Positions 1 to 64,000 of a stretch of 64,000 nt of DNA are shown here, in pieces. Origin of the DNA: a delta proteobacterium MLS_D (GTDB lineage Bacteria; Desulfobacterota; Syntrophia; Syntrophales; UBA2210); the NCBI GenBank assembly GCA_002030015.1, contig LQBH01000035.1, positions 1 through 64,000 on the forward strand. The letters run 5' to 3'. Position 1 is the first letter of the stretch, and the number at the start of each line of letters is the position of its first letter. The notes under the pieces are model-generated. The model did no database searches and was not told the origin of the DNA. It worked only from the letters and a program-made list of their open reading frames with translations. The translations under genes were made by a program, and so were the position numbers.

Positions 1-318
1 GTCGCCAAAAACTATCTGTCCAAGGATGAGTTGGCATCACTTGGACGTATCGTCAACGCCTATCTGGATCTGGCCGAGGAGCGCGCAAAGCGGAAAATCC
101 CCATGACCATGGAGGACTGGGCCAGGCGGTTGGATATGTTTCTGGAATTTGACGACCGTGAGATTCTGCAGGACAGCGGCAAGGTGACTGCCAGGCTGGC
201 TAAGACCCATGCCGGGGATGAATTTGAAAAGTACCGCATTGTGCAGGACCGCTTTTTCGAGAGCGACTTTGACCGGGTGATCAAGCAGCTGGAAGAGAAA
301 GATGAAGAAGATGAATAG
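1..318 (+). CDS. RhuM-family protein, 3' part only
   Basis: The reading frame is already open at base 1, so only the last 105 residues are present and the true start lies outside the window. The segment with LSKDEL, then a YLDLAEERA helix, IPMTMEDWA and a C-terminal FEKYR...FESDFDR stretch matches my recollection of the C-terminal half of virulence RhuM proteins, a family found in genomic islands and named from Salmonella. The biochemical function of the family is not settled. The tail is highly charged and ends in an acidic KDEEDE-type cluster. A tRNA T-arm-like sequence 45 bases downstream fits an island context but does not prove it. The family call is fairly sure; the role is unknown. Confidence 0.75.
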   Translation, partial: VAKNYLSKDELASLGRIVNAYLDLAEERAKRKIPMTMEDWARRLDMFLEFDDREILQDSGKVTARLAKTHAGDEFEKYRIVQDRFFESDFDRVIKQLEEKDEEDE

Positions 319-744
319 AGGCTTTCAGACTCGGGTTGTGATATCACCGCGTTTGATGTGCAAACGGGAATCGAACCCACGTCCGTTCTCTGTTTGGGGA
401 AAATGTGGAGAAAACGATTTCCCGCAAGGGACGCGGAGAATGGGGGATTGAGACATCGTAAAGCACTGTAATCAAATGATTTATTATGTTTCAGCGCGTA
501 TGAGACGGATTTGCCGGAAGGCGGCAAGCCCTCCACCATTCATACACACTGCGAAATCTTTTATAATACCGCCTTTTGTCATTCCTGGCACGGGCAGATA
601 TCTTCACCGCGCCATCACGGGGAAGTTTTCAGCCCCGCGCGAAGCAGAGCGGAACGAAAACGGCCGTGTCTCACCGGCAGTTTTCACCGGCGAAAACACG
701 GCCTCGTTCTCGTTATGCTTTCCGGACGCTTGTAACTGTTACAA
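319..744. other. Intergenic region without a recognisable gene
   Basis: I see no credible gene here. It contains a T-arm-like sequence (about 364-385) and a long hairpin at 652-709, listed separately. Short open frames on both strands have no recognisable domain and no good ribosome binding site. Confidence 0.6.
652..709 (-). terminator. Hairpin downstream of the CoA-transferase gene
   Basis: Outer arms GAACGA/TCGTTC and inner arms GGCCGTGT/ACACGGCC fold into a long interrupted stem. It lies 36 bases past the minus-strand stop codon at 745. There is no strong U-run, so it may be a terminator or an mRNA 3'-end stabiliser. Confidence 0.5.
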
Positions 745-1935
745 TCAGAAAGCTCCGTCGTCCCGAAATGCCTTCATGTCCTCATCGGAATAACCCAGAT
801 CCTTCAGTATCTCTTCATTATGTTCCCCGAGAAGCGGGGCGGCGGTCCTGACGCTTCCCGGTGTCCCGTGAAGTTTTATAGGCACTCCCTGGATTTTTAT
901 ATTCCCAAGTTTCGGGTGCTCTACCTCCACGATCATTTCACGGGCAGCGGTGTGGGGATGATTTACTACGTCATCAACATTCAAAATCGGGGCCCCGGGA
1001 ATCCCGGCTTCTTCAAGCAGGCTTTCCAGTTCTTTCACCGATTTTGTAGCAGCCCAGTCGTCCATGATGCTTTTTAATTCAGGGATATAATTATTCACCC
1101 GGTCGTTATTCGATGCAAAACGGGGGTCCTCTGCCAGTCCCGGCTGACCCATGACGTCACACAGCCGCGACCACAGCGCGTCCGTTCCAACGCCCAGGAA
1201 AAAGTATCCATCGCTACACGTATACATGTCAAACGGCGCGATGGCGGGATCAGCGTTTCCGACTCTTTCGGGAACTTTGCCGTCAATAGTATACGTCACG
1301 ATAGCATTTTCCAGCGTGGAAAAAATCGCATCCTGCATGGACACTTCGATTCGCTGGCCCTTTCCGGTTTTGCTCCGACTATGTAATGCCATCATTATTC
1401 CTAAAGCCATGTAGGTCCCTGTGAAAGTATCCGCGACAGACGGACCTACCTTGGTCGGAGGTGCATCGGGAAATCCCGTGATACTGACGATTCCTCCCAT
1501 TGATTGAGCAATAATATCGTACGCCGGTCTCGATGCCAGTGGGCCGTATGTGCCGAAGCCAGTTGCCTGGGCATAGACGAGACGAGGATATTTTTCCTTC
1601 AAAACGTCCCAGCCGAATCCCAGTCTCTCAAGCGTCCCGGGCCTGAAGTTTTCTACCAGCACATCCGCTGTTTCCAGTAATTTAGCGAATATTTCTTTCC
1701 CTTTCTCAGACCGCAGATTTAATTCCATGCCTTTTTTGTTGCGGTTCAGAAAAGCGTAGTAGCCGCTCTCGCCGTTTTTCAGCGGTGGAAAATACCGTGA
1801 CTGCTCTCCCCGTCCGGGAGGTTCGATTTTTATTACGTCCGCCCCGTGATCCGCCAGATGCATCGTGCAAAAGGGACCGTTATATACGTGTGTCATATCG
1901 ACCACTTTTATGCCGTCCAAAGCGCCTTTAGTCAT
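745..1935 (-). CDS. Family III (CaiB/BaiF) CoA-transferase
   Basis: Transfers CoA between acyl groups and free acids; in this operon it would activate the acid that the neighbouring ammonia-lyase uses. The protein is 396 residues, normal for the family. It starts with the typical LDGIKVVDMTHV strand and has the VENFRPG motif near residue 95. Asp169 in SVADTFTG falls exactly at the position of the catalytic aspartate of formyl-CoA transferase. The start at 1935 is chosen because a GGGAGG site lies just upstream; the frame stays open for 25 more codons but has no such site. It is the last gene of a three-gene minus-strand set after the carrier and the ammonia-lyase, with a 287-base gap before it that may hold a second promoter. 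The substrate is not readable from sequence; beta-alanine or 3-aminobutyrate is inferred from the neighbour. Confidence 0.88.
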   Translation of the reverse strand: MTKGALDGIKVVDMTHVYNGPFCTMHLADHGADVIKIEPPGRGEQSRYFPPLKNGESGYYAFLNRNKKGMELNLRSEKGKEIFAKLLETADVLVENFRPGTLERLGFGWDVLKEKYPRLVYAQATGFGTYGPLASRPAYDIIAQSMGGIVSITGFPDAPPTKVGPSVADTFTGTYMALGIMMALHSRSKTGKGQRIEVSMQDAIFSTLENAIVTYTIDGKVPERVGNADPAIAPFDMYTCSDGYFFLGVGTDALWSRLCDVMGQPGLAEDPRFASNNDRVNNYIPELKSIMDDWAATKSVKELESLLEEAGIPGAPILNVDDVVNHPHTAAREMIVEVEHPKLGNIKIQGVPIKLHGTPGSVRTAAPLLGEHNEEILKDLGYSDEDMKAFRDDGAF

Positions 1936-2222
1936 TCTTTTCCTCCCTCTATGTGTTTTTAAAACCACTTTTTGTCGATGGCTCGAGTATTTATTTTCCT
2001 CACTATGCATTGCGTCTTTTCAGGATCTCATGGTGTCGGCATCGCAAACACCCGAAACAATTCCGGGAGCAACGCAGCTTTTTAAACCGGCAGGAGCAGG
2101 CATCCCGCGGGACGGGTATCGGGAAGTTCAGCGGCGTATCACCGGCACACGCCCTTCCGTGTTCGCCGCCGCATTTCCCGATCCGCCGATGAAGGTCCGC
2201 TTTATCCTTCCCGTCACATTTC

Positions 2223-2636
2223 CTACAGCAGTTCTTCGTGAGAAATCTGCGCTCCTCGCTGGCACTCTTTAGGAACAACACAAACCCCGGTAGCCCTGGC
2301 AACCAGAACCGGTTCGCTCAATACGTCGCAGGCGGAAGGATATTCGGCATCCTTGACCGGCTGTGCCACCTTCCAGACCTCAAATTCCATTGTTCGAGAG
2401 GTGTTTCCCATCTTGGTAAACCAGCCCACGGCCTCGATAAAGTCACCCGCATATACCGGAGCCAGGAACTCTGCGTTTTCGTACGCCCTGAACAATCCTT
2501 CATCTCCGTCGCTCCAAATGAGCAACTCGGTCGCCACGTCACCCATCAAATCAAGCATATGGGAACCATTAACAAGACCGCCCGCGTAGTGCGCGTCGTG
2601 TTCACTCATTCTCAGTCTGATCATTGCTTTTTTCAT
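2223..2636 (-). CDS. Beta-aminoacyl-CoA ammonia-lyase (beta-alanyl-CoA / 3-aminobutyryl-CoA type)
   Basis: A 137-residue single hotdog-fold protein. It resembles the Clostridium propionicum beta-alanyl-CoA:ammonia lyase and the 3-aminobutyryl-CoA ammonia lyase (Kal) of lysine fermenters. Shared blocks as I recall them are DAHYxGxLVNG (residues 14-24), GDVxTEL (32-38), a D-G-D loop near 43-45, EF.APVY.GDF (56-66), GNTS (about 77-80), the RATG block in the C-terminal third, and the closing CQRG. Glu56 aligns with the glutamate reported as catalytic in the C. propionicum enzyme (from memory). The reaction removes NH3 to give an enoyl-CoA: acrylyl-CoA from beta-alanyl-CoA or crotonyl-CoA from 3-aminobutyryl-CoA. 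It sits between an amino-acid carrier and a CoA-transferase, which supports this reading. Which of the two substrates is used cannot be told from sequence. Confidence 0.85.
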
Positions 2637-2797
2637 CGTGCATTCCTCCTGTTACAGTACCGGCGAGGGGACATCCCTCTGTACCGATGTTATTGAGACG
2701 CCTTATCTTCACGATCTCCACGGTCGGCGGAAGGACAGGGTGAACTTTCACCGAATAACGGGAAAGACTCCCAGGCATCTCGTGAAACATTCAATCG

Positions 2798-2837
2798 CTT
2801 CAGGAAAGACCGTCTCACCGGGCGGCCTTCCCTGAAG
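2798..2837 (-). other. Intercistronic hairpin within the catabolic operon
   Basis: Arms CTTCAGG and CCTGAAG are extended by AAG/CTT and CCG/CGG with single mismatches, giving about 13 base pairs around a 10-base loop. It lies between the carrier stop (2887) and the ammonia-lyase start (2636). It has no clear U-run, so partial termination or RNA processing are both possible. Confidence 0.45.
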
Positions 2838-2886
2838 TCCTGAAGTTTAAAAGAAAACGGCGTCACGTATTTCGTGATACCGGCGA

Positions 2887-4215
2887 CTAATTCGCCGGCT
2901 CCGCTTCATTGCGTTTTTTGTAATAGAAATGACCTATCAGGGCGCCGATAACCGCCAGCGTTATCCAGCCGAAACCCGCTCCTCCGAGGGGGAAGAGAGC
3001 TTTTACATGCTCCAGGGTCACGCCCCCACCCATCAGATTTGCGTAACCGATGAGACCGTCAAACAGTCCCCAGGCAAACGCACCGATTGTTCCTCCGGTC
3101 CGCGCGCCCCTCAGGTTAGGCGCCAGCAGAATAAAGAGAACCAGAACGATTGCGGGTGGATAAATAATATCCAGGATCGGTGCGGTTAACGTGATGATCT
3201 GCGTCAGACCGATCATGCTTACCAGGCAGCTGGCAGCCAGGGTCACGATGGCGCAGTTCCTGTAACCGATCTTGCCCTGACTGGCCTCCTCGAAATAGGA
3301 CGCCGTGCCTCCACCCAGGCCGACCGCCGTCGTCAGGGCCGCGAAAATGAGGGCTATGTTGAAAATGGTGCCGCCAACCTGGCCCCAGGAATTGATGATG
3401 ACGGTCGCGTAAAGACGAGCGTAGGAAACATCTTTGAACATATCCCCCGTATTCGCCCCCACGATCATCTGAAAGAAATGGCTCGTGCCCAGAATGATAA
3501 AACCGATTATTCCGGCCATGGCCAGGTATTTGCTCACCTTGCCTGCCGCGACCTTTTTACCCTGCGTCAGTGTCGCGATGACGATGCCGGCAAACATGAG
3601 CGCCGCCGGCAGGTCCATGGTCTGATAACCGTTTATGAATCCGTAATAAAAAGGACTTTCGGTGAAAGCAGGCTCCACCCAGCTCGACAGGGGCTGGAGC
3701 ATACTTTTAACAACCACGGCGATAACGGTTAAAATCAGGACGGGAAGCAAATATTTCGAAATTTTATCGATGATCTCTTCCTTCTTGAAGAGGAACCAGT
3801 AAGCGACCAGGTAATAAACGATAGTAAATATGGCCATGGGAATAAAAGGAGAATGTTCCACGCCCAGCAGCTGACAGATAGCGTCCCATGAGGCCGCGCT
3901 CATTCTTGGAATAACAAACAATGGTCCGAGAACCAGGACTGTCAGGCCGCCGAAAATCTGCGCGAACCGTGGACCGACTGAATAGGCGAGCTTGAACAGG
4001 GACCCTTCCCTGGCCACCGCCAGGTAGCCCATAGCCGGGAAAAGAATACCCGAGATAAATACCCCGAGATAGGCGAGCAGCACGGTGTTCCCGCTCTGCT
4101 GACCCCACGTTACCGGCCACAACATGCATGATGCACCGAAATGCATCGCGAAAACCGACCCACCGATGGCCAGTAATGCCAATGGTGTAATGCCACTAGA
4201 GGAATTGTTGTTCAT
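2887..4215 (-). CDS. BrnQ-like (LIVCS family) Na+/amino-acid carrier
   Basis: A 442-residue membrane protein with about 12 hydrophobic segments. The first, with FAMHFGASCMLWPVTWGQQSG-type sequence (about residues 17-37), matches the start of branched-chain amino-acid carriers of the LIVCS family, which import leucine, isoleucine or valine with Na+ or H+. The tail is short, basic and cytoplasmic (YYKKRNE). The start at 4215 follows a GGGAGA site; upstream in-frame sequence is low-complexity basic and unlikely to be coding. It is the first gene after the sigma54-type promoter at 4475-4490, leaving a leader of roughly 250 bases. Since the next two genes handle a beta-amino acid, it may import beta-alanine or 3-aminobutyrate instead of a branched-chain amino acid; that is inference. 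Confidence 0.78.
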   Translation of the reverse strand: MNNNSSSGITPLALLAIGGSVFAMHFGASCMLWPVTWGQQSGNTVLLAYLGVFISGILFPAMGYLAVAREGSLFKLAYSVGPRFAQIFGGLTVLVLGPLFVIPRMSAASWDAICQLLGVEHSPFIPMAIFTIVYYLVAYWFLFKKEEIIDKISKYLLPVLILTVIAVVVKSMLQPLSSWVEPAFTESPFYYGFINGYQTMDLPAALMFAGIVIATLTQGKKVAAGKVSKYLAMAGIIGFIILGTSHFFQMIVGANTGDMFKDVSYARLYATVIINSWGQVGGTIFNIALIFAALTTAVGLGGGTASYFEEASQGKIGYRNCAIVTLAASCLVSMIGLTQIITLTAPILDIIYPPAIVLVLFILLAPNLRGARTGGTIGAFAWGLFDGLIGYANLMGGGVTLEHVKALFPLGGAGFGWITLAVIGALIGHFYYKKRNEAEPAN

Positions 4216-4474
4216 CGTTCTCCCTTTCCTTTCGTCATGATTTTGAACAGCCGAATCGCGAACCAGGCGTCGGGAAAAGCCGTGGTGTCGAGTCCCTCCC
4301 GTTTCCTGCCGCGAAACGTTTCCTGCCGATACCTGCTCCCTTCTGTGTTGACGCCGTAAAAACAGCCTTGAACCGGATACGCCGTCGACCGTATCCTGTC
4401 CGGCCACCCGCGCACTGCGCGTCACCCGGTTCCTGCTTGTTCAAAAACACCTGCAGTTTGCTGACTGGAGAAAT

Positions 4475-4490
4475 GGCAAGATGCATGCCA
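4475..4490 (-). promoter_or_regulatory. Sigma54 (-24/-12) promoter for the catabolic operon
   Basis: Read on the minus strand the sequence is TGGCATGCATCTTGCC. Against the consensus TGGCACGNNNNTTGCW it has GG at -24, GC at -12 and the correct spacing, with a single base off in each box. It faces the carrier gene at 4215 and sits next to a sigma54-activator gene, which is the expected arrangement. Confidence 0.8.
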
Positions 4491-4622
4491 TAGCGAAAAA
4501 ATGAAAATAATCAATGCATTAGGGGTTATTTCGGGATCAACGGATCATGTGCCGTATTGAAACAGTCCTTGCGCTTTTTTTACCTAACTGTTATGCGGAG
4601 CAAGGAAAACATAAGAACGTTT

Positions 4623-4646
4623 CACAATGAAACATGTTTCATTGTG
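4623..4646. promoter_or_regulatory. 24-bp perfect palindrome, probable activator (UAS) site
   Basis: The half-site CACAATGAAACA is followed directly by its exact reverse complement. It lies about 140 bp upstream of the -24/-12 promoter, the usual distance for a sigma54 enhancer site, and about 250 bp before the divergent activator gene. The TGAAACA half-site also occurs alone at 4558-4564. I read it as the binding site of the activator encoded at 4893-6782. Confidence 0.7.
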
Positions 4647-4892
4647 GTTCGGAAAAAATGGCGGCCGCTTCGACGGCTCTGCCGTCTACAGCTTCAATCT
4701 GTCAGAAAATCCTGAGCATTTGGTTGTTGTAGCCGGCAACAGGACCCGGTGCCGTCGGATCCCCAGAGAGGCGGTTTCCACCGCTGAAGGTTCCGGACGC
4801 TCCGCGTGACCGGGAATTGAACAGTGGCCGCTTTGCAGAGTTCAGGGCGCCTGGCGCGGCATACGCGGCAGGTTGTGATTCAGGTTGATTGA

Positions 4893-6782
4893 ATGACTCG
4901 TAGTAAGCACAGTATTGAAAAAGCCTCACGAACACCCGAGAACCATTACGACGATATCACGAAGAACCCTGATAATGAATCCACTGAACGGGTTGAGCTG
5001 TCGTATCTCGTTGAGGGACTACGGGACATTTTACGGTTAAATGTCTTTTTTTCAGGCACTGTTTTTGTATGCGATGAAAAGGGCGGAATTGTTTTTACCG
5101 AAGACGGGCAGAAACTGTTACGCGCGGTTCCCGGTCATCAATGCTGGCTGGAACAGAGCATGGGAACCAACGCGATAGGCCGGGCGATACGCGAACTCCA
5201 AACAACGGTTATCACAGGTAAAAAACATCAAAAATCTGAACTGCGCGACGCTGTTACCATTGGTGTTCCCGTCCTCATCGACAACCGCCTTATCGGATGC
5301 GTCGGGTTTCTTGATTCCGTCGGAAACAGGGTCGACATCGGGCTTGTGGAGAAATTCATCGAAAGCGCCGTGTTCGCCACAAAAAAAATAATAGAAGCCA
5401 GAAAAAAGGTGGATGAAGTTTTTCTCCTCAAAAATTTTCTGAATGATTACGATGAAAATAGTGCCGCGATGGTCTGGAACGCAAACGGAACAATCTGCCA
5501 GATTAATAAACTGGCTGAAATCATGCTGGGAATGCCGCGCGAAGAACTGATTGGTTCTCACATCGACGATTATCTCGATGATCACTGCACCCGACTCATG
5601 GTTGAAACTGCATTGAGGAACGTAACCCTTCACACATCCCGTGGCGACACAATCGTTAATGCGTTCATTCGCCCGCAGTTATTCAACGCCCGATTGCTCG
5701 GCTGGAGTTTTTCATTTGAACCGGCGGGGTCAAAGGACGTGTCGGCCCTCACTTCACCCTGCCACTATGAATTCAGCAATATTATCGGCAAAAATAAAGA
5801 TTTGATCCGCCTGTTGAAAACGGCGCGGAGGATTGCGGACAGTCCGTCCAATATACTTGTCAGTGGTGAAAGCGGAACAGGCAAGGAACTCGTTGTCCAG
5901 GCGATTCACCGGGCCGGTTCACGGTGCCGGGGGCCCTTCGTGCCGATAAATTGCTCGGCCATACCAAAGGAATTGATGGAAACGGAATTATTCGGATACG
6001 CCGAGGGAGCTTTTACCGGCGCGAAAAAAGGGGGAGTGGCGGGAAAGTTTGTTCAGGCGAACGGCGGAACGCTGTTTCTGGATGAAATCGGCGATATGCC
6101 CTATGATCTACAGCCGAAACTGTTGCGCGCCATTCAGGAAAGGCAGGTGATACCGATAGGCGGAAATAAGTCCATTCCGATTGATATTCGTCTTATCTGT
6201 GCCTCCAATCAGGATCTGGAACAGTTAGTCGCGGAAAACCGGTTTCGCGCCGATCTGTATTACAGGCTCAATGTTATCACGTTGCAGGTGCCGGCTCTTC
6301 GCGAAAGAAAGGATGATATTCCGATTCTTGCCGACTATTTCATTGATCGTTACAGCCGGCGCTTGAACAAACCAGGCCTGAAAGCAGACCAGCAGTTCAT
6401 CGATTATCTGGCCGATTATTCCTGGCCGGGCAATGTCCGTGAACTCGAAAACATTATCGAACGAGCGGTCAATCTTGCCAACGAGACGCTCACCCCCGAA
6501 TTGCTTCCATCCGAGATCAGGAATTTTCATCAGGAAAAGGACCAATCGGGGCCGGATCATGATGACAGCGACGCCCGAAACGATGTTGTCCCGATGGCAG
6601 TGATGGAAAAGCAGTTGATTCAAAAAGCGTTGATCCGCTTCGAAGGAAATATATCCCAGGCTTCGTCGGCTCTCGGTATCGGCCGTACCACGTTGTACCG
6701 TAAAATCAAGAAGTTCGGCCTGACCGGGTATGTCAGGAACGCGGATGAACATAGTGACGACATAAAGAACGATACATATTAG
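4893..6782 (+). CDS. Sigma54-dependent transcriptional activator, AcoR-like (GAF-PAS-AAA-Fis)
   Basis: A 629-residue enhancer-binding protein. An N-terminal GAF-type sensor region (about 45-165) carries the WLEQSMGTNAIG stretch typical of AcoR-like regulators. A PAS-like region follows (about 185-275), then the AAA+ domain (about 293-530) with Walker A GESGTGK (325-331), the sigma54-contacting GAFTGA loop (372-377) and Walker B TLFLDE (393-398). A Fis-type helix-turn-helix with ALGIGRTTLYRKIKK lies at 593-607. There is no receiver domain, so it should sense a small molecule directly and not be phosphorylated. It diverges from the catabolic operon, and the palindrome and -24/-12 promoter between them are its natural targets. 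A second recognisable sigma54 promoter for the gene itself was not seen. Confidence 0.93.
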   Translation: MTRSKHSIEKASRTPENHYDDITKNPDNESTERVELSYLVEGLRDILRLNVFFSGTVFVCDEKGGIVFTEDGQKLLRAVPGHQCWLEQSMGTNAIGRAIRELQTTVITGKKHQKSELRDAVTIGVPVLIDNRLIGCVGFLDSVGNRVDIGLVEKFIESAVFATKKIIEARKKVDEVFLLKNFLNDYDENSAAMVWNANGTICQINKLAEIMLGMPREELIGSHIDDYLDDHCTRLMVETALRNVTLHTSRGDTIVNAFIRPQLFNARLLGWSFSFEPAGSKDVSALTSPCHYEFSNIIGKNKDLIRLLKTARRIADSPSNILVSGESGTGKELVVQAIHRAGSRCRGPFVPINCSAIPKELMETELFGYAEGAFTGAKKGGVAGKFVQANGGTLFLDEIGDMPYDLQPKLLRAIQERQVIPIGGNKSIPIDIRLICASNQDLEQLVAENRFRADLYYRLNVITLQVPALRERKDDIPILADYFIDRYSRRLNKPGLKADQQFIDYLADYSWPGNVRELENIIERAVNLANETLTPELLPSEIRNFHQEKDQSGPDHDDSDARNDVVPMAVMEKQLIQKALIRFEGNISQASSALGIGRTTLYRKIKKFGLTGYVRNADEHSDDIKNDTY

Positions 6783-6822
6783 TTAACGATTATCGCGTTA
6801 TGAGAAAGGATTCCGAGGTGCC

Positions 6823-8601
6823 ATGAAAAACAGTATTCTCGCCCGCCTGCTGGCATATATACTTTCCACGTCTATTGTTCTTTTAATAGGAATAAGCACC
6901 CTGAATTATATCTGGGCTCAAAAAATGGTCGTGGATGTAAGCGAGAAGCGGGCCGCGGCCCTGGCGGATTCAGCCACAGCCCGGCTTGAAACATTCCTGC
7001 TTCTCAAGGGACAATACGCCTGGATGCTGGCGCAGAACGAGCAGATTCACGCCTTTGTGCAGAAAGTTTCCTCGCGGGACGAGGATCTCTCCCACGACGC
7101 CACGTACCACGAGATGCACACGTCTTTTGATCGTATCGTACAGCAGGATTCCGATATAAAACACGTGTATATCGCCGTCGAGAAAAGCCAGCGGTTATAC
7201 GGCAATATCGAATTTGACTATCCGCAAAATTATCGGGTCGGACCACGTCCCTGGTACAAGGCGGCGGTTAAGAACGGAAAGCTGTCCTTCACGCCTCCCT
7301 ATATCTGCCCGCTGACCGATTATCACGTGCTGACGGCTTCGGTTCCCCTCTACGACAGCGAAGGCGGACTGTTGGGCGTCGCTGCGGTCGATATCCTGGT
7401 CGATAAGGTCCAGGATATCGTCAACGATTTACATATATTCGAGAATGATTACGCCTTTCTCATCGATGACCAGGGAAACCCGATCGCCTATCCGAATAAT
7501 CGTCATGTCCAGCCACTCACCATGCTTGATGAATCGTATCCGCACATGAACAACGTTGTTGAAAACATGCTGAAGGGCAGGAAAGGAATGACAAAAATCG
7601 GCACTGATGAAAACACCAAGTACGTGTTTTTCGCCCCTATAAACCAAACGGGATGGTCCCTGGGATTCATGGTGCCGGTCGAGGAAGTAACCAGGCCCGT
7701 TCTCGCGCTCGGCAAGACATCGATAACAACGGTCATCATAGGCGTTTTTGTGCTTTTCATACTGATCACCGTTCTTACGTCCAGGATCACGAAACCCGTC
7801 AACAGATTGAGCCGGCTCATGAAAGACATAGCGGACGGTGATTATACCCTGCGAGCGGAGGTAAAGAACGACGACGAGATAGGTACGTTAAGCCGGAGTC
7901 TCAACAGTATGCTTGAGAAAAAACAGCTACTTATAAAACAGGTAAAGGAAAAGGCATACAAGATGGGCGTGGCGGGACACGAGCTGGCCATCACCATAGG
8001 AGAGGCCCGGACAACGTTGCCCATGGTCACCTCGGATCTGAGTACCGTCATCAAGAACCCGACATTGGACAAAAAGGAACGACGGCAGGAACAGCAGAGG
8101 TACTCCCAGGCCATGCGCGTATTCCTGGAACGTCTTTTCATGGTGAATTACTCTCATCGGTTGATCAACGCCCGGATAGAAGACCTCCAGGCACTCATGC
8201 AGGAAACCGCCGGAACAGGTATTCGTAACGACACAAACGCCCGGGCGGGAACCGGTTCTTCAGGTGAAAACAACGAACCGGTTCCGGGAATTTCGGACAT
8301 TCTCGATGAAATAAAGGAAGAAGTCGCCAAGGCATTGCGGCTGACGGAAACCATGCAGGGTGATTTCGAGGATATAAGCACGTCGATAGAAGAAACGTCC
8401 AAAGAACTCATCGACATTACCTCGATCCTCGAGATAGTGGGGACTCATCTGAAGAATATCTCTCTCATCCAGGCGGACTCCGTTGAGAGGGCAAGCAAGA
8501 CGTCGATTGAACTCGTTGAATGGTCGCAGGCCCTGCTTCAGCTTACATCAGCCTTCAAGATCGAGAACGGCTCAAGCAACGATAAGGAAACCGGCATTTA
8601 A
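6823..8601 (+). CDS. Cache/HAMP transmembrane sensor with a non-standard output region
   Basis: A 592-residue membrane sensor. A first membrane segment (about 8-30) precedes a large periplasmic dCache-type domain (about 35-290) with the RPWYKAA motif (142-148) and AAVDI (187-191), features of amino-acid-binding Cache domains. A second membrane helix (about 299-320) and a HAMP domain (about 321-373) follow. The remaining 220 residues are mostly helical and Ser/Thr/Glu-rich. I do not find the conserved hairpin-tip sequence of chemotaxis receptors, a kinase, a GGDEF or an EAL domain. It starts 40 bases after the activator gene with a GAGGTG site, so the two are probably cotranscribed. It may report the same ligand, but the output is unknown. 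Confidence 0.75.
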   Translation: MKNSILARLLAYILSTSIVLLIGISTLNYIWAQKMVVDVSEKRAAALADSATARLETFLLLKGQYAWMLAQNEQIHAFVQKVSSRDEDLSHDATYHEMHTSFDRIVQQDSDIKHVYIAVEKSQRLYGNIEFDYPQNYRVGPRPWYKAAVKNGKLSFTPPYICPLTDYHVLTASVPLYDSEGGLLGVAAVDILVDKVQDIVNDLHIFENDYAFLIDDQGNPIAYPNNRHVQPLTMLDESYPHMNNVVENMLKGRKGMTKIGTDENTKYVFFAPINQTGWSLGFMVPVEEVTRPVLALGKTSITTVIIGVFVLFILITVLTSRITKPVNRLSRLMKDIADGDYTLRAEVKNDDEIGTLSRSLNSMLEKKQLLIKQVKEKAYKMGVAGHELAITIGEARTTLPMVTSDLSTVIKNPTLDKKERRQEQQRYSQAMRVFLERLFMVNYSHRLINARIEDLQALMQETAGTGIRNDTNARAGTGSSGENNEPVPGISDILDEIKEEVAKALRLTETMQGDFEDISTSIEETSKELIDITSILEIVGTHLKNISLIQADSVERASKTSIELVEWSQALLQLTSAFKIENGSSNDKETGI

Positions 8602-8604
8602 TTC

Positions 8605-8633
8605 TTGATTTAAAAATAAATATTTTTCATAGT
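8605..8633 (+). promoter_or_regulatory. Possible sigma70 promoter before the acyltransferase gene
   Basis: TTGATT and CATAGT are separated by 17 bases in an AT-rich stretch unlike its surroundings, about 60 bases before the start at 8695. Confidence 0.4.
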
Positions 8634-8694
8634 ATTTCGCTTGCCGGCGACGGGATCCTTCAGTCAGCCGGGATTATTGACCATACGGATACTC

Positions 8695-9486
8695 ATGATG
8701 AAAAATCGAATCGTTACCGCGCTGTTTCTCTTCATTATCTGTTCTACATCTCTGGTCTTTTTTCCTGTCGCGCTGATCATCTGGGCGCTTACCCGGCCTT
8801 TCGACCGCAGGCTCCGCCTTTTGCACCAGTTCACCTGTTTCTGGGGAGCCTTTTACACCTATATCATGCCCGCCTGGCCCGTTTTCATTGAGGGTCGCGA
8901 ACAGATCTCCCGCGACACGACCAGAATATTTATTTCAAACCACCAGTCGCAACTGGATATCCTGGTGCTCTTTCGCCTCTACAAACATTTCAAATGGGTC
9001 TCGAAAAGCGAGATATTCCGCCTTCCGCTGATCGGCTGGAACATGGTGCTGAACCGCTATATCAAGTTGAAACGGGGGGACAGGAAAAGCGTGGCCCGTA
9101 TGATGGCCGACGCCGCGCGAAAACTCAAAGAAGGAAGCTCCATCTTCATGTTTCCCGAAGGATCACGCTCACCCGACGGCAGTCTGAAACCCTTCAAACC
9201 GGGCGCGTTTATTCTCGCCAAACAGTTGCGGCTTCCCATTCGGCCGGTCATCATCGAAGGCACCCGCAAGGCGCTCCCGAAATACAGCATTAATTTTCAC
9301 GGCAGGCAACCCATCAGGGTCCGCGTCCTGCCCGAACGTCCCTACGAAAGTTTCGCCGACAAGAGTGTGGAAGAACTCATGGAAGACCTGTGGCGGTATC
9401 TGAACGGCGAGCTCCTCCGGCTCAAAGAGGAAATGTACGGCGAGAAAATCGCGGAACCGGTCCGCCAGGTCAACACCGGCGTTTGA
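8695..9486 (+). CDS. 1-acyl-sn-glycerol-3-phosphate acyltransferase-like protein (PlsC family)
   Basis: A membrane-associated acyltransferase of 263 residues that probably acylates a lysophospholipid in phospholipid synthesis. Motif I is HQSQLD (the HX4D box, about residue 82), and the FPEGSRS motif that binds the phosphate lies near residue 155. The LPIRPVIIEGT block near residue 180 is also typical. An N-terminal hydrophobic helix runs from about 5 to 30. The start is taken at the first of two adjacent ATG codons (8695 and 8698); an upstream in-frame TTG exists but lacks a ribosome site. It converges with the activase gene at 9509. The acyl acceptor is not determined. Confidence 0.87.
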   Translation: MMKNRIVTALFLFIICSTSLVFFPVALIIWALTRPFDRRLRLLHQFTCFWGAFYTYIMPAWPVFIEGREQISRDTTRIFISNHQSQLDILVLFRLYKHFKWVSKSEIFRLPLIGWNMVLNRYIKLKRGDRKSVARMMADAARKLKEGSSIFMFPEGSRSPDGSLKPFKPGAFILAKQLRLPIRPVIIEGTRKALPKYSINFHGRQPIRVRVLPERPYESFADKSVEELMEDLWRYLNGELLRLKEEMYGEKIAEPVRQVNTGV

Positions 9487-9508
9487 GAAAACGCCCGCTT
9501 TGCTGCCC

Positions 9509-12500
9509 CTACTTCTCTTTCAAAAACCCAGACCGTGCAACTTCCCGTTGCAGACCGTGAAGGCGCGCGGACTGCAGGAGAAACGCCTCGAGCCTGGCCG
9601 TGATAATCTGGGGAAACCTTGTGCCGTCGCTTTCTATTGCCAGGAAAGGAAGCTCGTCGATTTGACCGTCGAGCCGGCGGACTATCTCGCTGCGGACACC
9701 CGCTGAACGTTTCCCCTCCATGTTCATTTCCCTGGTGAGTATGGCTTCCGCCAGCCGGTTCGGCATGCATCCGAAAGGCCCGATGGCGATAACACCGCAG
9801 TAGTAATCCACGATTTCGTTGAGTGACGAACCAATCGTAAGAATCGCCTCACCGGCGAGATCCGGCTTCATGAGGTGGATCGTGTGGGCCATAACGTGGT
9901 CCACGTCTTCGCATCGGCCGGAACAGAGCCCCGACACCGCCATGATCTTCCGAATAGTCTTCTCGCGTCGTTTCATGTAAGCGGTCCTGATGCGGAGGGC
10001 GAGACGCTCCTTCCAAGTACTCGGCGCCGTGGACACCTTCTTTTCCACGCACCAGCCCGTGTAATACACCCACTCGGCGAGCGACGCCACTTTAACGGCA
10101 AATCCCCGGCGGGAGAGTTCTTCCACGAGATATTGCCGGGAGATGTCGTCATGGCGGACATAAATTTCTCCGGCCAGCAGGATCACTGGTGTCTCCGCCA
10201 GAGAACGGCGCAGGGGAATCCCTGCCAGATCTTTTGCCGTTTTCTCGAGTGCCTTTTGCAGCCCGGCGCCGTCGCGCCGGGTTTCCATCCCGCCGATAAC
10301 CTCCCGCCAGGCCGTGTCGAACATCCTCATGGCCGCTTCGACATCGACGGCATTGGTCAACAGGGTGGAATACATTTCTTCGAAAATATCGGCCGTGATA
10401 ATGCCATCCCAGAGAGCTTCCGGCAATCCCTTTCCCCCCAGGTCGGCATAGCTGTTTTCGGCTGAGGGCGAATAAATCGCCGTGTCCTCAATGCTCAGTT
10501 TTCCCGCAAGCTTCGCGAGAAACTCCGAGTACTGGCCGAACCTGCAGGGCCCTCCCGCCGTGGGCATAAAATAAATAAGCTTTTCTTCCGTGTCGGACCG
10601 CTCACGCAGGTAATGCAGCAATCCTCCCGTTGTCAGCAGCAGGGGAAGGCATTCCTTGCAGGTGGTATGGGCGCGGCCTATCTTCAGCACCTCGTCATCC
10701 GGGGGCGGGAGTGCCGTCGATCGAACGCCGAACCCGCGGAAAATAGCCGCCCCCGCCTCGGACGTGAACCGGCCCATGGAAGGAAAGAGCAGGTGAATAC
10801 GCTTGTCGTCAAGGGGCAGCTCCGCCCCCCGGGAATCGACATACACATACCGCCCGTCGCGCGCCGTCACTTTCGCGGGCCGAAACGCGGCGGGTACCGC
10901 CCGAACGCTCTGCCGTTTCTCCAACTCACGGTAACGCGCGACGATATCCAGAAATGCCTCGATCCGGGTCTCCAGTCCCGCGTCCGCCACGTGGCTGTCA
11001 AGCTCGAGCGTGAGGGAAGGCTTTTTACCCATGATATCCCTGAAATATCCCACCAGGAAGGAATCGGGACCACAGGAGAAATTGGTTATGTAACAAGCGA
11101 AAAGCTGGCTGTGATTCTTCACGAGGCGGGCGGCCTTGAGAATCCGCCGTCCAGACGACCAGTACATGTCCCTGTCGTTTTCCCTATCTTCAAGCATGTT
11201 GAGACTGAACAGGGGAACAACCGGTATACCCCGCGACGAGAACTTATTGGGAATGCCCATGTTGGCTTCCGTTACAAAGGCGTTGTATGACCGGCCAAAA
11301 AGAACGATGGCGATGTCATCGGGATTATCCGCCAGCTTTTCAAGCACCTCCCGCCCCCGCTCCTCGATATCACGTGAGACCTTCTGGTGTTCCTCGAGCG
11401 CGCCGAAAAAGGCTTCCCGCGATTCTCTTCGGCCGCGTTTCATTGTCTTTCCCAGGGCCGTGAAAACCGGTTCTGCTGATTCGAGACCATCCGAAAAATC
11501 TATCACCGGGCCGAGAATCCTGTCGTTTCGTTTCAGTTCCCGAAGGACTTCGTGGTCCTTGAAGGCCGACGCCAAGTAATAAGGTTCTCCCTGGCAGAGG
11601 GGACAGGTAATGCTCGTGCCCGTGACGCCCGGCACGTAATCTCCTTTGAACTGCGGAAGAAAAAGGTAATCGGGACGCCGTTCGAGCAGGTCTTGAAAAA
11701 ATCCGTGAGCGATCTCCGCTGGATAGCAAAACGGCGCGTTTTTCCTGTCCATGCCTTCCTGAAGCGGCCGTTGCGCCAGCACGACTCGGAATCCAAGCCG
11801 TTCAAAGAACCCCCGGTAAAGCGGGAAATAACTATTTACCAGGAACGACTTGTTTATTCCCACCGTTGGGTGGTCGCCGGGAACGCCCGAGCCGCCGTCG
11901 CCGCCGAACAGGGCATTCTCGTAGTACACGGCGAGGTTGTATCGTTTCACGTCGACCTCGACCCGGCGACGGAGATTATACCACCGGTTACAGGCGCCGC
12001 CGAAAGGATAGGTCTTCCCGTTGATCCTGATGCGGGCGATCTCGCACTTCCTGTCGCACCCGTCCTTGTCTCCCTTACAGATGAACGGCTTGCCGTACTC
12101 GATCTCGCGATCGCGAAGCGCCTTCAAGAGGAATGACTGTCGTTCCATCAGTCCAAGCGACAGGCGGCGTTTTACCTCCAATGCCACCCCGAACGCGCCG
12201 ATCAGCCCCGGATCAGGCGGAACCACAATGGACTTTCCCGTCAGTGCCGCCATGGCCATGGGCACGGCGCGGTTGTAGCAAACACCGCCCTGCATGAAAA
12301 CCTTGTTCCCCGCTGGGCGGTTGCCCCGTACCCGGTTGTTGTAATTCATACAGATGGAATACACGAGGCCGGCCACAATATCGTCCCTGCCGATACCCTC
12401 GCTTGCCGCGTTCTTGATGTCGCTGCTGATGAAGGCGGCGCACTGGTCGTTGAAGTTGGGAGGTGAGTTCCCCTGCAGGGCGATGTCGGCGATCTCCTCC

Positions 12501-13849
12501 ATTGGGACACCCAGCGTCTCCCAGGCCGCCTCCTCCAGGAAGGAACCCGTCCCGGCGCTGCACGCCTCGTTCATGGCGTAATCGGAGGGAACACCGTTGG
12601 TCAGTGACGTGTACTTGGCGTCCTGCCCGCCGATTTCGAATATGGTATCAACGTCGGCGTCGTAATAGAGGGCCCCCGTGGCGTGGGCGATGATCTCGTT
12701 GATAACCCCGTCGGTCATGGCGTGAAGTCCAGCGATCTGCCGTCCCGAACCAGTGACGCCCAGGCCGGTGATGCTGATCTCGTCGGCCGTCGAGCCAAGC
12801 TGATCGACCAGCGCGGCGTAGCACCTGCGGGACGCCCTGACAGGATCTCCCTCCGTACGGAGATAGACCGACGCCAGGGTCGAATCATCCGCCACGCGGA
12901 GAAGAATCGCCTTGGTCGTCGTGGACCCTACGTCAAGCCCGATAATGCATTCGTCTCCCGGGCGCGCCTCCCCGCCGGCGGCTTTTTTGAATTCAACCAT
13001 GTGCTCCGCGTCGCGGAGAGGTTTCAAACGGAAAAAGAGACTTTCCCCCTTTTTGAGGACCCGGTCCACGCCGGGGAACGGAGCTGTCTCATGTTCAAAG
13101 GCCCAGAGAGCGGCGCCCAGCGCTTCGAAGTAGGGCGCTTCTTCGGGAATAACCAGATCGCTTATGTCCTCCCGGAGCGCCTCGATCATCACGTCGTTCT
13201 GAGCGCATCCTCCGATGATCATGATGTTTTTTTTCGGCACCTGTTTGATGATCTCAAGCACCTTGCCGGCCATCATGCGGCAGAGTCCCGCCACGACGCG
13301 CCCCTTCGGGACGCCCTTGTTCAGGGCATGCGTGCAGTCGCTTTTGCAAAACACACTGCATCGACCTGAAACACGGTACGGTTCTTCCCTGGCTCCAAGG
13401 GCAAGTGCTTCCTCCATGGACAGCCCCATCCTGCGTATCTGCTGCAGGAAGAATTCCCCCGTTCCCGACGCGCACTTGTTGCCCGACTGGATCGAGGCGA
13501 TTTTGCCGTCCCGGCTCAGCACGTACACAATAAACGTCTCGCCGCCGGCGCTGACCACGGCGTTAACCTTTTCGCCCGTGCCGTTGACGTGACGAAGGGC
13601 GCGTTCCATGGCCTCCGGTTCGGAAAGAGATGTCAGGTTCACGAAATGCCGGAAGGTCCTTCCGGTAACGGCGATGCGGTCAAAACGATCCGCTTCCAGG
13701 TCCGCCAGCCGATCCAGAAAAAGGTCGGACGGATTGCCGTGGTGCAGTTCAGTCAACACCCGGGAAATCGACGGACGGCCGCCGCCGTCCCCGTCGAGCT
13801 CAACCATAGAGAGCGTCGACGCGCCGATAGATATACCCAATGTCGTCAT
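9509..13849 (-). CDS. Giant acyl-CoA dehydratase activase-like protein (two ASKHA ATPase domains, DUF2229, HgdB-like)
   Basis: A 1446-residue fusion. Two BadF/BcrA-type ATPase domains come first (about 3-255 and 303-570). Domain 2 has GLDVGSTTTK, ITGLGVTGSG, EIGGQDAKY, NEACSAGTG and QCAAF. Domain 1 has its own versions with CASGTG near 126 and a CSVFCKSDC cluster near 164-172. A DUF2229-type region follows (about 600-860, with FKGDYVPG and CPLCQ), then a C-terminal HgdB-like part with HTTCKECLP and GGPCRFGQY. In known systems the ATPase dimer holds one 4Fe-4S cluster and drives electrons to 2-hydroxyacyl-CoA dehydratases, aryl-CoA reductases or double-cubane proteins. Here the donor and an acceptor-like part share one chain. 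The substrate is unknown. The start at 13849 has an AGGTGA site 7 bases upstream. It appears monocistronic. Confidence 0.85.
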   Translation of the reverse strand: MTTLGISIGASTLSMVELDGDGGGRPSISRVLTELHHGNPSDLFLDRLADLEADRFDRIAVTGRTFRHFVNLTSLSEPEAMERALRHVNGTGEKVNAVVSAGGETFIVYVLSRDGKIASIQSGNKCASGTGEFFLQQIRRMGLSMEEALALGAREEPYRVSGRCSVFCKSDCTHALNKGVPKGRVVAGLCRMMAGKVLEIIKQVPKKNIMIIGGCAQNDVMIEALREDISDLVIPEEAPYFEALGAALWAFEHETAPFPGVDRVLKKGESLFFRLKPLRDAEHMVEFKKAAGGEARPGDECIIGLDVGSTTTKAILLRVADDSTLASVYLRTEGDPVRASRRCYAALVDQLGSTADEISITGLGVTGSGRQIAGLHAMTDGVINEIIAHATGALYYDADVDTIFEIGGQDAKYTSLTNGVPSDYAMNEACSAGTGSFLEEAAWETLGVPMEEIADIALQGNSPPNFNDQCAAFISSDIKNAASEGIGRDDIVAGLVYSICMNYNNRVRGNRPAGNKVFMQGGVCYNRAVPMAMAALTGKSIVVPPDPGLIGAFGVALEVKRRLSLGLMERQSFLLKALRDREIEYGKPFICKGDKDGCDRKCEIARIRINGKTYPFGGACNRWYNLRRRVEVDVKRYNLAVYYENALFGGDGGSGVPGDHPTVGINKSFLVNSYFPLYRGFFERLGFRVVLAQRPLQEGMDRKNAPFCYPAEIAHGFFQDLLERRPDYLFLPQFKGDYVPGVTGTSITCPLCQGEPYYLASAFKDHEVLRELKRNDRILGPVIDFSDGLESAEPVFTALGKTMKRGRRESREAFFGALEEHQKVSRDIEERGREVLEKLADNPDDIAIVLFGRSYNAFVTEANMGIPNKFSSRGIPVVPLFSLNMLEDRENDRDMYWSSGRRILKAARLVKNHSQLFACYITNFSCGPDSFLVGYFRDIMGKKPSLTLELDSHVADAGLETRIEAFLDIVARYRELEKRQSVRAVPAAFRPAKVTARDGRYVYVDSRGAELPLDDKRIHLLFPSMGRFTSEAGAAIFRGFGVRSTALPPPDDEVLKIGRAHTTCKECLPLLLTTGGLLHYLRERSDTEEKLIYFMPTAGGPCRFGQYSEFLAKLAGKLSIEDTAIYSPSAENSYADLGGKGLPEALWDGIITADIFEEMYSTLLTNAVDVEAAMRMFDTAWREVIGGMETRRDGAGLQKALEKTAKDLAGIPLRRSLAETPVILLAGEIYVRHDDISRQYLVEELSRRGFAVKVASLAEWVYYTGWCVEKKVSTAPSTWKERLALRIRTAYMKRREKTIRKIMAVSGLCSGRCEDVDHVMAHTIHLMKPDLAGEAILTIGSSLNEIVDYYCGVIAIGPFGCMPNRLAEAILTREMNMEGKRSAGVRSEIVRRLDGQIDELPFLAIESDGTRFPQIITARLEAFLLQSARLHGLQREVARSGFLKEK

Positions 13850-14153
13850 GAAATTATCACCTGGTATTTTCACCGAAGCGGGAAACAAAAAGTCTGTGCC
13901 GGTCGGGGCCTCGGAACCGGGAGAATAATCCGGTTCTCATCGGGCAAAAGGCGCTTCCGGTGTGCCGCGAAGTATAAGAAAGCCTTCGGCCGCTGTCAAG
14001 AAGAAGCTGGTTTCCACAATACGCGATTGATTTTCTGTAGAGCACATTATCGAATCAGCGGTATGCAAAGTCACAGCAGGCCAAGTCGAAAAATATAACA
14101 GAAAGGCGATAGGCTATGGGCGATAGACCGTTTTCTCTGTCCCCGCCCCTTGC

Positions 14154-14300
14154 GGGAGAGTCTTCCCAGATCATTGTCCCCTCCCCTGGAGGGAGAGTCT
14201 TCCCAAATCATTGCCCCCTCCCCTGGAGGGAGGGGATGAAGGGGAGGGGGATTCTTTCACCCTCACCCTGGCCCTCTCCCTTCAAGGGAGCGGGTGATTT
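14154..14300. repeat. 37-bp tandem duplication plus degenerate purine/pyrimidine-tract repeats
   Basis: Bases 14154-14190 and 14191-14227 are two adjacent 37-base copies that differ at only two positions. They begin GGGAGAGTCTTCCCA and end CTCCCCTGGA. Degenerate GGGAGGGG and CCCTCTCCC blocks continue to about 14290. Two copies in tandem without unique spacers is not a CRISPR. It resembles the G/C-rich intergenic repeats that are scattered in many deltaproteobacterial genomes. Confidence 0.7.
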
Positions 14301-14444
14301 TCAGCCTGCTCTGTCATTGCAGCACACCTGATGGTTCGGTCTAAATGTGCATGGGACAGCACGTATCGTGCCGAATTAACGGGGCGTTGAACTGTCTCTG
14401 CCGTAAACAGGCTAAACCGGTCACTGATTTTTGGTGGCCATGAC

Positions 14445-14465
14445 ACCGGCTTACACGCCGCCGGT
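14445..14465 (-). terminator. Weak hairpin after yjbQ
   Basis: ACCGGC and GCCGGT flank a 9-base loop, 24 bases past the yjbQ stop at 14489. The stem is short and lacks a clear U-run. Confidence 0.3.
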
Positions 14466-14488
14466 CTTACATCAGGCCCATCGCTTTT

Positions 14489-14908
14489 CTATTCCCCGAT
14501 GATTTTCACCAGCACCCGCTTCCGACGTCGGCCGTCGAACTCACCGTAGAAGATCTGTTCCCAGGGTCCGAAATCAAGCCGTCCTTCCGTGACGGCCACC
14601 ACCACTTCCCGTCCCATGACCTGCCGTTTCAGGTGGGCATCCCCGTTATCCTCGCCGGTGCTATTATGCAGGTACAGCGACAACGGTTCATGGGGCGCCA
14701 GCTCCTCGAGCCACCGTCGATAATCCTGGTGCAGTCCCTTCTCGTCGTCGTTGATGAACACCGACGCGGTGATGTGCATGGCGTTCACCAGGATGAAGCC
14801 TTCGCGGACACCGCTTTCTTGAAGACACTCCCGCACCTGATTGGTAATATTGATAAAACCGACCCTTGAGGGGATGTCGAACCATAGTTCTTTTCGGTAG
14901 GATTTCAT
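14489..14908 (-). CDS. yjbQ: YjbQ/UPF0047 family protein
   Basis: A 139-residue small soluble protein of the YjbQ family, members of which have been reported to have weak thiamine-phosphate synthase activity; the physiological role is uncertain. Family features are [15 protein letters not shown] (residues 42-56), [19 protein letters not shown] (81-99) and [14 protein letters not shown] (113-126). The histidine-rich centre is presumed to form the active or metal site. The start at 14908 has a GGAGGTG site. It is the last gene of a minus-strand run after the 2-oxoacid oxidoreductase beta gene, 55 bases away. Confidence 0.9.
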
Positions 14909-14963
14909 GAAGACACCTCCCGGCGATAATAATAAACTGGACCGGTCACGATCGTATCCCCGT

Positions 14964-15824
14964 TCACCGCAACGCCTCCGCCAGCCTGCGTACCGCCGCC
15001 ATGTCGCGCTTTCGGCGGAACAGGGGCAGGTCGCTTGTCTCGTAGAGGCTGAATGTTTGTTCGAAAGTGGTCGCGCCCGTTTCTTCGTAGAACAGCCCCA
15101 GGGGAAGCGGGTCGTCTTCCAGGGCCCGGCGAAAGGCTGCAACCCGGTCGGACGAATCATGCGATTCGTCGAGGTAATAGGTGTGGTCGCGAAACCACTT
15201 GAACGTGTTAAGCTTGTTAAACGAAACACAGGGCTGCAGAATGTCCACCAGGGCGTATCCCCGGTGCGTGATTGCCCTGACGAGAAGATTTTTCAATTCG
15301 TCATGGTCGCCCGCGAACGCCCTGGCTATAAAGGTCGCTTTCTGCGCGACGGCGACGGCCAGGGGATTGAAGGGTTCCAGGTTCACGCCCGCCACCTGCA
15401 CGGGTGTTACAAAACCGCGAAGGCTTGTCGGCGATGCCTGCCCTTTTGTGAGGCCGTATACCAGGTTGTTATGAACGATATTGGTGATATCGGGGTTTCT
15501 TCGTATGGCATGAAGAAAATGGTTCCCTCCTTCTCCGTACATATCCCCCTCGCCGCTTTCGGCGATCACCATCAGGCCCGGATTTGCTGTTTTGATCGCC
15601 GTCGCGACCGGCAGCGCGCGACCGTGCAGACCGTTGAAAAAATTGCATTTCATGTAATGGGGAATTTTCGCGGCCTGCCCGATGCCGGATACCATAACCA
15701 GTTGTTCCGGCACTATATTCACCTCTTCCAGCGCCTTCTTCAACGCCTCCAGAATCGCGTAATTGCCGCAACCGGGGCACCAGGCTATATCGATATCGCC
15801 CCCGTCGAACAGTCCTGTTTTCAT
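14964..15824 (-). CDS. 2-oxoacid:ferredoxin oxidoreductase, beta subunit
   Basis: The thiamine-diphosphate-binding subunit, 286 residues. The [10 protein letters not shown] motif (residues 15-24) is the standard N-terminal cluster-ligand/TPP motif of these subunits. The Mg2+/TPP block follows as [13 protein letters not shown] (near 92-104), where the more common GDGD is GEGD, then [16 protein letters not shown] (about 119-134). With the alpha subunit it decarboxylates a 2-oxoacid to an acyl-CoA and reduces ferredoxin, or runs in reverse. It overlaps the alpha-subunit stop by an ATGA, so translation is coupled. No separate ferredoxin-like delta subunit is nearby. The substrate (2-oxoglutarate, pyruvate or branched-chain/aryl 2-oxoacids) cannot be told. 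Confidence 0.92.
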
Positions 15825-17563
15825 GGCTCCACCTCCCCTCCGTCAAGCGCGGCCAGCCGCCGCTCCAGTTCCTCCACGGTGAACGGGAGGCCGTCATACT
15901 TCAAAATACGGTCCGTCGCTCTGTATCCCGTTTCGGCCCGCAACAGTCGCCCGAACTGGGACGTGGCGTTTCCTTCCACCAGGATGATTCGGCGCGCTTT
16001 TTCCAGGTAATGCGCGGTATTCACATGCAGAGGAAAAACCTGGCTGAAATGGAGTTGAGACACGCCAGGGCGGCCGAGTCGTTCGAGCGCTTCCCGAACG
16101 ACCGGTCCCGTGGATCCCCAGCTCACTACCAGTGTATGGTATTCCTCCGAACCGACCAGCGACGGCTGCAGGACGTCCCGTTCCATCGCCGCATATTTTG
16201 CCATTCGCTTGTCCACCATCGCCGTCCGAACCTGGTGGTTTTCCGTAATATGTCCCTCCTCGTCGTGCTCGTCGCTGTCCACCATCACCAGGCCCGCGCC
16301 CCATCCGGGAATGCCCCGGGGAGACACGCCGTCCGGCGTCAGGCGGTAGCGCCGGTAATCTCTCTCTGTCTCTACGATGTTCGAGATCGGCGGTGAACCG
16401 TCGATTTCGGGTGGAATCGCAGTATAGTAGGAATCGATAAGATACTGGTCCGTGAGAATGAAAACGGGTACCTGGTACCTGTCCGCCATGTGAAATGCCC
16501 GCCGGGAAAGCTCAATCGCCTCCCGGGCCGTGGCCGGCGCGAGCAGGATCCGGGGGAACTCACCGTGACCTGAATAGAGGGCCAGCTGCAAGTCTCCCTG
16601 TTCCGTTCTCGTGGGAAGTCCCGTGGCCGGTCCGGGACGCTGCGCCAGGTGAATTACCAGCGGCGACTCGATCATGCCCGCCAGCCCCATTGCTTCTTCC
16701 ATCAGCGCGAACCCGCCGCCTGAGGTGGTTACCATGGCCCGGGCGCCAGCATACCAGGCGCCGATCGCCATGTTAACGGCGCTGATTTCGTCCTCGGCTT
16801 GCTCGACGACACATTCGAATTCCCGCGCTTTCTCGGCCATGAACACAAGCACCGCCGTGGAAGGCGACATGGGGTACGAGGAAACGAAATTGCATCCGCC
16901 GGCCAGCGCTCCGATTCCCACCGCTTCCGCGCCGCTGATGAACGCCCGGTCATGAACCACGGAATCGGGGATTATGGTGGACCGAAACAGTCCGTCGTCG
17001 ACGATTTTCCGGGCCAGGTCATACCCTTGCCTGGCGGCCTCGTGATTCACCGCAGCCAGGCCGGCCCTGGGGCCGGTGAACAGGCTTTCCACCCGCGCCC
17101 CGATCAGCGTGAAATCCACGTCAAAGAGACCCGCAATAAAGCCCGAGGCCACCATGTTTGCGTAGACGGCATTTCCCAGTTCGACGGCTGTTTTACGAAA
17201 GGGCACCACCGCCGTGACCGGGCCGTCGGGCGACTGTACCGTGTCAATAATATCTTCGTCGGCGAATAGTATAGTATCGGATGTAACGCGATGGCGCACG
17301 TGCCGCAGGGCCGCGGCGTCGAAGGGAAAGAGCAGGTCAACCCGGCCGAGCGGCGCCTCGACGGAATGGGAAGCGACGCGAATAGTCGTTGAATTGCTGC
17401 CTCCCCGCACGCGGGACATGAATTCCTTCCAGGAAAACACATGGAATCCCGCACTCTTCAACAGGCCGGTGGTGACCGACTCCACCGACTGAATACCCCG
17501 GCCCGCTTCGCCGCACAACAGGAGAGACAGGTCGTTCCCCGATCGTACTTTTCCGGCAGACAT
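15821..17563 (-). CDS. 2-oxoacid:ferredoxin oxidoreductase, fused gamma-alpha subunit
   Basis: A 580-residue fusion of an N-terminal gamma domain (about 1-185, beginning with GEAGRGIQS, a variant of the GGxGQG loop) and the alpha pyrimidine-binding domain (about 200-580) with SSYPMSPST in place of the usual [20 protein letters not shown] holds the glutamate that activates TPP, and [13 protein letters not shown] follows. This layout is typical of KorA-like subunits. The start at 17563 has a perfect AGGAGG. It is cotranscribed with the beta gene (ATGA overlap). Two NUDIX genes lie 78 bases upstream on the same strand. The most likely substrates are 2-oxoglutarate or other 2-oxoacids from amino acids. 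Confidence 0.92.
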
Positions 17564-17641
17564 AGGTTCCTCCTTTTCGTTGTCCTCGCCTCGCTCCCGT
17601 CGGCGCCCGCCCCCCGATCGCGCTCGTCCGTCGGTCGCTAT

Positions 17642-18169
17642 TTATGAGTAAATCGCTCCGTGATGCCGCCGATCCAGGTAGTCCCTGAGAGCGTCACGGG
17701 TGCTGGCGAAAGCCAGCGACTGCCAGGGAATCCCGGACGGATCGAACAGCTCCAGTTCACTGGATTCGTCACCCGCGGCCGGGGTTCCACCGGTGATAAC
17801 CGCCTCGTATACCACGATGACGACGGAAACATCGGGATAAGAGTATACCCCCACCAGCGACCCGATCGCCACGTCAACCGACGCCTCCTCCCGTGTTTCG
17901 CGAACGGCGGCGCCGGGCACCGTTTCCCCGAGATCAACAAATCCTCCCGGAATAACCCACGAACCGAGCGCGGGTGGAATGGCCCGTTTCAACAGGACGA
18001 TCCTCCCCTCGACCTCAATAATCGTGCAGGCGGCTATTTTGGGATCAAGGTAAAACACGAATCCGCACCGCCGACAGACCAGCCGTTTCGGCTCTCCATC
18101 TTTGACCTGTCGCCGCTCCAGCCCACCGCCGCAGCGGGGACAGAACCGGTATTCTTCATTCCGGCGCAT
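17642..18169 (-). CDS. NUDIX hydrolase with N-terminal zinc ribbon
   Basis: A 175-residue protein. An N-terminal zinc ribbon with CPRCGG and CRRCGF (about residues 10-37) is followed by a NUDIX fold whose box runs GGFVDLGETVPGAAVRETREEA (about 71-92), with the expected E, RE and EE residues. NUDIX enzymes hydrolyse nucleoside diphosphates linked to another group; zinc-ribbon members include NudC-like NAD/NADH pyrophosphatases, but the NudC-specific motif is not evident. The start overlaps the upstream NUDIX gene's end by 14 bases, so the two are coupled. The substrate is unknown. Confidence 0.88.
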   Translation of the reverse strand: MRRNEEYRFCPRCGGGLERRQVKDGEPKRLVCRRCGFVFYLDPKIAACTIIEVEGRIVLLKRAIPPALGSWVIPGGFVDLGETVPGAAVRETREEASVDVAIGSLVGVYSYPDVSVVIVVYEAVITGGTPAAGDESSELELFDPSGIPWQSLAFASTRDALRDYLDRRHHGAIYS

Positions 18170-18713
18170 GAGATTGATATTCCATGAAGTAGCGGTAAAA
18201 CGCCACGACGACAAGGGAATGCGTTATAATGCCACCCCGCACCAAGTTCGGAATCTCAGATATACCATGCAGGACGATGTCGATGTCCTCCTTGTCGTCG
18301 AGATCCTGGTTTCCGTTGCGGACGACGTCCTTCGCCAGGTACGTGTAGCACCGGTTGTCGAGAAAGGCGGGGTTGGGATACACGAAACCCAGTGAAATCA
18401 TATCGGCGGCCTCGTATCCCGTTTCTTCGAAAAGCTCCCGCCGCGCGGCCCGGAGGGGCGTGTCGTCCTGTTCGATGATTCCGCCGGGTATTTCCAGCGT
18501 TTCCAGCCCGATGCCGTGGCGCCACTGCCGTATCATGACTACGTTTCCTTCCGCGGTCATCGGAATGACGTTGACCCAGGAAGGTGATTCGAGAACGATG
18601 AAATCATGTTCTTTGCCCGTCCGCGGCGACCGGGACCGGTCGCGTCGAAGAGAAAATATGCCGTAGGACCCTTCCGTTCTGCTGTACAGCCGGTGCCATG
18701 GTTTCGGAGACAT
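18156..18713 (-). CDS. NUDIX hydrolase, ADP-ribose pyrophosphatase-like
   Basis: A 185-residue protein with the NUDIX box GGIIEQDDTPLRAARRELFEETGY (about 96-119) and the FVYPNPAFLD loop, whose proline-containing sequence after the box is typical of ADP-ribose pyrophosphatases. The N-terminal third provides the small beta sheet seen in that subgroup. It would hydrolyse ADP-ribose or a similar sugar nucleotide as a clean-up step. It is the first gene of the minus-strand run that continues into a second NUDIX gene and the 2-oxoacid oxidoreductase. It diverges from the methyltransferase gene at 18839. Confidence 0.87.
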   Translation of the reverse strand: MSPKPWHRLYSRTEGSYGIFSLRRDRSRSPRTGKEHDFIVLESPSWVNVIPMTAEGNVVMIRQWRHGIGLETLEIPGGIIEQDDTPLRAARRELFEETGYEAADMISLGFVYPNPAFLDNRCYTYLAKDVVRNGNQDLDDKEDIDIVLHGISEIPNLVRGGIITHSLVVVAFYRYFMEYQSHAPE

Positions 18714-18838
18714 GTAATTTTTCTATAGAAAAACTAGAAGGCCGTCAAGGACAAACGCGACAACTCCCTCCTGGTATTTCCTGTTGTCATTGCGCATTCA
18801 AGCCGTTATGATCGCGGAAAAACGAGAATGCCGCGCAC

Positions 18839-19645
18839 ATGATTCCTCTCTCTCACAATCATTTAAAAATATTAAAAAAATTACGCCTGAAAAAATACCG
18901 GGAGCGAGAAGGTCTTTTTATGGCCGAGGGACTTAACGCGTGCGAGGAAGCACTGCGGAGCGGGCGGTACCCGGTCCGGGAGATTATTGTATCGAGCGAC
19001 TTCCTCGAACGCGTTGAAAATAAGGAACTTTCTCGAAGAATACCGGATGATATCACGGTCTATTCCTGTTCCCGCCACGCCATGGAAGAACTTTCCACGG
19101 AGGAAGCCCCCCGCGGTATCATCCTCGTCTGCGGGACAACCACCCGTTCACTCAACGAACTCGAAAGGACGCAGCCGGACAGGCTGCTCTACCTGGAAGG
19201 AGTCGCCGACCCGGGCAACCTGGGCACCATTATGCGCACAGCCCTCTGGTTCGGAACGCGTCACCTGCTGCTGGGGCCCTCCTGTGCCGATCCCTTCAAC
19301 CCGAAAGTCGTCCGCGCATCGGCGGGCGCCTTGTTCGACGCATCACTCTATCGTTCAGTGCCACCGGACGTCCTTGTTTCGTTCGCCCGCAACGAGGGGT
19401 ACAAACTGGCCGCGACGGCACCCCGTGGAAACATGCCCGTCGACAAGTGGAGGCAGGAAGGACGATACATCCTGTTGCTGGGTGGGGAAGCCCGGGGACT
19501 GTCGAGTGAACTTCTGAAGATGGCCGATGCGACGCTTTTCATTCCGGGCTATGGTGCTGCGGAATCCCTCAACGTCGCTGCGGCGGCTGCCATCACGCTC
19601 TACGAACTCTGCAGAAGTGACAGAAAGAAAACTTTACACCGTTGA
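18839..19645 (+). CDS. SpoU/TrmH-family RNA 2'-O-methyltransferase
   Basis: A 268-residue SPOUT methyltransferase that uses S-adenosylmethionine to methylate a ribose in rRNA or tRNA. The N-terminal part (about 1-95) is the L30e-like substrate-binding domain. The C-terminal catalytic part has motif 1 DPGNLGTIMRTA (about 122-133), motif 2 LLLGGEARGL (about 214-223) and motif 3 ESLNVAAAAAITLYEL (about 242-257), which together form the knotted cofactor site. Its target (23S rRNA like RlmB, or tRNA) cannot be told. There is no strong ribosome site upstream of the ATG. It converges with the exporter gene with a 12-base gap. Confidence 0.9.
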   Translation: MIPLSHNHLKILKKLRLKKYREREGLFMAEGLNACEEALRSGRYPVREIIVSSDFLERVENKELSRRIPDDITVYSCSRHAMEELSTEEAPRGIILVCGTTTRSLNELERTQPDRLLYLEGVADPGNLGTIMRTALWFGTRHLLLGPSCADPFNPKVVRASAGALFDASLYRSVPPDVLVSFARNEGYKLAATAPRGNMPVDKWRQEGRYILLLGGEARGLSSELLKMADATLFIPGYGAAESLNVAAAAAITLYELCRSDRKKTLHR

Positions 19646-19657
19646 GGGAGACGCGGA

Positions 19658-20545
19658 CTACACTTTGGGCGTGTCCACCCGGAATCTTGACGGGAAGGAT
19701 ACCTCCGACAGGATCATTCCTACTAAAATCAGCGAAGCGCCGAAAAGTCCTCCCGAACCGAGCCTTTCATTCAGGGCGTAGGCGGCGAACAGGGCTCCGA
19801 AGACCGGCTCCATGCAGAAAATGAGCGCCGTGTGCGTGGGGGTGGTAAAGCGCTGCATGGATGTCTGAACAAAGAAGGCGAACACCGTGGCGAAAAGGAC
19901 GCATATCACCAGTGCGTTCAGTATTTCGGGATGCCACGCCACGATACTGTTTCCGTCGCCGGCGACCACCGCGCCGCCCGTGCTCAGTAGCGCCACGACG
20001 CCGAGTTGAACCGCGGTGAGCCAGTACACGTCGTACAGCCGCGCGTAACGCCCCGTGAAAACAACATGCAGGGCGATAAATACGGCACAGGTCAACGCCA
20101 GCAGGTCACCCACATTGGCCACCCACCTCCCGCCGGTACAAAGGAAAAAAAGTCCGACAGACGCCATGATCACGCCTGCGATCATGAACCCCGTCAGGCG
20201 CTGCTTCAGGAAAACGCCGCTGATAATGGAGACAAACAGGACATTCAGGCCCGTAAGAAAAGCCGTATTGGACGCCGTGGTCCAGGCCAGGGCCGCCGTT
20301 TGAAACGCGAAGGCCCCGAAAAGCAGCGCGCCCAGCGTCAGCCCCTTCAACACGACGTCTCCTGAAATGGGGCGGCGTGCGACGACGCAGATGCCGGCCA
20401 TGATGATAAACGCCAGAATAAAACGCTGGGAAAGAAAAAGGAATACGCCGACCACTTCTACGGCTTCCTTGACAATGACGAAGGTCAGGCCCCAGAAGAC
20501 GGTAACCGCAAGCAACAGTCCGTCGGCACCCAGCTTTTTCAGCAT
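19658..20545 (-). CDS. EamA/DMT-family transporter
   Basis: A 295-residue inner-membrane protein with about 10 hydrophobic segments arranged as two EamA repeats of five helices (about 7-135 and 150-285). The first has the typical FWGLTFVIVKEA start. Members export amino acids, metabolites or drugs; the cargo here is unknown. It diverges from the amino-acid ABC importer at 20728, with about 180 bases between the starts. Confidence 0.88.
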   Translation of the reverse strand: MLKKLGADGLLLAVTVFWGLTFVIVKEAVEVVGVFLFLSQRFILAFIIMAGICVVARRPISGDVVLKGLTLGALLFGAFAFQTAALAWTTASNTAFLTGLNVLFVSIISGVFLKQRLTGFMIAGVIMASVGLFFLCTGGRWVANVGDLLALTCAVFIALHVVFTGRYARLYDVYWLTAVQLGVVALLSTGGAVVAGDGNSIVAWHPEILNALVICVLFATVFAFFVQTSMQRFTTPTHTALIFCMEPVFGALFAAYALNERLGSGGLFGASLILVGMILSEVSFPSRFRVDTPKV

Positions 20546-20642
20546 TGAATAAGAGCAACTCCGAAAAATAGTATTTCAGCGGCATTCGCGTCCCGGCTTT
20601 ATATCTCCTATTTTAAGGGGAAACACAAATGGTTTATTTGTC

Positions 20643-20671
20643 TTGACAAGACGATACCTCAATAGTAACAA
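20643..20671 (+). promoter_or_regulatory. Sigma70-type promoter for the amino-acid ABC operon
   Basis: A perfect TTGACA is followed after 17 bases by TAACAA, with the start codon 56 bases further on. The -10 box is weak but the position fits. Confidence 0.5.
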
Positions 20672-20727
20672 CAGCTTGTATTTTTGCAGGCAAGCACATA
20701 CTACGTTCCCTCAAGAAGGAGGAATCC

Positions 20728-21492
20728 ATGAACATCTTCCGCGTTATTTTTTCCCTGTTTGTCGCATTTTTATTGATGGCCGCTCCCCAGGGCGCCGTGA
20801 CAGCAACGGCCGACGATACGCCCCGTTCAATCACAGTCGCCACCGACGCCACCTGGCCACCTATGGAGATGGTTGACGAAAACAAAAACATCGTCGGCTT
20901 CGACATCGACTTTTTCACGGCCGTCGCCAAGGAGGCCGGGCTGGACGTGCAATTCAAAAACACGGCCTGGGACGGTATTTTCGCGGGAATCGCCGCCGGC
21001 AAATACGACGCCATCATTTCATCGGTGACCATCACCGAGGAACGCCGTGAAACGATGGACTTTTCGCTGCCCTACATTAACGCGGGGCAGGTACTCATCG
21101 TTCCCCGCGAGGTCGATGACGTGACGGTCCTCGACGACCTGAAAGGCAAGCGCGTGGGCGCGCAGATCGGGACCACGGGCGCTTTCGAGGTGACGAAAAC
21201 GGACGGTGTCGAACTGAGATCCTACGACGAAATCGGGCTTGCTTTCGAAGACATGGCGGCGGGGCGGATCCACGCCGTGGTGTGCGACACCCCGGTGGCG
21301 GCCAACTACGCCCTGCAGCGCGATGAGTACCGGGACAAGTTCAAAATCGTGGGCGAACCCTTCACCGACGAATACTACGGCATCGTGGTACGAAAGGGCA
21401 ACCAGGCGCTTCTTGATCTCATCAACAAGGGTATCAAGGCGGTACAGGAAAAAGGCATCGACAAAGAACTGGAAGACACGTGGCTCAGGTAA
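20728..21492 (+). CDS. Polar amino-acid ABC transporter, periplasmic binding protein
   Basis: A 254-residue family 3 solute-binding protein. A signal peptide (about 1-29, AVTATA-like end) leads to ITVATDATWPPMEMVD and GFDIDFFTAVAKEAGL, the usual opening of glutamine/arginine/histidine binding proteins. The DGIFAGIAAGKYDAIISSVTITEERR block contacts the ligand alpha-carboxylate through the conserved arginine. It delivers its amino acid to the permease and ATPase encoded just downstream. The start has an AGGAGG site. The permease start overlaps its end. The ligand is probably a polar amino acid, not further resolved. Confidence 0.93.
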   Translation: MNIFRVIFSLFVAFLLMAAPQGAVTATADDTPRSITVATDATWPPMEMVDENKNIVGFDIDFFTAVAKEAGLDVQFKNTAWDGIFAGIAAGKYDAIISSVTITEERRETMDFSLPYINAGQVLIVPREVDDVTVLDDLKGKRVGAQIGTTGAFEVTKTDGVELRSYDEIGLAFEDMAAGRIHAVVCDTPVAANYALQRDEYRDKFKIVGEPFTDEYYGIVVRKGNQALLDLINKGIKAVQEKGIDKELEDTWLR

Positions 21493-22277
21493 CCGACAGC
21501 AAGTCTCCCAAGACGGTTATCGCCGTCACTGACGGCAGTGCCATTCCCACCAGGCGGGATCTGGGCCTGTTCACGGCGTGGAGGGTCTCTTTCGTGGGGG
21601 CCCTCCTGATCGTGATCGCGCTGGTCACCTTAAAACCCGATCCCTACTGGGAGATCCTCAAATTTCTTCCCGACGGTATTGTGGTCACTTTCCAGGTGAC
21701 CGTCATGTCCATTCTGCTCGCCCTCGTCATCGGTCTTTTTACCGGGCTGGGCCGCCTGTCCAGTAATAAAATAATCAACGGCATCGCCTCGGTCTACGTG
21801 GAAGTCGTGCGGGGCATCCCCCTGCTGGTACAGTTGTTTTATATTTATTTCGCTCTCGGGCGCATCGTTAATGTGCCGCCTTTAACGAGCGCTGTCGTGG
21901 CCATGGCCGTTTGCTACGGCGCCTACATGGGGGAGATATTCCGGGCCGGCATCGAGTCCATTCACAAGGGACAGCGGGAAGCGGCACGATCTCTGGGCAT
22001 GACGTCCGTGCAGACCATGCGCTACGTGATCCTTCCCCAGGCGGTCAAAACAATCCTGCCGCCCATCGGAAATGAATTCGTGGCGCTCCTGAAAGATTCA
22101 TCGCTGGTCTCCATTCTGGCGGTTTCCGACCTGCTCAGGCGGGGCCGTGAATTCGCCGCCCAGTCGTTCACCTATTTCGAAACATACACCATGGTGGCAT
22201 TGATGTACCTGATCATCACTCTTTTCCTTTCAAAACTTATCAGCATCATGGAGGAACGCATCAGTGTCGAGAAATAA
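21480..22277 (+). CDS. Polar amino-acid ABC transporter, permease
   Basis: A 265-residue HisM/GlnP-type permease with about five to six membrane helices. The EAA loop that docks the ATPase reads [34 protein letters not shown] near residues 164-197. The [19 protein letters not shown] block (about 109-127) is typical of the HEQRO subfamily. The N-terminal 35 residues are hydrophilic. The start is a GTG at 21480 inside the end of the binding-protein gene; a slightly later start is possible. It probably forms a homodimer since only one permease is present. Confidence 0.92.
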
Positions 22278-23004
22278 CGTGATAATCCAGGTGCGAAACG
22301 TGGTGAAACATTTCGGTGCTTTAAAAGCGCTCGATAATGTTTCACTCGATGTGTACGACGGAGAAAAACTGGTTATCATCGGCCCCAGCGGCTCGGGCAA
22401 AAGCACACTGCTGCGGGCGCTCAACCGGCTTGAGACTGTGGACTCGGGTCAGATTTTCGTCGACGGCGTGCAGATCAACGATCAACAAACGGACATCAAT
22501 AAAGTGCGGGAAGAAATCGGCATGGTCTTCCAGTCCTTCAATCTTTTCCCCCACAAGACGGTCCTTGAAAACGTCAACCTGGCCCAGATGGTGGTTCGGA
22601 AACGGTCGCGCCGGGAGGCGACGGAAATATCCCGGGCGTTGCTCACGAAGGTGTTTATCTCGGAAAAAGAAGACCAGTATCCATCGAAATTGTCCGGCGG
22701 GCAGCAACAACGCGTGGCCATAGCACGTGCGCTTGCCATGAAGCCGAAGGTCATGCTTTTCGATGAACCAACGTCCGCCCTAGACCCTGAAACCATTGGC
22801 GAAGTCCTGGACGTCATGAAGAATCTCGCGCTGGACGGCATGACCATGATCGTCGTCACGCACGAGATGGGCTTTGCCCGCGAGGTGGCCGACCGGGTCA
22901 TCTTTATGGACTGCGGGGCCATCCTCGAGGAAGGCACGCCGGAACACTTCTTTACCAATCCCACGCAGGAACGAACCCGGTTGTTCCTGAACCAGATCCT
23001 CTAG
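22264..23004 (+). CDS. Polar amino-acid ABC transporter, ATP-binding protein
   Basis: A 246-residue GlnQ/HisP-like ATPase. Walker A is GPSGSGKST (about 40-48), the signature is [15 protein letters not shown] (about 140-154), Walker B is [12 protein letters not shown] (about 162-173), and the switch His is in VVTHEMG. It powers import of the amino acid bound by the protein encoded at 20728. The GTG start at 22264 follows a GGAGG site and overlaps the permease end by 14 bases. It closes the three-gene operon and converges with the KamA-family gene. Confidence 0.95.
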
Positions 23005-23013
23005 TTTACTCCG

Positions 23014-23037
23014 GATGGGCGGGTAAAATCCCGCATC
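23014..23037. terminator. Small hairpin between convergent genes
   Basis: GCGGG and CCCGC with flanking GAT/ATC surround an AT-rich loop in the 39-base gap between the ABC ATPase and KamA-family stop codons. Short, so only a weak call. Confidence 0.35.
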
Positions 23038-23043
23038 ATATCG

Positions 23044-24846
23044 CTAATAATAATACCAGATGGTCTTGTACAGATCGACGTCTTCGCCCGCCGCTTTCAG
23101 GCGTTCCAGGTAGTCATAGATGGAAACGTCCACATGCACGTAGGTATCGACGAGCTTAATATTTTTTTCCCAGGGATGAAATTCATAGACCCGCCGTCCG
23201 TCCGGCAGGATTGATATCAGATCGCGGTGCTGGGCGGCCCTGAGATAATTTTTGCCGAGGCGGGGAACGTTGAAGACGACTTCGTCGGTGCGGACCGTGC
23301 CGGGAAAGAGCCGGGCCCCCTCGGACTGTTCCTGCAGAAGCCGCGCCAGCGGTACCCTGAAATCGTTTGTCTCTTCCTTTCCTTTTGTGTTGAAGGTGTA
23401 ATAGGGAGTAACCCCGATCAATCGCAGCTTGTTCCGCAGATAGGAGGCTTCGTATTTTCTGGAATTAAAGAACGTATAGACCAGCTGGTTGTAAACGCTG
23501 ATACCGGCATGCCTGAATTTCTGCACCGCCTCCATCATCTGCGGCGTAATCTCGTAGGCGTGTTCACAGTGCGTGACGACAAGGACTTCTCGCCGCCCGG
23601 GCTGGTGGTACCGACTGACAATTTTAACAAACTCGTCGGTAATTCTCTGTGGCAGAGTGATGGGCGTTCTTGTCCCGATACGAATGCGCTCAACGTGGTC
23701 GATCCGCGAAAGATCCGACAGGATTTTTTCCATTCGCCTGTCCGAAAGCAACAAAGGATCACCCCCTGTGACAAGTACTTCACGTATCTCCCTGGTTTCC
23801 TCGATCCACCGGACAGCCTCATCGAGCGCCTTCTTCGGCATCCCCTTTTCCGAGGGCAGGCAGACATCGTCGATTTCCCAGTTTCGCTGGCAATAGACGC
23901 ATATCTGGGGACAGGTGACGATGGGCTTCAGGATCACGATCATGGGATAGCGACGGGTAATGCCGTCGATGGGAGATGTGTCCCGCTCAAGCATAAAGTC
24001 CATTGACTGGCCCTCGTTCCGGGCACGCAGGAAGGATTCCACGTAATACCTGGACGGAATTACCTGGGCGCGGACGGTTCGGTCGCGCATTGAATCCGGT
24101 TCATTGTCCATGAGCGACACATAATAAGGCGTTATGCCGAAGGGCAGGCTATGCCGCCGGGCCTCCCGTACCGCCTCTTCTTCCTCGGCGGACACATATA
24201 CCAGTTCCTTGAGCGTATCGGCATCCCGAATTACGTGGCGCACCTGCCACCGCCAGTCGTTCCAGTCCTCGTCACTTCCGTCGAAATAATCCAGAATCCG
24301 TTGCTTATTCCGCTCACGCGTTTCGACAACCTCCTCATCCATTCCCCAGGTGTAGCGCTCGACCAGGCTGTGAATACCCGCGGCCATTTCGGAAAGATCT
24401 CTGGATCTGATCTCGGCGGCTTCCCGCCCCTCGGAAGCGAAACAATCCGTCACCTCCGAGTCGTCGTAAATACTTATATGGCCGGTTATCCCCCAGACAA
24501 GGTGTTGCATTTCGGCGAAGAACCCCGGCGCGGTAGGTTCCAGCTTATCAGTGTTCGTCCCGTGGACCAGGTCGACGCAATACTGCAGAAGGCTGAATCC
24601 CGCCATGCGTTCGTTCCTGCGGGATAAAATGTTTTCGAAGGCCGCTATGGCGCTTCGCACACCCACCCAGATGAGGGGGTGCATATCCCTGTCCCGGTCA
24701 TAACGGACCATAAGTTCATTGTAGAGATAATTTCTCATCTCGCTTCGCACGAAGCGCACATCGTCAGAAGAAAGAAGTATTTCCCGCAGCCTCGGAGCCG
24801 CCTCAAACACCTCCAACAATTTCATCTTCAGATCTTCTCGATTCAT
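23044..24846 (-). CDS. KamA-family radical SAM protein with long N-terminal extension
   Basis: A 600-residue protein; classical lysine 2,3-aminomutases have about 415. Residues 1-165 are an extra, mostly helical part of unknown role. From about 170 the KamA pattern begins (SDEDWNDWRWQ at 191-201). The radical SAM cluster motif CPQICVYC has cysteines at 312, 316 and 319, and the VTGGDPLLL block starts at 359. Lys532 in VPRLGKNY is the likely PLP lysine. The aspartates that hold the lysine side chain in the Clostridium enzyme (293 and 330 there) have no clear counterparts in TFNTKGKEETNDFR and VFNVPRLGK. It may be an aminomutase for another amino acid or a different PLP/SAM reaction. The start at 24846 has AGGAGAG. 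Confidence 0.82.
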   Translation of the reverse strand: MNREDLKMKLLEVFEAAPRLREILLSSDDVRFVRSEMRNYLYNELMVRYDRDRDMHPLIWVGVRSAIAAFENILSRRNERMAGFSLLQYCVDLVHGTNTDKLEPTAPGFFAEMQHLVWGITGHISIYDDSEVTDCFASEGREAAEIRSRDLSEMAAGIHSLVERYTWGMDEEVVETRERNKQRILDYFDGSDEDWNDWRWQVRHVIRDADTLKELVYVSAEEEEAVREARRHSLPFGITPYYVSLMDNEPDSMRDRTVRAQVIPSRYYVESFLRARNEGQSMDFMLERDTSPIDGITRRYPMIVILKPIVTCPQICVYCQRNWEIDDVCLPSEKGMPKKALDEAVRWIEETREIREVLVTGGDPLLLSDRRMEKILSDLSRIDHVERIRIGTRTPITLPQRITDEFVKIVSRYHQPGRREVLVVTHCEHAYEITPQMMEAVQKFRHAGISVYNQLVYTFFNSRKYEASYLRNKLRLIGVTPYYTFNTKGKEETNDFRVPLARLLQEQSEGARLFPGTVRTDEVVFNVPRLGKNYLRAAQHRDLISILPDGRRVYEFHPWEKNIKLVDTYVHVDVSIYDYLERLKAAGEDVDLYKTIWYYY

Positions 24847-25153
24847 TACTGCTCTCCTGTACGGTTTCCCGCCGTCCCGGCATCGCCCGTCCGGTAAAGA
24901 TTCTTTTCCGGAAAGCCCCCCCGGCCACACCATGAAATGACATTGCGATATATGTGCCGCGAAAGCCGATCTACCCGGCGATGAACGGATATTGGTGAAT
25001 ACAGCGGAATATGCTGCACTCTCGATTTTCTAGCACAAGTTTTTTTTAATTGAAAGCATTCATGTAACAGCCTTTCTCCTGTTTCCAGCCCCCGGAATCG
25101 GTTATAATAATCATGAATCGATCTCTATCGTTTCGAAAGACGGGAATGATTTC
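24847..25153. promoter_or_regulatory. Divergent intergenic region between the KamA-like and Na/phosphate genes
   Basis: About 300 bases with no gene. A perfect TATAAT at 25103-25108 points toward the Na/phosphate gene, but the -35 box (TGTTTC at 25080-25085) is poor. The AT-rich stretch around 25045-25065 may hold a promoter for the other direction. No clear operator palindrome was seen. Confidence 0.4.
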
Positions 25154-26767
25154 GTGTATGATTGTATTACAGCTGCAACGGGTCTCGTACTGTTTCTGTT
25201 CGCGATGGTCCGTCTCACCACGACCGTCCGCCGCACAGTTACAAGCATTCGCACGCGGGAACTGTTCAGGTATGCCGTTCGAACACCGCTCTGGGGAATA
25301 ATCACCGGAATCCTGATAACGATCCTCTTTCAGAGCAGCTCGGCGACGACGGTACTTACGGTGGGACTGGTCAGCGCCGGCCTGTTGAGCTTTTTCCATT
25401 CCCTGGGCGTCCTGCTTGGCGCCGATATCGGGACCACCCTCACGGTACAGTTTGTCGTATGGCGCGTTACCGATATTTCTCCACTGTTGCTGATAGGCGG
25501 GGCGTTGCTCTGGGCGACGGGGAAGAAGCGACTCGCGTCGCCGGGGGAAGGCATTTTCTATTTCGGCCTCATGTTTTTCGGCCTCAGCCTTGTAACCCAG
25601 AGTACGGAATTTCTCAGGGAGAGCCCGGCCGCGCTTCGTTTTTTTCAGGAAACCACCGACCCTCTGGCGGGAGTTCTTATCGGGTGCGTGTTCACCGCGC
25701 TCGTTCAGTCATCAGCCGTTCTTATCGCACTCCTGGTTATTCTTGCCGGACATGATCTCGTCACTGTTGAAACCGCGCTGCCTTTTGTCCTGGGAGCGAA
25801 CCTCGGTACCGCGGCCACGGCGATTATCGCCGCGACCGCCTCCAATTCGGAAGGCAGGCGCGTCGCCTTTTCGCACACCTTCTTCAAGGCCGCCGGCGTC
25901 GCCCTGTTTCTGGCGGTTCTTTCACCGTTTGCCACCGTGCTCAAAACCTGTTCGACAAGCGTTCCACAGCAGATAGCCCTGTCTCATATCGTTTTCAACC
26001 TGGTCGTGGCTGTCCTGTTTCTCCCGTTCTTACCTGTGTTCGCGCGTTTCGCCCTGCGGATCATTCCGCAACGGGGAGAAACCCTGCCGCTCTGGCCCGA
26101 GTTTATCGACGACAGGCTGCTTTCGGAACCGGAAGCGGCCCTCGAAGCGACCCGCAGAGAAATGGAGCGGGAAATGGCGCTTGCCAGGCACATGTATACC
26201 CTCGCCGTAAATCTCGTTATAAAATTTCAGCCCGGTCCGGTCCGGACTATCGGGTACATGGAAAGTGTGGTCAACTCCCTGAAGCGGGAGATCGGAGGAT
26301 TTCTCAGGCTCGTATCGGAGCACCCGCTCTCCGAGGCCATGTCGAAACGTCTTTTTTTCTATTCATCGCTGGTGAACGATATCGAACGTATCGCTGATCA
26401 TGCCGTTAACATCAGCGAGCTTGCGGAACTGAAGGAACAGAACGGGATCTGCTTTTCAGAAGCGGCCGACCGTGATCTCGCCGACATACTGGCCCTCGTT
26501 AACGCGAACCTGGAAGACGCATTTTCTCTCGTGAAAACCGGCGGCGAGGAAATAATCCTCAACATTTTCACCCGCGAGGAGCTGGTTGACCGCATGGTCG
26601 CCGATGCCGAAACAGGACACCTGGAGCGCTATCATCGCGGCATCTGCCTGGCCGAAGCCGGCCCCATTTTTATCGACATTCTGGTCAACCTGGAGCGCAT
26701 ATCAGACCACTGCGAAAATATTGCTGAATATTTCCGGGATCTCGCTTCCGGCGGGGAAAGCCACTAA
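25154..26767 (+). CDS. Na+/phosphate cotransporter family protein (NptA/PNaS) with PhoU-like domain
   Basis: A 537-residue inner-membrane protein. Two inverted Na/Pi repeats carry the signature FQSSSATT (about 58-65) and VQSSAVL (about 185-191), and LGADIGTT and LGANLGTA are the matching second motifs. Eight or nine hydrophobic segments occupy the first 300 residues. The C-terminal 200 residues are helical and resemble a PhoU domain. It moves phosphate, probably with Na+, with the soluble domain as a likely regulator. The start is a GTG; a start shortly downstream is possible, as the hydrophobic part begins almost at once. It converges with the VWA gene. Confidence 0.88.
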   Translation: MYDCITAATGLVLFLFAMVRLTTTVRRTVTSIRTRELFRYAVRTPLWGIITGILITILFQSSSATTVLTVGLVSAGLLSFFHSLGVLLGADIGTTLTVQFVVWRVTDISPLLLIGGALLWATGKKRLASPGEGIFYFGLMFFGLSLVTQSTEFLRESPAALRFFQETTDPLAGVLIGCVFTALVQSSAVLIALLVILAGHDLVTVETALPFVLGANLGTAATAIIAATASNSEGRRVAFSHTFFKAAGVALFLAVLSPFATVLKTCSTSVPQQIALSHIVFNLVVAVLFLPFLPVFARFALRIIPQRGETLPLWPEFIDDRLLSEPEAALEATRREMEREMALARHMYTLAVNLVIKFQPGPVRTIGYMESVVNSLKREIGGFLRLVSEHPLSEAMSKRLFFYSSLVNDIERIADHAVNISELAELKEQNGICFSEAADRDLADILALVNANLEDAFSLVKTGGEEIILNIFTREELVDRMVADAETGHLERYHRGICLAEAGPIFIDILVNLERISDHCENIAEYFRDLASGGESH

Positions 26768-26793
26768 CGAACGCCACCAGCACGCCGGACATG

Positions 26794-27987
26794 TCAGTGA
26801 CGAGCCGTGAGATACTGGACGGCCTCGTCGAGGCCATCCAGCGTCAGGGGAAACATGGGGAAAATGCGCCGAATGGCGCTTATCGTCCAGACAAATTCCC
26901 ATTCGTCAAGAGGGGCGGGATTCATCCATACCGCATGCCGGAACGTATCAGCCAGCAGGCGGAGATTTTCGATGCTTGGCGTGCGGGATGACGTTCCGAA
27001 ATAAATGGATCCTCCTTTTGACACCAGTTCGTACTGGGCCATGCTGGCGTCGCCGACAATAATAATCCTGGTTTCCGGATCCTTTACCGCAATGTCGAGC
27101 ACCGATTCGGGTTTCCGCCGCCGGGGCGGATCAAGCCACACCTCGTCATAGATGGTATTGTGAAAATAGTAGGTGGTAAGATCCTTGAACTGGTTCCTGG
27201 CGTAGTCAAAAAGGGTTTTCACCACGTGAATGTAGGGATCCATGGACCAACCACCGTTGTCTATCAAGAGAATAACCTTCAGCCGGTCCATCAGGCGCCG
27301 GTCAAAAATGATTTCGATTTCACCCGCATTGCGCATGGTTTCGTAGATCGTTTTGTCCACGTTGACCACGTCCCGTGGACCTTCCGGCGCCATTCGGCGC
27401 AGGCGTTTTAATGCCTCGCCCATCTGTGACTGGGTAAGCGGCCCGTCCTGCGAGTAATCCTTGTACCGGCGGTCCATTGCCACTTGCACAGCCGATTTGT
27501 TCTTTGATGCGCCGCCCACACGCATTCCGCCGGGATGAAACCCGGAATGGCCGACGGGCGACGATCCACCCGTACCAATCCACTTGGACCCGCCGTGATG
27601 TTCTTCCGTCTGGTCCTTGAGACGGTCGAGAAAATACTGCACCACCTCTTCCGGGGTCATCGCATTCAACTGTTCTTCGGAAATACCCAGGACCGAAGCA
27701 AGTTCCTTCGGATTTTTCAGCCACTCGTTGAGCAGTGACCGGGTCACCTCGTCGAGTTCCGTCTCGTCGAGATCGGCCAGGTCCGCCCCTCTGAAATAAT
27801 GGGCGAAAATCTGGTCATAGAGATCGAAATAACGCTCGCTCTTAATCAGGATCGACCGGGCAACCGAGTAAAAATCATCGACGGAAAACACCAGTCCCTT
27901 GCTCAGGGCCTGGTGAAGCCGCAGAAAGGAGGTAGGGGTGACGGGCACCCCCCGTTCTTTCAGGGTAAAGAAAAATGCCGAAAACAC
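26794..27987 (-). CDS. VWA-domain (CoxE-like) protein
   Basis: A 397-residue protein. The N-terminal half is helical with a Gly/His-rich linker (about 135-165); the C-terminal half (about 230-395) is a von Willebrand A domain. The metal site that normally reads DxSxS is DNGGWS here (near 243-248), so metal binding is doubtful. Proteins of this type work with a MoxR AAA+ ATPase as a chaperone pair that inserts metals or assembles enzymes; CoxE-CoxD for CO dehydrogenase is one example. The MoxR gene is directly upstream, 37 bases away. The client enzyme is unknown. Confidence 0.82.
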   Translation of the reverse strand: MFSAFFFTLKERGVPVTPTSFLRLHQALSKGLVFSVDDFYSVARSILIKSERYFDLYDQIFAHYFRGADLADLDETELDEVTRSLLNEWLKNPKELASVLGISEEQLNAMTPEEVVQYFLDRLKDQTEEHHGGSKWIGTGGSSPVGHSGFHPGGMRVGGASKNKSAVQVAMDRRYKDYSQDGPLTQSQMGEALKRLRRMAPEGPRDVVNVDKTIYETMRNAGEIEIIFDRRLMDRLKVILLIDNGGWSMDPYIHVVKTLFDYARNQFKDLTTYYFHNTIYDEVWLDPPRRRKPESVLDIAVKDPETRIIIVGDASMAQYELVSKGGSIYFGTSSRTPSIENLRLLADTFRHAVWMNPAPLDEWEFVWTISAIRRIFPMFPLTLDGLDEAVQYLTARH

Positions 27988-28024
27988 GTATTTCTTCCTC
28001 CGCGCGCCGCGTTTCGCCGGCTGA

Positions 28025-28870
28025 TCAGTTCACTCCGAAGATACGGTTCGCCAAAGCAAGATCGGGACTTTTCTTGAAAAGCACGCCCAGATAAGGGGGG
28101 TTGCCCCGTTTCAACGACGATATTTTAAAATCCGGGTCGGCCGTGAGGGCCCTGATCCAGTTTATCAGCTCTCTGGTGGCCGGTTTTTTCTCGATGCCTT
28201 CAATCTGCCGCAACCGATAGAACGTACCGATACAGGCCTGCACCAGATCTTCTTCGAGGCGGGGGAAGTGAACCTTGAGAATGCGCTGCATCATTTCGGC
28301 ATCGGGAAAAGCGATGTGGTGAAAATTACACCTCCCCAGGAACGGATCGGAAAGATCCTTCTTGGCGTTGGAGGTAATGACGACTACCGGGCGATGCCGC
28401 GCCGTGACTGTTTTATCGACTTCAATAATGTCGAATTGCATCTGGTCAAGCACGTCAAGCATATCGTCCTGAAAATCCGTGTCGGCCTTGTCGATCTCGT
28501 CGATAAGCAGCACCGTCCGCCGTTCAGCCGTGAACGCTTGGCCGATTTTCCCCATGCGGATGTAGTCTTCGATGTTGCTCACATCCCGCGTAGAATCTCC
28601 AAAACGACTGTCGTTCAGGCGGGTCAGCGTATCGTACTGGTAGAGCGCGTCCACCAGTTTCATACTGGACTTCACGTTGAGAACGATAAGGGGCATTTCC
28701 AGGTTTTCAGCTATGGCGTAAGCCAGCATCGTCTTGCCTGTTCCCGGTTCTCCTTTGAGCAACAGGGGCATTTCAAGCGCCATCGACACGTTGACGATTT
28801 GAGCCAGTTCGTCGTCGAGAACGTAACGGGAAGCTCCCTTAAATCGGGATAATGTTTCTTTTTCCTTCAT
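28025..28870 (-). CDS. MoxR-family AAA+ ATPase
   Basis: A 281-residue ATPase. Walker A is GEPGTGKT (about 39-46), Walker B is VLLIDEIDKAD (about 121-131), and sensor 1 is VVVITSNAKKDL. The Arg-finger region contains FLGRCNFHHIAFP. MoxR proteins remodel or activate partner enzymes together with a VWA protein, here the product of the next gene. The ATG at 28870 is preferred over an upstream in-frame TTG because the latter lacks a ribosome site. A thiolase gene lies 113 bases upstream on the same strand. Confidence 0.88.
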   Translation of the reverse strand: MKEKETLSRFKGASRYVLDDELAQIVNVSMALEMPLLLKGEPGTGKTMLAYAIAENLEMPLIVLNVKSSMKLVDALYQYDTLTRLNDSRFGDSTRDVSNIEDYIRMGKIGQAFTAERRTVLLIDEIDKADTDFQDDMLDVLDQMQFDIIEVDKTVTARHRPVVVITSNAKKDLSDPFLGRCNFHHIAFPDAEMMQRILKVHFPRLEEDLVQACIGTFYRLRQIEGIEKKPATRELINWIRALTADPDFKISSLKRGNPPYLGVLFKKSPDLALANRIFGVN

Positions 28871-28983
28871 ATTCTGTTTAATCTCCAAAAAATTATTATT
28901 TTCTCCGCCGACGTCGCCCGGACCGGCCGGCGCTTCATAGTGTTTCGCGGCCCCGGGTCGCGTGGCAACGATACTATAAACGA

Positions 28984-30234
28984 TTACACCATTTCAAGGG
29001 CACAGGCCATGGAAACGCCGCCTCCGCCGCACAGCGTCGCCAGTCCCAGTGTTTTCCCCTGCCGCTTCATGGCGTAAAGCAGTGTTACCATGATGCGCGC
29101 GCCCGTCGATCCGACGGGATGGCCGAGACCGATGCCCGACCCGTTGATATTGGTAATGTCGCGGTTGATTCCCAGTTCCTTCTCACATCCCAGGTACTGG
29201 GCCGCGAACGCTTCATTCAATTCTATCAGTTCAAAATCGTCGATCGAAAGGCCCGACCGCTCCATGAGATTCCTGACCGCCGGTACCGGCCCCAACCCCA
29301 TGACCGAAGGATGAACACCCCCGTACCCCACGGCTTTGATACGGGCGATGGGCGTCAATCCAAGTTCTTTCGCCTTGTCCGCCGACATGATGACCAGCCC
29401 GGTCGAACCGTCGTTGATACCCGAGGCGTTTCCCGCGGTCACCTTGCCGATCTTGGGAATAAAGGCGGGGGGAAGCTTTTGCAGATCATCCATTGTAAGA
29501 CCGGGACGGAAATGTTCGTCCTTGTCGAATATAACCGGGGGCTTCCCTTTTCTCTGGGGCACCTCCACGGGAACGATCTCGTCCTGAAAAAATCCTTCCG
29601 TCGTGGCCCGCTCGGCCGCATTGTGGCTCTTGAGCGCCACTTCGTCCATTTCTTCCCTCGTCACATCCATCATCTGGGCGATGAATTCGGCCGTATGTCC
29701 CATAATATAAGGCTTCCCTTTAAAAAGCTCGAGGGGCATGCCTTCCTTTACCGGTCCATCCTCCGGATGCGGGATCAAGTCCGACCCGCAGTGAAGGGCG
29801 TGGATCAGCCAGTCCACCAGTGTCTGGTCCTGCAGGCGGCAGCCCCAGCGGGCGCCGGGCACGGTGTAGGGAACGCCCGACATGTGTTCCACGCCGCCGG
29901 CCAGAATGATCTCGGCGAGCCCGGCCTGAATCATGGCCATGCCCGATATGGTCGCCTCCATGCCGGAAATGCACACGCGGTTGATGGTAACAGCCGGAAT
30001 CGATTCCGGAATACCCGCCATGAGCGCTCCCACTCTCGCCACGTTCAGGGCGTCCACCGGCTCAAGGCAGCAACCGTAACGGACATCGTCGATCATGTCG
30101 ACGGTAATGCCGGCCCTTTTGACCGCCTCTTTCATGGTTACGCTCGCGATATACGCTCCGTTGCTGTCCCTGAGCGTTCCCCCGAATGTACCTATCGCCG
30201 TGCGACAGGCTGAAACGATGACTACATCTTTCAT
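28984..30234 (-). CDS. Acetyl-CoA acetyltransferase (thiolase)
   Basis: A 416-residue type II thiolase that condenses or cleaves acyl-CoA and acetyl-CoA units. The acyl-accepting Cys88 sits in NRVCISGMEA. The other catalytic blocks are NEAFAAQYLG, GHPVGSTGARI (His) and LCGGGGVSMA (second Cys). Length and motif order are normal. The start at 30234 follows AGGAGAG. In this organism it would serve the last step of beta-oxidation of the acyl-CoAs made by the dehydrogenases at 33490 and 37380, or acetoacetyl-CoA cleavage. It is followed by the MoxR/VWA pair. Confidence 0.93.
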   Translation of the reverse strand: MKDVVIVSACRTAIGTFGGTLRDSNGAYIASVTMKEAVKRAGITVDMIDDVRYGCCLEPVDALNVARVGALMAGIPESIPAVTINRVCISGMEATISGMAMIQAGLAEIILAGGVEHMSGVPYTVPGARWGCRLQDQTLVDWLIHALHCGSDLIPHPEDGPVKEGMPLELFKGKPYIMGHTAEFIAQMMDVTREEMDEVALKSHNAAERATTEGFFQDEIVPVEVPQRKGKPPVIFDKDEHFRPGLTMDDLQKLPPAFIPKIGKVTAGNASGINDGSTGLVIMSADKAKELGLTPIARIKAVGYGGVHPSVMGLGPVPAVRNLMERSGLSIDDFELIELNEAFAAQYLGCEKELGINRDITNINGSGIGLGHPVGSTGARIMVTLLYAMKRQGKTLGLATLCGGGGVSMACALEMV

Positions 30235-30464
30235 ATACACTCTCCTTTTTTCGGTTTTCAAGATTATTCAGTCATATCAGTCTTCAGTTTCAGGAACTCG
30301 GTGCACCGTTGCTCATATCAAAAGTCTCCGTAAAAAAAAAGTAAATAAGGTCCAGTTTCCGCCGATGAATCGGGCCGTTCCGGAATGTATTACCCGCTTG
30401 ATGTTGAAGCCGGTCGCCGGTATAGTGATCTCTACGTCACATTCCACGTCGGAGAATTCCGCTC

Positions 30465-32237
30465 ATGGACCAGGCCATCGTCTTTGTCACCCTCGGCATT
30501 ACGCTTGTTCTCTTCACCTGGGGAAAAATCAGGTATGATTTTACCGCTCTCATCGCTCTTTTTATCGTAGTCGTCTTCGGCGTCGTTCCCGCCTCGAAAG
30601 CGTTCCTCGGGTTCGGACATCCCGCCGTGATCACCGTGGCCGCTGTGCTCATTATCAGCCGCGCTCTTCAGAACTCCGGTCTGATCGAAGTCCTGGCCGG
30701 GTGGGTGACCAGGCTGGGCAAAAATATGGTATCGCAGATACTGGTTTTAACCTTTTTCGTGGGAATCGCCTCGGCCTTCATGAATAACGTGGGCGCCCTG
30801 GCCGTTATGATGCCCGTGGCCATGCAGCTGGCCAGAAAAAACAATTACCCTGCTTCGTACGTTCTCATGCCTATAGCGTTCGCATCGCTCCTCGGCGGCA
30901 TGACCACCATGATCGGGACACCGCCGAACATTATCATCGCGACGTTTCGTGCCGATGTTACAGGATCTCCCTTCGGTCTTTTCAATTTCACGCCCGTGGG
31001 CGCCCTGGTTGCCCTGGTCGGCCTTGCTTTCGTGTCTCTCGCCGGGTGGCGATTCCTGCCGGTCCGAAGTCCGCAAAACGGCTCGGACAACCTGTTTCAC
31101 ATCGACGATTACATAACGGAAGTACGTGTTCTAAAGGACTCGAAAATAAAAGGACAACCCATCGGCGAGATACGGGAGATAACCGGAACGGCGGTACGGC
31201 CTCTCGGCCTGGTGCGTAATAAACGCCGTATTCACGCGCCCGATCCGTCGGAGATATTGAAAACAAACGATATTCTCATCATAGAAGCCGATACGGAAGA
31301 ACTTAATGCGTTCGTCGGAAACAGCGGCGTCAAGCTCGTGGGCGGCAAAAAATTCCGCAAGGACGCCGCCGGATCAAAGGATATTAAAATCGTCGAGGCT
31401 GTCGTTATGGCGGATTCGCCGCTTATCGGGGAGACGGCCTCCAGTCTCAACATGCGGTCCCGTTACGGCCTCAACCTGCTGGCCGTGGCCCAACGGGAGC
31501 GGCAGGTCCGTCTTCGTATCGACGACATCAGGTTCCGGGCGGGCGACGTATTGCTCCTGCAGGGCCGGGCCCGTAATATTCACGACGCCGTAACGGGCAT
31601 GCGCTGCCTGCCGCTGGCCGAACGGGGCCTTACTATCGGCCTGCCGCGCAAGGTCTATGTCGCCGTGGGCATTTTCGGGGCCGCCATTCTTTCCATCGTT
31701 ACGGGGATGCTTGCCGTACATGTCGCCTTTTCCATGGCGGCGCTCATCCTGGTCCTGTCGAACATTATCTCCGTTCGCGATGTCTACAGTACAATCGACT
31801 GGCCCGTTATTGTTCTTCTGGGGGCCATGATTCCCGTGGGAGCAGCCCTGGAATCAACCGGCGGGTCACAGATCATCGCGTCACTCATTCTCGAGAACGG
31901 CAGCCGGTTGCCCCTCTGGGCGACATTGACCATCCTGCTTGTGATGACCATGTGGTTGTCGGATATCATCAATAACGCGGCCACAGTGGTTCTCATGGCG
32001 CCCATCGCCATCAGTATCGCCACGGGCCTCGGAGCTTCGGTCGATCCCTTTCTCATGGCGGTCGCCGTGGGAGGCTCCAGCGCCTTTCTCACACCCATTG
32101 GGCACCAGTCAAACACGCTGGTGATGGGACCGGGAGGATACAAGTTCACTGATTACTGGCGCATGGGACTGCCGCTGGATGTCCTTATCGTTCTTGTCGG
32201 AATTCCGGCTATTCTTTACTTCTGGCCGGCCTGGTGA
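30465..32237 (+). CDS. SLC13-family carrier with two TrkA-C domains
   Basis: A 590-residue inner-membrane carrier of the ArsB/NhaD/SLC13 type. The two half-transporters flank two RCK-C (TrkA-C) domains at about 215-300 and 305-385. The re-entrant hairpin motifs are present: NNVGALAVMMP and GTPPNIII in the first half, NNAATVVLMAPIAI and TPIGHQSNT in the second. Members move dicarboxylates, sulfate or other anions, usually with Na+. The inserted domains suggest ligand gating. The substrate is not known. It converges closely with the DUF374 gene. Confidence 0.88.
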   Translation: MDQAIVFVTLGITLVLFTWGKIRYDFTALIALFIVVVFGVVPASKAFLGFGHPAVITVAAVLIISRALQNSGLIEVLAGWVTRLGKNMVSQILVLTFFVGIASAFMNNVGALAVMMPVAMQLARKNNYPASYVLMPIAFASLLGGMTTMIGTPPNIIIATFRADVTGSPFGLFNFTPVGALVALVGLAFVSLAGWRFLPVRSPQNGSDNLFHIDDYITEVRVLKDSKIKGQPIGEIREITGTAVRPLGLVRNKRRIHAPDPSEILKTNDILIIEADTEELNAFVGNSGVKLVGGKKFRKDAAGSKDIKIVEAVVMADSPLIGETASSLNMRSRYGLNLLAVAQRERQVRLRIDDIRFRAGDVLLLQGRARNIHDAVTGMRCLPLAERGLTIGLPRKVYVAVGIFGAAILSIVTGMLAVHVAFSMAALILVLSNIISVRDVYSTIDWPVIVLLGAMIPVGAALESTGGSQIIASLILENGSRLPLWATLTILLVMTMWLSDIINNAATVVLMAPIAISIATGLGASVDPFLMAVAVGGSSAFLTPIGHQSNTLVMGPGGYKFTDYWRMGLPLDVLIVLVGIPAILYFWPAW

Positions 32238-32256
32238 AAAACGCCGTGACTGTGAA

Positions 32257-33000
32257 TCAGGATGATGTTGCTCCGTGACGGGACCGCGGCAGGAGATAGG
32301 GCCGCATAGTCGTTTCAAGAAGAACCCGCTGGCTTTCGAAGCTGTCGACGCCTTCGTCGGAACATGGTATCATCGGACCAAAACGGAGGGTCACCCGCGC
32401 AAAGGGTTTCGGCAGCATGAACCGGTCCCAGCTGTGAAAATACCAGGCCTTGTCGGCTTCAGTGTAGAAAGGAACGATCACGGCGCCCGTGGCGCGGGCC
32501 AGGCTGATCACGCCTGCTTTCACGACACCTGCGGGTCCCCGGGGGCCGTCGACGATGTGAGCCGCAAGCCCCGACTGTCTGAACCGGCTGACCATTTCCT
32601 TCAGCGCCTGCCCTCCGCCGCGCGACGAGGAGCCGCGTACGGTGTGCCAGCCCTGCTTCTCGGCGATGCGGGCAATGATGTCTCCGTCCTGACTCCTGCT
32701 GATCATCAGGGATGGCTTGAACGATTCATAGGACTTGAAGGGCCGAATCGCGGCGAAGAACTGCTGATGCCAGGTACAGAGGAGCACCGAGCCACCGCTT
32801 GTGAGATAGTCCATCCAGCATTCTTCGTTTTCGATGGTAATGCGGAATGTCCGGGAGTAGAGACGAAGAACTACAAGAAGCAGGATGCTTAATCTTTTAG
32901 AAATGTTGAATTTCCAATCTTTTAACACGAATACGTCTTTCCGGAACGCTGATTCTTCGCGGGGCCGAGCCGATATTACGACGAAACACCGGGCTTCCAC
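32257..33000 (-). CDS. DUF374 lysophospholipid acyltransferase-like protein
   Basis: A protein of up to 247 residues. The central WHQQFFAAI (near 77-85) replaces the HX4D box of classical acyltransferases in the usual DUF374 manner, and the HIVDGPRGPAGVVKAG block (near 149-164) is diagnostic for the family. DUF374 proteins resemble lipid A lauroyltransferases and probably add an acyl chain to a cell-envelope lipid. The start is uncertain: the first in-frame codon is a GTG without a good ribosome site, and the conserved part begins near the LKDWKFNISKR segment some 25 residues later. Confidence 0.82.
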   Translation of the reverse strand: MEARCFVVISARPREESAFRKDVFVLKDWKFNISKRLSILLLVVLRLYSRTFRITIENEECWMDYLTSGGSVLLCTWHQQFFAAIRPFKSYESFKPSLMISRSQDGDIIARIAEKQGWHTVRGSSSRGGGQALKEMVSRFRQSGLAAHIVDGPRGPAGVVKAGVISLARATGAVIVPFYTEADKAWYFHSWDRFMLPKPFARVTLRFGPMIPCSDEGVDSFESQRVLLETTMRPYLLPRSRHGATSS

Positions 33001-33102
33001 TCGGAACTATATGAAGAACGACGGCAAGAGTCAACGCAAATACGATGCAATTTCCACTTGACACACACCGCGGCTTCGCTCAAGTTTTACTTCACGCCGC
33101 GT

Positions 33103-33108
33103 TATAAT
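33103..33108 (+). promoter_or_regulatory. Possible -10 box for the XRE/acyl-CoA dehydrogenase operon
   Basis: A perfect TATAAT lies 19 bases before the XRE start codon. No good -35 box is spaced correctly; a TTGACA at 33058-33063 is too far away. Confidence 0.35.
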
Positions 33109-33127
33109 AATTTTCAGGGGACGTGCC

Positions 33128-33493
33128 ATGAACGCCTATGAACGAATCGGCCGGAAACTCCAAAAAGCCAGGGAAGAAGCCGGTATGAGCCAGGAAGAAC
33201 TGGCCGGGCGTCTCGGCTGTTCCCAGGCGTCTCTTTCCTATTACGAACTGGGGAAACGGCGCATTTATTTCGCGGAGCTGGAAAAAATCTGCGCCATTCT
33301 GAAACGCCCTCTTACGTATTTCCTCGAAAACCAGGACCCGGGTGAAAACCGGGGCAATAATCTCGCCGCCCTCCTGCAGGAACCGCACATGGAAGACATC
33401 TTGCTCCAGGCGGGCGGCCTGACGCCCTCGCAGCGAAAATCCGTGCTGGAATATATCGAGTGGCGGAAATTCAGGGACGGAGGGAAAAAATGA
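33128..33493 (+). CDS. XRE-family transcriptional regulator
   Basis: A 121-residue DNA-binding protein. The helix-turn-helix spans about 7-60, with MSQEELAGRLGCSQASLSYYE holding helices 2 and 3. The C-terminal 60 residues are short and helical and may bring about dimerisation. The stop codon overlaps the start of the acyl-CoA dehydrogenase gene (ATGA), so the two are made together. A local regulator of that dehydrogenase, possibly sensing an acyl-CoA, is a reasonable inference; no effector domain is recognisable. Confidence 0.88.
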   Translation: MNAYERIGRKLQKAREEAGMSQEELAGRLGCSQASLSYYELGKRRIYFAELEKICAILKRPLTYFLENQDPGENRGNNLAALLQEPHMEDILLQAGGLTPSQRKSVLEYIEWRKFRDGGKK

Positions 33494-34632
33494 TCTCGTT
33501 CACGCTCTCCGAACACCAGCGGGAACTTCAGCAGAAATTCCGCGAAACAGGTGAATTACGCCTGCGCCCCGTTGCGGCGGAAATCGACCGAGCCGCTCCC
33601 GGTCCTCTCGACCGGCGCTTTCTTGACATCCTCGGAAGTGAAGGTCTCATTTCACTCCTGGTGCCCGAAGAATACGGCGGACAGCACGTTGACGCCATCA
33701 CGCTTGCCGTCATTATTGAAGAACTTGGATGGGCATCCACGGATTTCGCGGCGGTATTTCAGTCGACGTTTCACGCCGTAAAAACCATCCTCGTTGGAGG
33801 ATCGCCGGAGCAGAAAAAGCGGTTCCTCAAGGAATTGCTTGCGCCTTCGGGTCGCGTGGCGGCTTTCTGTCCCACTGAAGAACAGGGCGGTTCGGACAGT
33901 TCTTCTTTCAGAACCACCGCCCGCCTCAGCGGTGACCGGTATATTCTGAACGGCGAGAAAACTCCCGTTATCAACGCCGGCAGCGCCGCTTTTTATATTG
34001 TGTGGGCGAACATGGACACGGACCGGGGGCGTTCCGGCATCAACGCTTTCGTTGTCCCGGGCGACACGCCGGGAGTGACCTGCGGCCCCTACTACGACAA
34101 ATCGGGACACCGGGGCGTTCCAATCGCGACGGTGACCTTTGACAACGTCGAAGTGCCCAAGGAAAACCTGATCGGCGCCCCCGGAAGCGGGTATCTTCTC
34201 CTGATGCAGACCGTCGATTCGGGCCGCGCCTTTGTCGGCGCTTCCTGCGTGGGACTCGCCCGGGCGGCCCTCGAAATAGCCCTCGAGCACGCGAAAAAAC
34301 GTACAATCAAGAGCCGACCGATTATAAGCAACCAGGGCGTGAGTTTCTCCCTGGCCGATCTGTTGACGCACCTGGAAGCGGCGCGGCTGCTCGTCTGGAA
34401 GGCCTGCGAACTGATGAACGCCGGGCTTGATCACTCGGCCGCCTCGGCAATGGCGAAGCTTTTCGCCTCCGAACTGGCCGTACATGCAACATCCGAAGGG
34501 ATGCTGATCCTGGGACAGAAAAGCATGCACCGATCGGCGCTGATGGAAAAATTCCAGCGTGACGCCCAGCTCACACGAATCGTCGAGGGTACCAGCCACA
34601 TTCAAAAAGCGGTCATCGCGAGTCAGCTGTAA
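33490..34632 (+). CDS. Acyl-CoA dehydrogenase
   Basis: A 380-residue FAD-dependent dehydrogenase that introduces the alpha,beta double bond into an acyl-CoA. It has the three-part fold: helical N-terminal (about 1-115), beta middle with CPTEEQGGSD in place of the usual LTEPxxGSD FAD block, and helical C-terminal. The catalytic glutamate is present in TRIVEGTSHIQ near residue 369. The start at 33490 follows GGAGGG; an upstream in-frame ATG lies inside the regulator gene. The acyl chain preference is unknown. No electron-transfer flavoprotein genes are in the window. Confidence 0.92.
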   Translation: MISFTLSEHQRELQQKFRETGELRLRPVAAEIDRAAPGPLDRRFLDILGSEGLISLLVPEEYGGQHVDAITLAVIIEELGWASTDFAAVFQSTFHAVKTILVGGSPEQKKRFLKELLAPSGRVAAFCPTEEQGGSDSSSFRTTARLSGDRYILNGEKTPVINAGSAAFYIVWANMDTDRGRSGINAFVVPGDTPGVTCGPYYDKSGHRGVPIATVTFDNVEVPKENLIGAPGSGYLLLMQTVDSGRAFVGASCVGLARAALEIALEHAKKRTIKSRPIISNQGVSFSLADLLTHLEAARLLVWKACELMNAGLDHSAASAMAKLFASELAVHATSEGMLILGQKSMHRSALMEKFQRDAQLTRIVEGTSHIQKAVIASQL

Positions 34633-35018
34633 CCAGGCTCTGGCCGGTCTTCGAATACTCACTGTTGATTCGGCAGGGAATATGCCCGCCACGCACCGGT
34701 AATCCGTGGCGATTTCTTGGCACCCGGGAATATAACAAAATGGCATTTTTCTTGACAGAGATACAACCCTGTGTAATACGTGAAGTAATCTTTCAACTTA
34801 TCCGACATGCTTCGCATTCAGGTCGACGGTGAAGCACTGAAAATCTTGCGGAGAATTGAGGCCGCCCGACGACCTCACTGCGAGAATGAGAAGCACTGTA
34901 ACATGGTCATCAACAGTTTCCCTGCTGTTGTCAAACCGAGCACAGATTGTCCCAGGTTCAATCGCCGGTGCGTACATCGGCTCCGAGCAGACACCAACTT
35001 ACTAAGGAGGGGAACAAC
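34633..35018 (+). promoter_or_regulatory. Intergenic region upstream of a Liv-type binding protein
   Basis: No gene is visible in these 386 bases. A perfect TTGACA lies at 34752-34757, but the sequence 17 bases downstream (AATACG) is a poor -10. A long untranslated leader with a strong AGGAGG before the start is likely. Confidence 0.35.
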
Positions 35019-36221
35019 ATGAATTCGAAGAAGATGTTATGTTTAGTGGCAGGTCTTGTCATGATGGGATTCTATCTCATGGCAGATACGGGTTTTGCCG
35101 GGGAACCCGGTTTCGACGACAATGAAATCCGTATTGCGCAATTCAGTCCTCAATCGGGTCCCGCCGCGGCATGGGGGGCCGTGGCCCGTGGCGCCAAATT
35201 TCTTTTTGACTATGTGAACGAGCAGGGCGGCATACACGGAAGAAAGATAAAATATTTTATTCGGGATGCCCAGTACAATCCTTCTCAGGCAATGGCGGCA
35301 GTAAGAGAACTGGTCGACCGGCAGGGAATATTTGCGTTGACAGGCGGCGTCTCTGGAGCCGGCTGTATCGCCGTCAAAGACTTTGTCGATCAACACAAGG
35401 TATTGTGGGTTGTTGGGGGAACCGCCGCCCTGAACCCCGTGGACTATCCGCCGAGCAGGTACCGGTTTCACGCCTATCCGCTGTTCCAGGATGAGGCTAG
35501 CGTAGTAACAAAATACTTAGTGGAGGAACGGGGATACAAAAAAATCGGGTTTCTCTATCAGAATGATCAGTTCGGTAAAGCCGGTCTTGCGGGGTGCAAA
35601 CAGCGACTTGCCACTTACGGCATTGAACTCGTCGCAGAACTGCCCGCGGAACCGACCACCACGGACATATCGTCTCAAATACTTCGATTCAAGAACAACG
35701 GCGCCGAAACGGTCCTCATGTGGGTAAATCCATCCCTGGCGGTCATGGCTCTCAAAACTTCCTCCAGTGTGGGGTATAAGCCACAGTGGGTCGGGTTTGA
35801 CGGTCTCTCGGATTATCCGATCATGTATCATATTACCGATGGACTGTTTGAGGGTGTCATAACAACAGCCTTTATTCCGCCACCCGATTCGAATGATCCC
35901 CTGGTTGTGAAATATCGGGAAGCAGCAAAACGGCTGGCGCCCGAAGAACGGTGGTCCTATTTGTTCATGGGAGGAATCTGGTTCGCGGAACCTCTCGTGG
36001 AAGCCCTTCAACGGGTCGGACGGGATCTCAGCACGGAAGCAGTCATCGCGGAACTCGAAAAATTTGAAAACTGGAAAAGCCTGGGACCTCCCATAACGTG
36101 GAACGAGAATCGCCGCCAGGGGACGGATGCCGTCCAGATAGTACAATGCGGTCCCAAGGGTTCCACCAAGCTGCTGCAGGATTGGATGCCGAACGAACTT
36201 GCCACGTGGAAAAACGAGTAA
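35019..36221 (+). CDS. Liv-type (family 6) periplasmic binding protein, orphan
   Basis: A 400-residue secreted ligand-binding protein. The signal peptide (about 1-26) ends with GFAGEP. The Peripla_BP_6 fold follows with EIRIAQFSPQSGPAAAWG and the GGIHGRKIKYFIRDAQYNPSQA segment, typical of branched-chain amino-acid/amide/carboxylate receptors. The start has an AGGAGG site. No permease or ATPase gene of the Liv class lies near, so it must work with subunits elsewhere. Its position among acyl-CoA dehydrogenases suggests an acid or amide that feeds CoA-ester metabolism; the ligand is unknown. Confidence 0.9.
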   Translation: MNSKKMLCLVAGLVMMGFYLMADTGFAGEPGFDDNEIRIAQFSPQSGPAAAWGAVARGAKFLFDYVNEQGGIHGRKIKYFIRDAQYNPSQAMAAVRELVDRQGIFALTGGVSGAGCIAVKDFVDQHKVLWVVGGTAALNPVDYPPSRYRFHAYPLFQDEASVVTKYLVEERGYKKIGFLYQNDQFGKAGLAGCKQRLATYGIELVAELPAEPTTTDISSQILRFKNNGAETVLMWVNPSLAVMALKTSSSVGYKPQWVGFDGLSDYPIMYHITDGLFEGVITTAFIPPPDSNDPLVVKYREAAKRLAPEERWSYLFMGGIWFAEPLVEALQRVGRDLSTEAVIAELEKFENWKSLGPPITWNENRRQGTDAVQIVQCGPKGSTKLLQDWMPNELATWKNE

Positions 36222-36268
36222 GAAATATTCAATTTTTGTAATCAGGTGGCTTAATCACACGACCACTA

Positions 36269-36299
36269 CCCGGAGAACCGGTTTGACCGGTTCTCCGGG
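36269..36299 (+). terminator. Strong hairpin after the Liv-type binding protein
   Basis: CCCGGAGAACCGG and CCGGTTCTCCGGG form a perfect 13-bp stem with a 5-base loop, 47 bases past the stop at 36221. The U-run is weak, so it may need Rho or act as an mRNA 3' stabiliser. Confidence 0.65.
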
Positions 36300-36485
36300 A
36301 TAAAAGATATTGCAACCCGCAACGGCGCGCACTGTCTCTCGGGATGTGTGCGTCCGTTGCCGCGACAGTAGCGGGACCAGATACTGGGAGAAGTTCTGTT
36401 CTTCGGGATGTCCGGCACATCGCAAGAGTAATGACCGACCACTGTGCTTGCATTGTTTAAGTCCGCGAGGAAAGAAGCTGTCACG

Positions 36486-37211
36486 ATGTCGACACCCGAT
36501 CGTAATAATCCGTACTCATTTGATGCATTTCTCGCCTGAAGAAACAAGGTTGTTTTTTACCGGGACGATTCTTTCTTTCAGCATGTGGTACGGCATTTTA
36601 CGGTGAGAAATGGAAAACGATTACTCGTGAAGCCGAAATCACCTCCGAAAAGGTGTCCTTCCGGTGGAGAAGTATCGCGGATGAGACATCCCGGCCCGAA
36701 AATTAGCCCTCCATCATGCAATACGACGGGATGAATCACCGGATTGACCGCGTTGTCCACCCTCTCGACATGGAAATCACGGAACGCGAAATTTTCGCGG
36801 AGGGACTTTTCTCGGCGCATACTTCAGCATGGAAACAGCTTGTAAAAATGTACCTGGTTTTTCAAAACGGCGAGGCCTGTATCGCCTGTCCCCTTACCTG
36901 CACGGAGGGAATGGTGGAACTGCTGAGAAAATATGCAGATACGCCGGAACTCCGGCGCATACTCACACACTGTACTGAGGGAATTGACGGCAGTTTCGGC
37001 ATCGGTGCCCAGTATCTTTCTGGGATGCAGGGAGGCTCGGACGTGCAGCAAAACCTGCTTTAAGCGACGTTACACGGGGACCAGTGGTTTATTATTCGGC
37101 ACAAAGTTCTTCTGCTCGGCAACACACGCCGATTATGCGGTGATCACGGCGAAACCGTCCGGAGCTGGAAAAGTTGCTCTCTCCATAGTGCCCTCATCGT
37201 TGCCTGGCTAA
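36486..37211 (+). pseudogene. Frameshifted and truncated AidB-like acyl-CoA dehydrogenase
   Basis: Three pieces of one acyl-CoA dehydrogenase of the long, AidB-like type follow in the right order. From 36486 the frame gives MSTPDRNNPYSFDAFLA, then an in-frame TGA at 36537-36539, then NKVVFYRDDSFFQHVVRHFT. Near 36700 the match moves to another frame (MNHRIDRVVHPLDMEI, ACPLTCTEGMVELLRKYAD, FGIGAQYLSGMQGGSD), which ends at 37063. From about 37080 it returns to the first frame (LFGTKFFCSATHADYAVITAKP, VALSIVPSSLPG) and stops at 37211. The C-terminal half is absent. Intact relatives have about 550-600 residues. This is a dead copy beside two intact acyl-CoA dehydrogenases. Confidence 0.82.
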
Positions 37212-37244
37212 AATGTTTCGCTACAACAAATTGGTGTTTCGCTC

Positions 37245-37273
37245 TTGACATGGATATAACTATATGTTGTATT
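37245..37273 (+). promoter_or_regulatory. Sigma70-type promoter for the second acyl-CoA dehydrogenase
   Basis: TTGACA and TGTATT are separated by exactly 17 bases in an AT-rich stretch, about 105 bases before the start at 37380. Confidence 0.5.
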
Positions 37274-37379
37274 CGATAGTGATTTTCATGCCGGCACGAC
37301 CCGCCCGTCATGGACCACGGCCCCGCACGGGCAGTGGCATTATTAACAATAATTTCATGCAGGAAAGGGAGACAACGCC

Positions 37380-38633
37380 ATGTCATTCGAATTTCTTTTA
37401 ACGAAAGAGCAGCTTGAATTCAGGGAGGAAATCAGGGATTTCGTCAGGTGGGTGCCACGCAGCATGATCCTGGAGATGGACGCGGATGACATAAAGTTTC
37501 CCAAAGAGTTTCTCCGGGAAGCGGGACGTCGTAACCTTCTCGGATGCCGCATTCCCAAAGAATGGGGCGGACGCGGCATGGATTGGGTGACATCCTGCAT
37601 GGTATCCGAGGAAATCGGCACACTGGGATATGAGTTCGCCTGTGTTTTCGGCGTCGGCGCCGATCTTGTCTGCGACGCCATCGCGCTTCACGGCACGGAC
37701 GAGCAGAAAGAAAAATATGTCAAGCCGCTTCTGCGGGGCGACCTTTTCGCGGCTGAGGGCCTGACCGAACCGAGGGGCGGCTCCGACTTTTTCGGCGCCA
37801 CGACGACGGCCGTTGACAAGGGTGACCATTTTGTCCTCAACGGCCAGAAACGGTTCATCGTGGGCGGCGAGGGCGCCGATTATTTCCTCGTTTACGCCCG
37901 CACCGACCCTCGTCCGGAAGCAAAACCCCAGGAAGCAATCACCGCCTTCATCGTCGACCGGGGACCCGGCGTGGAAACGAAATATCTGTACGGTCTCATG
38001 GGGTGCCGGGGCGGCGGAACCGCCCGGCTCGTGTTCAAAGACGCCGTCGTACCCAAAGAGAATGTGCTCGGAACGGTCAACGGGGCTTACGCCGTTTTCA
38101 ACACGATGATGATTCCCGAACGGCTCGGTACCGCCGCCATGACCATCGGTCCGGCCCGCGTCGCCCTGGACGTGGCCACTCACTACACGACACGGCGGAA
38201 AGCCTTCGGCAGGACCATCAACCGTTTCCAGGGCGTGAACTTCCAGATCGCCGAAGCGGCCATGCTTCTTGACGCTTCGCGATCCATGGCATACGCCACC
38301 TCGCGGGCCGTGGACACACCGAGCGTCAGCCGGGACACAGTGCGGCGGATGATCTCGGAAACGAAAAAGTTCGTCACCGAATCGTGTCAGAAAATTGTGC
38401 ATAATGCCATGCAGGTCGTGGGCGGCATCGGGTACACCACCATTCTGCCCATCGAGCGTATTCACCGTGACATCAGGCTCTCGTCGATATGGACCGGAAC
38501 CAACGAAATCATGTCGGTCATTATCGCTCACGAGTGGTACCGGGAGTTGTACAGGCGAAAGGATCACGCCACGCGCGATTACGCGGCGGATGCAGCCGAA
38601 TCCGACGCCGACGAAGAAATTATTTACGAATAG
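37380..38633 (+). CDS. Acyl-CoA dehydrogenase with altered catalytic-base position
   Basis: A 417-residue acyl-CoA dehydrogenase. The FAD block reads LTEPRGGSDFFGA (about 127-139). At the place where most members have the catalytic glutamate (YEGT) the sequence is IWTGTNEIM, with Thr instead of Glu. The alternative base position used by isovaleryl-CoA and long-chain enzymes seems filled: PERLGTAAMTIGPARVALD has a Glu just before the helix G motif. So it could still be active with the other base. The tail (from about 395) is acidic and unusual. It is followed 45 bases later by another binding protein, probably in one transcript. Confidence 0.9.
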   Translation: MSFEFLLTKEQLEFREEIRDFVRWVPRSMILEMDADDIKFPKEFLREAGRRNLLGCRIPKEWGGRGMDWVTSCMVSEEIGTLGYEFACVFGVGADLVCDAIALHGTDEQKEKYVKPLLRGDLFAAEGLTEPRGGSDFFGATTTAVDKGDHFVLNGQKRFIVGGEGADYFLVYARTDPRPEAKPQEAITAFIVDRGPGVETKYLYGLMGCRGGGTARLVFKDAVVPKENVLGTVNGAYAVFNTMMIPERLGTAAMTIGPARVALDVATHYTTRRKAFGRTINRFQGVNFQIAEAAMLLDASRSMAYATSRAVDTPSVSRDTVRRMISETKKFVTESCQKIVHNAMQVVGGIGYTTILPIERIHRDIRLSSIWTGTNEIMSVIIAHEWYRELYRRKDHATRDYAADAAESDADEEIIYE

Positions 38634-38678
38634 GGGGGAAAGAACATCACAACAAACATGTAAAGGAGGGACTGAAAA

Positions 38679-40037
38679 ATGGCTAAGATCGTGCGTTGTC
38701 TGCTGTTGGCCGTCGTCCTGATGTTAATGATGCCGCTCACGGGGACGGCAACGGCACAAGTTCCGAAGGGCGAACCCATCGTTTTCGGTTACGTGGGATA
38801 CACACTTTCTCCGGGAACCAGGCCCTGCATGGATATTCAGCGCGTCGCCGTTGAAGAAATCAACCAGGCGGGAGGTATTATGGGGCGGCCCGTCAAGTAC
38901 GTTACCGCCGACAACAAGGGGCAGACGACCCTCACTATCGAAGGCGCCCGGCACCTGCTGCGATCTGAAGGGGTCATATTCCTGTCCGTAGAGGGCCGGT
39001 CTGAAATCGCACTCGCGGCTCAGGAAAACTCGGCGGTCATGTTCAAGGACTATCCCCATCTTCTCATTCTCAACGGTACCGGCGGGCTGGAACTGACCGA
39101 CCGCGTGGTGGATGATTATGAACGGTACCGCTTCACGTTTCGCGACTGGGAACCGCTTGAACCGTCACATTACGCCCAGCAGCGTTACATCTGGGAAAAG
39201 GTATGGCCCCGCATGGTACCGGACGGAAAACGCGTGGCCATTCTCTGGGAAGACCTGAACTGGAATATTCCCTGGCGGACAAACGGCATTCCTTCCATGA
39301 ATCTTCCCTCGTGGCCGGATTTCATGGAGGAGCTGGGCCTTGAAGTTGTTTTCAATCAAAACGTGGCTCCCCGGGGAACAATGTATCTTCCTGTTCTGCA
39401 ACAAATAGCGCGAGCAAAAGCGGACCACATTTTCTTCGTCAGTTCATGGTTCACCGACACGGAATCATTCGTAAAACAGTGGGCCGATTCTGCGGCGCGT
39501 AATACCCTGGTTCATCTGTATGCCGGCGTTTCCCAGACGGACATGTTCTGGAACATGACGGGCGGCAGGGCGCTCGGCGTGGTGAGTAACTATATGAGCA
39601 TTGATGTGCCGATCACGGAAAAAACAGTTCCCTTTTACGAACTGGCAAAGAAACACGGCATACCCACGCAGCTCAATGTTCATCTTGCCTATGCCGATAT
39701 TTACTTCTTTAAGGCAGTTATCGAAAAAGCCTGTGGAATCGATGACATAGACAAGCTGATCGAAGCAATGTACACGACTGAAACGACCTATTCCCTGGGC
39801 AAGATGGTCTACGAAACACAGCGTATCAAGCCGTTCTTTCACTGCAGGAAGCGGGTCGATCCCACCGATCCTTCACGGAAAAGTTATCCCGGCGTGTTTT
39901 ACATGCCCTGGATTCAGTACCAGCATGACGGCACGGTTCAGTACCTTCACGGTTCGACGGCGGAACATGAAGATTTCTGGACCCGGTACGGCATGCCTGA
40001 AGACCTGATCATGCCCGAAGAGTTACGAAAACGATAA
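38679..40037 (+). CDS. Liv-type (family 6) periplasmic binding protein, orphan
   Basis: A 452-residue secreted binding protein. The signal peptide (about 1-27) ends with GTATAQ. The fold starts with EPIVFGYVGYTLSPG and has the GGIMGRPVKYVTADNKGQ segment. It differs clearly from the proteins at 35019 and 62596, so they are not recent copies. It follows the acyl-CoA dehydrogenase gene by 45 bases with an AGGAGG site, which suggests that its ligand is the acid, or a precursor, that the dehydrogenase oxidises as a CoA ester. Permease and ATPase subunits are not in the window. Confidence 0.9.
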   Translation: MAKIVRCLLLAVVLMLMMPLTGTATAQVPKGEPIVFGYVGYTLSPGTRPCMDIQRVAVEEINQAGGIMGRPVKYVTADNKGQTTLTIEGARHLLRSEGVIFLSVEGRSEIALAAQENSAVMFKDYPHLLILNGTGGLELTDRVVDDYERYRFTFRDWEPLEPSHYAQQRYIWEKVWPRMVPDGKRVAILWEDLNWNIPWRTNGIPSMNLPSWPDFMEELGLEVVFNQNVAPRGTMYLPVLQQIARAKADHIFFVSSWFTDTESFVKQWADSAARNTLVHLYAGVSQTDMFWNMTGGRALGVVSNYMSIDVPITEKTVPFYELAKKHGIPTQLNVHLAYADIYFFKAVIEKACGIDDIDKLIEAMYTTETTYSLGKMVYETQRIKPFFHCRKRVDPTDPSRKSYPGVFYMPWIQYQHDGTVQYLHGSTAEHEDFWTRYGMPEDLIMPEELRKR

Positions 40038-40069
40038 AACGTGACTTCTCGGTGCGTTACCAAACCACG

Positions 40070-40101
40070 CGATCCCGCTCCGGCAAACCGGAGCGGGATC
40101 G
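40070..40101. terminator. Bidirectional hairpin terminator
   Basis: CGATCCCGCTCCGG and its exact complement form a 14-bp stem with a 4-base loop, between the convergent binding-protein and trehalose genes. Confidence 0.75.
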
Positions 40102-40129
40102 TTTGCGTGAATCCCCGTTGCGACCTTTT

Positions 40130-41347
40130 TTATTGTTTGAGTTCTCCCAGCAGATCCAGATAATCAAGCAGAAGACGTGTGATGAGAAATTTCTGCCGCA
40201 CCGATTCTTTCGCCCGCCTGCCGATTTCTTCCGCCATGCGGGGATCGTGAAGCAGGGCGATGACCCGTTCGGCGAAGGCGTTGTCGTCACGCGGGTCCAC
40301 CAGGAATCCGTTTTCGCCGTCTTGTATCTGCAGCGGAATACCCCCGACGTTCGAGGCAACGACGGGTCGCTGTTTCCACATGGCTTCCGTTATAACCAGC
40401 CCGAAGCCTTCTTTGAGTGATTTCTGAATAATGACCGATGAAATACGCTGAAGAACATTAATAAAAATGAAATTGGAAGCCACGGGGTCGCTGACGAGTA
40501 TCACGTCCCCTTTTTTGATAAGTCCCTCGGCCTCCTTTTCTGTTTTTTCATACATCCGCAGTCCTTCAGGATCGTCGGTGGCAATATTCCCGCAGAGCAC
40601 CAGCCGGCAGTCCACACGCTCCTTGATTTTTTTGAAAACCCGAATAACGCCGCCCGGATCCTTCCACTTATCGAACCGGGAAATCTGGGTTATCAGCGGC
40701 TTGTCCGTCCTGATATTATATTTTTTGAGATACTTCGACATTACGGTATCGGTCAGTTCGGTGTTTTTCGCCGTCAGGGGATCGATCGCGGGGTAAATCA
40801 CCCGCTGTTCCACCGGAAGCGACGGCTTGAGGTATGACTCATTTGAAACGATCATGAGATCGTATCGTCTGACCATCGTGCTGAGAAAATCCCACAATTC
40901 GGAATTCGGATTTGACAGATCGACGTGACACCGCCAGATCCAGGGTTGACGTTTTCTGTAGTATTTGATCAGGGCCAGCGGCTGGGGATCATGAATGACG
41001 ACATAATCGTGGTGCAGGTGGGTGTACTCGGAAAATCTCTCATTGGTCTGGAGATAGAGTTTTTTCTTCCGTGAAGTTAAATTGACCCCGTCGCCCTGGA
41101 GCGCGTTGTGAAACTTCTTTGTTATCTCGAAAAAATCGGGGTATCCGTGCAGGGTTCTCCACCCGGTATCGATACCCACATTGTTCATCAGGGGGACGAG
41201 ACTGTTGAGAATTTCGGCGACGCCTCCGCCCTGATAGGTGGAATTGATATGAAGAAGATGCTTTCCGTACAGCTTCCGTACTTTTTTCCGTATGGCGGCG
41301 ATGACGTCCTCACCGACGATGTCCTGATAGTGTTCTATGTCAATCAT
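40130..41347 (-). CDS. Trehalose synthase-like GT4 glycosyltransferase (TreT type)
   Basis: A 405-residue GT-B fold glycosyltransferase. TreT-type enzymes join glucose and a nucleoside-diphosphate glucose into trehalose. Recognisable parts are HINSTYQGGGVAEILNSLVPLM (about 33-54), a block typical of TreT, ISRFDKWKDPGGVIRVFKKI in the donor half (about 225-244), and SLKEGFGLVITEAMWKQRPVVAS with the E-X7-E nucleotide-sugar pair (about 315-337). The start at 41347 overlaps the OtsA-OtsB stop by 8 bases, so it is translated with it. A second route to the same disaccharide is implied; another sugar acceptor cannot be excluded. Confidence 0.85.
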   Translation of the reverse strand: MIDIEHYQDIVGEDVIAAIRKKVRKLYGKHLLHINSTYQGGGVAEILNSLVPLMNNVGIDTGWRTLHGYPDFFEITKKFHNALQGDGVNLTSRKKKLYLQTNERFSEYTHLHHDYVVIHDPQPLALIKYYRKRQPWIWRCHVDLSNPNSELWDFLSTMVRRYDLMIVSNESYLKPSLPVEQRVIYPAIDPLTAKNTELTDTVMSKYLKKYNIRTDKPLITQISRFDKWKDPGGVIRVFKKIKERVDCRLVLCGNIATDDPEGLRMYEKTEKEAEGLIKKGDVILVSDPVASNFIFINVLQRISSVIIQKSLKEGFGLVITEAMWKQRPVVASNVGGIPLQIQDGENGFLVDPRDDNAFAERVIALLHDPRMAEEIGRRAKESVRQKFLITRLLLDYLDLLGELKQ

Positions 41348-43532
41348 TACCACCCTTTCCGCCGACCAGGTCTTTCAGCAGCCTGACGACTTCTTCCTGT
41401 GATTTCAGGTTGTACCGGGCCTCCGTCTCCCCGAAGCCGACCTTGAGCGTGTACCCCCGGTCGTCAACGACCGCGAACATGTCTTCGTCGGTGCGATCGT
41501 CTCCAACGGCGAGAATAAAGTCCCAGTCCCGTTTCGACATCCAGTAATTCGAAACGCGTCCTTTGTTTATACTGCTGTCTTTTATCTCCACGACCATGTC
41601 ACCTTCCAGTATCTGCAGGTTATAATTGGCCGTCAGGTATATCAGGTCGTCAATCAACTCTCTCACCCGTATCGCACCCAGCTCGGAACCGGTTTTCCGG
41701 TAATGCCAGGCAATAGAATATTCCTTTTCCTCGATGAACGAACCGGGCGTTCGGTCCACGTAACGTTCGATAATGGGATAGATTTCCTCTTTCCATTCGA
41801 CGCTGAGCGGCTCCAGCATCGTCCATTCCCGCTCCCTGATCCAGGCACCATGTTCCGCCACGAGTCCCACCGGAAGGTCTCCGAACCAGTCCTCCAGAAT
41901 ATTACGGTCACGTCCGCTGATTATCACGACCTCGTTGCCGGGGACAGCCGCCAGCCGCCGTATCAATCGCAGGAGATCGTCCCCCGGTTCAGCCTGTTCC
42001 GGTTTATGCTTGAAGGGAACAAGCGTACCGTCATAATCAAGAAACAGGAGACGAGTCGTCGCTCTCCGATAGTCTGACAACAGTTCCCGCCGCGAGGTTT
42101 CGGCAAGCCCCTTGTTCACCATTTCACGATGTCGCTCATTCATGTCTTCCAAACGCTCGATAAATTCATGCCCCCATCTGTCGACGGTATATCGCCGCAG
42201 ACGTCCTTTCATTATGCGGTTTCGCCGCAGTATTTCATGTTCGTTCATCGTAAGGGCCTGTACCAGGGCGGCGGTTACTTCCTCGCGGTTGTTGGGATTG
42301 ACGATAATCGCTTCTCCCAGCTCCCTCGAAGCCCCGGTCATCTCGCTTAAAATCAGCACCCCCCCTTCCTGTTTCGAAGCGATGTATTCTTTCGCCACCA
42401 GGTTCATACCGTCTCTCACGGGCGTGACAAGACAGACATCGGCGAGGTTGTACAGGGCGTTCAGCGTGGGAAAAGGAAGCGCGCGGTACAGATACCAGAT
42501 GGGATTCCAGCCTATGGTACCGTATTCACCGTTGATCATGCCGATCATCTCGTCGACGTGATCCTTCAGCCGCTGGTAATGCTCCACCCTGGTCCGCGAG
42601 GGGACCGCCACCATGATAAGCACAACCCGCTCCCGGAACTCGGGATGCGTCTTCAGCAGTTCTCGGTACGCCTCGAGCCGTTGCGGAATGCCCTTCGTAT
42701 AGTCAAGTCGGTCGACCGACAGTATGACCACGTAGTCGCGGACGCGTTTCCTGATATTTTTAATTTCTTTCTGCACGTTCTTATCATGGAAGGCCCCGGC
42801 GAATCGATCGTAGTCGATACCCATGGGAAATGTGTCGACGCGTACCGGCCTGTCGGCCTCGGTAAACTGCCCCAGGTTGTTCTCGTAACCGAGAATCCGG
42901 TGAAGGCTGCTCAGAAAATGCCGGGCGTAATCATAGGTGTGAAACCCGATCAGGTCTGCTCCGGCGAGTCCATCGAGCAGTTCACGCCTCTGCGGCAACG
43001 TCCGGAACAATTCATAGGAGGGAAAGGGAATATGGTGAAAATATCCGATAGACGCTTCAGGTTTCGCCTGCCTGATGATTCGGGGGACGAGCATCAACTG
43101 GTAGTCGTGAATCCATATCAAGTCGCCTTCACGCATGATAGAAAGGACTTTTTCGGCGAACCGTTCATTGATGGTCCGGTACGCTTTCCAGTAGTGCCTG
43201 TCATAGATTACGAACTGAGGGAAATAATGGAACAGGGGCCAGATTGTTTTATTACTGAATCCTTCGTAATACAGGCCGATATCCCGCTGTGAAAGAAAAA
43301 CAGGGTGACAGTTCAGATCGCCTTCAAGATGTTGTGTGATGACGGCCCTGTCTTCCGAGCTCAGCCTGTTGCTCGCGATACCCGGCCATCCTGTCCAGAC
43401 ACCTTCTCGTTTTGTGGAGAGTGAACTCAAGCCGGTGGCAACTCCCCCGGCGCTCTGCCTGTAAAGAAAGTTTCCCTTTCTCCTCTCTATCGTTACCGGC
43501 AATCTGTTTGATACGATCAGAATCCTTTTCAT
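41340..43532 (-). CDS. Trehalose-6-phosphate synthase/phosphatase fusion (OtsA-OtsB)
   Basis: A 730-residue bifunctional enzyme. Residues 1-475 are a GT20 trehalose-6-phosphate synthase with HDYQLMLVP (142-150), HHIPFPS (166-172), SVDRLDYTKG (272-281) and PVRDGMNLVAKE (371-382). Residues 490-730 are a HAD phosphatase with the nucleophile loop FLDYDGTLVPF (Asp499/Asp501) and VGDDRTDEDMF near the end. It makes trehalose from UDP-glucose and glucose-6-phosphate in one chain. Fusions of this order are known in eukaryotes and some bacteria. The first gene of a two-gene minus-strand operon with the TreT-like gene. The product protects against osmotic or desiccation stress. Confidence 0.93.
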   Translation of the reverse strand: MKRILIVSNRLPVTIERRKGNFLYRQSAGGVATGLSSLSTKREGVWTGWPGIASNRLSSEDRAVITQHLEGDLNCHPVFLSQRDIGLYYEGFSNKTIWPLFHYFPQFVIYDRHYWKAYRTINERFAEKVLSIMREGDLIWIHDYQLMLVPRIIRQAKPEASIGYFHHIPFPSYELFRTLPQRRELLDGLAGADLIGFHTYDYARHFLSSLHRILGYENNLGQFTEADRPVRVDTFPMGIDYDRFAGAFHDKNVQKEIKNIRKRVRDYVVILSVDRLDYTKGIPQRLEAYRELLKTHPEFRERVVLIMVAVPSRTRVEHYQRLKDHVDEMIGMINGEYGTIGWNPIWYLYRALPFPTLNALYNLADVCLVTPVRDGMNLVAKEYIASKQEGGVLILSEMTGASRELGEAIIVNPNNREEVTAALVQALTMNEHEILRRNRIMKGRLRRYTVDRWGHEFIERLEDMNERHREMVNKGLAETSRRELLSDYRRATTRLLFLDYDGTLVPFKHKPEQAEPGDDLLRLIRRLAAVPGNEVVIISGRDRNILEDWFGDLPVGLVAEHGAWIREREWTMLEPLSVEWKEEIYPIIERYVDRTPGSFIEEKEYSIAWHYRKTGSELGAIRVRELIDDLIYLTANYNLQILEGDMVVEIKDSSINKGRVSNYWMSKRDWDFILAVGDDRTDEDMFAVVDDRGYTLKVGFGETEARYNLKSQEEVVRLLKDLVGGKGGND

Positions 43533-43997
43533 ACGTCAGTGTCTCGCTCTGCGTTTGACAAGGCGAAACCCGAGCACGGACCTTCCGCGGCGCCGGGCAT
43601 TATCAGGTATGTTCAAAAATTTTTTCCGGTTGCCTTTCTATCACCATATTTTCCCCCGATTGTCAATGTTACCGGAACGTTCGATCCGCGCACAACAAAA
43701 ATCACGTCGGCCGCCGGACGCGTTCCCGGCGGTCCGGACGTCGCTCTGTCAGGACAGGATTCTTGACAGATCGTCGTATAACGTACTATTGGTAAATACC
43801 TTGATTTTGGACGGCGCCCGCCAGCCGCAGTTACACCGCCGTATTGTATAATGCATAATGGATACATCGGCGCACCGTTGCGGAACGAAAAGGCACAACG
43901 CCGTTTCCCGGTTTTCCGGGGCTGGTTCGACAAGCCGGCCGGAATCAGGAACGTCTTTGACTCATCGTTATAACATTTCATTGGAAAGGCCGTGATA
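43533..43997. promoter_or_regulatory. Divergent intergenic region between otsAB and the acyl-CoA synthetase gene
   Basis: About 465 bases without a gene. TTGACA at 43763-43768 and TACTAT at 43784-43789 point toward the plus-strand gene, with a short 15-base spacer. No operator was seen. Confidence 0.35.
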
Positions 43998-45440
43998 ATG
44001 AGTACAAAATTTTCAGAAATCGACGCTCTCTTTCATCCGCGTTCCGTTGCGATGGTGGGCATCACCACTTCTAATCCAAACCACTGGACCCGCGGGTTTC
44101 TCGAAGGATATCTCAAGTTTGAATTTTCCTCGCGCGGGAAGCTCTACCTTGTCAATCCCAAAGGAGGAACGGTGGAGGGAATGCCGGTTTACAAAAGTAT
44201 TCAGGACATTCCCGGCACGGTTGACTTTATTATAGGTCTCGTACCCTCCCGCGTCTCCCCTCAGTTGATCGAGGACGCAGCAGCCAAGGGGGCACGTTTC
44301 GCTCAATTCTGCACCGCCGGTTTCAGTGAAACAGGGGAGGAAGAAGACATACACACAGAGATCGCTTTGCTTGAGACCGCCCGCAGGAATAATGTCAGAA
44401 TAATCGGCCCCAATTGCCTGGGGGCGTACTGCCCCGAAGCACAGATGTCTTTCAGTGAATTGTTCCCCCGGGAAAGCGGATCAGTCGGGTTCGTCAGCCA
44501 GAGCGGCGGCAACACTAATTATCTGATCCGCCAGGCAGCCCTCCGGGGCGTCCGCTTCAGCAAGGCGATCAGCATGGGCAACGCCTGCGATCTGAACGAA
44601 TGCGACTTTCTGGAATACCTGGCCGACGATCCGAAAACTGAAATCATTGCCATGTATCTTGAAGGAATAAAGGACGGCGCGACGTTCCGTCGTTCGTTGC
44701 AGTACGCGGCCGCGCGGAAACCCGTGGTCCTGCTCAAGGGCGGCACAGGCGCCGCCGGCGCTCGGGCGGTGATGGGACACACGGCGTCACTGGCGGGCAG
44801 TCATGATATCTGGACATCCCTGTGCCGGCAGGAAGGCATCATCCTGGTTAACAATCTCGATGAAATGGCAGACGTCCTGGTCACCCTGACGATGCTGACA
44901 CCCCCGAACGGCCGGCGAGTCCTTCTGTTCGGCGGCGGTGGGGGATCAAGCGTGATCGTTGCCGATACGTTCGAGAAACGGGGGTTACTCGTACCGCAGA
45001 TCCCGGAACAGGTCATTCGGGAATTGCGCGGATTCAGTCAGGCGGCGGGAAATTTCTTCAACAATCCCATAGATTATTCTCAAAGCATGGGTCCTTCGAA
45101 CGTGAGGCGCGCCCTGGACGTTCTTGAGAGCTGGGGAGGATTCGATTTTATCGTGAATTTCGTGGTCCCCACGCAATCAATAAGCGCGCAACGTTTCTCC
45201 TACAGTCCTTTCAGTTTCGACCACATCACGAAACCCGTGGCCGTGGTGATACAGGCCTGTCTGGAACCGGCGGAATCCGACAAAATTTATACATATTTAA
45301 CGCACTACGCCGACAGGGGCTATCCCGTGTATCTTTCGTTTGACAGCGCGGCCCATGCGCTTGATCTCGTGCTCACCCATTACGAAAGACATGCCGTCCA
45401 GAACAGGACTCCGGGCGTCCCGGCGGAACAGGGGGCGTAA
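43998..45440 (+). CDS. ADP-forming acyl-CoA synthetase, alpha-type protein
   Basis: A 480-residue protein built like the alpha subunit of ADP-forming acetyl-CoA synthetase. A CoA-binding Rossmann domain comes first (about 8-130, FHPRSVAMVGITTSN). Two succinyl-CoA-synthetase-like domains follow. IGPNCLG (near 137-143) and VGFVSQSGG (near 164-172) are typical, and the phosphohistidine lies in MGHTASLAGS (near 259-268). The ATP-grasp beta part that normally completes the reaction is not fused and not adjacent. It could work with a distant beta subunit. An upstream GTG is an alternative start. The acid substrate is unknown. Confidence 0.85.
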   Translation: MSTKFSEIDALFHPRSVAMVGITTSNPNHWTRGFLEGYLKFEFSSRGKLYLVNPKGGTVEGMPVYKSIQDIPGTVDFIIGLVPSRVSPQLIEDAAAKGARFAQFCTAGFSETGEEEDIHTEIALLETARRNNVRIIGPNCLGAYCPEAQMSFSELFPRESGSVGFVSQSGGNTNYLIRQAALRGVRFSKAISMGNACDLNECDFLEYLADDPKTEIIAMYLEGIKDGATFRRSLQYAAARKPVVLLKGGTGAAGARAVMGHTASLAGSHDIWTSLCRQEGIILVNNLDEMADVLVTLTMLTPPNGRRVLLFGGGGGSSVIVADTFEKRGLLVPQIPEQVIRELRGFSQAAGNFFNNPIDYSQSMGPSNVRRALDVLESWGGFDFIVNFVVPTQSISAQRFSYSPFSFDHITKPVAVVIQACLEPAESDKIYTYLTHYADRGYPVYLSFDSAAHALDLVLTHYERHAVQNRTPGVPAEQGA

Positions 45441-45791
45441 CCAGCTGGAACAGTACAGCAAAATCGGCGGCCGATGAAGTACGGAATGCACCTGGAATAA
45501 ATGTTCACAGCGTGTGTCGTCCTGTCATCATCATTCGCCGCCCGTCACCGACACACATTATTTCAAACGAAATCTGTGACCGTAGTGCAATATTTTTGAC
45601 ATCCTCATGAGATTCGTGTAGTTTCCGACTTGATCACACCGTGCATTATCGTTCATATTTTCAATTTTCACATTGTTCAACAAAACAGGGGGCGGGGTTC
45701 CACAAATCAATCAGGAATCGAGTGACCAGCTGGATGTATTTACTGGTTATTCCAGGCGCTCATGGAGTGAAAAAGCAAACAGGGGGGGTTT
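45441..45791 (+). promoter_or_regulatory. Intergenic region with a possible promoter
   Basis: No gene in these 351 bases. A TTGACA at 45596-45601 and TAGTTT at 45619-45624 have the ideal 17-base spacing, but the -10 box is poor. Confidence 0.35.
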
Positions 45792-46232
45792 ATGAAATCA
45801 GCAAGGCTTGTAACGTATTTCTTGATCGGAGTGCTCATTTTGGGTTTCTCGGGAACCGCTTCTGCAGCAGGCAATGAGCCAGAGGGAACTGAACTGGTAC
45901 AACAGCTATGGACAGATATGAAGAATGCCGATGCCGACGCAATCGCCAGATACATATCACCGGATTTTCAGTCAATCCACGAGGACGGGGCCAGAAATAA
46001 GAATGAACAGATAAAGCTCATAAAAAACCTTTCCCTTGGTGAATACACGCTGTCGGATTTCCGTGTAACTGAAAACGATTCAGTAATAATTGTAACGTAT
46101 TGTGTTACAGTAAAAGAGACTCTTGCGGGGAAACGGCTGCCCGCCAAAAAGTCGGCAAGATTGAGTGCCTGGCAGAAAACTGCTGAAGGCTGGAAGTGGA
46201 TCATTCACGCGAATGTACGACCGATGGAATAG
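45792..46232 (+). CDS. Exported NTF2-like (SnoaL/DUF4440) protein
   Basis: A 146-residue secreted protein. A clear signal peptide (about 1-25, ending TASAAG) is followed by a single cone-shaped NTF2-like domain (about 32-143) with ELVQQLWTDMKNADADAIARYISPDFQSIHEDG at the front and the closing W-K-W-I-I-H-A-N strand. Members of this fold bind or turn over small ligands, or have no enzymatic role; the substrate is unknown. The ATG follows a G-rich AGGGGGGG ribosome site. It stands alone between a terminator hairpin and the acyl-CoA synthetase gene. Confidence 0.8.
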   Translation: MKSARLVTYFLIGVLILGFSGTASAAGNEPEGTELVQQLWTDMKNADADAIARYISPDFQSIHEDGARNKNEQIKLIKNLSLGEYTLSDFRVTENDSVIIVTYCVTVKETLAGKRLPAKKSARLSAWQKTAEGWKWIIHANVRPME

Positions 46233-46266
46233 GCACACGCAGTAATTACTATGTTACCATAAAGAA

Positions 46267-46299
46267 ACAGGGTGTCGTGAATATATCGCGACCCCCTGT
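46267..46299. terminator. Hairpin terminator between the NTF2-like gene and tRNA-Glu
   Basis: ACAGGG...GTCG and CGAC...CCCTGT form a stem of about 12 pairs with one mismatch, followed by TATTTATT. It can serve both the plus-strand gene and the tRNA on the minus strand. Confidence 0.6.
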
Positions 46300-46307
46300 A
46301 TTTATTC

Positions 46308-46382
46308 TGGTAGTCCCACGGGGAATCGAACCCCGGTTTCCGGCGTGAGAGGCCAGCGTCCTGGACCGCTAGACGATGGGAC
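46308..46382 (-). tRNA. tRNA-Glu (anticodon CTC)
   Basis: On the minus strand the gene starts GGTCCCATCG and ends GTGGGACTACCA. The acceptor stem GGTCCCA/TGGGACT pairs perfectly. The anticodon stem CTGGC/GCCGG holds the loop CTCTCAC, so the anticodon is CTC and reads GAG. The T arm CGGGGTTCGATTCCCCG is standard. The 3' CCA is encoded in the DNA. Confidence 0.97.
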
Positions 46383-46440
46383 CATGGCAGGAAGGAGCGT
46401 ACCTTGTCCGGTTCCCCTTCACATGTAAACAGTCCGCGAA

Positions 46441-46469
46441 GATGTAGAAAAATTATCCCGTCTTGTCAA
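46441..46469 (-). promoter_or_regulatory. Possible sigma70 promoter for tRNA-Glu
   Basis: On the minus strand a perfect TTGACA (46469-46464) is followed after 17 bases by TACATC (46446-46441). The tRNA begins about 60 bases downstream. Confidence 0.45.
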
Positions 46470-46872
46470 GCGTAAATGCGCTTGTGCATGATCTGGTTAA
46501 CAGGTTTAATGCGAGAAATCAGCAGTAAACCGTTTACCCGCCGGGGGGCGGGGAAACGGGGATGCCTGTCAAAAACGGCGGCGCAATACATTGCCGGGCG
46601 TGCGGGAAAACCCGATATAAGCACCAAGTCGTTCATTGTGTGTGGCTTTTACGCCACACCTTGGTCGCCGGCGTCCTGAAATTGTTTTGTTTGATCACAT
46701 TCGAGACCGCAACTGTTTTTACCGGCCGGAAAAAGAACCGGGCAATCACGAGGACTTGGAGCGGCATGAGCAACCGCCAGCCGAAATCATTCGACATCCG
46801 GCGGCAATGGTACGACAATTGCTGCTCTATCGGCGATCGGCGGTTCCTTCACGTGCGGAGCGATAATAGTTC

Positions 46873-46901
46873 TTGACAACTGCTTAAAACTATAATTAAT
46901 T
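46873..46901 (+). promoter_or_regulatory. Possible promoter for the yceD-rpmF-fab operon
   Basis: A perfect TTGACA at 46873-46878 with TTAATT 17 bases later, and the yceD start 37 bases further. A better TATAAT lies only 12 bases after TTGACA, which is too close for standard use. Confidence 0.45.
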
Positions 46902-46937
46902 CTCTCTCTTTTTAGCGAGAGCATCCCGGTAGAGATC

Positions 46938-47486
46938 ATGAGTATAATAGTTTCGGAAATTCCCCCGGAGGGACTCTCGATTGACTGCACGAGAGACGAA
47001 TCGTGGTTTAAGAGCCGGGCACCGCAGGAAACGGCGCGTCGATTTCACGTGTATGAAATTCTGTTTCATTGCCGGGCTGACAGGGCGGGACAACGAGTAT
47101 CCCTCAGGGGCAACGTCGCGGTTCACTGCTCCACCGCCTGCACGAGGTGCCTGGAACTGTTTTCTCTGTCATTGAGGGGCGATTTTTTCTACGCGATGAC
47201 GCCCTCTCAGGCGGGGTACGAGCAGGACAGCGACACCGAACTGGCGGAAGGGGACCTGGAAACAGGGATTTACCGGGATGACCTTATCGAGCTGGAACCG
47301 ATCATACTCGAACAGGTCCTGCTGCAGTTTCCAATCAGCGCGGTTTGCAGCGAGAACTGCAAGGGGCTCTGCCCGGTGTGCGGGCAAAACCTGAACAAAG
47401 GCGATTGCGGCCACACGACGGAAGAAACGAAAAATTCGCCTTTCACGGTGTTAAAAAATTTCAAGGTAGCGAAAAAGGGGTCTTGA
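46938..47486 (+). CDS. yceD: YceD/DUF177 family protein
   Basis: A 182-residue protein of the YceD family, whose gene nearly always precedes rpmF. YceD is thought to act in 23S rRNA handling or ribosome assembly, but the mechanism is not settled. Diagnostic features are CTRCLE (about 72-77) in the middle and the C-terminal [17 protein letters not shown] cluster (about 137-153), which probably binds zinc together with the central cysteines. The rpmF gene starts 5 bases after the stop. Expression is likely tied to L32 and fatty-acid synthesis through this operon. Confidence 0.92.
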
Positions 47487-47490
47487 AAAC

Positions 47491-47667
47491 ATGGCAAATC
47501 CGGTAAAAAGACATTCAAAAGCGAGACGGAACAAACGACGGTCCCACGACTCCCTTACGGCGCCGGCGACATCTCTTTGTCCTCAGTGTGGGGAACCAAA
47601 ACTGCCCCACCGGGCATGTCCTAACTGTGGCACCTACAAGGGCAGAGACGTGATACCGGCGGAATAG
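47491..47667 (+). CDS. rpmF: 50S ribosomal protein L32
   Basis: A 58-residue ribosomal protein. It begins with the universal [19 protein letters not shown] stretch and has a zinc ribbon formed by CPQCG (residues 30-34) and CPNCG (residues 43-47), the four-cysteine form that depends on zinc. It sits 5 bases after yceD and 65 bases before fabD, the conserved link of ribosomal and fatty-acid genes. The plsX and fabH genes that usually follow it are not here. Confidence 0.97.
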
Positions 47668-47732
47668 CGGGCGGCCTGTGCCGATCGGCGCCCGCGCGAC
47701 ACCGATTTGTGGAAACGGAGACCTGACCGGTC

Positions 47733-48668
47733 ATGACAGCTGACTATGCCTTGGTGTTTCCCGGACAGGGGTCACAGTACCCGGGAATGGGAGAGGATCT
47801 GTATGCCGCCTTCGACGAGGCGAGGCAAACCTTCGAACAAGCATCGGAGGTCATCGGCCGGGACATGGCGGCGTTGTGTTTCGACGGCAGCCCGGAAGAA
47901 CTTGACAGCACCATCAATACCCAGACAGCGGTTTTCACCGTGGACGTGGCCGCCTTCAGGGTTTTCGAGCGTCACACTTCCGTGAGCCCGATTGCGGCCG
48001 CCGGGCATAGCCTTGGTGAATATGCCGCTCTTGCGTCGGCGGACGCGCTCCCGTTTTCGGATATGCTGCGTGTTGTCAAGGCCCGGGCAACGTTTATGCA
48101 CGAGGCGGTGCCGGCAGGGAGCGGTGCCATGGCCGCGATAATGAACGTGGACGGCTCCACCCTGGACAGGATCTGCCGCGAGTCGAACCGGGATGGCGCA
48201 ATCGTCGCGGCGGCAAATTTCAACGGACCGAGCCAGCTTGTTATATCGGGTACCGCAGCCGCCGTTGATGACGTGATCAGGCGGGCGCAGGCCGAGGGAG
48301 GCCGGGGCCGCAGGTTATCCATAAGCGTTCCCTGCCACTGCGGGCTGCTCGACGAGGCGTCCCGCCGTCTCGACGACACGCTTTCCAGTGTATCGTTTAA
48401 AAATTGTACCATTCCGGTTATTCCGAACTGTGATCCGGCGCTGACTCACACCCGGGAAACCACCCGCTCCCTCCTGGTCCGCCAGCTTACCGATCCCGTC
48501 AGGTGGCAGGAAACCATAGAACGAATGGCGGGGGAGGGCGTGACGACGATTATTGAGCTGGGGCCGAAAAAGACGCTTTCCGGCCTCATCAAACGTATCG
48601 TGCCGGGGATCCGGCTGTTCAATATCGAGGACCGTCGGTCCCTGGAGGAAACCCTGGCCGGTCTTTGA
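47733..48668 (+). CDS. fabD: Malonyl-CoA:ACP transacylase
   Basis: Moves the malonyl group from CoA to acyl carrier protein, which supplies the elongation unit for fatty-acid synthesis. The 311-residue protein opens with FPGQGSQYPGMG (9-20). The nucleophile is Ser93 in GHSLGEYAAL, the carboxylate-binding arginine should be that in VKARATFM (near 118), and the second catalytic residue is the His in VPCHCGLLDEAS (near 205). All are as in FabD. It leads the fabD-fabG-acpP-fabF group. Confidence 0.96.
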   Translation: MTADYALVFPGQGSQYPGMGEDLYAAFDEARQTFEQASEVIGRDMAALCFDGSPEELDSTINTQTAVFTVDVAAFRVFERHTSVSPIAAAGHSLGEYAALASADALPFSDMLRVVKARATFMHEAVPAGSGAMAAIMNVDGSTLDRICRESNRDGAIVAAANFNGPSQLVISGTAAAVDDVIRRAQAEGGRGRRLSISVPCHCGLLDEASRRLDDTLSSVSFKNCTIPVIPNCDPALTHTRETTRSLLVRQLTDPVRWQETIERMAGEGVTTIIELGPKKTLSGLIKRIVPGIRLFNIEDRRSLEETLAGL

Positions 48669-48694
48669 TCCGGATCGGCCGGGAGGGCAGGAAT

Positions 48695-49450
48695 ATGAAG
48701 GAACCGGGTATTCTGGACAATCGAGTCGCCCTCGTTACGGGAGCGTCCCGCGGCATCGGCCGGGCCGTGGCGGTACGGCTGGCCGCTATGGGTGCCTTCG
48801 TGTACATCAATTACCTCAGCAACGAGGAAGCCGCCCGTGAAACACTTGAAGCCGTCAAACGGGTCGGCGGACGCGGCGCCCCGGCGCCTTTCGATGTCGC
48901 GCACACGGAAAGCGTCCGCCATGCGACGACAAAAATTTTAAAGGAACAGTCCAGCCTCGACATACTGGTAAACAATGCCGGCATGACCATGAACGCCCTG
49001 GTCCTTCGTACCGGTGAAGCGGACTGGGATTCGCTCATGAACACCAATCTCAAGGGAACCTTCAATTGCTGCCGCGCCGTTCTCCGCGGCATGCTTCGAA
49101 GGCGATGGGGACGCATCGTCAACATGGTGTCAGTCGTCGCCGAGGGAGGTAACGCGGGGCAGGCCTGTTACGGGGCTTCGAAGGCGGGCGTCCTGGGTTT
49201 CACACGGTCACTGGCGAAGGAAGTGGGATCACGCAACATCTGCGTCAACGCCGTCGCGCCGGGATTCATTGAAACGGACATGACCACGGAACTGGACGGA
49301 AAAAACCGTCGACGGATTCTCGAACAGGTTCCCCTGGGGCGCATGGGAAATCCCGGGGACGTGGCCGGGGCCGTGGCGTTTCTCGTATCGCCGGACGCGG
49401 AATATATCACAGGACAGGTCATCCGCGTGAACGGCGGATTATACATGTAA
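48695..49450 (+). CDS. fabG: 3-oxoacyl-[ACP] reductase
   Basis: An NADPH-dependent short-chain dehydrogenase of 251 residues that reduces 3-oxoacyl-ACP to 3-hydroxyacyl-ACP. The cofactor loop is TGASRGIG (about 15-22), the NNAG motif is NNAGMTMN (about 92-99), and the active-site tyrosine and lysine are in CYGASKAG, preceded by the serine in MVSVV. The C-terminal YITGQVIRVNGGLYM is typical. The start at 48695 follows GGAGGG; the frame is open further up but overlaps fabD. Located between fabD and acpP. Confidence 0.95.
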   Translation: MKEPGILDNRVALVTGASRGIGRAVAVRLAAMGAFVYINYLSNEEAARETLEAVKRVGGRGAPAPFDVAHTESVRHATTKILKEQSSLDILVNNAGMTMNALVLRTGEADWDSLMNTNLKGTFNCCRAVLRGMLRRRWGRIVNMVSVVAEGGNAGQACYGASKAGVLGFTRSLAKEVGSRNICVNAVAPGFIETDMTTELDGKNRRRILEQVPLGRMGNPGDVAGAVAFLVSPDAEYITGQVIRVNGGLYM

Positions 49451-49500
49451 CGAAAAACCGGCGCGCATCGCGCGGCGTTATTACAAACAGGAGGAAACGA

Positions 49501-49749
49501 ATGGCCGTTGACATCGCGATTATCGAGGAAAAAGTAAAAGAAGCCGTCATCAATCAACTTAACATCACCGAGGAAGAGTACCGTCTCGACGCCGCCTTTA
49601 TCGACGATCTCGGGGCCGATTCCCTGGACATCGTTGAAATGGTGATGGCAATGGAAGATATTTTCGGGATCGAAATCGCCGACGAGGATCTCGAAAAGAT
49701 CCGGTACGTTCGGGACGTGGTCGAATATCTGAAACAGCGGGTTGCCTGA
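49501..49749 (+). CDS. acpP: Acyl carrier protein
   Basis: An 82-residue acidic carrier that holds growing fatty-acyl chains on a phosphopantetheine arm. Ser41 in LGADSLD is the attachment site. The four-helix pattern and strongly acidic composition are normal. A strong AGGAGG precedes the ATG, fitting its high expression. The next gene, fabF, starts only 4 bases after the stop. Confidence 0.97.
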   Translation: MAVDIAIIEEKVKEAVINQLNITEEEYRLDAAFIDDLGADSLDIVEMVMAMEDIFGIEIADEDLEKIRYVRDVVEYLKQRVA

Positions 49750-49752
49750 TTT

Positions 49753-51018
49753 ATGATGGATCGCGCGCGCAGAAGAGTCGTCGTCACGGGACTGGGAACA
49801 GTCAATCCTTTGGGGAATTCCGTGGCGGACACCTGGGCGGGCGTCCTGGCGGGCAGATCGGGCATAGGTCCGATCACGAAGTTCGATGCGACAGGTTTTT
49901 CCACCACCATAGCCGGTGAGGTCAAGGGTTTTGATCCGCTCGCCTTTATCGGCGCGAAGGAACTCCGCCGTCTCGATGATTTTATTATTTTCGCCCTGGC
50001 CGCCTCCCGCATGGCCGCTGACGACGCCGGGCTGGTCATCGACGAAAGCAACGCCGACCGTATCGGGGTACTCATGGGTTCCGCGATCGGCGGTCTCCAG
50101 ACAATCGAACGGGAAAAAGAAAATATCATGAAGGCGGGGCCGCGGCGCATGTCGCCCACGGCTATTCCGGCTGTCCTGGCGAATCTGGCGCCGGGCAACG
50201 TGGCTATACACCTCGGCGCCAGGGGCCCCATAAGCTGCGTCGTTACCGCCTGCGCCGCCGGCAACAACGCCATCAGCGATGCGGCAAGGCTTATCGCGGA
50301 CGGATACGCCGACGCGATGCTCACGGGAGGCACCGACGCCGCTGTCAGTCCGTTGGCCGTGGCTGGATTCAACGCCATGAGGGCCCTGTCGACACGGAAC
50401 GACGAACCGGAACGGGCGAGCAGGCCTTTCGACGCCGAACGGGACGGCTTCATTATCGGTGAAGGGGCCGCCGTCATGGTGCTCGAAGAACTTACAACGG
50501 CACTCGAACGAGGAGCAACTGTTCTCGCTGAAATCATCGGCACCGCGTCAACCTGCGACGCGTATCACATCGCGGCGCCGCCGCCCGGCCATCCGGGGGC
50601 TGCTCGTTGCATGGATCTCGCCTTGCGGGACGCCGGTCTTTCGCCGGCCGATGTCGACTACATCAACGCTCACGGCACATCGACGCAGCTCAACGATATC
50701 TACGAAACGCAGGCCATAAAGACGGTTTTCGGCGATCATGTCCAATCGCTGGCGGTGAGTTCCACCAAGTCTATGACGGGCCACATGCTCGGCGCTGCGG
50801 GCGGCATCGAGGCAGTGCTGACCGTCAAGGCTCTTAACGAAAACACGGTCCCCCCCACTATCAATCTCGACAATCCCGATCCCCAATGCGATCTCGATTT
50901 CACGCCTCACCGGCCGGTGCAAAGGAACCTTTCCGTTGCCATGTCGAATTCGTTCGGTTTCGGCGGCGTCAACTCAGTCATCGTGCTGAAAAAATTTGAT
51001 TCCGGGAGGTACTCGTGA
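49753..51018 (+). CDS. fabF: 3-oxoacyl-[ACP] synthase II
   Basis: A 421-residue condensing enzyme that extends acyl-ACP by two carbons from malonyl-ACP. The triad is Cys167 in TACAAGNNAI, His in NAHGTST (near 307) and His in GHMLGAAG (near 344). The KSMTGH lysine block is also present. Since fabH is missing from this locus, initiation must use an enzyme encoded elsewhere. Two adjacent ATG codons are possible starts. The stop overlaps the rpiB start. Confidence 0.96.
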   Translation: MMDRARRRVVVTGLGTVNPLGNSVADTWAGVLAGRSGIGPITKFDATGFSTTIAGEVKGFDPLAFIGAKELRRLDDFIIFALAASRMAADDAGLVIDESNADRIGVLMGSAIGGLQTIEREKENIMKAGPRRMSPTAIPAVLANLAPGNVAIHLGARGPISCVVTACAAGNNAISDAARLIADGYADAMLTGGTDAAVSPLAVAGFNAMRALSTRNDEPERASRPFDAERDGFIIGEGAAVMVLEELTTALERGATVLAEIIGTASTCDAYHIAAPPPGHPGAARCMDLALRDAGLSPADVDYINAHGTSTQLNDIYETQAIKTVFGDHVQSLAVSSTKSMTGHMLGAAGGIEAVLTVKALNENTVPPTINLDNPDPQCDLDFTPHRPVQRNLSVAMSNSFGFGGVNSVIVLKKFDSGRYS

Positions 51019-51476
51019 ATATCGCCATGGGAGCCGATCACGGCGGCTTCACCCTGAAAGAAGAATTAAAAACCTGGCTTGCCGGCAACGGCCACCGGTT
51101 GTTCGACGCGGGAACTGACAGCCTCGAATCCGTCGATTATCCTGATTTTGTCGGGGACGTGGTGGAAAATGTTCTGTCCGGCGCCGCGGACCGCGGTATA
51201 TTGATCTGTGGTTCCGGTATCGGAATGTCCATTACGGCTAACCGCTATCACGGTATCCGCGCGGCTCTCTGTCTTGATCCCGAAATGGCGAGATTAAGCA
51301 GGCAGCATAACGACGCCAACGTGCTTGTCCTGGCAGGACGGAAAACGGACGAAGAAACGGCGAAGGCAATCGTCGACACCTGGCTGACGACGGATTTCGA
51401 GGGCGGACGACATGTACCGAGGATTCGAAAAATCGAGTTGCTCAAGCCGCCGCCGAACACGCCTCTCCACAAATAA
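51015..51476 (+). CDS. rpiB: Ribose-5-phosphate isomerase B
   Basis: A 153-residue isomerase of the non-oxidative pentose phosphate pathway that interconverts ribulose- and ribose-5-phosphate. ADHGGF (about 7-12) binds the sugar phosphate, and Cys65 in ILICGSGIGMSI is the catalytic base. HNDANVLVLAGR (about 96-107) is the second family block. The GTG start overlaps the fabF stop by 4 bases, so it is coupled to the fatty-acid operon. In many relatives it precedes glyA, as here. Confidence 0.95.
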   Translation: MNIAMGADHGGFTLKEELKTWLAGNGHRLFDAGTDSLESVDYPDFVGDVVENVLSGAADRGILICGSGIGMSITANRYHGIRAALCLDPEMARLSRQHNDANVLVLAGRKTDEETAKAIVDTWLTTDFEGGRHVPRIRKIELLKPPPNTPLHK

Positions 51477-51490
51477 CGGAAGACGGGCAG

Positions 51491-51519
51491 GCGGCCCCGG
51501 GAGATGCTCCCGGGGCCGC
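51491..51519 (+). terminator. GC-rich hairpin after rpiB
   Basis: GCGGCCCCGGGA and TCCCGGGGCCGC form a perfect 12-bp stem with a 5-base loop, 14 bases after rpiB. No U-run follows, but it separates the fab operon from glyA. Confidence 0.6.
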
Positions 51520-51638
51520 TGCTCACATGTGCCCCGGACGATCAAGAGGCTTAATTTTATTTCAAACTTGAACTTTCAGAAACAAACCGGTAGAAGAATA
51601 TGTTGCCCTGAGCGCTGAAAACGAGGAGGATAAACAGA

Positions 51639-52889
51639 ATGTCTTTTTTACGAAACATCGATCCTGAAATCGCCGATGCCATACAAGAAGAAACACAGCG
51701 GCAGGCGGGGAAAATCGAGCTGATCGCTTCTGAAAATTTTGTCAGTGAAGCCGTCCTGGAAGCCCAGGGATCGATCATGACCAACAAGTACGCCGAGGGC
51801 TATCCCGGGAAACGGTACTATGGAGGGTGCGAGTTCGTCGATATCGCCGAAACGCTCGCCATTGAGCGGGCGAAGGAGCTTTTCGGCGCCGATCATGTCA
51901 ACGTGCAGCCCCACTCGGGCACGCAGGCCAACATGGCGGTGTATTTCGCAACGCTGCAACCGGGAGATACCGTCATGGGCATGAACCTGTCACACGGAGG
52001 ACACCTCTCGCACGGCAGCCCGGTCAATTTCTCGGGCCGCTTCTATAGCGTGGTCTCCTACGGAGTGGACCGGAAAACGGAAACCATAGACTTCAACGAA
52101 GTGGAAGAACAGGCGAAGAAGCACCGCCCGAAGATGATCATCGTGGGCGCGAGCGCCTATCCGCGCACCATTGATTTCGAGGCGTTCCGGACAGTCGCCG
52201 ATGAAGTCGGCGCCGTTATCATGGCCGATATCGCCCACATAGCGGGCCTGGTAGCGACCGGCTTGCACCCGTCGCCGGTGCCGACCTGCGAATTCGTTAC
52301 CACGACTACTCACAAAACCCTGCGTGGGCCAAGAGGCGGCATGGTCATGTGCCGGGAGGAATATGCGAAAACCCTGAACAGCCGTGTTTTCCCGGGCAGC
52401 CAGGGCGGGCCGCTGATGCACATCATCGCCGCCAAGGCGGTGGCCTTCAAAGAGGCGCTGCAGCCGGAATTCAAGCAGTACCAGCAACAGATCGTTGCCA
52501 ATGCCCGGGCCATGGCCGAAGAACTTATGGAACGCGGCATCCGTCTCGTATCAGGAGGAACCGACAACCACCTCATGCTGGTCGACTTGACCGACAAAGG
52601 GATCACGGGCCGGGATGTGGAAATTGCATTGGACCGGGCCGGCATTACAACCAATAAAAACGGCATTCCCTTTGACACGCGCGGACCCCAGGTGACGAGC
52701 GGCATACGACTTGGTACGCCGGCGATCACCACCCGGGGTATGAAAGAAGAGGAAATGAAAGTAATCGCGCGTATGATCGCTTCCATCATCGACGACGTTG
52801 AAAACGGGGCGGTCATAGCGAAAGTGCGGGACGAAGTGACGGCCCTCTGCGAGGCCTTCCCACTGTATAATGCGAGGCTTGCGCTTTAA
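51639..52889 (+). CDS. glyA: Serine hydroxymethyltransferase
   Basis: A 416-residue PLP enzyme that converts serine and tetrahydrofolate to glycine and methylene-tetrahydrofolate. The early [20 protein letters not shown] block (about 26-45) and the PLP lysine in [13 protein letters not shown] (near residue 228) are clear; the [14 protein letters not shown] stretch (about 52-65) belongs to the substrate site. Length is normal. It begins the second housekeeping group, followed by dCMP deaminase and nrdR. Confidence 0.97.
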
Positions 52890-52939
52890 CAGCGAAAGGA
52901 CTACGGGTCGCGGTATTCCCGCGGCCCGCGGGAAATTCA

Positions 52940-53404
52940 ATGAAATCACAACGAGAGGCGGCGGCTGAACGTCCCAGCTGGAACCGCTATTTCATGGACA
53001 TAGCGGAGCTGGTATCCATGCGGTCGACCTGCCTCAGGCGGCGGGTCGGCGCGGTACTCGTCCGGGATCGGCGGATTCTGACCACGGGATACAACGGCGC
53101 TCCTTCGGGCATTACGCATTGTATCGAACGCGGGTGCCTTCGGGAACAACTGCATATCCCCTCGGGAGAGCGCCACGAATTATGCCGGGGACTGCACGCA
53201 GAGCAGAATGCCATCATTCAGGCCGCCCTGCACGGCGTCAGCACTCGTGGCGCCACCCTGTACTGCACCAATCATCCATGCATCATCTGCTCAAAAATGC
53301 TTATCAACGCGGGCATTACGACGATTTTTTACCGGGACGGTTATCCCGACGAACTGTCGCGGGAAATGCTGGACGAAGCAGGCATCAAGGTGACATGCCT
53401 ATGA
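52940..53404 (+). CDS. dCMP deaminase (ComEB-like)
   Basis: A 154-residue zinc deaminase that converts dCMP to dUMP for thymidylate synthesis. His86 and Glu88 in LHAEQNAI and the cysteines 114 and 117 in HPCIIC form the zinc site. An additional Cys/His cluster ([16 protein letters not shown], 57-72) is typical of dCMP deaminases of the ComE type. It lies between glyA and nrdR, the conserved order, and its stop overlaps the nrdR start by an ATGA. Confidence 0.93.
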
Positions 53405-53886
53405 AATGTCCTTTCTGTTCCAACAGCGAAAACAAGGTCATCGATTCCCGCCTCAGCAAAGACGGGAACTCGATCCGCCGACGGCGGGAATGTCTGGCCT
53501 GTTCACGGCGCTTCACTACCTACGAATACGTGGAAGACGTCATTCCCGTGGTCATCAAGAAGGACGGGAGACGGGAACCCTTCGACCGGGTGAAGATTCT
53601 CTCGGGACTGAAAAAGGCGTGCGAGAAACGGGCAATCAGCATGGATGCCATCGAAGCGGTCGTCGACCGCGTGGAGGAGTTCTGCCAGGAATCGCAGTTG
53701 AAAGAAATTCCCAGTTCGGTCATCGGGGAAAAAATCATGGAGGAACTCCACCGTCTGGACGGTGTCGCTTACGTGCGTTTCGCATCGGTGTACCGACAAT
53801 TCAAGGATGTGAACGACTTCATGGAAGAGCTCAAGGATGTTTTAAAAACCAATGAAACCAGGCGGTCCCGGACCAGGCGCACATAA
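53401..53886 (+). CDS. nrdR: Transcriptional repressor NrdR
   Basis: A 161-residue repressor of ribonucleotide reductase genes. A zinc ribbon with Cys3, Cys6, Cys31 and Cys34 binds DNA. An ATP-cone domain (about 46-136) senses ATP/dATP and begins with [18 protein letters not shown]. The MKCPFC start is invariant in the family, so I take the ATG at 53401 although an ATG two codons earlier is in frame. No NrdR box is apparent at the start of any gene in this window; its targets are elsewhere. Confidence 0.96.
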
Positions 53887-53896
53887 CGAGGCATAC

Positions 53897-54529
53897 ATGT
53901 TCACGGGCATAGTTGAGGGATTCGGCATACTGCAGTCAGTGACGCACCGCGGAGCGGACGCGGTGATGCGCTTTGACACAACGATGAGCCTGGTCGACAC
54001 GAAAGAGGGCGACAGCATATCCGTCAGCGGCGCCTGTTTGACGGTCACAAGTCTCGATGCCGACGGGTTCACCGTGGACGTATCCGCCGAAACACTCTCG
54101 AAAACGACGCTGGGAATAATACGGCGGGGCGATCGGGTCAACCTGGAACGGGCGCTTCGGCCGACCTCGTTTCTCGGCGGGCACCTGGTACTGGGCCACG
54201 TTGATTGTGTCGGGACCATTCGGGAGCGAATCCCCCGGTCGCAATCCCTGGTATTCGGGTTCGACGTGGTTCCACGTTTTGACAAATATATCGTGGAAAA
54301 GGGTTCCGTCACGGTCGACGGCATCAGCCTGACGGTGAACGAATGTGAAAAAAGCAGGTTCTATGTTACCATCATTCCGCACACAGCCGAAAAGACAACG
54401 CTGGGATTCAAAAAGGCGGGCGACCGGGTCAACATAGAAACGGATATCATAGGCAAATACGTGGAGAAGCTCGTCGCCCCCGGCGGCGGCATCGACATGG
54501 ATTTTCTCGCGGACAAAGGCTTTGTATGA
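53897..54529 (+). CDS. ribE: Riboflavin synthase, alpha subunit
   Basis: A 210-residue enzyme made of two lumazine-binding barrels (about 1-90 and 98-195). The MFTGIVEG start is invariant. It dismutates two molecules of dimethyl-ribityllumazine to riboflavin and a pyrimidine. ISVSGACLTV and VTVDGISLTVNE are the corresponding substrate strands of the two halves. The gene starts 10 bases after nrdR; ribD, which often stands at this position, is not present. Confidence 0.96.
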   Translation: MFTGIVEGFGILQSVTHRGADAVMRFDTTMSLVDTKEGDSISVSGACLTVTSLDADGFTVDVSAETLSKTTLGIIRRGDRVNLERALRPTSFLGGHLVLGHVDCVGTIRERIPRSQSLVFGFDVVPRFDKYIVEKGSVTVDGISLTVNECEKSRFYVTIIPHTAEKTTLGFKKAGDRVNIETDIIGKYVEKLVAPGGGIDMDFLADKGFV

Positions 54530-54580
54530 CAGCCTGGGGGCGTGCGCTCCCGATTATTACGATAACCGAGGTACAACGGC

Positions 54581-55780
54581 ATGGTAAACAGCGTCAAGGA
54601 AGGAATAGAAGATATAAAACAGGGAAAGATGGTTATCCTTGTGGACGACGAAGATCGTGAAAACGAAGGCGACCTGTGCATGGCGGCCGAACACGTGACG
54701 CCGGACGCAATCAATTTCATGGCGAAATACGGGCGCGGCTTGATCTGTCTCTCGCTCGCGGAGGAAATCGCCGACCGGCTGAATCTCACTCCCATGGTCA
54801 GCAACAACAAGGCCCGCTTTGAAACGGCTTTCACCGTATCGGTTGAGGCCCGCGAAAATGTCACGACGGGCATATCGGCCCGCGACCGGGCCGTGACCAT
54901 CCAGACGGCCATTGCCGACGGCGCCGGGCCTAACGATCTGGTCAGCCCGGGGCACGTGTTTCCCATTCGGGCCCGCCGCGGCGGCGTGCTCGTCCGGACC
55001 GGGCAGACGGAAGGATCCGTCGACCTCGCCCGCATGGCGAAGCTCAAGCCGGCGGGAGTTATATGCGAAATCATGAAAGATGACGGGACCATGGCCCGCA
55101 TGCCGGACCTGGAAATTTTCGCGGAGGAGCACGGTCTCAAGATTATCACCGTGGCCGACATTATCAATTTCAGGATGCAGCATGAACGCCTGATCAGGCG
55201 CGCCGCCGAGGCGAATCTTCCGACAGTGTACGGAGGAGATTTCAAAATCATCGTCTACGAAAACGACGTTGATGATATGAAACACATCGCCCTCGTCAAG
55301 GGCGAAATCGAACCGGATGAAGCGGTTCTCGTGCGGGTTCATTCGGAGTGTATAACAGGTGACCTTTTCGGTTCGCTCCGGTGCGATTGCGGCGACCAGC
55401 TTCACCGCGCCATGGAAATGATCGACCAGGAGGGTAAGGGCGTCATCGTGTACATGCACCAGGAAGGCCGGGGAATCGGACTGACCAATAAGATCCGGGC
55501 CTATAGTCTTCAGGAACAGGGCCTGGACACGGTCGACGCGAACCGCCATCTCGGCTTCAAGGACGACCTGCGAGATTATGGCATCGGCGCGCAGATTCTG
55601 GTCGACCTGGGCGTGCGAAAGATGCGCATACTCACCAACAATCCGAAGAAAATCATAGGGCTCGAAGGCTACGACGTTGAGGTGGTGGAACGTGTTCCCA
55701 TCATTATCACGCCGAATGAAAATAACAGACGCTACCTGGAAACAAAGAAAACGAGAATGGGACACTTGCTTGAATCATGA
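54581..55780 (+). CDS. ribBA: Bifunctional 3,4-dihydroxy-2-butanone-4-phosphate synthase / GTP cyclohydrolase II
   Basis: A 399-residue fusion. Residues 1-200 are the RibB part with [12 protein letters not shown] (22-33) and the YGRGLICL and SARDRAVTI blocks, which make the four-carbon unit from ribulose-5-phosphate. Residues 205-399 are RibA with the zinc-binding [18 protein letters not shown] (about 253-270) and the [16 protein letters not shown] block, which opens GTP. Both halves look complete. It supplies both substrates of the pathway up to the missing RibD step. Confidence 0.96.
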
Positions 55781-55835
55781 TCATGTCCCGAAAGGCAATC
55801 ACGACAACATGCATACACCGGAGGAGGACGGCATC

Positions 55836-56300
55836 ATGGTCGCTACCATCGAAGGAAAACTTGAAGCCAGGGGGAAAAAATTCGGTCTCGTCGCGAGCCG
55901 TTTCAACGATTTCATCTGCTCCAGGCTTGTCGACGGGGCGCTTGACGCCCTGAAGCGGGCCGGCGCCGAAGAAGAAGATATCTCCCTCGTCAAGGTTCCC
56001 GGCGCTTTTGAGATACCGCTCCTGGCGAAGAAACTGGCGCAAAGCGGAAAATTCGACGCCGTCATCTGTCTCGGCGCTGTTATCCGCGGGGCAACACCGC
56101 ATTTTGAATACATCAGCGCCGAGGTAACCAAGGGAATCGCGCACGTGTCGCTGGAAACGGAAATTCCCATCGCTTTCGGCGTGTTGACGGCGGATACGAT
56201 TGAACAGGCGATCGAGCGTGCGGGGACAAAAGCCGGCAACAAGGGTTGGGACGCGGCCCTGTCGGCGATCGAGATGGCAAATCTCCTGGGCGCGCTATAG
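55836..56300 (+). CDS. ribH: 6,7-dimethyl-8-ribityllumazine synthase
   Basis: A 154-residue lumazine synthase that condenses the four-carbon phosphate with the ribityl-pyrimidine. SRFNDFI near residue 21, [14 protein letters not shown] near 53, [14 protein letters not shown] with the catalytic His near 88, and the C-terminal [16 protein letters not shown] are the family motifs. The start at 55836 follows GAGGAGG; an upstream ATG at 55809 is possible but less likely. It usually forms a pentamer or icosahedral shell. Confidence 0.96.
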
Positions 56301-56321
56301 TTATCACCGAGCGAGGGCTTA

Positions 56322-56741
56322 ATGGGTCACCGGAGAAGGGCGCGGGAAATCGCCCTGCAGGTTCTTTACCAGATAGACATGACGGGCATTGATCCCCGCG
56401 AGGCTCTGGATCTTTTCTGGTCGAATTTCGACGCGCCTGAAAACGCGCGCGAATTCGCCGCGATGTTGATCCTGGGAACAATGGAGCACCTTGTCGAGAT
56501 CGACACGGCGATCCGCAACTGTTCCGATCACTGGTCCCTGGAACGCATGGCCCGCGTCGACAAGAACATTCTGCGCATGGCGGTCTTCGAACTGCTCTAC
56601 CTGGAGGAGATACCGCCCAAGGCGACCCTCAACGAAGCCATAGATCTCGGCAAAACCTTCGGCTCCGAAAATTCCGGGTCTTTCGTCAACGGCATTCTCG
56701 ACGCCTTTTATTCCCGCATGCAGATAGGATATGAAGATTAA
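56322..56741 (+). CDS. nusB: Transcription antitermination factor NusB
   Basis: A 139-residue helical RNA-binding protein that pairs with NusE/S10 on boxA of rRNA transcripts to allow antitermination. The RRAREIALQVLYQID start (about 4-18) and the C-terminal FVNGILDAFY helix are typical. It follows ribH by 21 bases, a common neighbour. Its last 11 bases overlap the next gene. Confidence 0.93.
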   Translation: MGHRRRAREIALQVLYQIDMTGIDPREALDLFWSNFDAPENAREFAAMLILGTMEHLVEIDTAIRNCSDHWSLERMARVDKNILRMAVFELLYLEEIPPKATLNEAIDLGKTFGSENSGSFVNGILDAFYSRMQIGYED

Positions 56742-57288
56742 CCTGACCCCGACGCCCGTCCAGGAACTATGGCAGGAAGGTCTCGCGCTGGGCCTTTTCT
56801 CGGACGAACGTCCGCCCCGGGGATACACGGGCACGGTTGACTGGCGGCTGAACGGCATGATATCGCGCTCGATGGTATCAGGACACATCACCGGCGAGGA
56901 GGGAGAAACCGTCCTGCTTGCGCCTGACCGGCGCGCGTTTCCCTCTCTGAAAGTTTTAATCGTCGGCCTCGGCAGTGTGGAGGATGTGGCACCGCATACC
57001 CTGTATCAGGCCGGCACGACAATCGTGAACTCGTTCACGGCTGCCGGGTGCAGTGAATTCGCCGCTTCCGTTCCCGGAGCGGGACGTGAAGAACTTTCGA
57101 CGGCAGACCTGGCGGAATCACTCATTGCGGGAATGCTGAACGCACTCGGGGCGTCGGGGCGTCCGCCTGAACAGTGGCCGTCGATTTATATCGTGGAATC
57201 GGATCATCTTCTGCGGGACGTGGAAAGAGGTGTCCGGTCGGCGATTGACGGATTCCAGCACCGCGACGACACTTCTTCCGCCCACTGA
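56731..57288 (+). CDS. Isolated M17 aminopeptidase N-terminal (macro-like) domain protein
   Basis: A 185-residue protein resembling the non-catalytic N-terminal domain of leucyl aminopeptidases (M17). LKVLIVGLGSVEDVAPHTLYQAGTTIVNSFTAAGCSEFAAS (about 75-115) matches the alpha/beta core of that domain. The catalytic C-terminal half with its two-metal site is absent, and the next gene (trkA) is complete, so this is not a frameshift of a longer gene. It overlaps nusB by 11 bases. Function is unknown; the macro-like fold could bind a nucleotide or act as a scaffold. Confidence 0.72.
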   Translation: MKINLTPTPVQELWQEGLALGLFSDERPPRGYTGTVDWRLNGMISRSMVSGHITGEEGETVLLAPDRRAFPSLKVLIVGLGSVEDVAPHTLYQAGTTIVNSFTAAGCSEFAASVPGAGREELSTADLAESLIAGMLNALGASGRPPEQWPSIYIVESDHLLRDVERGVRSAIDGFQHRDDTSSAH

Positions 57289-57317
57289 AGCCGCGGCGGC
57301 TGCAAGGGGAAACAGCC

Positions 57318-58682
57318 ATGAAAGCTATCGTTATAGGAGCAGGCGAAGTCGGATATAACATCGCCGATATTCTGTCGAAGGAGGGAAATGATATCATCCT
57401 CATCGACAGGGACGGGGAGCGTCTGAAAGATGTCTCCGAAAATCTCGACGTGCAGATTATTCACGGAAGCGGCAGCAGCCCCCGTATACTGAAAAGGGCG
57501 AAACTCGAACAGGCGGAAATGCTGGTCGCCGTTACCGACAGCGACGAAACCAACATCGTCGCCTGCCTGCTCGCCGCCACCCAATCACATGTTCCCGTCA
57601 AGATAGCGCGAATCAGGGCGCCCGATCTGGACAAGGCGCCCAACCTTTTCGACAGAAACTATCTGAACATCGACCTGTGCATCAATCCCGAGAGGGAAGC
57701 CGTCAAGAGAGCGATCAGTCTCATGGAATACGCAGGTGCGTCGGAGGTAATGGATTTCGCCGGCGGCCGCATCAAACTGGTCGCCTTCTCCGTGGATCGA
57801 TCCTGTCTGATGGTGGGTAAAAACCTCGAAGAATTCAGCGCCGCTTACGACGGCGACGCCCTCATCGCGTCCATTATCCGCGCGAACGAACTCCTTGTTC
57901 CCGCGGGGTCCACGGTGATTCGGGCCAGGGATTACATGTACGTCTTCGTTGAATCGTCACAGGTAAGGGAATTACTGAAATTTTTCGGGAAAGAGACCGA
58001 ACGGACCGAACGGGTCTTCGTCATGGGCGGCGGGACAACAGCCCTGATGCTGGCGGAAGAACTCGAAGAAAGGGGCATAAGCACGAAAATTATAGAAAAG
58101 AGACAGGACCGGTGCGAAATGCTTTCCAGCCGCCTTGACAGGACCATCTGCCTGCACGGCGACGGAACCAGCCAGGGGCTGCTGCGGGAGGAAAATATCC
58201 AGGATGCCGATTACTTCGTGGCGGTCACAAGCGACGAGGAAGCCAACATTCTCGGCGCTCTGCTGGCCAAACAACTGGGCGCGAAGCGTGCCCTGTGCCT
58301 TATCAACAAGATCGATTACACGCATCTGATCCCCCTGATCGGTATCGACGGCGTTATGAATCCCCGTCAGGCTACTATCGGCAAGATTCTTCATTTCATA
58401 CGGAAGGGAAAGATTATTTCCTCCACGCCGCTGAGCGACGAAAAAGCAGAGGCCGTGGAGTTCATAGCACTCGAAACGTCGGAAATAACCGGACACCCTC
58501 TCGCAACCATACGATTCCCGAAGGGAACCATCATCGGAGCCATCCTCAGGAATGAGCAGGTCATTATTCCCACGGGAGACACAGTCATCCTGCCGGGTGA
58601 TCATGTTATTCTCGTGACCATGCGCTCGGCAATTCCCCAGATCGAAAAAATACTGACGGTAAAACTGGATTACTTCGGATGA
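57318..58682 (+). CDS. trkA: Trk K+ uptake system NAD-binding protein
   Basis: A 454-residue peripheral regulator of the TrkH potassium channel. Two RCK-N/RCK-C pairs are present. The first nucleotide loop is VIGAGEVGYNIA (about 4-15), the second is the weaker VMGGGTTALMLA (about 235-246). The C-terminal TrkA-C domains follow at about 150-220 and 370-450. The channel gene trkH is not in this window. It sits between the M17-like gene and leuS. Confidence 0.93.
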   Translation: MKAIVIGAGEVGYNIADILSKEGNDIILIDRDGERLKDVSENLDVQIIHGSGSSPRILKRAKLEQAEMLVAVTDSDETNIVACLLAATQSHVPVKIARIRAPDLDKAPNLFDRNYLNIDLCINPEREAVKRAISLMEYAGASEVMDFAGGRIKLVAFSVDRSCLMVGKNLEEFSAAYDGDALIASIIRANELLVPAGSTVIRARDYMYVFVESSQVRELLKFFGKETERTERVFVMGGGTTALMLAEELEERGISTKIIEKRQDRCEMLSSRLDRTICLHGDGTSQGLLREENIQDADYFVAVTSDEEANILGALLAKQLGAKRALCLINKIDYTHLIPLIGIDGVMNPRQATIGKILHFIRKGKIISSTPLSDEKAEAVEFIALETSEITGHPLATIRFPKGTIIGAILRNEQVIIPTGDTVILPGDHVILVTMRSAIPQIEKILTVKLDYFG

Positions 58683-58807
58683 AAGCCCTGGACACCTTGT
58701 CGCGAGGTATCGTCCGGCCCGTATCCCGACTTTGATTGTTACCGTAAAGTGTGGTAGGAAAGCGGCGTTTCACAGAAAGCATACCAGAATCTGGAACGGA
58801 GCAGATC

Positions 58808-61393
58808 GTGAAGACAAAATATAATCCCCATCTCATCGAAGAAAAATGGCAACGCCTGTGGGAAGAAGAACAGACGTTCGCGGTATCCGAGGACCCGCAA
58901 CGGAAGAAATACTATCTCCTTGAAATGTTCCCCTACCCTTCCGGAAAGATTCACATGGGCCACGTCAGAAATTACACCATCGGCGACGTGGTCGCCCGGT
59001 ACAAGAAGATGCGTGGCTATAACGTTCTGCATCCCATGGGATGGGATTCTTTCGGCATGCCCGCGGAAAACGCGGCCATCGAACATCACATTCATCCCTC
59101 CGTCTGGACCAACCAGAACATCGAAGTTATGAAGGAACAGCTGAAACGGATGGGATTCAGTTACGACTGGGACCGTGAAGTTTCGACCTGCGAACCCGCG
59201 TACTACCGCTGGGAGCAACTCTTCTTCCTCTGGATGTACGAAAAAGGTCTGGCCTACAAGAAAACGGGCACTGTTAACTGGTGCCCACATTGCCAAACGG
59301 TTCTCGCGAACGAGCAGGTCGAGGCGGGATTGTGCTGGCGCTGCGGCACGGAAGTGACGGAAAAGCATCTCGACCAGTGGTTCTTCCGCATCACCGCGTA
59401 CGTGGAGGAACTGCTCGACTACTGCGACAAACTGCCGGGATGGCCCGAACGGGTCATGACAATGCAGAAAAACTGGATCGGCAAAAGCTACGGGTGCGAA
59501 CTTGTCTTTCCCATGGCCGACGGTTCCGAGCCTATCAGGGTCTTCACCACACGCCAGGACACCATATACGGCGCGACGTTCATGCTGGTCGCCGCCGAGC
59601 ACCCGCTGACCATGAAACTGGCCGAGGGCACCCCCCGCGAGCAGGAAGTGCGGGCCTTCGTGGAAAAGGTGCGCAAGCAGGACAAGATGAAGCGCACCTC
59701 CGACTACTACGAGAAGGAAGGTGTTTTCCTGGGCGCCTATTGTCTCAATCCCGTAACCGAGCAGAAAATGCCCATTTACGCGGCAAATTTCGTCCTCGCC
59801 GATTACGGCACGGGCTGTGTCATGGCCGTGCCGACACATGACCAGCGCGACTTCGAATTCGCGAAAAAATATGATCTTCCCATGATAGTTGTCATCCAGA
59901 ATCCCGACAATCCACTGAATGAAAAAACGATGACCGAAGCCTACGTCGAGGAAGGCATCCTGATCAATTCCGGGCCGTTCAACGGCCGGAAAAATCTTCA
60001 GGCCCTGGAGGACATCGCCGAACACCTCGAATCCATAGGGCGCGGCAGAAAAACCATCGAGTACCGCCTGCGGGACTGGGGCATCTCGCGGCAGCGGTAC
60101 TGGGGAGCGCCCATTCCCATTATCAATTGCCCCACATGCGGAGCCGTGCCCGTGCCCGAATCGGACCTGCCGGTTGTGTTACCTATGGATGTCGAACTCG
60201 CGGGCGAAGGAGGGTCGCCCCTTGAGCGCGTGTCATCCTTCGTGGATTGCCTGTGTCCATCCTGCGGCGGTCCGGCGAAACGGGAAACAGACACCATGGA
60301 TACCTTCGTTGAATCATCGTGGTATTTCGAACGGTTCTGCTCGCCTCACCACGACGAGGCACCCGGTCTTGACAAAAAAAAGGTTGACTACTGGATGCCC
60401 GTCGACCAGTACATTGGCGGGATCGAGCACGCCATTCTTCACCTGCTCTACGCTCGGTTTTACACGAAAATGCTGCGTGACTTCGGAGTGATCAGCGTCG
60501 ATGAGCCGTTCACCAACCTGCTGACCCAGGGGATGGTGTGCAAGGAAACAAGCCGTTGCCCCCGGCATGGTTTTCTCTACCCCGAGGAAGTACAGGACGG
60601 CGTCTGTGCGCGCTGCGGGGAGCCCGTCATTATCGGAAAAACGGAAAAAATGTCAAAATCACTCAAAAACGTGGTTGACCCGGGGCATCTCATCGAGACA
60701 TACGGCGCCGATACGGCGCGCATGTTCTGTCTTTTCGCCTCGCCGCCGGAGAAAGATCTCGAGTGGAGCGACCAGGGCGTTGATGGGTCGTTCCGTTTTC
60801 TCAGCCGGGTATGGCGCATCGTGCAGGATTACACAGACGATATCGCGGACGTACCTTCCTTCGGCGAAAGCCGTGAGCCGGTCGACCCCGCAATGAAGGA
60901 CCTGCGCAAAAAATACCATCAGACCATCAGGAAAGTGACCATCGATATCGAGGAAAGGTTTCACTTCAACACGGCCATAAGCGCCGTCATGGAACTCGTT
61001 AACACGCTTTACCAGGTACGTCGTCCCGGACGGGACGACCGCGAGTCCCTGTCGGTGATCCGAAAGGCGCTGGAGGTTATAGTCGCGCTTCTCAACCCCG
61101 TCATTCCTCACATGACGGAAGAACTCTGGCAAATGATGGGCGGCAGGGGAACTCTTGCTGAAGCGGAGTGGCCCTCCTATAACGAGGAGGTCGCCCGCGA
61201 AGATGAAATCACCATCGTTATTCAGGTGAACGGAAAGGTGCGCAGCAGGATCCGGGTAGCCGCCGGCGCGACGGAAGACGAAATGCGGCGCCTGGCCCTG
61301 GAAGACGACAAAGCGCACAAGCATATCGAGGGCAAGAACGTGGTCAAGGTTGTGACGGTACCGGGAAAACTGGTAAACATTGTCGTCAGGTAA
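58808..61393 (+). CDS. leuS: Leucyl-tRNA synthetase
   Basis: An 861-residue class I synthetase that charges tRNA-Leu. [11 protein letters not shown] (about 42-52) is the HIGH motif and EKMSKSLKN (about 614-622) is the KMSKS motif. The CP1 editing domain lies between (about 220-415) with [12 protein letters not shown] near 254-265. Four-cysteine zinc-like clusters are seen at CPHCQ and CWRCG in the early insertion and CPTCG later. The GTG at 58808 follows GGAG and gives the usual [14 protein letters not shown] start; an earlier in-frame GTG at 58751 adds 19 atypical residues. Confidence 0.96.
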
Positions 61394-61420
61394 GGCGGCG
61401 GCCGGAAGGAAACATTCGCC

Positions 61421-61930
61421 ATGATACGGAACATGCTGCTGTGTATTCTCTGTCTCCTGCCCCTGTCCTGCGGGTATCACTTCGCCGGGATGGGAGACGC
61501 GGTCGATCCTTCGATACAGGACGTCTACGTGGCACCCTTCAAAAATTCGACACCGGAACCGCTGATTGAAAATTATGTAAGAAACGCCTTCGTGGAACAG
61601 CTCAGATATGGCGGACGGTTCAGCGTCGCTGGAAGTTCCGAAACGTGTGATGCCGAGATTTCAGGGACTGTGACCTCTATTCGAACGTCCCGCGCCACCT
61701 ATAGAGTGGCCGAGAGCGCCGTGGAAGACAGGGTCCGCATGAGCCTTGATATAATCTTCCAGGACAGCACCGGAGAGATCCTGTGGTCGCGAAGGAATTA
61801 CTCGGGAACGGAAACCTATAACGTCACCGACGACTCAAGCGCTACCGAAAGAAGCAGGAAAAACGCCCTGAGAAAATGTGCCGAGGATTTGACCGAGAAG
61901 GCCTACCGGGATATGATGTCCGGTTTTTAA
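61421..61930 (+). CDS. lptE: LPS-assembly lipoprotein LptE
   Basis: A 169-residue outer-membrane lipoprotein that plugs the LptD barrel and helps place lipopolysaccharide on the cell surface. The lipobox LPLSC puts the lipidated cysteine at residue 17, followed by GYHFAG, the usual LptE opening. VYVAPFKNSTPEPLIENYVRNAF (about 37-59) is the family core. It follows leuS by 27 bases as in many proteobacteria; holA, which often follows, is not here. The stop overlaps the rpsT stop on the other strand. Confidence 0.9.
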   Translation: MIRNMLLCILCLLPLSCGYHFAGMGDAVDPSIQDVYVAPFKNSTPEPLIENYVRNAFVEQLRYGGRFSVAGSSETCDAEISGTVTSIRTSRATYRVAESAVEDRVRMSLDIIFQDSTGEILWSRRNYSGTETYNVTDDSSATERSRKNALRKCAEDLTEKAYRDMMSGF

Positions 61931-62202
61931 CCGGCGCTGCCCGAAAGGGTGTTGACTTTCCTGGTCAGCCTTGAAATTCTACGGCTTGCCGTGTTTTTGT
62001 GCACAACACCCTTGCTGGCGGCCTTGTCGATAACCTTGACAGCCCTCAACAGTTCTTCGCGGGATTTGTCTTCGTCCTTCGACGTCACCGAGGCAAGAAC
62101 CGCTTTAACCCGCGTCTTGACATGGGATTTCGTCGCCACATTTCTCTGCCTGCGCCGTTCGCTCTGGCGGTACCGTTTTTCCGCTGACTTGTGAGTTGCC
62201 AA
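61927..62202 (-). CDS. rpsT: 30S ribosomal protein S20 (UUG start)
   Basis: A 91-residue basic ribosomal protein. The MATHKSAEKRYRQSERRRQRN opening (first 21) and the alpha-helical bundle with VVHKNTASRRISRLTRKVN are typical of S20. The first codon is TTG, preceded by an AAGGAAGG site; no ATG fits. A UUG start is also used by rpsT of E. coli, where the weak start serves autoregulation, so the same may hold here. The gene is convergent with lptE and shares 4 bases with its end. Confidence 0.95.
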   Translation of the reverse strand: MATHKSAEKRYRQSERRRQRNVATKSHVKTRVKAVLASVTSKDEDKSREELLRAVKVIDKAASKGVVHKNTASRRISRLTRKVNTLSGSAG

Positions 62203-62595
62203 CTCAGAACCTTCCTTTCAATCTAAAATACGCCGCAATAAAAGGGATTTTCTATAGCAGATGCCGTGTCATGTCAAGCTGAAAATGAAACCATACATCC
62301 TCGATTGGCATTTGTATTTCCCTGAACAGGGCACCTGACAGTCTTTCATTTCGAGAGATCGTGAGCTCCCGTTACTCAGGCGAAACGAACAAGTGAGGTG
62401 CGCGGACCGGCACCGGCAACCGTCATCCCGCGAATACGCCGAAGGGCACACGAGACGAGGATCCGGACGGAAACGGAAAAGACTGGATTCACCCCCGCGG
62501 GCACCATAGTCCCGCTTTGCGGGGTTAAAACCGGCCTCCGCCGGAATGACATTCGTACACCCGGGACATTATCAATCGCGGATTGTGGGTGAAAA
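62203..62595. other. Intergenic region with palindromic repeat, no gene
   Basis: No gene is visible. The first part is the rpsT leader. From about 62480 to 62550 lies a palindromic repeat, listed separately. Confidence 0.6.
62481..62550. repeat. Degenerate palindromic intergenic repeat
   Basis: The sequence has a GACTGGATTC start, hairpins CCCGC-TTT-GCGGG (62511-62523) and CCGGC-CTCC-GCCGG (62531-62544), and ends GGAATGAC. This resembles the short palindromic elements with GGATTCCCGC and GGGAATGAC ends that are frequent in deltaproteobacterial intergenic regions. Only one copy is evident in the window. Confidence 0.5.
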
Positions 62596-63876
62596 CTACC
62601 TCAGGGGAAACCAGCGGATGTTTTCCGGCTCTATGGCTTTACTCAGATTGAGTGCCTCGTAGAATTCCTCCTCGCTTTTTGGGAATGAGAAAATGTGATC
62701 CACCCTGCTTGTCCGACCATCCTCGACCGTCTGTAAAACACCGGCACTCTTTAAAATACCGTTATCTTCTATACCGAACACCTCGTTGGGCGACTTGTCT
62801 CCCAGTATGGGTTGATTCTCAAGCAATTCGGGTATGGCCGCCCGGATGGCAAAAGGGTCGGAAACTGTTCCGGCCTTGACCATGGCCCTGGCTATAATTT
62901 TCATGGCGGTGTAATTCAGCGCCGTTTCCCATGCGGGAGGCCTCTTGAATATACTCGTGTACTTCTCTGCAAAAGTAGTGGAATACGGCAGCGGCAGGTC
63001 GGCTATATTGGCAACGCCGATCACGCTGTTCAGCACGTCGGTGCCGTTATGATACCGAATTTCCCGATGATCAAGGAATCGGGCCATGGCGTCCATGCGC
63101 GCCTGGTCGCTCAGCAGGAAGGCCCCGTCGTATCCCAGTTCCCGTGCCAGCTTGGCGACGAGCGCCGTCGGCACCGATGCGCCGCCGATGAGGATGAAAT
63201 CCGGGTCCGCCGCTATAGCATCTTCCAACTCCTTCCGGTAGTCGTCCGGGTTCCCCGAATAAGGAACCGCGTGATCGGCGGTTATGATTCCTCCCCGTCT
63301 CTCCCAGTGACTCCTGAACTGCCCGCGCCAGGAATCCCCGTAGGCCGTGTTGACGACTACCATGGCTCCCCGGCGAAAACCTTTCTGCCAGACGATGTCA
63401 CAATAGGCAATAATATACGCGATAAAGTTAGGCGTGGGATTTATAAAAAGCGGGTTTCCAAAATTATGCAAACTGTGAATACTCGAATACCCCATGATAA
63501 GGAATTCGTTCCCCGGCTCCACATTCACCTTTAGCAATGGACCAATACAGTGAGCCAGGGAATTGAATACCACCGGCGCGTTGTACCTCGACACGAGCTT
63601 GCGGGCGTTGGCGACGGCCGCTTCGGGAGACATCTGGTCGTCCAGACATTCAAATCTGAAGGTATATTTCTTGCCCGCTACCGTTATGCCTCCGTCGGCA
63701 TTGATTTCCCGGATGGCCAGATCCGCGCCGGTGAAGTTGTCCTTTGCATACTCTGCTGCAGGCCCGCTCAACGGCCCGGTGTACCCGATCACCACTTCTT
63801 CCGCGGCGCCCGCCACCGGCCAGCCGATACAGGCGAGTGCAGCAATTATCACCAACAGTGATTTTACAACTCTCAT
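62596..63876 (-). CDS. Liv-type (family 6) periplasmic binding protein, orphan
   Basis: A 426-residue secreted binding protein. A signal peptide (about 1-25, AGAAEE at the end) leads to VVIGYTGPLSGPAAEYAKDN and LAIREINADGGITVAGKKYTF, the classic opening of family 6 receptors. It is less alike to the two others in the window than they are in fold. No transporter partner gene is seen on this side of the window edge, but one could lie just beyond 64000 upstream. The ligand is unknown. Confidence 0.9.
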   Translation of the reverse strand: MRVVKSLLVIIAALACIGWPVAGAAEEVVIGYTGPLSGPAAEYAKDNFTGADLAIREINADGGITVAGKKYTFRFECLDDQMSPEAAVANARKLVSRYNAPVVFNSLAHCIGPLLKVNVEPGNEFLIMGYSSIHSLHNFGNPLFINPTPNFIAYIIAYCDIVWQKGFRRGAMVVVNTAYGDSWRGQFRSHWERRGGIITADHAVPYSGNPDDYRKELEDAIAADPDFILIGGASVPTALVAKLARELGYDGAFLLSDQARMDAMARFLDHREIRYHNGTDVLNSVIGVANIADLPLPYSTTFAEKYTSIFKRPPAWETALNYTAMKIIARAMVKAGTVSDPFAIRAAIPELLENQPILGDKSPNEVFGIEDNGILKSAGVLQTVEDGRTSRVDHIFSFPKSEEEFYEALNLSKAIEPENIRWFPLR

Positions 63877-64000
63877 AGGTCGCCCCCTTCTTCTATGCTT
63901 CCGACTTTCTTCGTATTGCCGCGTCTGTCGTCATGACGACACCGGGAACAGGGCACGCGCTTGCGTGTCTCGTCACGACGGCAGGTCACTGTTTCTGAAA

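Follow-up and report, generated by a model that had tools for sequence, protein, structure and literature searches.

In the one-component sigma-54 activator systems of Clostridiales (PMC6615313) and Desulfovibrio (PMC4641369), the upstream activating sequence (UAS) is an inverted repeat that precedes a -24/-12 promoter by 100-250 bp and lies beside the activator gene, the activator carries a Fis-type HTH motif, and the regulon often consists of a single operon. In Clostridiales, most UASs are found within this distance and usually next to the activator gene, 65% of the activators have one target operon, which is the commonest case, and a common UAS motif of the type TGT-N10-12-ACA was described for 15 groups (PMC6615313). 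The locus analyzed here resembles these systems in all of these features except the motif, TGAAACATGTTTCA, which is fully symmetric over 24 bp and not of the TGT-N10-12-ACA type. In a literature search, it was not found as a sigma-54 activator site. The promoters nifH and Pu are IHF-assisted sigma-54 promoters, and as in these, an IHF consensus is present between the candidate UAS and the -24/-12 element, its role here being suggested by consensus and conservation.

The proteins encoded at the locus also have described counterparts. The activator shows a domain order similar to that of AcoR/DhaR-type one-component activators and aligns to the DhaR model over residues 84-611, but differs from DhaR in its score (281 bits compared to an equivalog cut-off of 551) and in its target genes. 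The second protein of the operon exceeds the NCBIfam cut-off for the KAL family; its closest described counterparts are 3-aminobutyryl-CoA ammonia lyase of lysine fermentation and beta-alanyl-CoA ammonia lyase. Unlike in these known systems, its gene neighbors here encode a BrnQ-type transporter and a CaiB-type CoA-transferase.

Genetic Organization of the Locus

The window, i.e., the entire 64-kb stretch of DNA that was analyzed, contains the following divergently oriented genes:

745-1935, minus strand: class III (CaiB/BaiF) CoA-transferase (PF02515, 3.7e-138)
2223-2636, minus strand: 3-aminobutyryl-CoA ammonia-lyase-like protein, KAL family, hotdog fold (NF052388, 174.6 bits, over the cut-off of 160)
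2887-4215, minus strand: BrnQ/LIVCS-family transporter, first gene of the proposed target operon, leader of about 250 nt (PF05525, 2.2e-77)
4893-6782, plus strand: sigma-54 activator (enhancer-binding protein) with N-terminal sensory region, PAS, AAA+ and Fis-type HTH_8 (PF00158, 1.4e-66; PF25601; PF02954, 1e-14; PF00989, 1.3e-5)

The three minus-strand genes, regarded as one operon, and the activator gene are separated by an intergenic region of 677 bp, which harbors the palindrome. With TIGR00796, the transporter reached 225.1 bits, which is under the cut-off of 243.4. Judging from its gene content, the operon may serve for the uptake of an amino-acid-like substrate, followed by CoA transfer and elimination of ammonia to an enoyl-CoA.

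In the activator, Pfam recognized PAS, sigma-54 interaction/AAA+, lid and Fis-type HTH domains, so that PF00158 and the HTH domain PF02954 expected of a cognate activator are both present in 4893-6782. For the N-terminal part Pfam gave no significant match; judged from the alignment to the DhaR model, this region is probably GAF-like. The genome also encodes RpoN (PF04552, 212 bits), about 18 other sigma-54 activators and five HU/IHF-family proteins. One of the latter exceeds one of two curated IHF-alpha cut-offs, and another has its best match with IHF-beta, at a score below the cut-off.

Sequence and Expected Frequency of the Palindrome

The intergenic region contains the following elements:

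4475-4490, minus strand: sigma-54 -24/-12 element TGGCATGCATCTTGCC, predicted promoter of the transporter operon, 11 of 12 consensus positions; relatives differ by one change (TGGCATGTATCTTGCC)
4509-4521, plus strand: perfect IHF consensus WATCAANNNNTTR (AATCAATGCATTA), located between the candidate UAS and the promoter; relatives retain the consensus positions
4558-4564, plus strand: TGAAACA half-site, possible weaker second contact, in the invariant run TATTGAAACAGT (4555-4566)
4623-4646, no strand assigned: palindrome CACAATGAAACATGTTTCATTGTG, putative UAS for the divergently encoded sigma-54 activator; two congeners differ from it at one of the 24 positions
4626-4648, no strand assigned: invariant 23-bp run AATGAAACATGTTTCATTGTGGT over the palindrome core, identical in three genomes
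4689-4716, no strand assigned: 28-bp block CAGCTTCAATCTGTCAGAAAATCCTGAG, situated between the palindrome and the gene of the activator, invariant in three genomes and present once in the genome

The original prediction had described a perfect 24-bp palindrome at 4623-4646, and the sequence agrees with this exactly. It is an even palindrome composed of two 12-bp arms with neither spacer nor mismatch, and thus a dyad-symmetric site in the intergenic region, as expected for the UAS of a sigma-54 activator. Within the window it is the longest perfect even palindrome, the next longest ones having 16 bp. By analytical calculation, palindromes of at least 24 bp are expected 0.0043 times in 64 kb, 0.17 times in the entire genome of 2.51 Mb and 4.2e-5 times in the intergenic region. 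In simulations with first-order Markov sequences, 24 bp were attained in 2 of 300 sequences of 64 kb, and the longest palindrome among 20,000 simulated intergenic regions was 22 bp. The assertion that such a palindrome is very unlikely by chance therefore holds for the intergenic region and only weakly for the genome: its length alone is notable locally and not genome-wide. Since 0.17 palindromes are expected genome-wide, the argument for a function rests on location and conservation, not on length alone.

Position Relative to the Promoter and the IHF Site

The edge of the palindrome is 133 bp from the -24 element and its center is located about 146 bp upstream of the -24 GG, in agreement with the predicted distance of about 140 bp to the -24/-12 promoter. 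This spacing falls inside the UAS range of 100-250 bp (PMC6615313). The predicted recurrence of a TGAAACA half-site at 4558 was likewise found. It is a half-site only, as a matching right half is not present, and its distance to the left half-site of the palindrome is 70 bp, which corresponds to a non-integral number of helical turns (6.67 at 10.5 bp per turn).

The IHF consensus at 4509-4521 is positioned between the palindrome and the -24/-12 element, as in IHF-assisted sigma-54 promoters. It is the single match in the window, where 1.27 matches were expected, and its changes in the relatives are confined to unspecified N positions.

Conservation in Related Genomes

The comparison covered 155 genomes of the order. 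Three of them were found to encode an activator orthologue, judged by its N-terminal half, namely the home genome and two genomes of the same genus, termed G005 and G006. The activator of G005 is 82% identical to the protein encoded in the window, with 34 of 38 residues identical in the covered HTH region. The intergenic DNA of these relatives is about 76% identical to that of the window. G005 and G006 are 95% identical to each other in this region and therefore count as one independent comparison, so that the three genomes represent two lineages with shared synteny.

The scan of relatives that had been proposed along with the palindrome showed its conservation in both congeners with an activator orthologue. 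In these genomes 23 of the 24 bases are kept, the single difference being an outer change from CAC to CAT, while about 24% of the intergenic bases have changed. The 16-bp core ATGAAACATGTTTCAT was found as an exact match in 3/3 genomes with an activator orthologue, always at the same locus, and in 0/152 of the others. Two further genomes of the genus, G007 and G008, have neither the activator nor the palindrome site, and a close relative of the transporter is likewise missing from them. Due to the shared synteny and the presence of only two lineages, the joint occurrence of site and activator cannot be regarded as independent of descent, and selection on the dyad would not be separable from general conservation with full rigour. 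That the palindrome arose by chance and has no function appears extremely improbable: an expectation of 0.17 perfect palindromes of 24 bp for the genome as a whole would allow it, but only 4e-5 are expected in the intergenic region, and the dyad was retained while the surrounding sequence diverged.

The outer base change also bears on a possible function at the RNA level. The plus-strand RNA of the palindrome folds at -13.3 kcal/mol (z-score -2.8 compared to shuffled sequences), and the change in the relatives would leave a G-U pair on this strand, both of which would suit a hairpin acting as terminator or leader structure. However, any perfect palindrome folds likewise, a T-run is absent downstream, and the palindrome was neither flagged by a terminator scan nor matched by an Rfam family at the gathering threshold. 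Moreover, the operon's predicted promoter lies downstream of it. On these grounds, an RNA hairpin is a most improbable explanation.

Invariant runs were scored across 659 aligned intergenic columns of the three genomes. The seven longest ones are located at 4689-4716, 4626-4648, 4301-4314, 4470-4482, 4237-4249, 4555-4566 and 4504-4515. Four of these correspond to the palindrome, the half-site, the IHF site and the -24/-12 element, and the remaining ones to the 28-bp block, a stretch in the leader (4301-4314) and a segment close to the start of the transporter (4237-4249). A direct repeat, CGTTTCCTGCCG, is also present in the 250-nt leader predicted for this operon; its two copies, at 4300-4328, are 17 bp apart, and the first one overlaps the conserved 14-bp run.

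The 28-bp block, which contains TCAG-N6-CTGA, is the longest invariant run of the intergenic region and exceeds that of the palindrome, which indicates that conservation is not peculiar to the palindrome. The block may belong to the promoter or operator of the activator gene itself. Its location on the activator side, together with the position of the palindrome between both divergent genes and about 247 bp before the activator start, could indicate that the palindrome serves mainly for autoregulation, by repression or activation of a plus-strand promoter, rather than for control of the transporter operon. We consider this quite improbable, because the scans revealed no good sigma-54 or sigma-70 element directed at the activator gene, and the spacing, the IHF site and the half-site are all on the transporter side.

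Search for Further Sites and Distant Relatives

It had also been suggested that the palindrome could be useful for finding the whole regulon, which the search did not support. The 12-mer half AATGAAACATGT is confined to the palindrome within the 2.5-Mb home genome. Allowing up to three mismatches, the 16-mer matched 16 places in 2.5 Mb, compared to about 10 expected by a uniform-base estimate, and is thus matched about as often as by chance. Apart from the palindrome itself, nearly all of these places are inside long open frames, and in none of them was a good -24/-12 element seen at the distance typical of an enhancer. Further copies in front of other sigma-54 promoters of the genome, as a multi-operon regulon would have, were not found. 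The sole copy of TGAAACANTGTTTCA, at C57:40740, was rejected as it is located inside the 3' end of a peptide deformylase-like frame (named by eye). Since no second credible site is present in the genome, the activator is probably a local one with one target operon.

In other families of the order, homologous transporter/CoA-transferase gene pairs adjoin an enoyl-CoA hydratase gene (named by eye). Two genomes, G038 and G039, encode distant activator homologues (about 40% identity) near another KAL gene; these loci have neither a matching site nor a good -24/-12 element and were dismissed. In G039, the KAL gene is accompanied by genes for an AMP-dependent ligase and an acyl-CoA dehydrogenase as well as by an electron-transfer flavoprotein frame. 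These gene contexts, those of the other families and of G038/G039, fit the proposed chemistry of the operon. Among 79 more distant activator loci scanned for the 18-bp core, only chance-level matches were obtained, and a search of plasmid records at E 1e-90 did not reveal a close relative of the activator.

Two observations were made at the G038 and G039 loci themselves. In G039 (L102, 1136-7863), the genes for the AMP-dependent ligase, the KAL-family ammonia lyase, the acyl-CoA dehydrogenase and the ETF-alpha frame are followed by the sigma-54 activator gene, whose product is about 40% identical to that of the window and which lacks a matching palindrome. In G038, an inverted repeat of the TGT-N11-ACA type, TGTTCCATGATGGTACA, was noticed upstream of the ligase/KAL gene run (L103, 2160-2185) and is a candidate UAS of the related activator.

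The wider comparison is relevant to the question of which protein binds the palindrome. It could be the operator of a different factor, for example a TetR/GntR-type repressor or another sigma-54 activator, acting on the transporter operon, the activator gene or both. Perfect 24-bp dyads suit TetR-type dimers as well, other sigma-54 activators are encoded in the genome, and the related transporter/CoA-transferase loci with an enoyl-CoA hydratase gene in other families lack this activator, one of them having a TetR-like frame. On the other hand, the divergent sigma-54 activator is the only transcription factor seen beside the palindrome, the -24/-12 promoter requires a sigma-54 activator, and the site is single in the genome and limited to genomes with the activator. 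A different factor is therefore an unlikely candidate.

Proposed Function and Regulatory Mechanism

Taken from position and comparative sequence data, the palindrome is very probably the UAS, or enhancer, of the one-component sigma-54 activator whose divergent gene is located at 4893-6782. The original prediction had put it forward as the operator of the neighboring activator, and the context is consistent with this putative role: its position, the adjacent activator with a Fis-type HTH motif, its conservation together with the activator orthologue, and the restriction of the 16-bp core, within the order, to the genomes with this activator. Points against this assignment are, besides the shared descent of the genomes compared and the longer 28-bp block, the half-site being 6.67 turns away and the presence of about 18 further sigma-54 activators, any of which might in principle recognize the palindrome.

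According to our model, a dimer of the Fis-type HTH motif would bind the symmetric core (about AATGAAACATGTTTCATT), and the half-site at 4558 would provide an auxiliary contact. The outer CAC/GTG may be dispensable, as the full 24 bp exceed the usual site of a Fis-type dimer and one outer base differs in the relatives. The N-terminal GAF/PAS-type region would sense a ligand, probably either the amino-acid-like compound that is imported or its CoA ester, whereupon the AAA+ oligomer would assemble. IHF bound at 4509-4521 would bend the DNA and bring the activator to the sigma-54 RNA polymerase at 4475-4490. ATP hydrolysis would then open the promoter and switch on the minus-strand operon for the BrnQ-type transporter, the beta-aminoacyl-CoA ammonia-lyase-like protein and the class III CoA-transferase. 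Activator binding, looping, IHF action and the ligand are all deduced from the DNA sequence.

This regulatory architecture is a textbook one, ordinary in kind and well preserved, and opens no wide regulon. The palindrome represents a precise predicted operator for an activator that is uncharacterised and belongs to an uncultured lineage; it also connects this activator with an operon probably handling a beta-amino acid or similar substrate. As a tentative extension, which we regard as somewhat doubtful, an undescribed activator/UAS pair would control, together with IHF, both import and CoA-dependent deamination of a beta-amino acid in this uncultured bacterium, with the 28-bp element adding a further layer of control.

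Elsewhere in the window, a match to the Rfam family V_AS9, a Vibrio antisense RNA, was obtained barely above the threshold at 54675-54774 on the minus strand. It is antisense to a ribB/ribA-like coding frame at 54581-55780 (named by eye) and is probably explained by conserved coding sequence and not by an RNA gene.

Follow-up and report, generated by a model that had tools for sequence, protein, structure and literature searches.

The 64,000-nt window analysed here, which begins at position 1 of contig LQBH01000035.1 of the delta proteobacterium MLS_D (Syntrophales), encodes at 36486–37208 on the forward strand residues 1–241 of a 536-residue AidB-like (divergent) acyl-CoA dehydrogenase, in three colinear pieces that match one subject. 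Judged from its letters, this relic appears to be an ordinary pseudogene remnant, the dead first half of an enzyme-like gene, and we put the probability of a pseudogene decaying in place at about 0.93. The sequence data show what the pieces are, their lesions, the lost constraint, a gene order that relatives conserve and an intact homologue on another contig of this genome. A conserved gene module has here lost one member by ordinary decay.

Table 1. Coordinates of the relic pieces and the neighbouring genes in the window.
Feature	Position	Strand	Description	tblastn score
ACAD1	33460-34632	+	intact 390-aa acyl-CoA dehydrogenase gene	
SBP1	34947-36221	+	intact periplasmic binding protein gene (Peripla_BP_6), likely start ATG 35020; upstream of the relic, as in G100	
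Relic piece 1	36486-36602	+	residues 1-39, TGA in frame at 36537	52 bits
Relic piece 2	36596-37087	+	residues 38-201, other frame, TAG 36704 and TAA 37061 in frame	187 bits
Relic piece 3	37092-37208	+	residues 203-241, first frame again	67 bits
Break point	37209-37211	+	TAA in place of residue 242; C-terminal 295 residues absent	
ACAD2 upstream region	37211-37379	+	common to same-genus G003; promoter-like TTGACA at 37245	
ACAD2	37380-38633	+	intact acyl-CoA dehydrogenase gene, 417 aa; in relatives its homologues come after intact AidB-like genes	
SBP2	38679-40037	+	second intact periplasmic binding protein gene	

The tblastn query was the intact 536-aa homologue from the same genome (contig 46, L002:1279-2889), and the stretch was also translated. 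Together the three pieces reach an E value of 6.6e-75; the best of 200 dinucleotide shuffles scored 23.5 bits versus 187 bits for the best relic piece. An earlier note on this DNA had described pieces of one AidB-like protein in alternating frames and had proposed a translated search for colinear matches on one subject; the search bears this out, and the coordinates given there were right to the base. The single in-frame TGA that it reported is present, but the damage is greater, amounting to three internal stops, two frame changes and a further TAA at the break. The C-terminal half is gone, as claimed: residues 242–536 have no significant tblastn match in 34633–37379 (best E 1.1), and the assembly holds no other fragment of them except the intact contig-46 copy and remoter acyl-CoA dehydrogenases. 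The dehydrogenase and the two binding proteins that the note had placed in the flanks are encoded by intact genes. A search of the relic stretch for RNA families gave no match at gathering thresholds.

The family assignment was made with the intact homologue (P0001), which exceeds the Pfam cut-offs for Acyl-CoA_dh_M (41.8 bits; cut-off 33.3) and Acyl-CoA_dh_1 (65.9 bits; cut-off 22.4). Its best matches among solved structures are 6sd8 (E 3e-38), ACDH-11 (4y9j, 2.6e-33) and AidB (3djl, 1.1e-25), of which we take the first to be Bd2924. These domains and nearest structures place it in the divergent AidB/ACDH-11/Bd2924 group of the acyl-CoA dehydrogenase superfamily. We call the family AidB-like and not AidB because the scores for AidB proper fall below the curated cut-offs: P0001 scores 108.2 bits against 545 for NCBIfam PRK11561, and P0001 and the relic piece score 20.4 and 16.2 bits, respectively, against 22.9 for Pfam AidB_N. 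For the related divergent ACAD Bd2924, the authors report having detected no dehydrogenase activity (PMC6851490), and for this reason "dehydrogenase" is used here as a statement of fold; the earlier name of AidB-like acyl-CoA dehydrogenase stands in its first half and, in its second, by fold only. The window copy, which ends at residue 241, lacks both the C-terminal helical domain and the active-site glutamate.

Gene order in relatives connects the relic with its neighbours. In 7 of 29 other genomes of the order (G039, G026, G020, G084, G091, G042 and G081), an ACAD2 homologue is immediately preceded on its own strand by an intact AidB-like gene, as seen in the next ∼490 nt at loci L188–L217 except the genome's own contig-46 locus L190. 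Each locus was counted once (L124 is G039:C18, L117 is G081:C4 and L119 is G084:C346); three further genomes with matches to the relic piece, G065, G024 and G072, have no locus in this count, and in G024, seen otherwise, the genes are not adjacent. SBP1 lies between the AidB-like gene and the ACAD2 homologue in G030 and G149, and another gene separates the two in G089. Among 80 named ACAD2 loci, at least 6 have a codirectional AidB-like gene upstream, which in 3 cases lies within about 120 nt; this is a lower bound because many of those loci are short. In G100 the order is TetR, SBP1, AidB-like gene; the gap from SBP1 to the AidB-like gene is 264 nt both there and in the window, and from SBP1 as far as 37156 the similar DNA of the two stays colinear, with an offset of no more than 1 nt. 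Because relatives share this order, and one of them the spacing, we take the relic to be what is left, at its original site, of the AidB-like gene in a long-established neighbourhood.

The locus would thus once have held a TetR/SBP/AidB-like/ACAD2-type module in the order SBP1, AidB-like gene, ACAD2. In a presumed order of lesions, selection on the AidB-like gene would have been lost, giving rise to the stops, to many amino-acid changes and to two small indels that shift the frame but leave the overall length unchanged; a deletion would then have taken the last 295 codons up to the ACAD2 upstream region, leaving the neighbours intact. That the missing half went by deletion and not by another rearrangement is likewise presumed, and redundancy with the contig-46 copy may have permitted the loss.

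The contig-46 gene is flanked by a divergent TetR-type gene, an arrangement also seen in L117, G081, G084, G091 and G089; in G100 the TetR gene precedes SBP1. The window has no match to the contig-46 TetR. On the opposite strand, the end of an ORF (L005 8131-9144) coincides with the 3′ end of this intact AidB-like gene; the beginning of the ORF presumably resembles that of a REP-associated tyrosine transposase. In tree 1, built without G019p and C4bin21p, the contig-46 protein groups with G030 (100/99), and in tree 2, built without SKW214, with G030 and G149 (98/93), with the relic outside in both. The relic sits on a long branch, with no resolved place or outermost; this branch is the reason that the trees do not place it, and its orthology therefore rests on gene order. 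One possible but doubtful history is a foreign replacement, in which a TetR–AidB-like pair was gained (contig 46, sister to G030/G149 of another family) and the copy beside ACAD2, now redundant, decayed. The other genes of its operon would have been retained, perhaps with the TetR of contig 46 still regulating them in trans.

Far less probable is an origin of the relic by recent duplication of the contig-46 gene, followed by degeneration. The longest open piece of the relic has matches in 33 of 155 genomes of the order, and only its own genome has two, which speaks for a duplication; however, identity of the relic to the contig-46 protein, at 58.2%, lies within the range for the other 16 proteins (51.7–64.0%), and the groupings above join the contig-46 protein to other genomes without it. 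A young copy of the contig-46 gene was rejected on this identity and on the trees.

Constraint on the relic, read here as a pseudogene decaying in place, has been lost. Across 14 intact genes, 278 sites at the first or second position of a codon never vary; the relic is changed at 38 of them, versus 0–12 for the intact genes in leave-one-out counts (SKW214, G019p and C4bin21p left out). It keeps 72 of 88 invariant residues; in the corresponding leave-one-out test, which covered 15 intact rows but neither of the partial ones (G019p, C4bin21p), SKW214 keeps 87 and each of the other 14 keeps all 88. The relic has a pN/pS of 0.30–0.36 versus 0.18–0.29. It thus combines several disabling lesions with constraint that is relaxed relative to intact homologues, as a pseudogene does.

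It is scarcely credible that the organism carries an intact gene into which sequencing or assembly introduced the breaks. The genome is a 70-contig draft whose contamination is estimated at 3%, and single frame changes are common errors, but here three stops inside the gene, a frame that changes twice and the loss of 295 codons come together with the changes at invariant positions, and the adjoining genes are free of such damage. Errors would not raise pN/pS in the relic stretch alone. Because conserved-site changes accompany the stops and frame changes, assembly error is unlikely. Hardly more tenable is a working small protein in a shortened 115-aa or 92-aa frame inside the relic: such open frames are present (36716-37063 and 36933-37211), but they derive from stop-broken relic frames and have lost invariant positions, and no separate short gene is seen in relatives, where each of the 33 other matches to the 115-aa stretch falls within an open frame of 480–633 aa.

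The changes at invariant positions correspond to about 0.15 changes per site (Jukes–Cantor), which resembles half of the silent divergence measured in nine neighbouring genes against the same-genus genome G003 (0.298 in total, 0.149 for each lineage) and suggests a loss of constraint about as old as that species split; the figure is rough, as the gene may have gathered some changes before it was inactivated, silent sites are under some selection of their own and the genes include a recombinant tract. The earlier note had spoken of a dehydrogenase recently lost. The loss holds at this locus, but the genome retains the intact homologue on contig 46, and "recent" applies only relative to species splits. 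Its reading is therefore partly supported: right in substance, too strong in "recently" and incomplete on the homologue elsewhere.

Comparison within the genus agrees with the earlier suggestion that the cluster is still turning over: its content differs among species. Similarity of G003 to the window ends at 34658, just after ACAD1, and returns at 37211, the end of the relic, continuing through the ACAD2 upstream region. About 200 unrelated nt replace SBP1 and the relic in G003; because they resemble neither, a deletion there is at most conjectural. G004 is without the XRE gene, ACAD1, SBP1, the relic and SBP2. An AidB-like gene or a relic of one is absent from all four other same-genus genomes (80–96% complete), and no relic traces occur in the gaps of G003 and G004 or, in G002, in the 1500 nt that precede ACAD2. 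With neither gene nor relic in any of the four, a gain in this lineage with later decay is as compatible with the data as ancestral presence. More broadly, the content of 33050–40070, between an acyltransferase-like gene (32257-33000) and a glycosyltransferase-like gene (40130-41353), differs strongly within the genus. Over 32800–34400, covering the XRE-type regulator and most of ACAD1, DNA identity to G003 is 97–100% versus mostly 75–95% around it, and silent divergence, 0.298 overall, falls to 0.105 in ACAD1 and 0.012 in the XRE gene; on sequence grounds this looks like a recent between-species recombination tract.

Promoter-like elements of the form ACAAnAAATGG ... TTGACA ... ATAyAAC lie upstream of SBP1 (34731–34773) and of ACAD2 (37224–37272), the TTGACA at 37245 resembling that at 34752. 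With up to 1 mismatch, the core pattern occurs genome-wide at these two places only (control, 0); a sigma-70 consensus scan listed neither TTGACA. The palindrome GTTACCACTGGTAAC / GTAACCACTGGTTAC lies between divergent TetR and AidB-like genes at L005 6376-6523, L117 4123-4303 and L224 5997-6476 and is a likely TetR operator, as predicted from its sequence; the window elements are related to it but much weaker. A scan of 34600–37400 found no terminators, and an inverted repeat at 36269–36299, 3′ of SBP1, showed up when the sequence was matched to itself.

The relic matters for annotation: gene finders would report small hypotheticals at 36310-36606, 36716-37063 or 36933-37211, although these are mostly pieces of one apparently dead gene. 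The binding-protein/AidB-like/ACAD2 module of Syntrophales-type bacteria has here lost one member, of which the genome still carries a homologue at another place, and the relic is useful mainly for tracing change in its gene cluster.

The relic is like bacterial pseudogenes in general in its stops, frame changes, truncation and raised pN/pS, with no notable difference. Bd2924, ACDH-11 and AidB are the nearest structures of the intact homologue; the relic instead stops inside the middle beta-sheet domain, by the Bd2924 limits given in PMC6851490. Another close comparison is with the intact AidB-like genes of the same order (contig 46, L117 and L119), which encode the same protein over residues 1–241 but are full length and conserved, whereas the window copy is broken and cut at residue 241. 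Neighbours are partly common to the window and the intact loci, with ACAD2 in L117 and L119 and SBP1 in G100, and TetR lies near the intact AidB-like genes at contig 46, L117 and G100.
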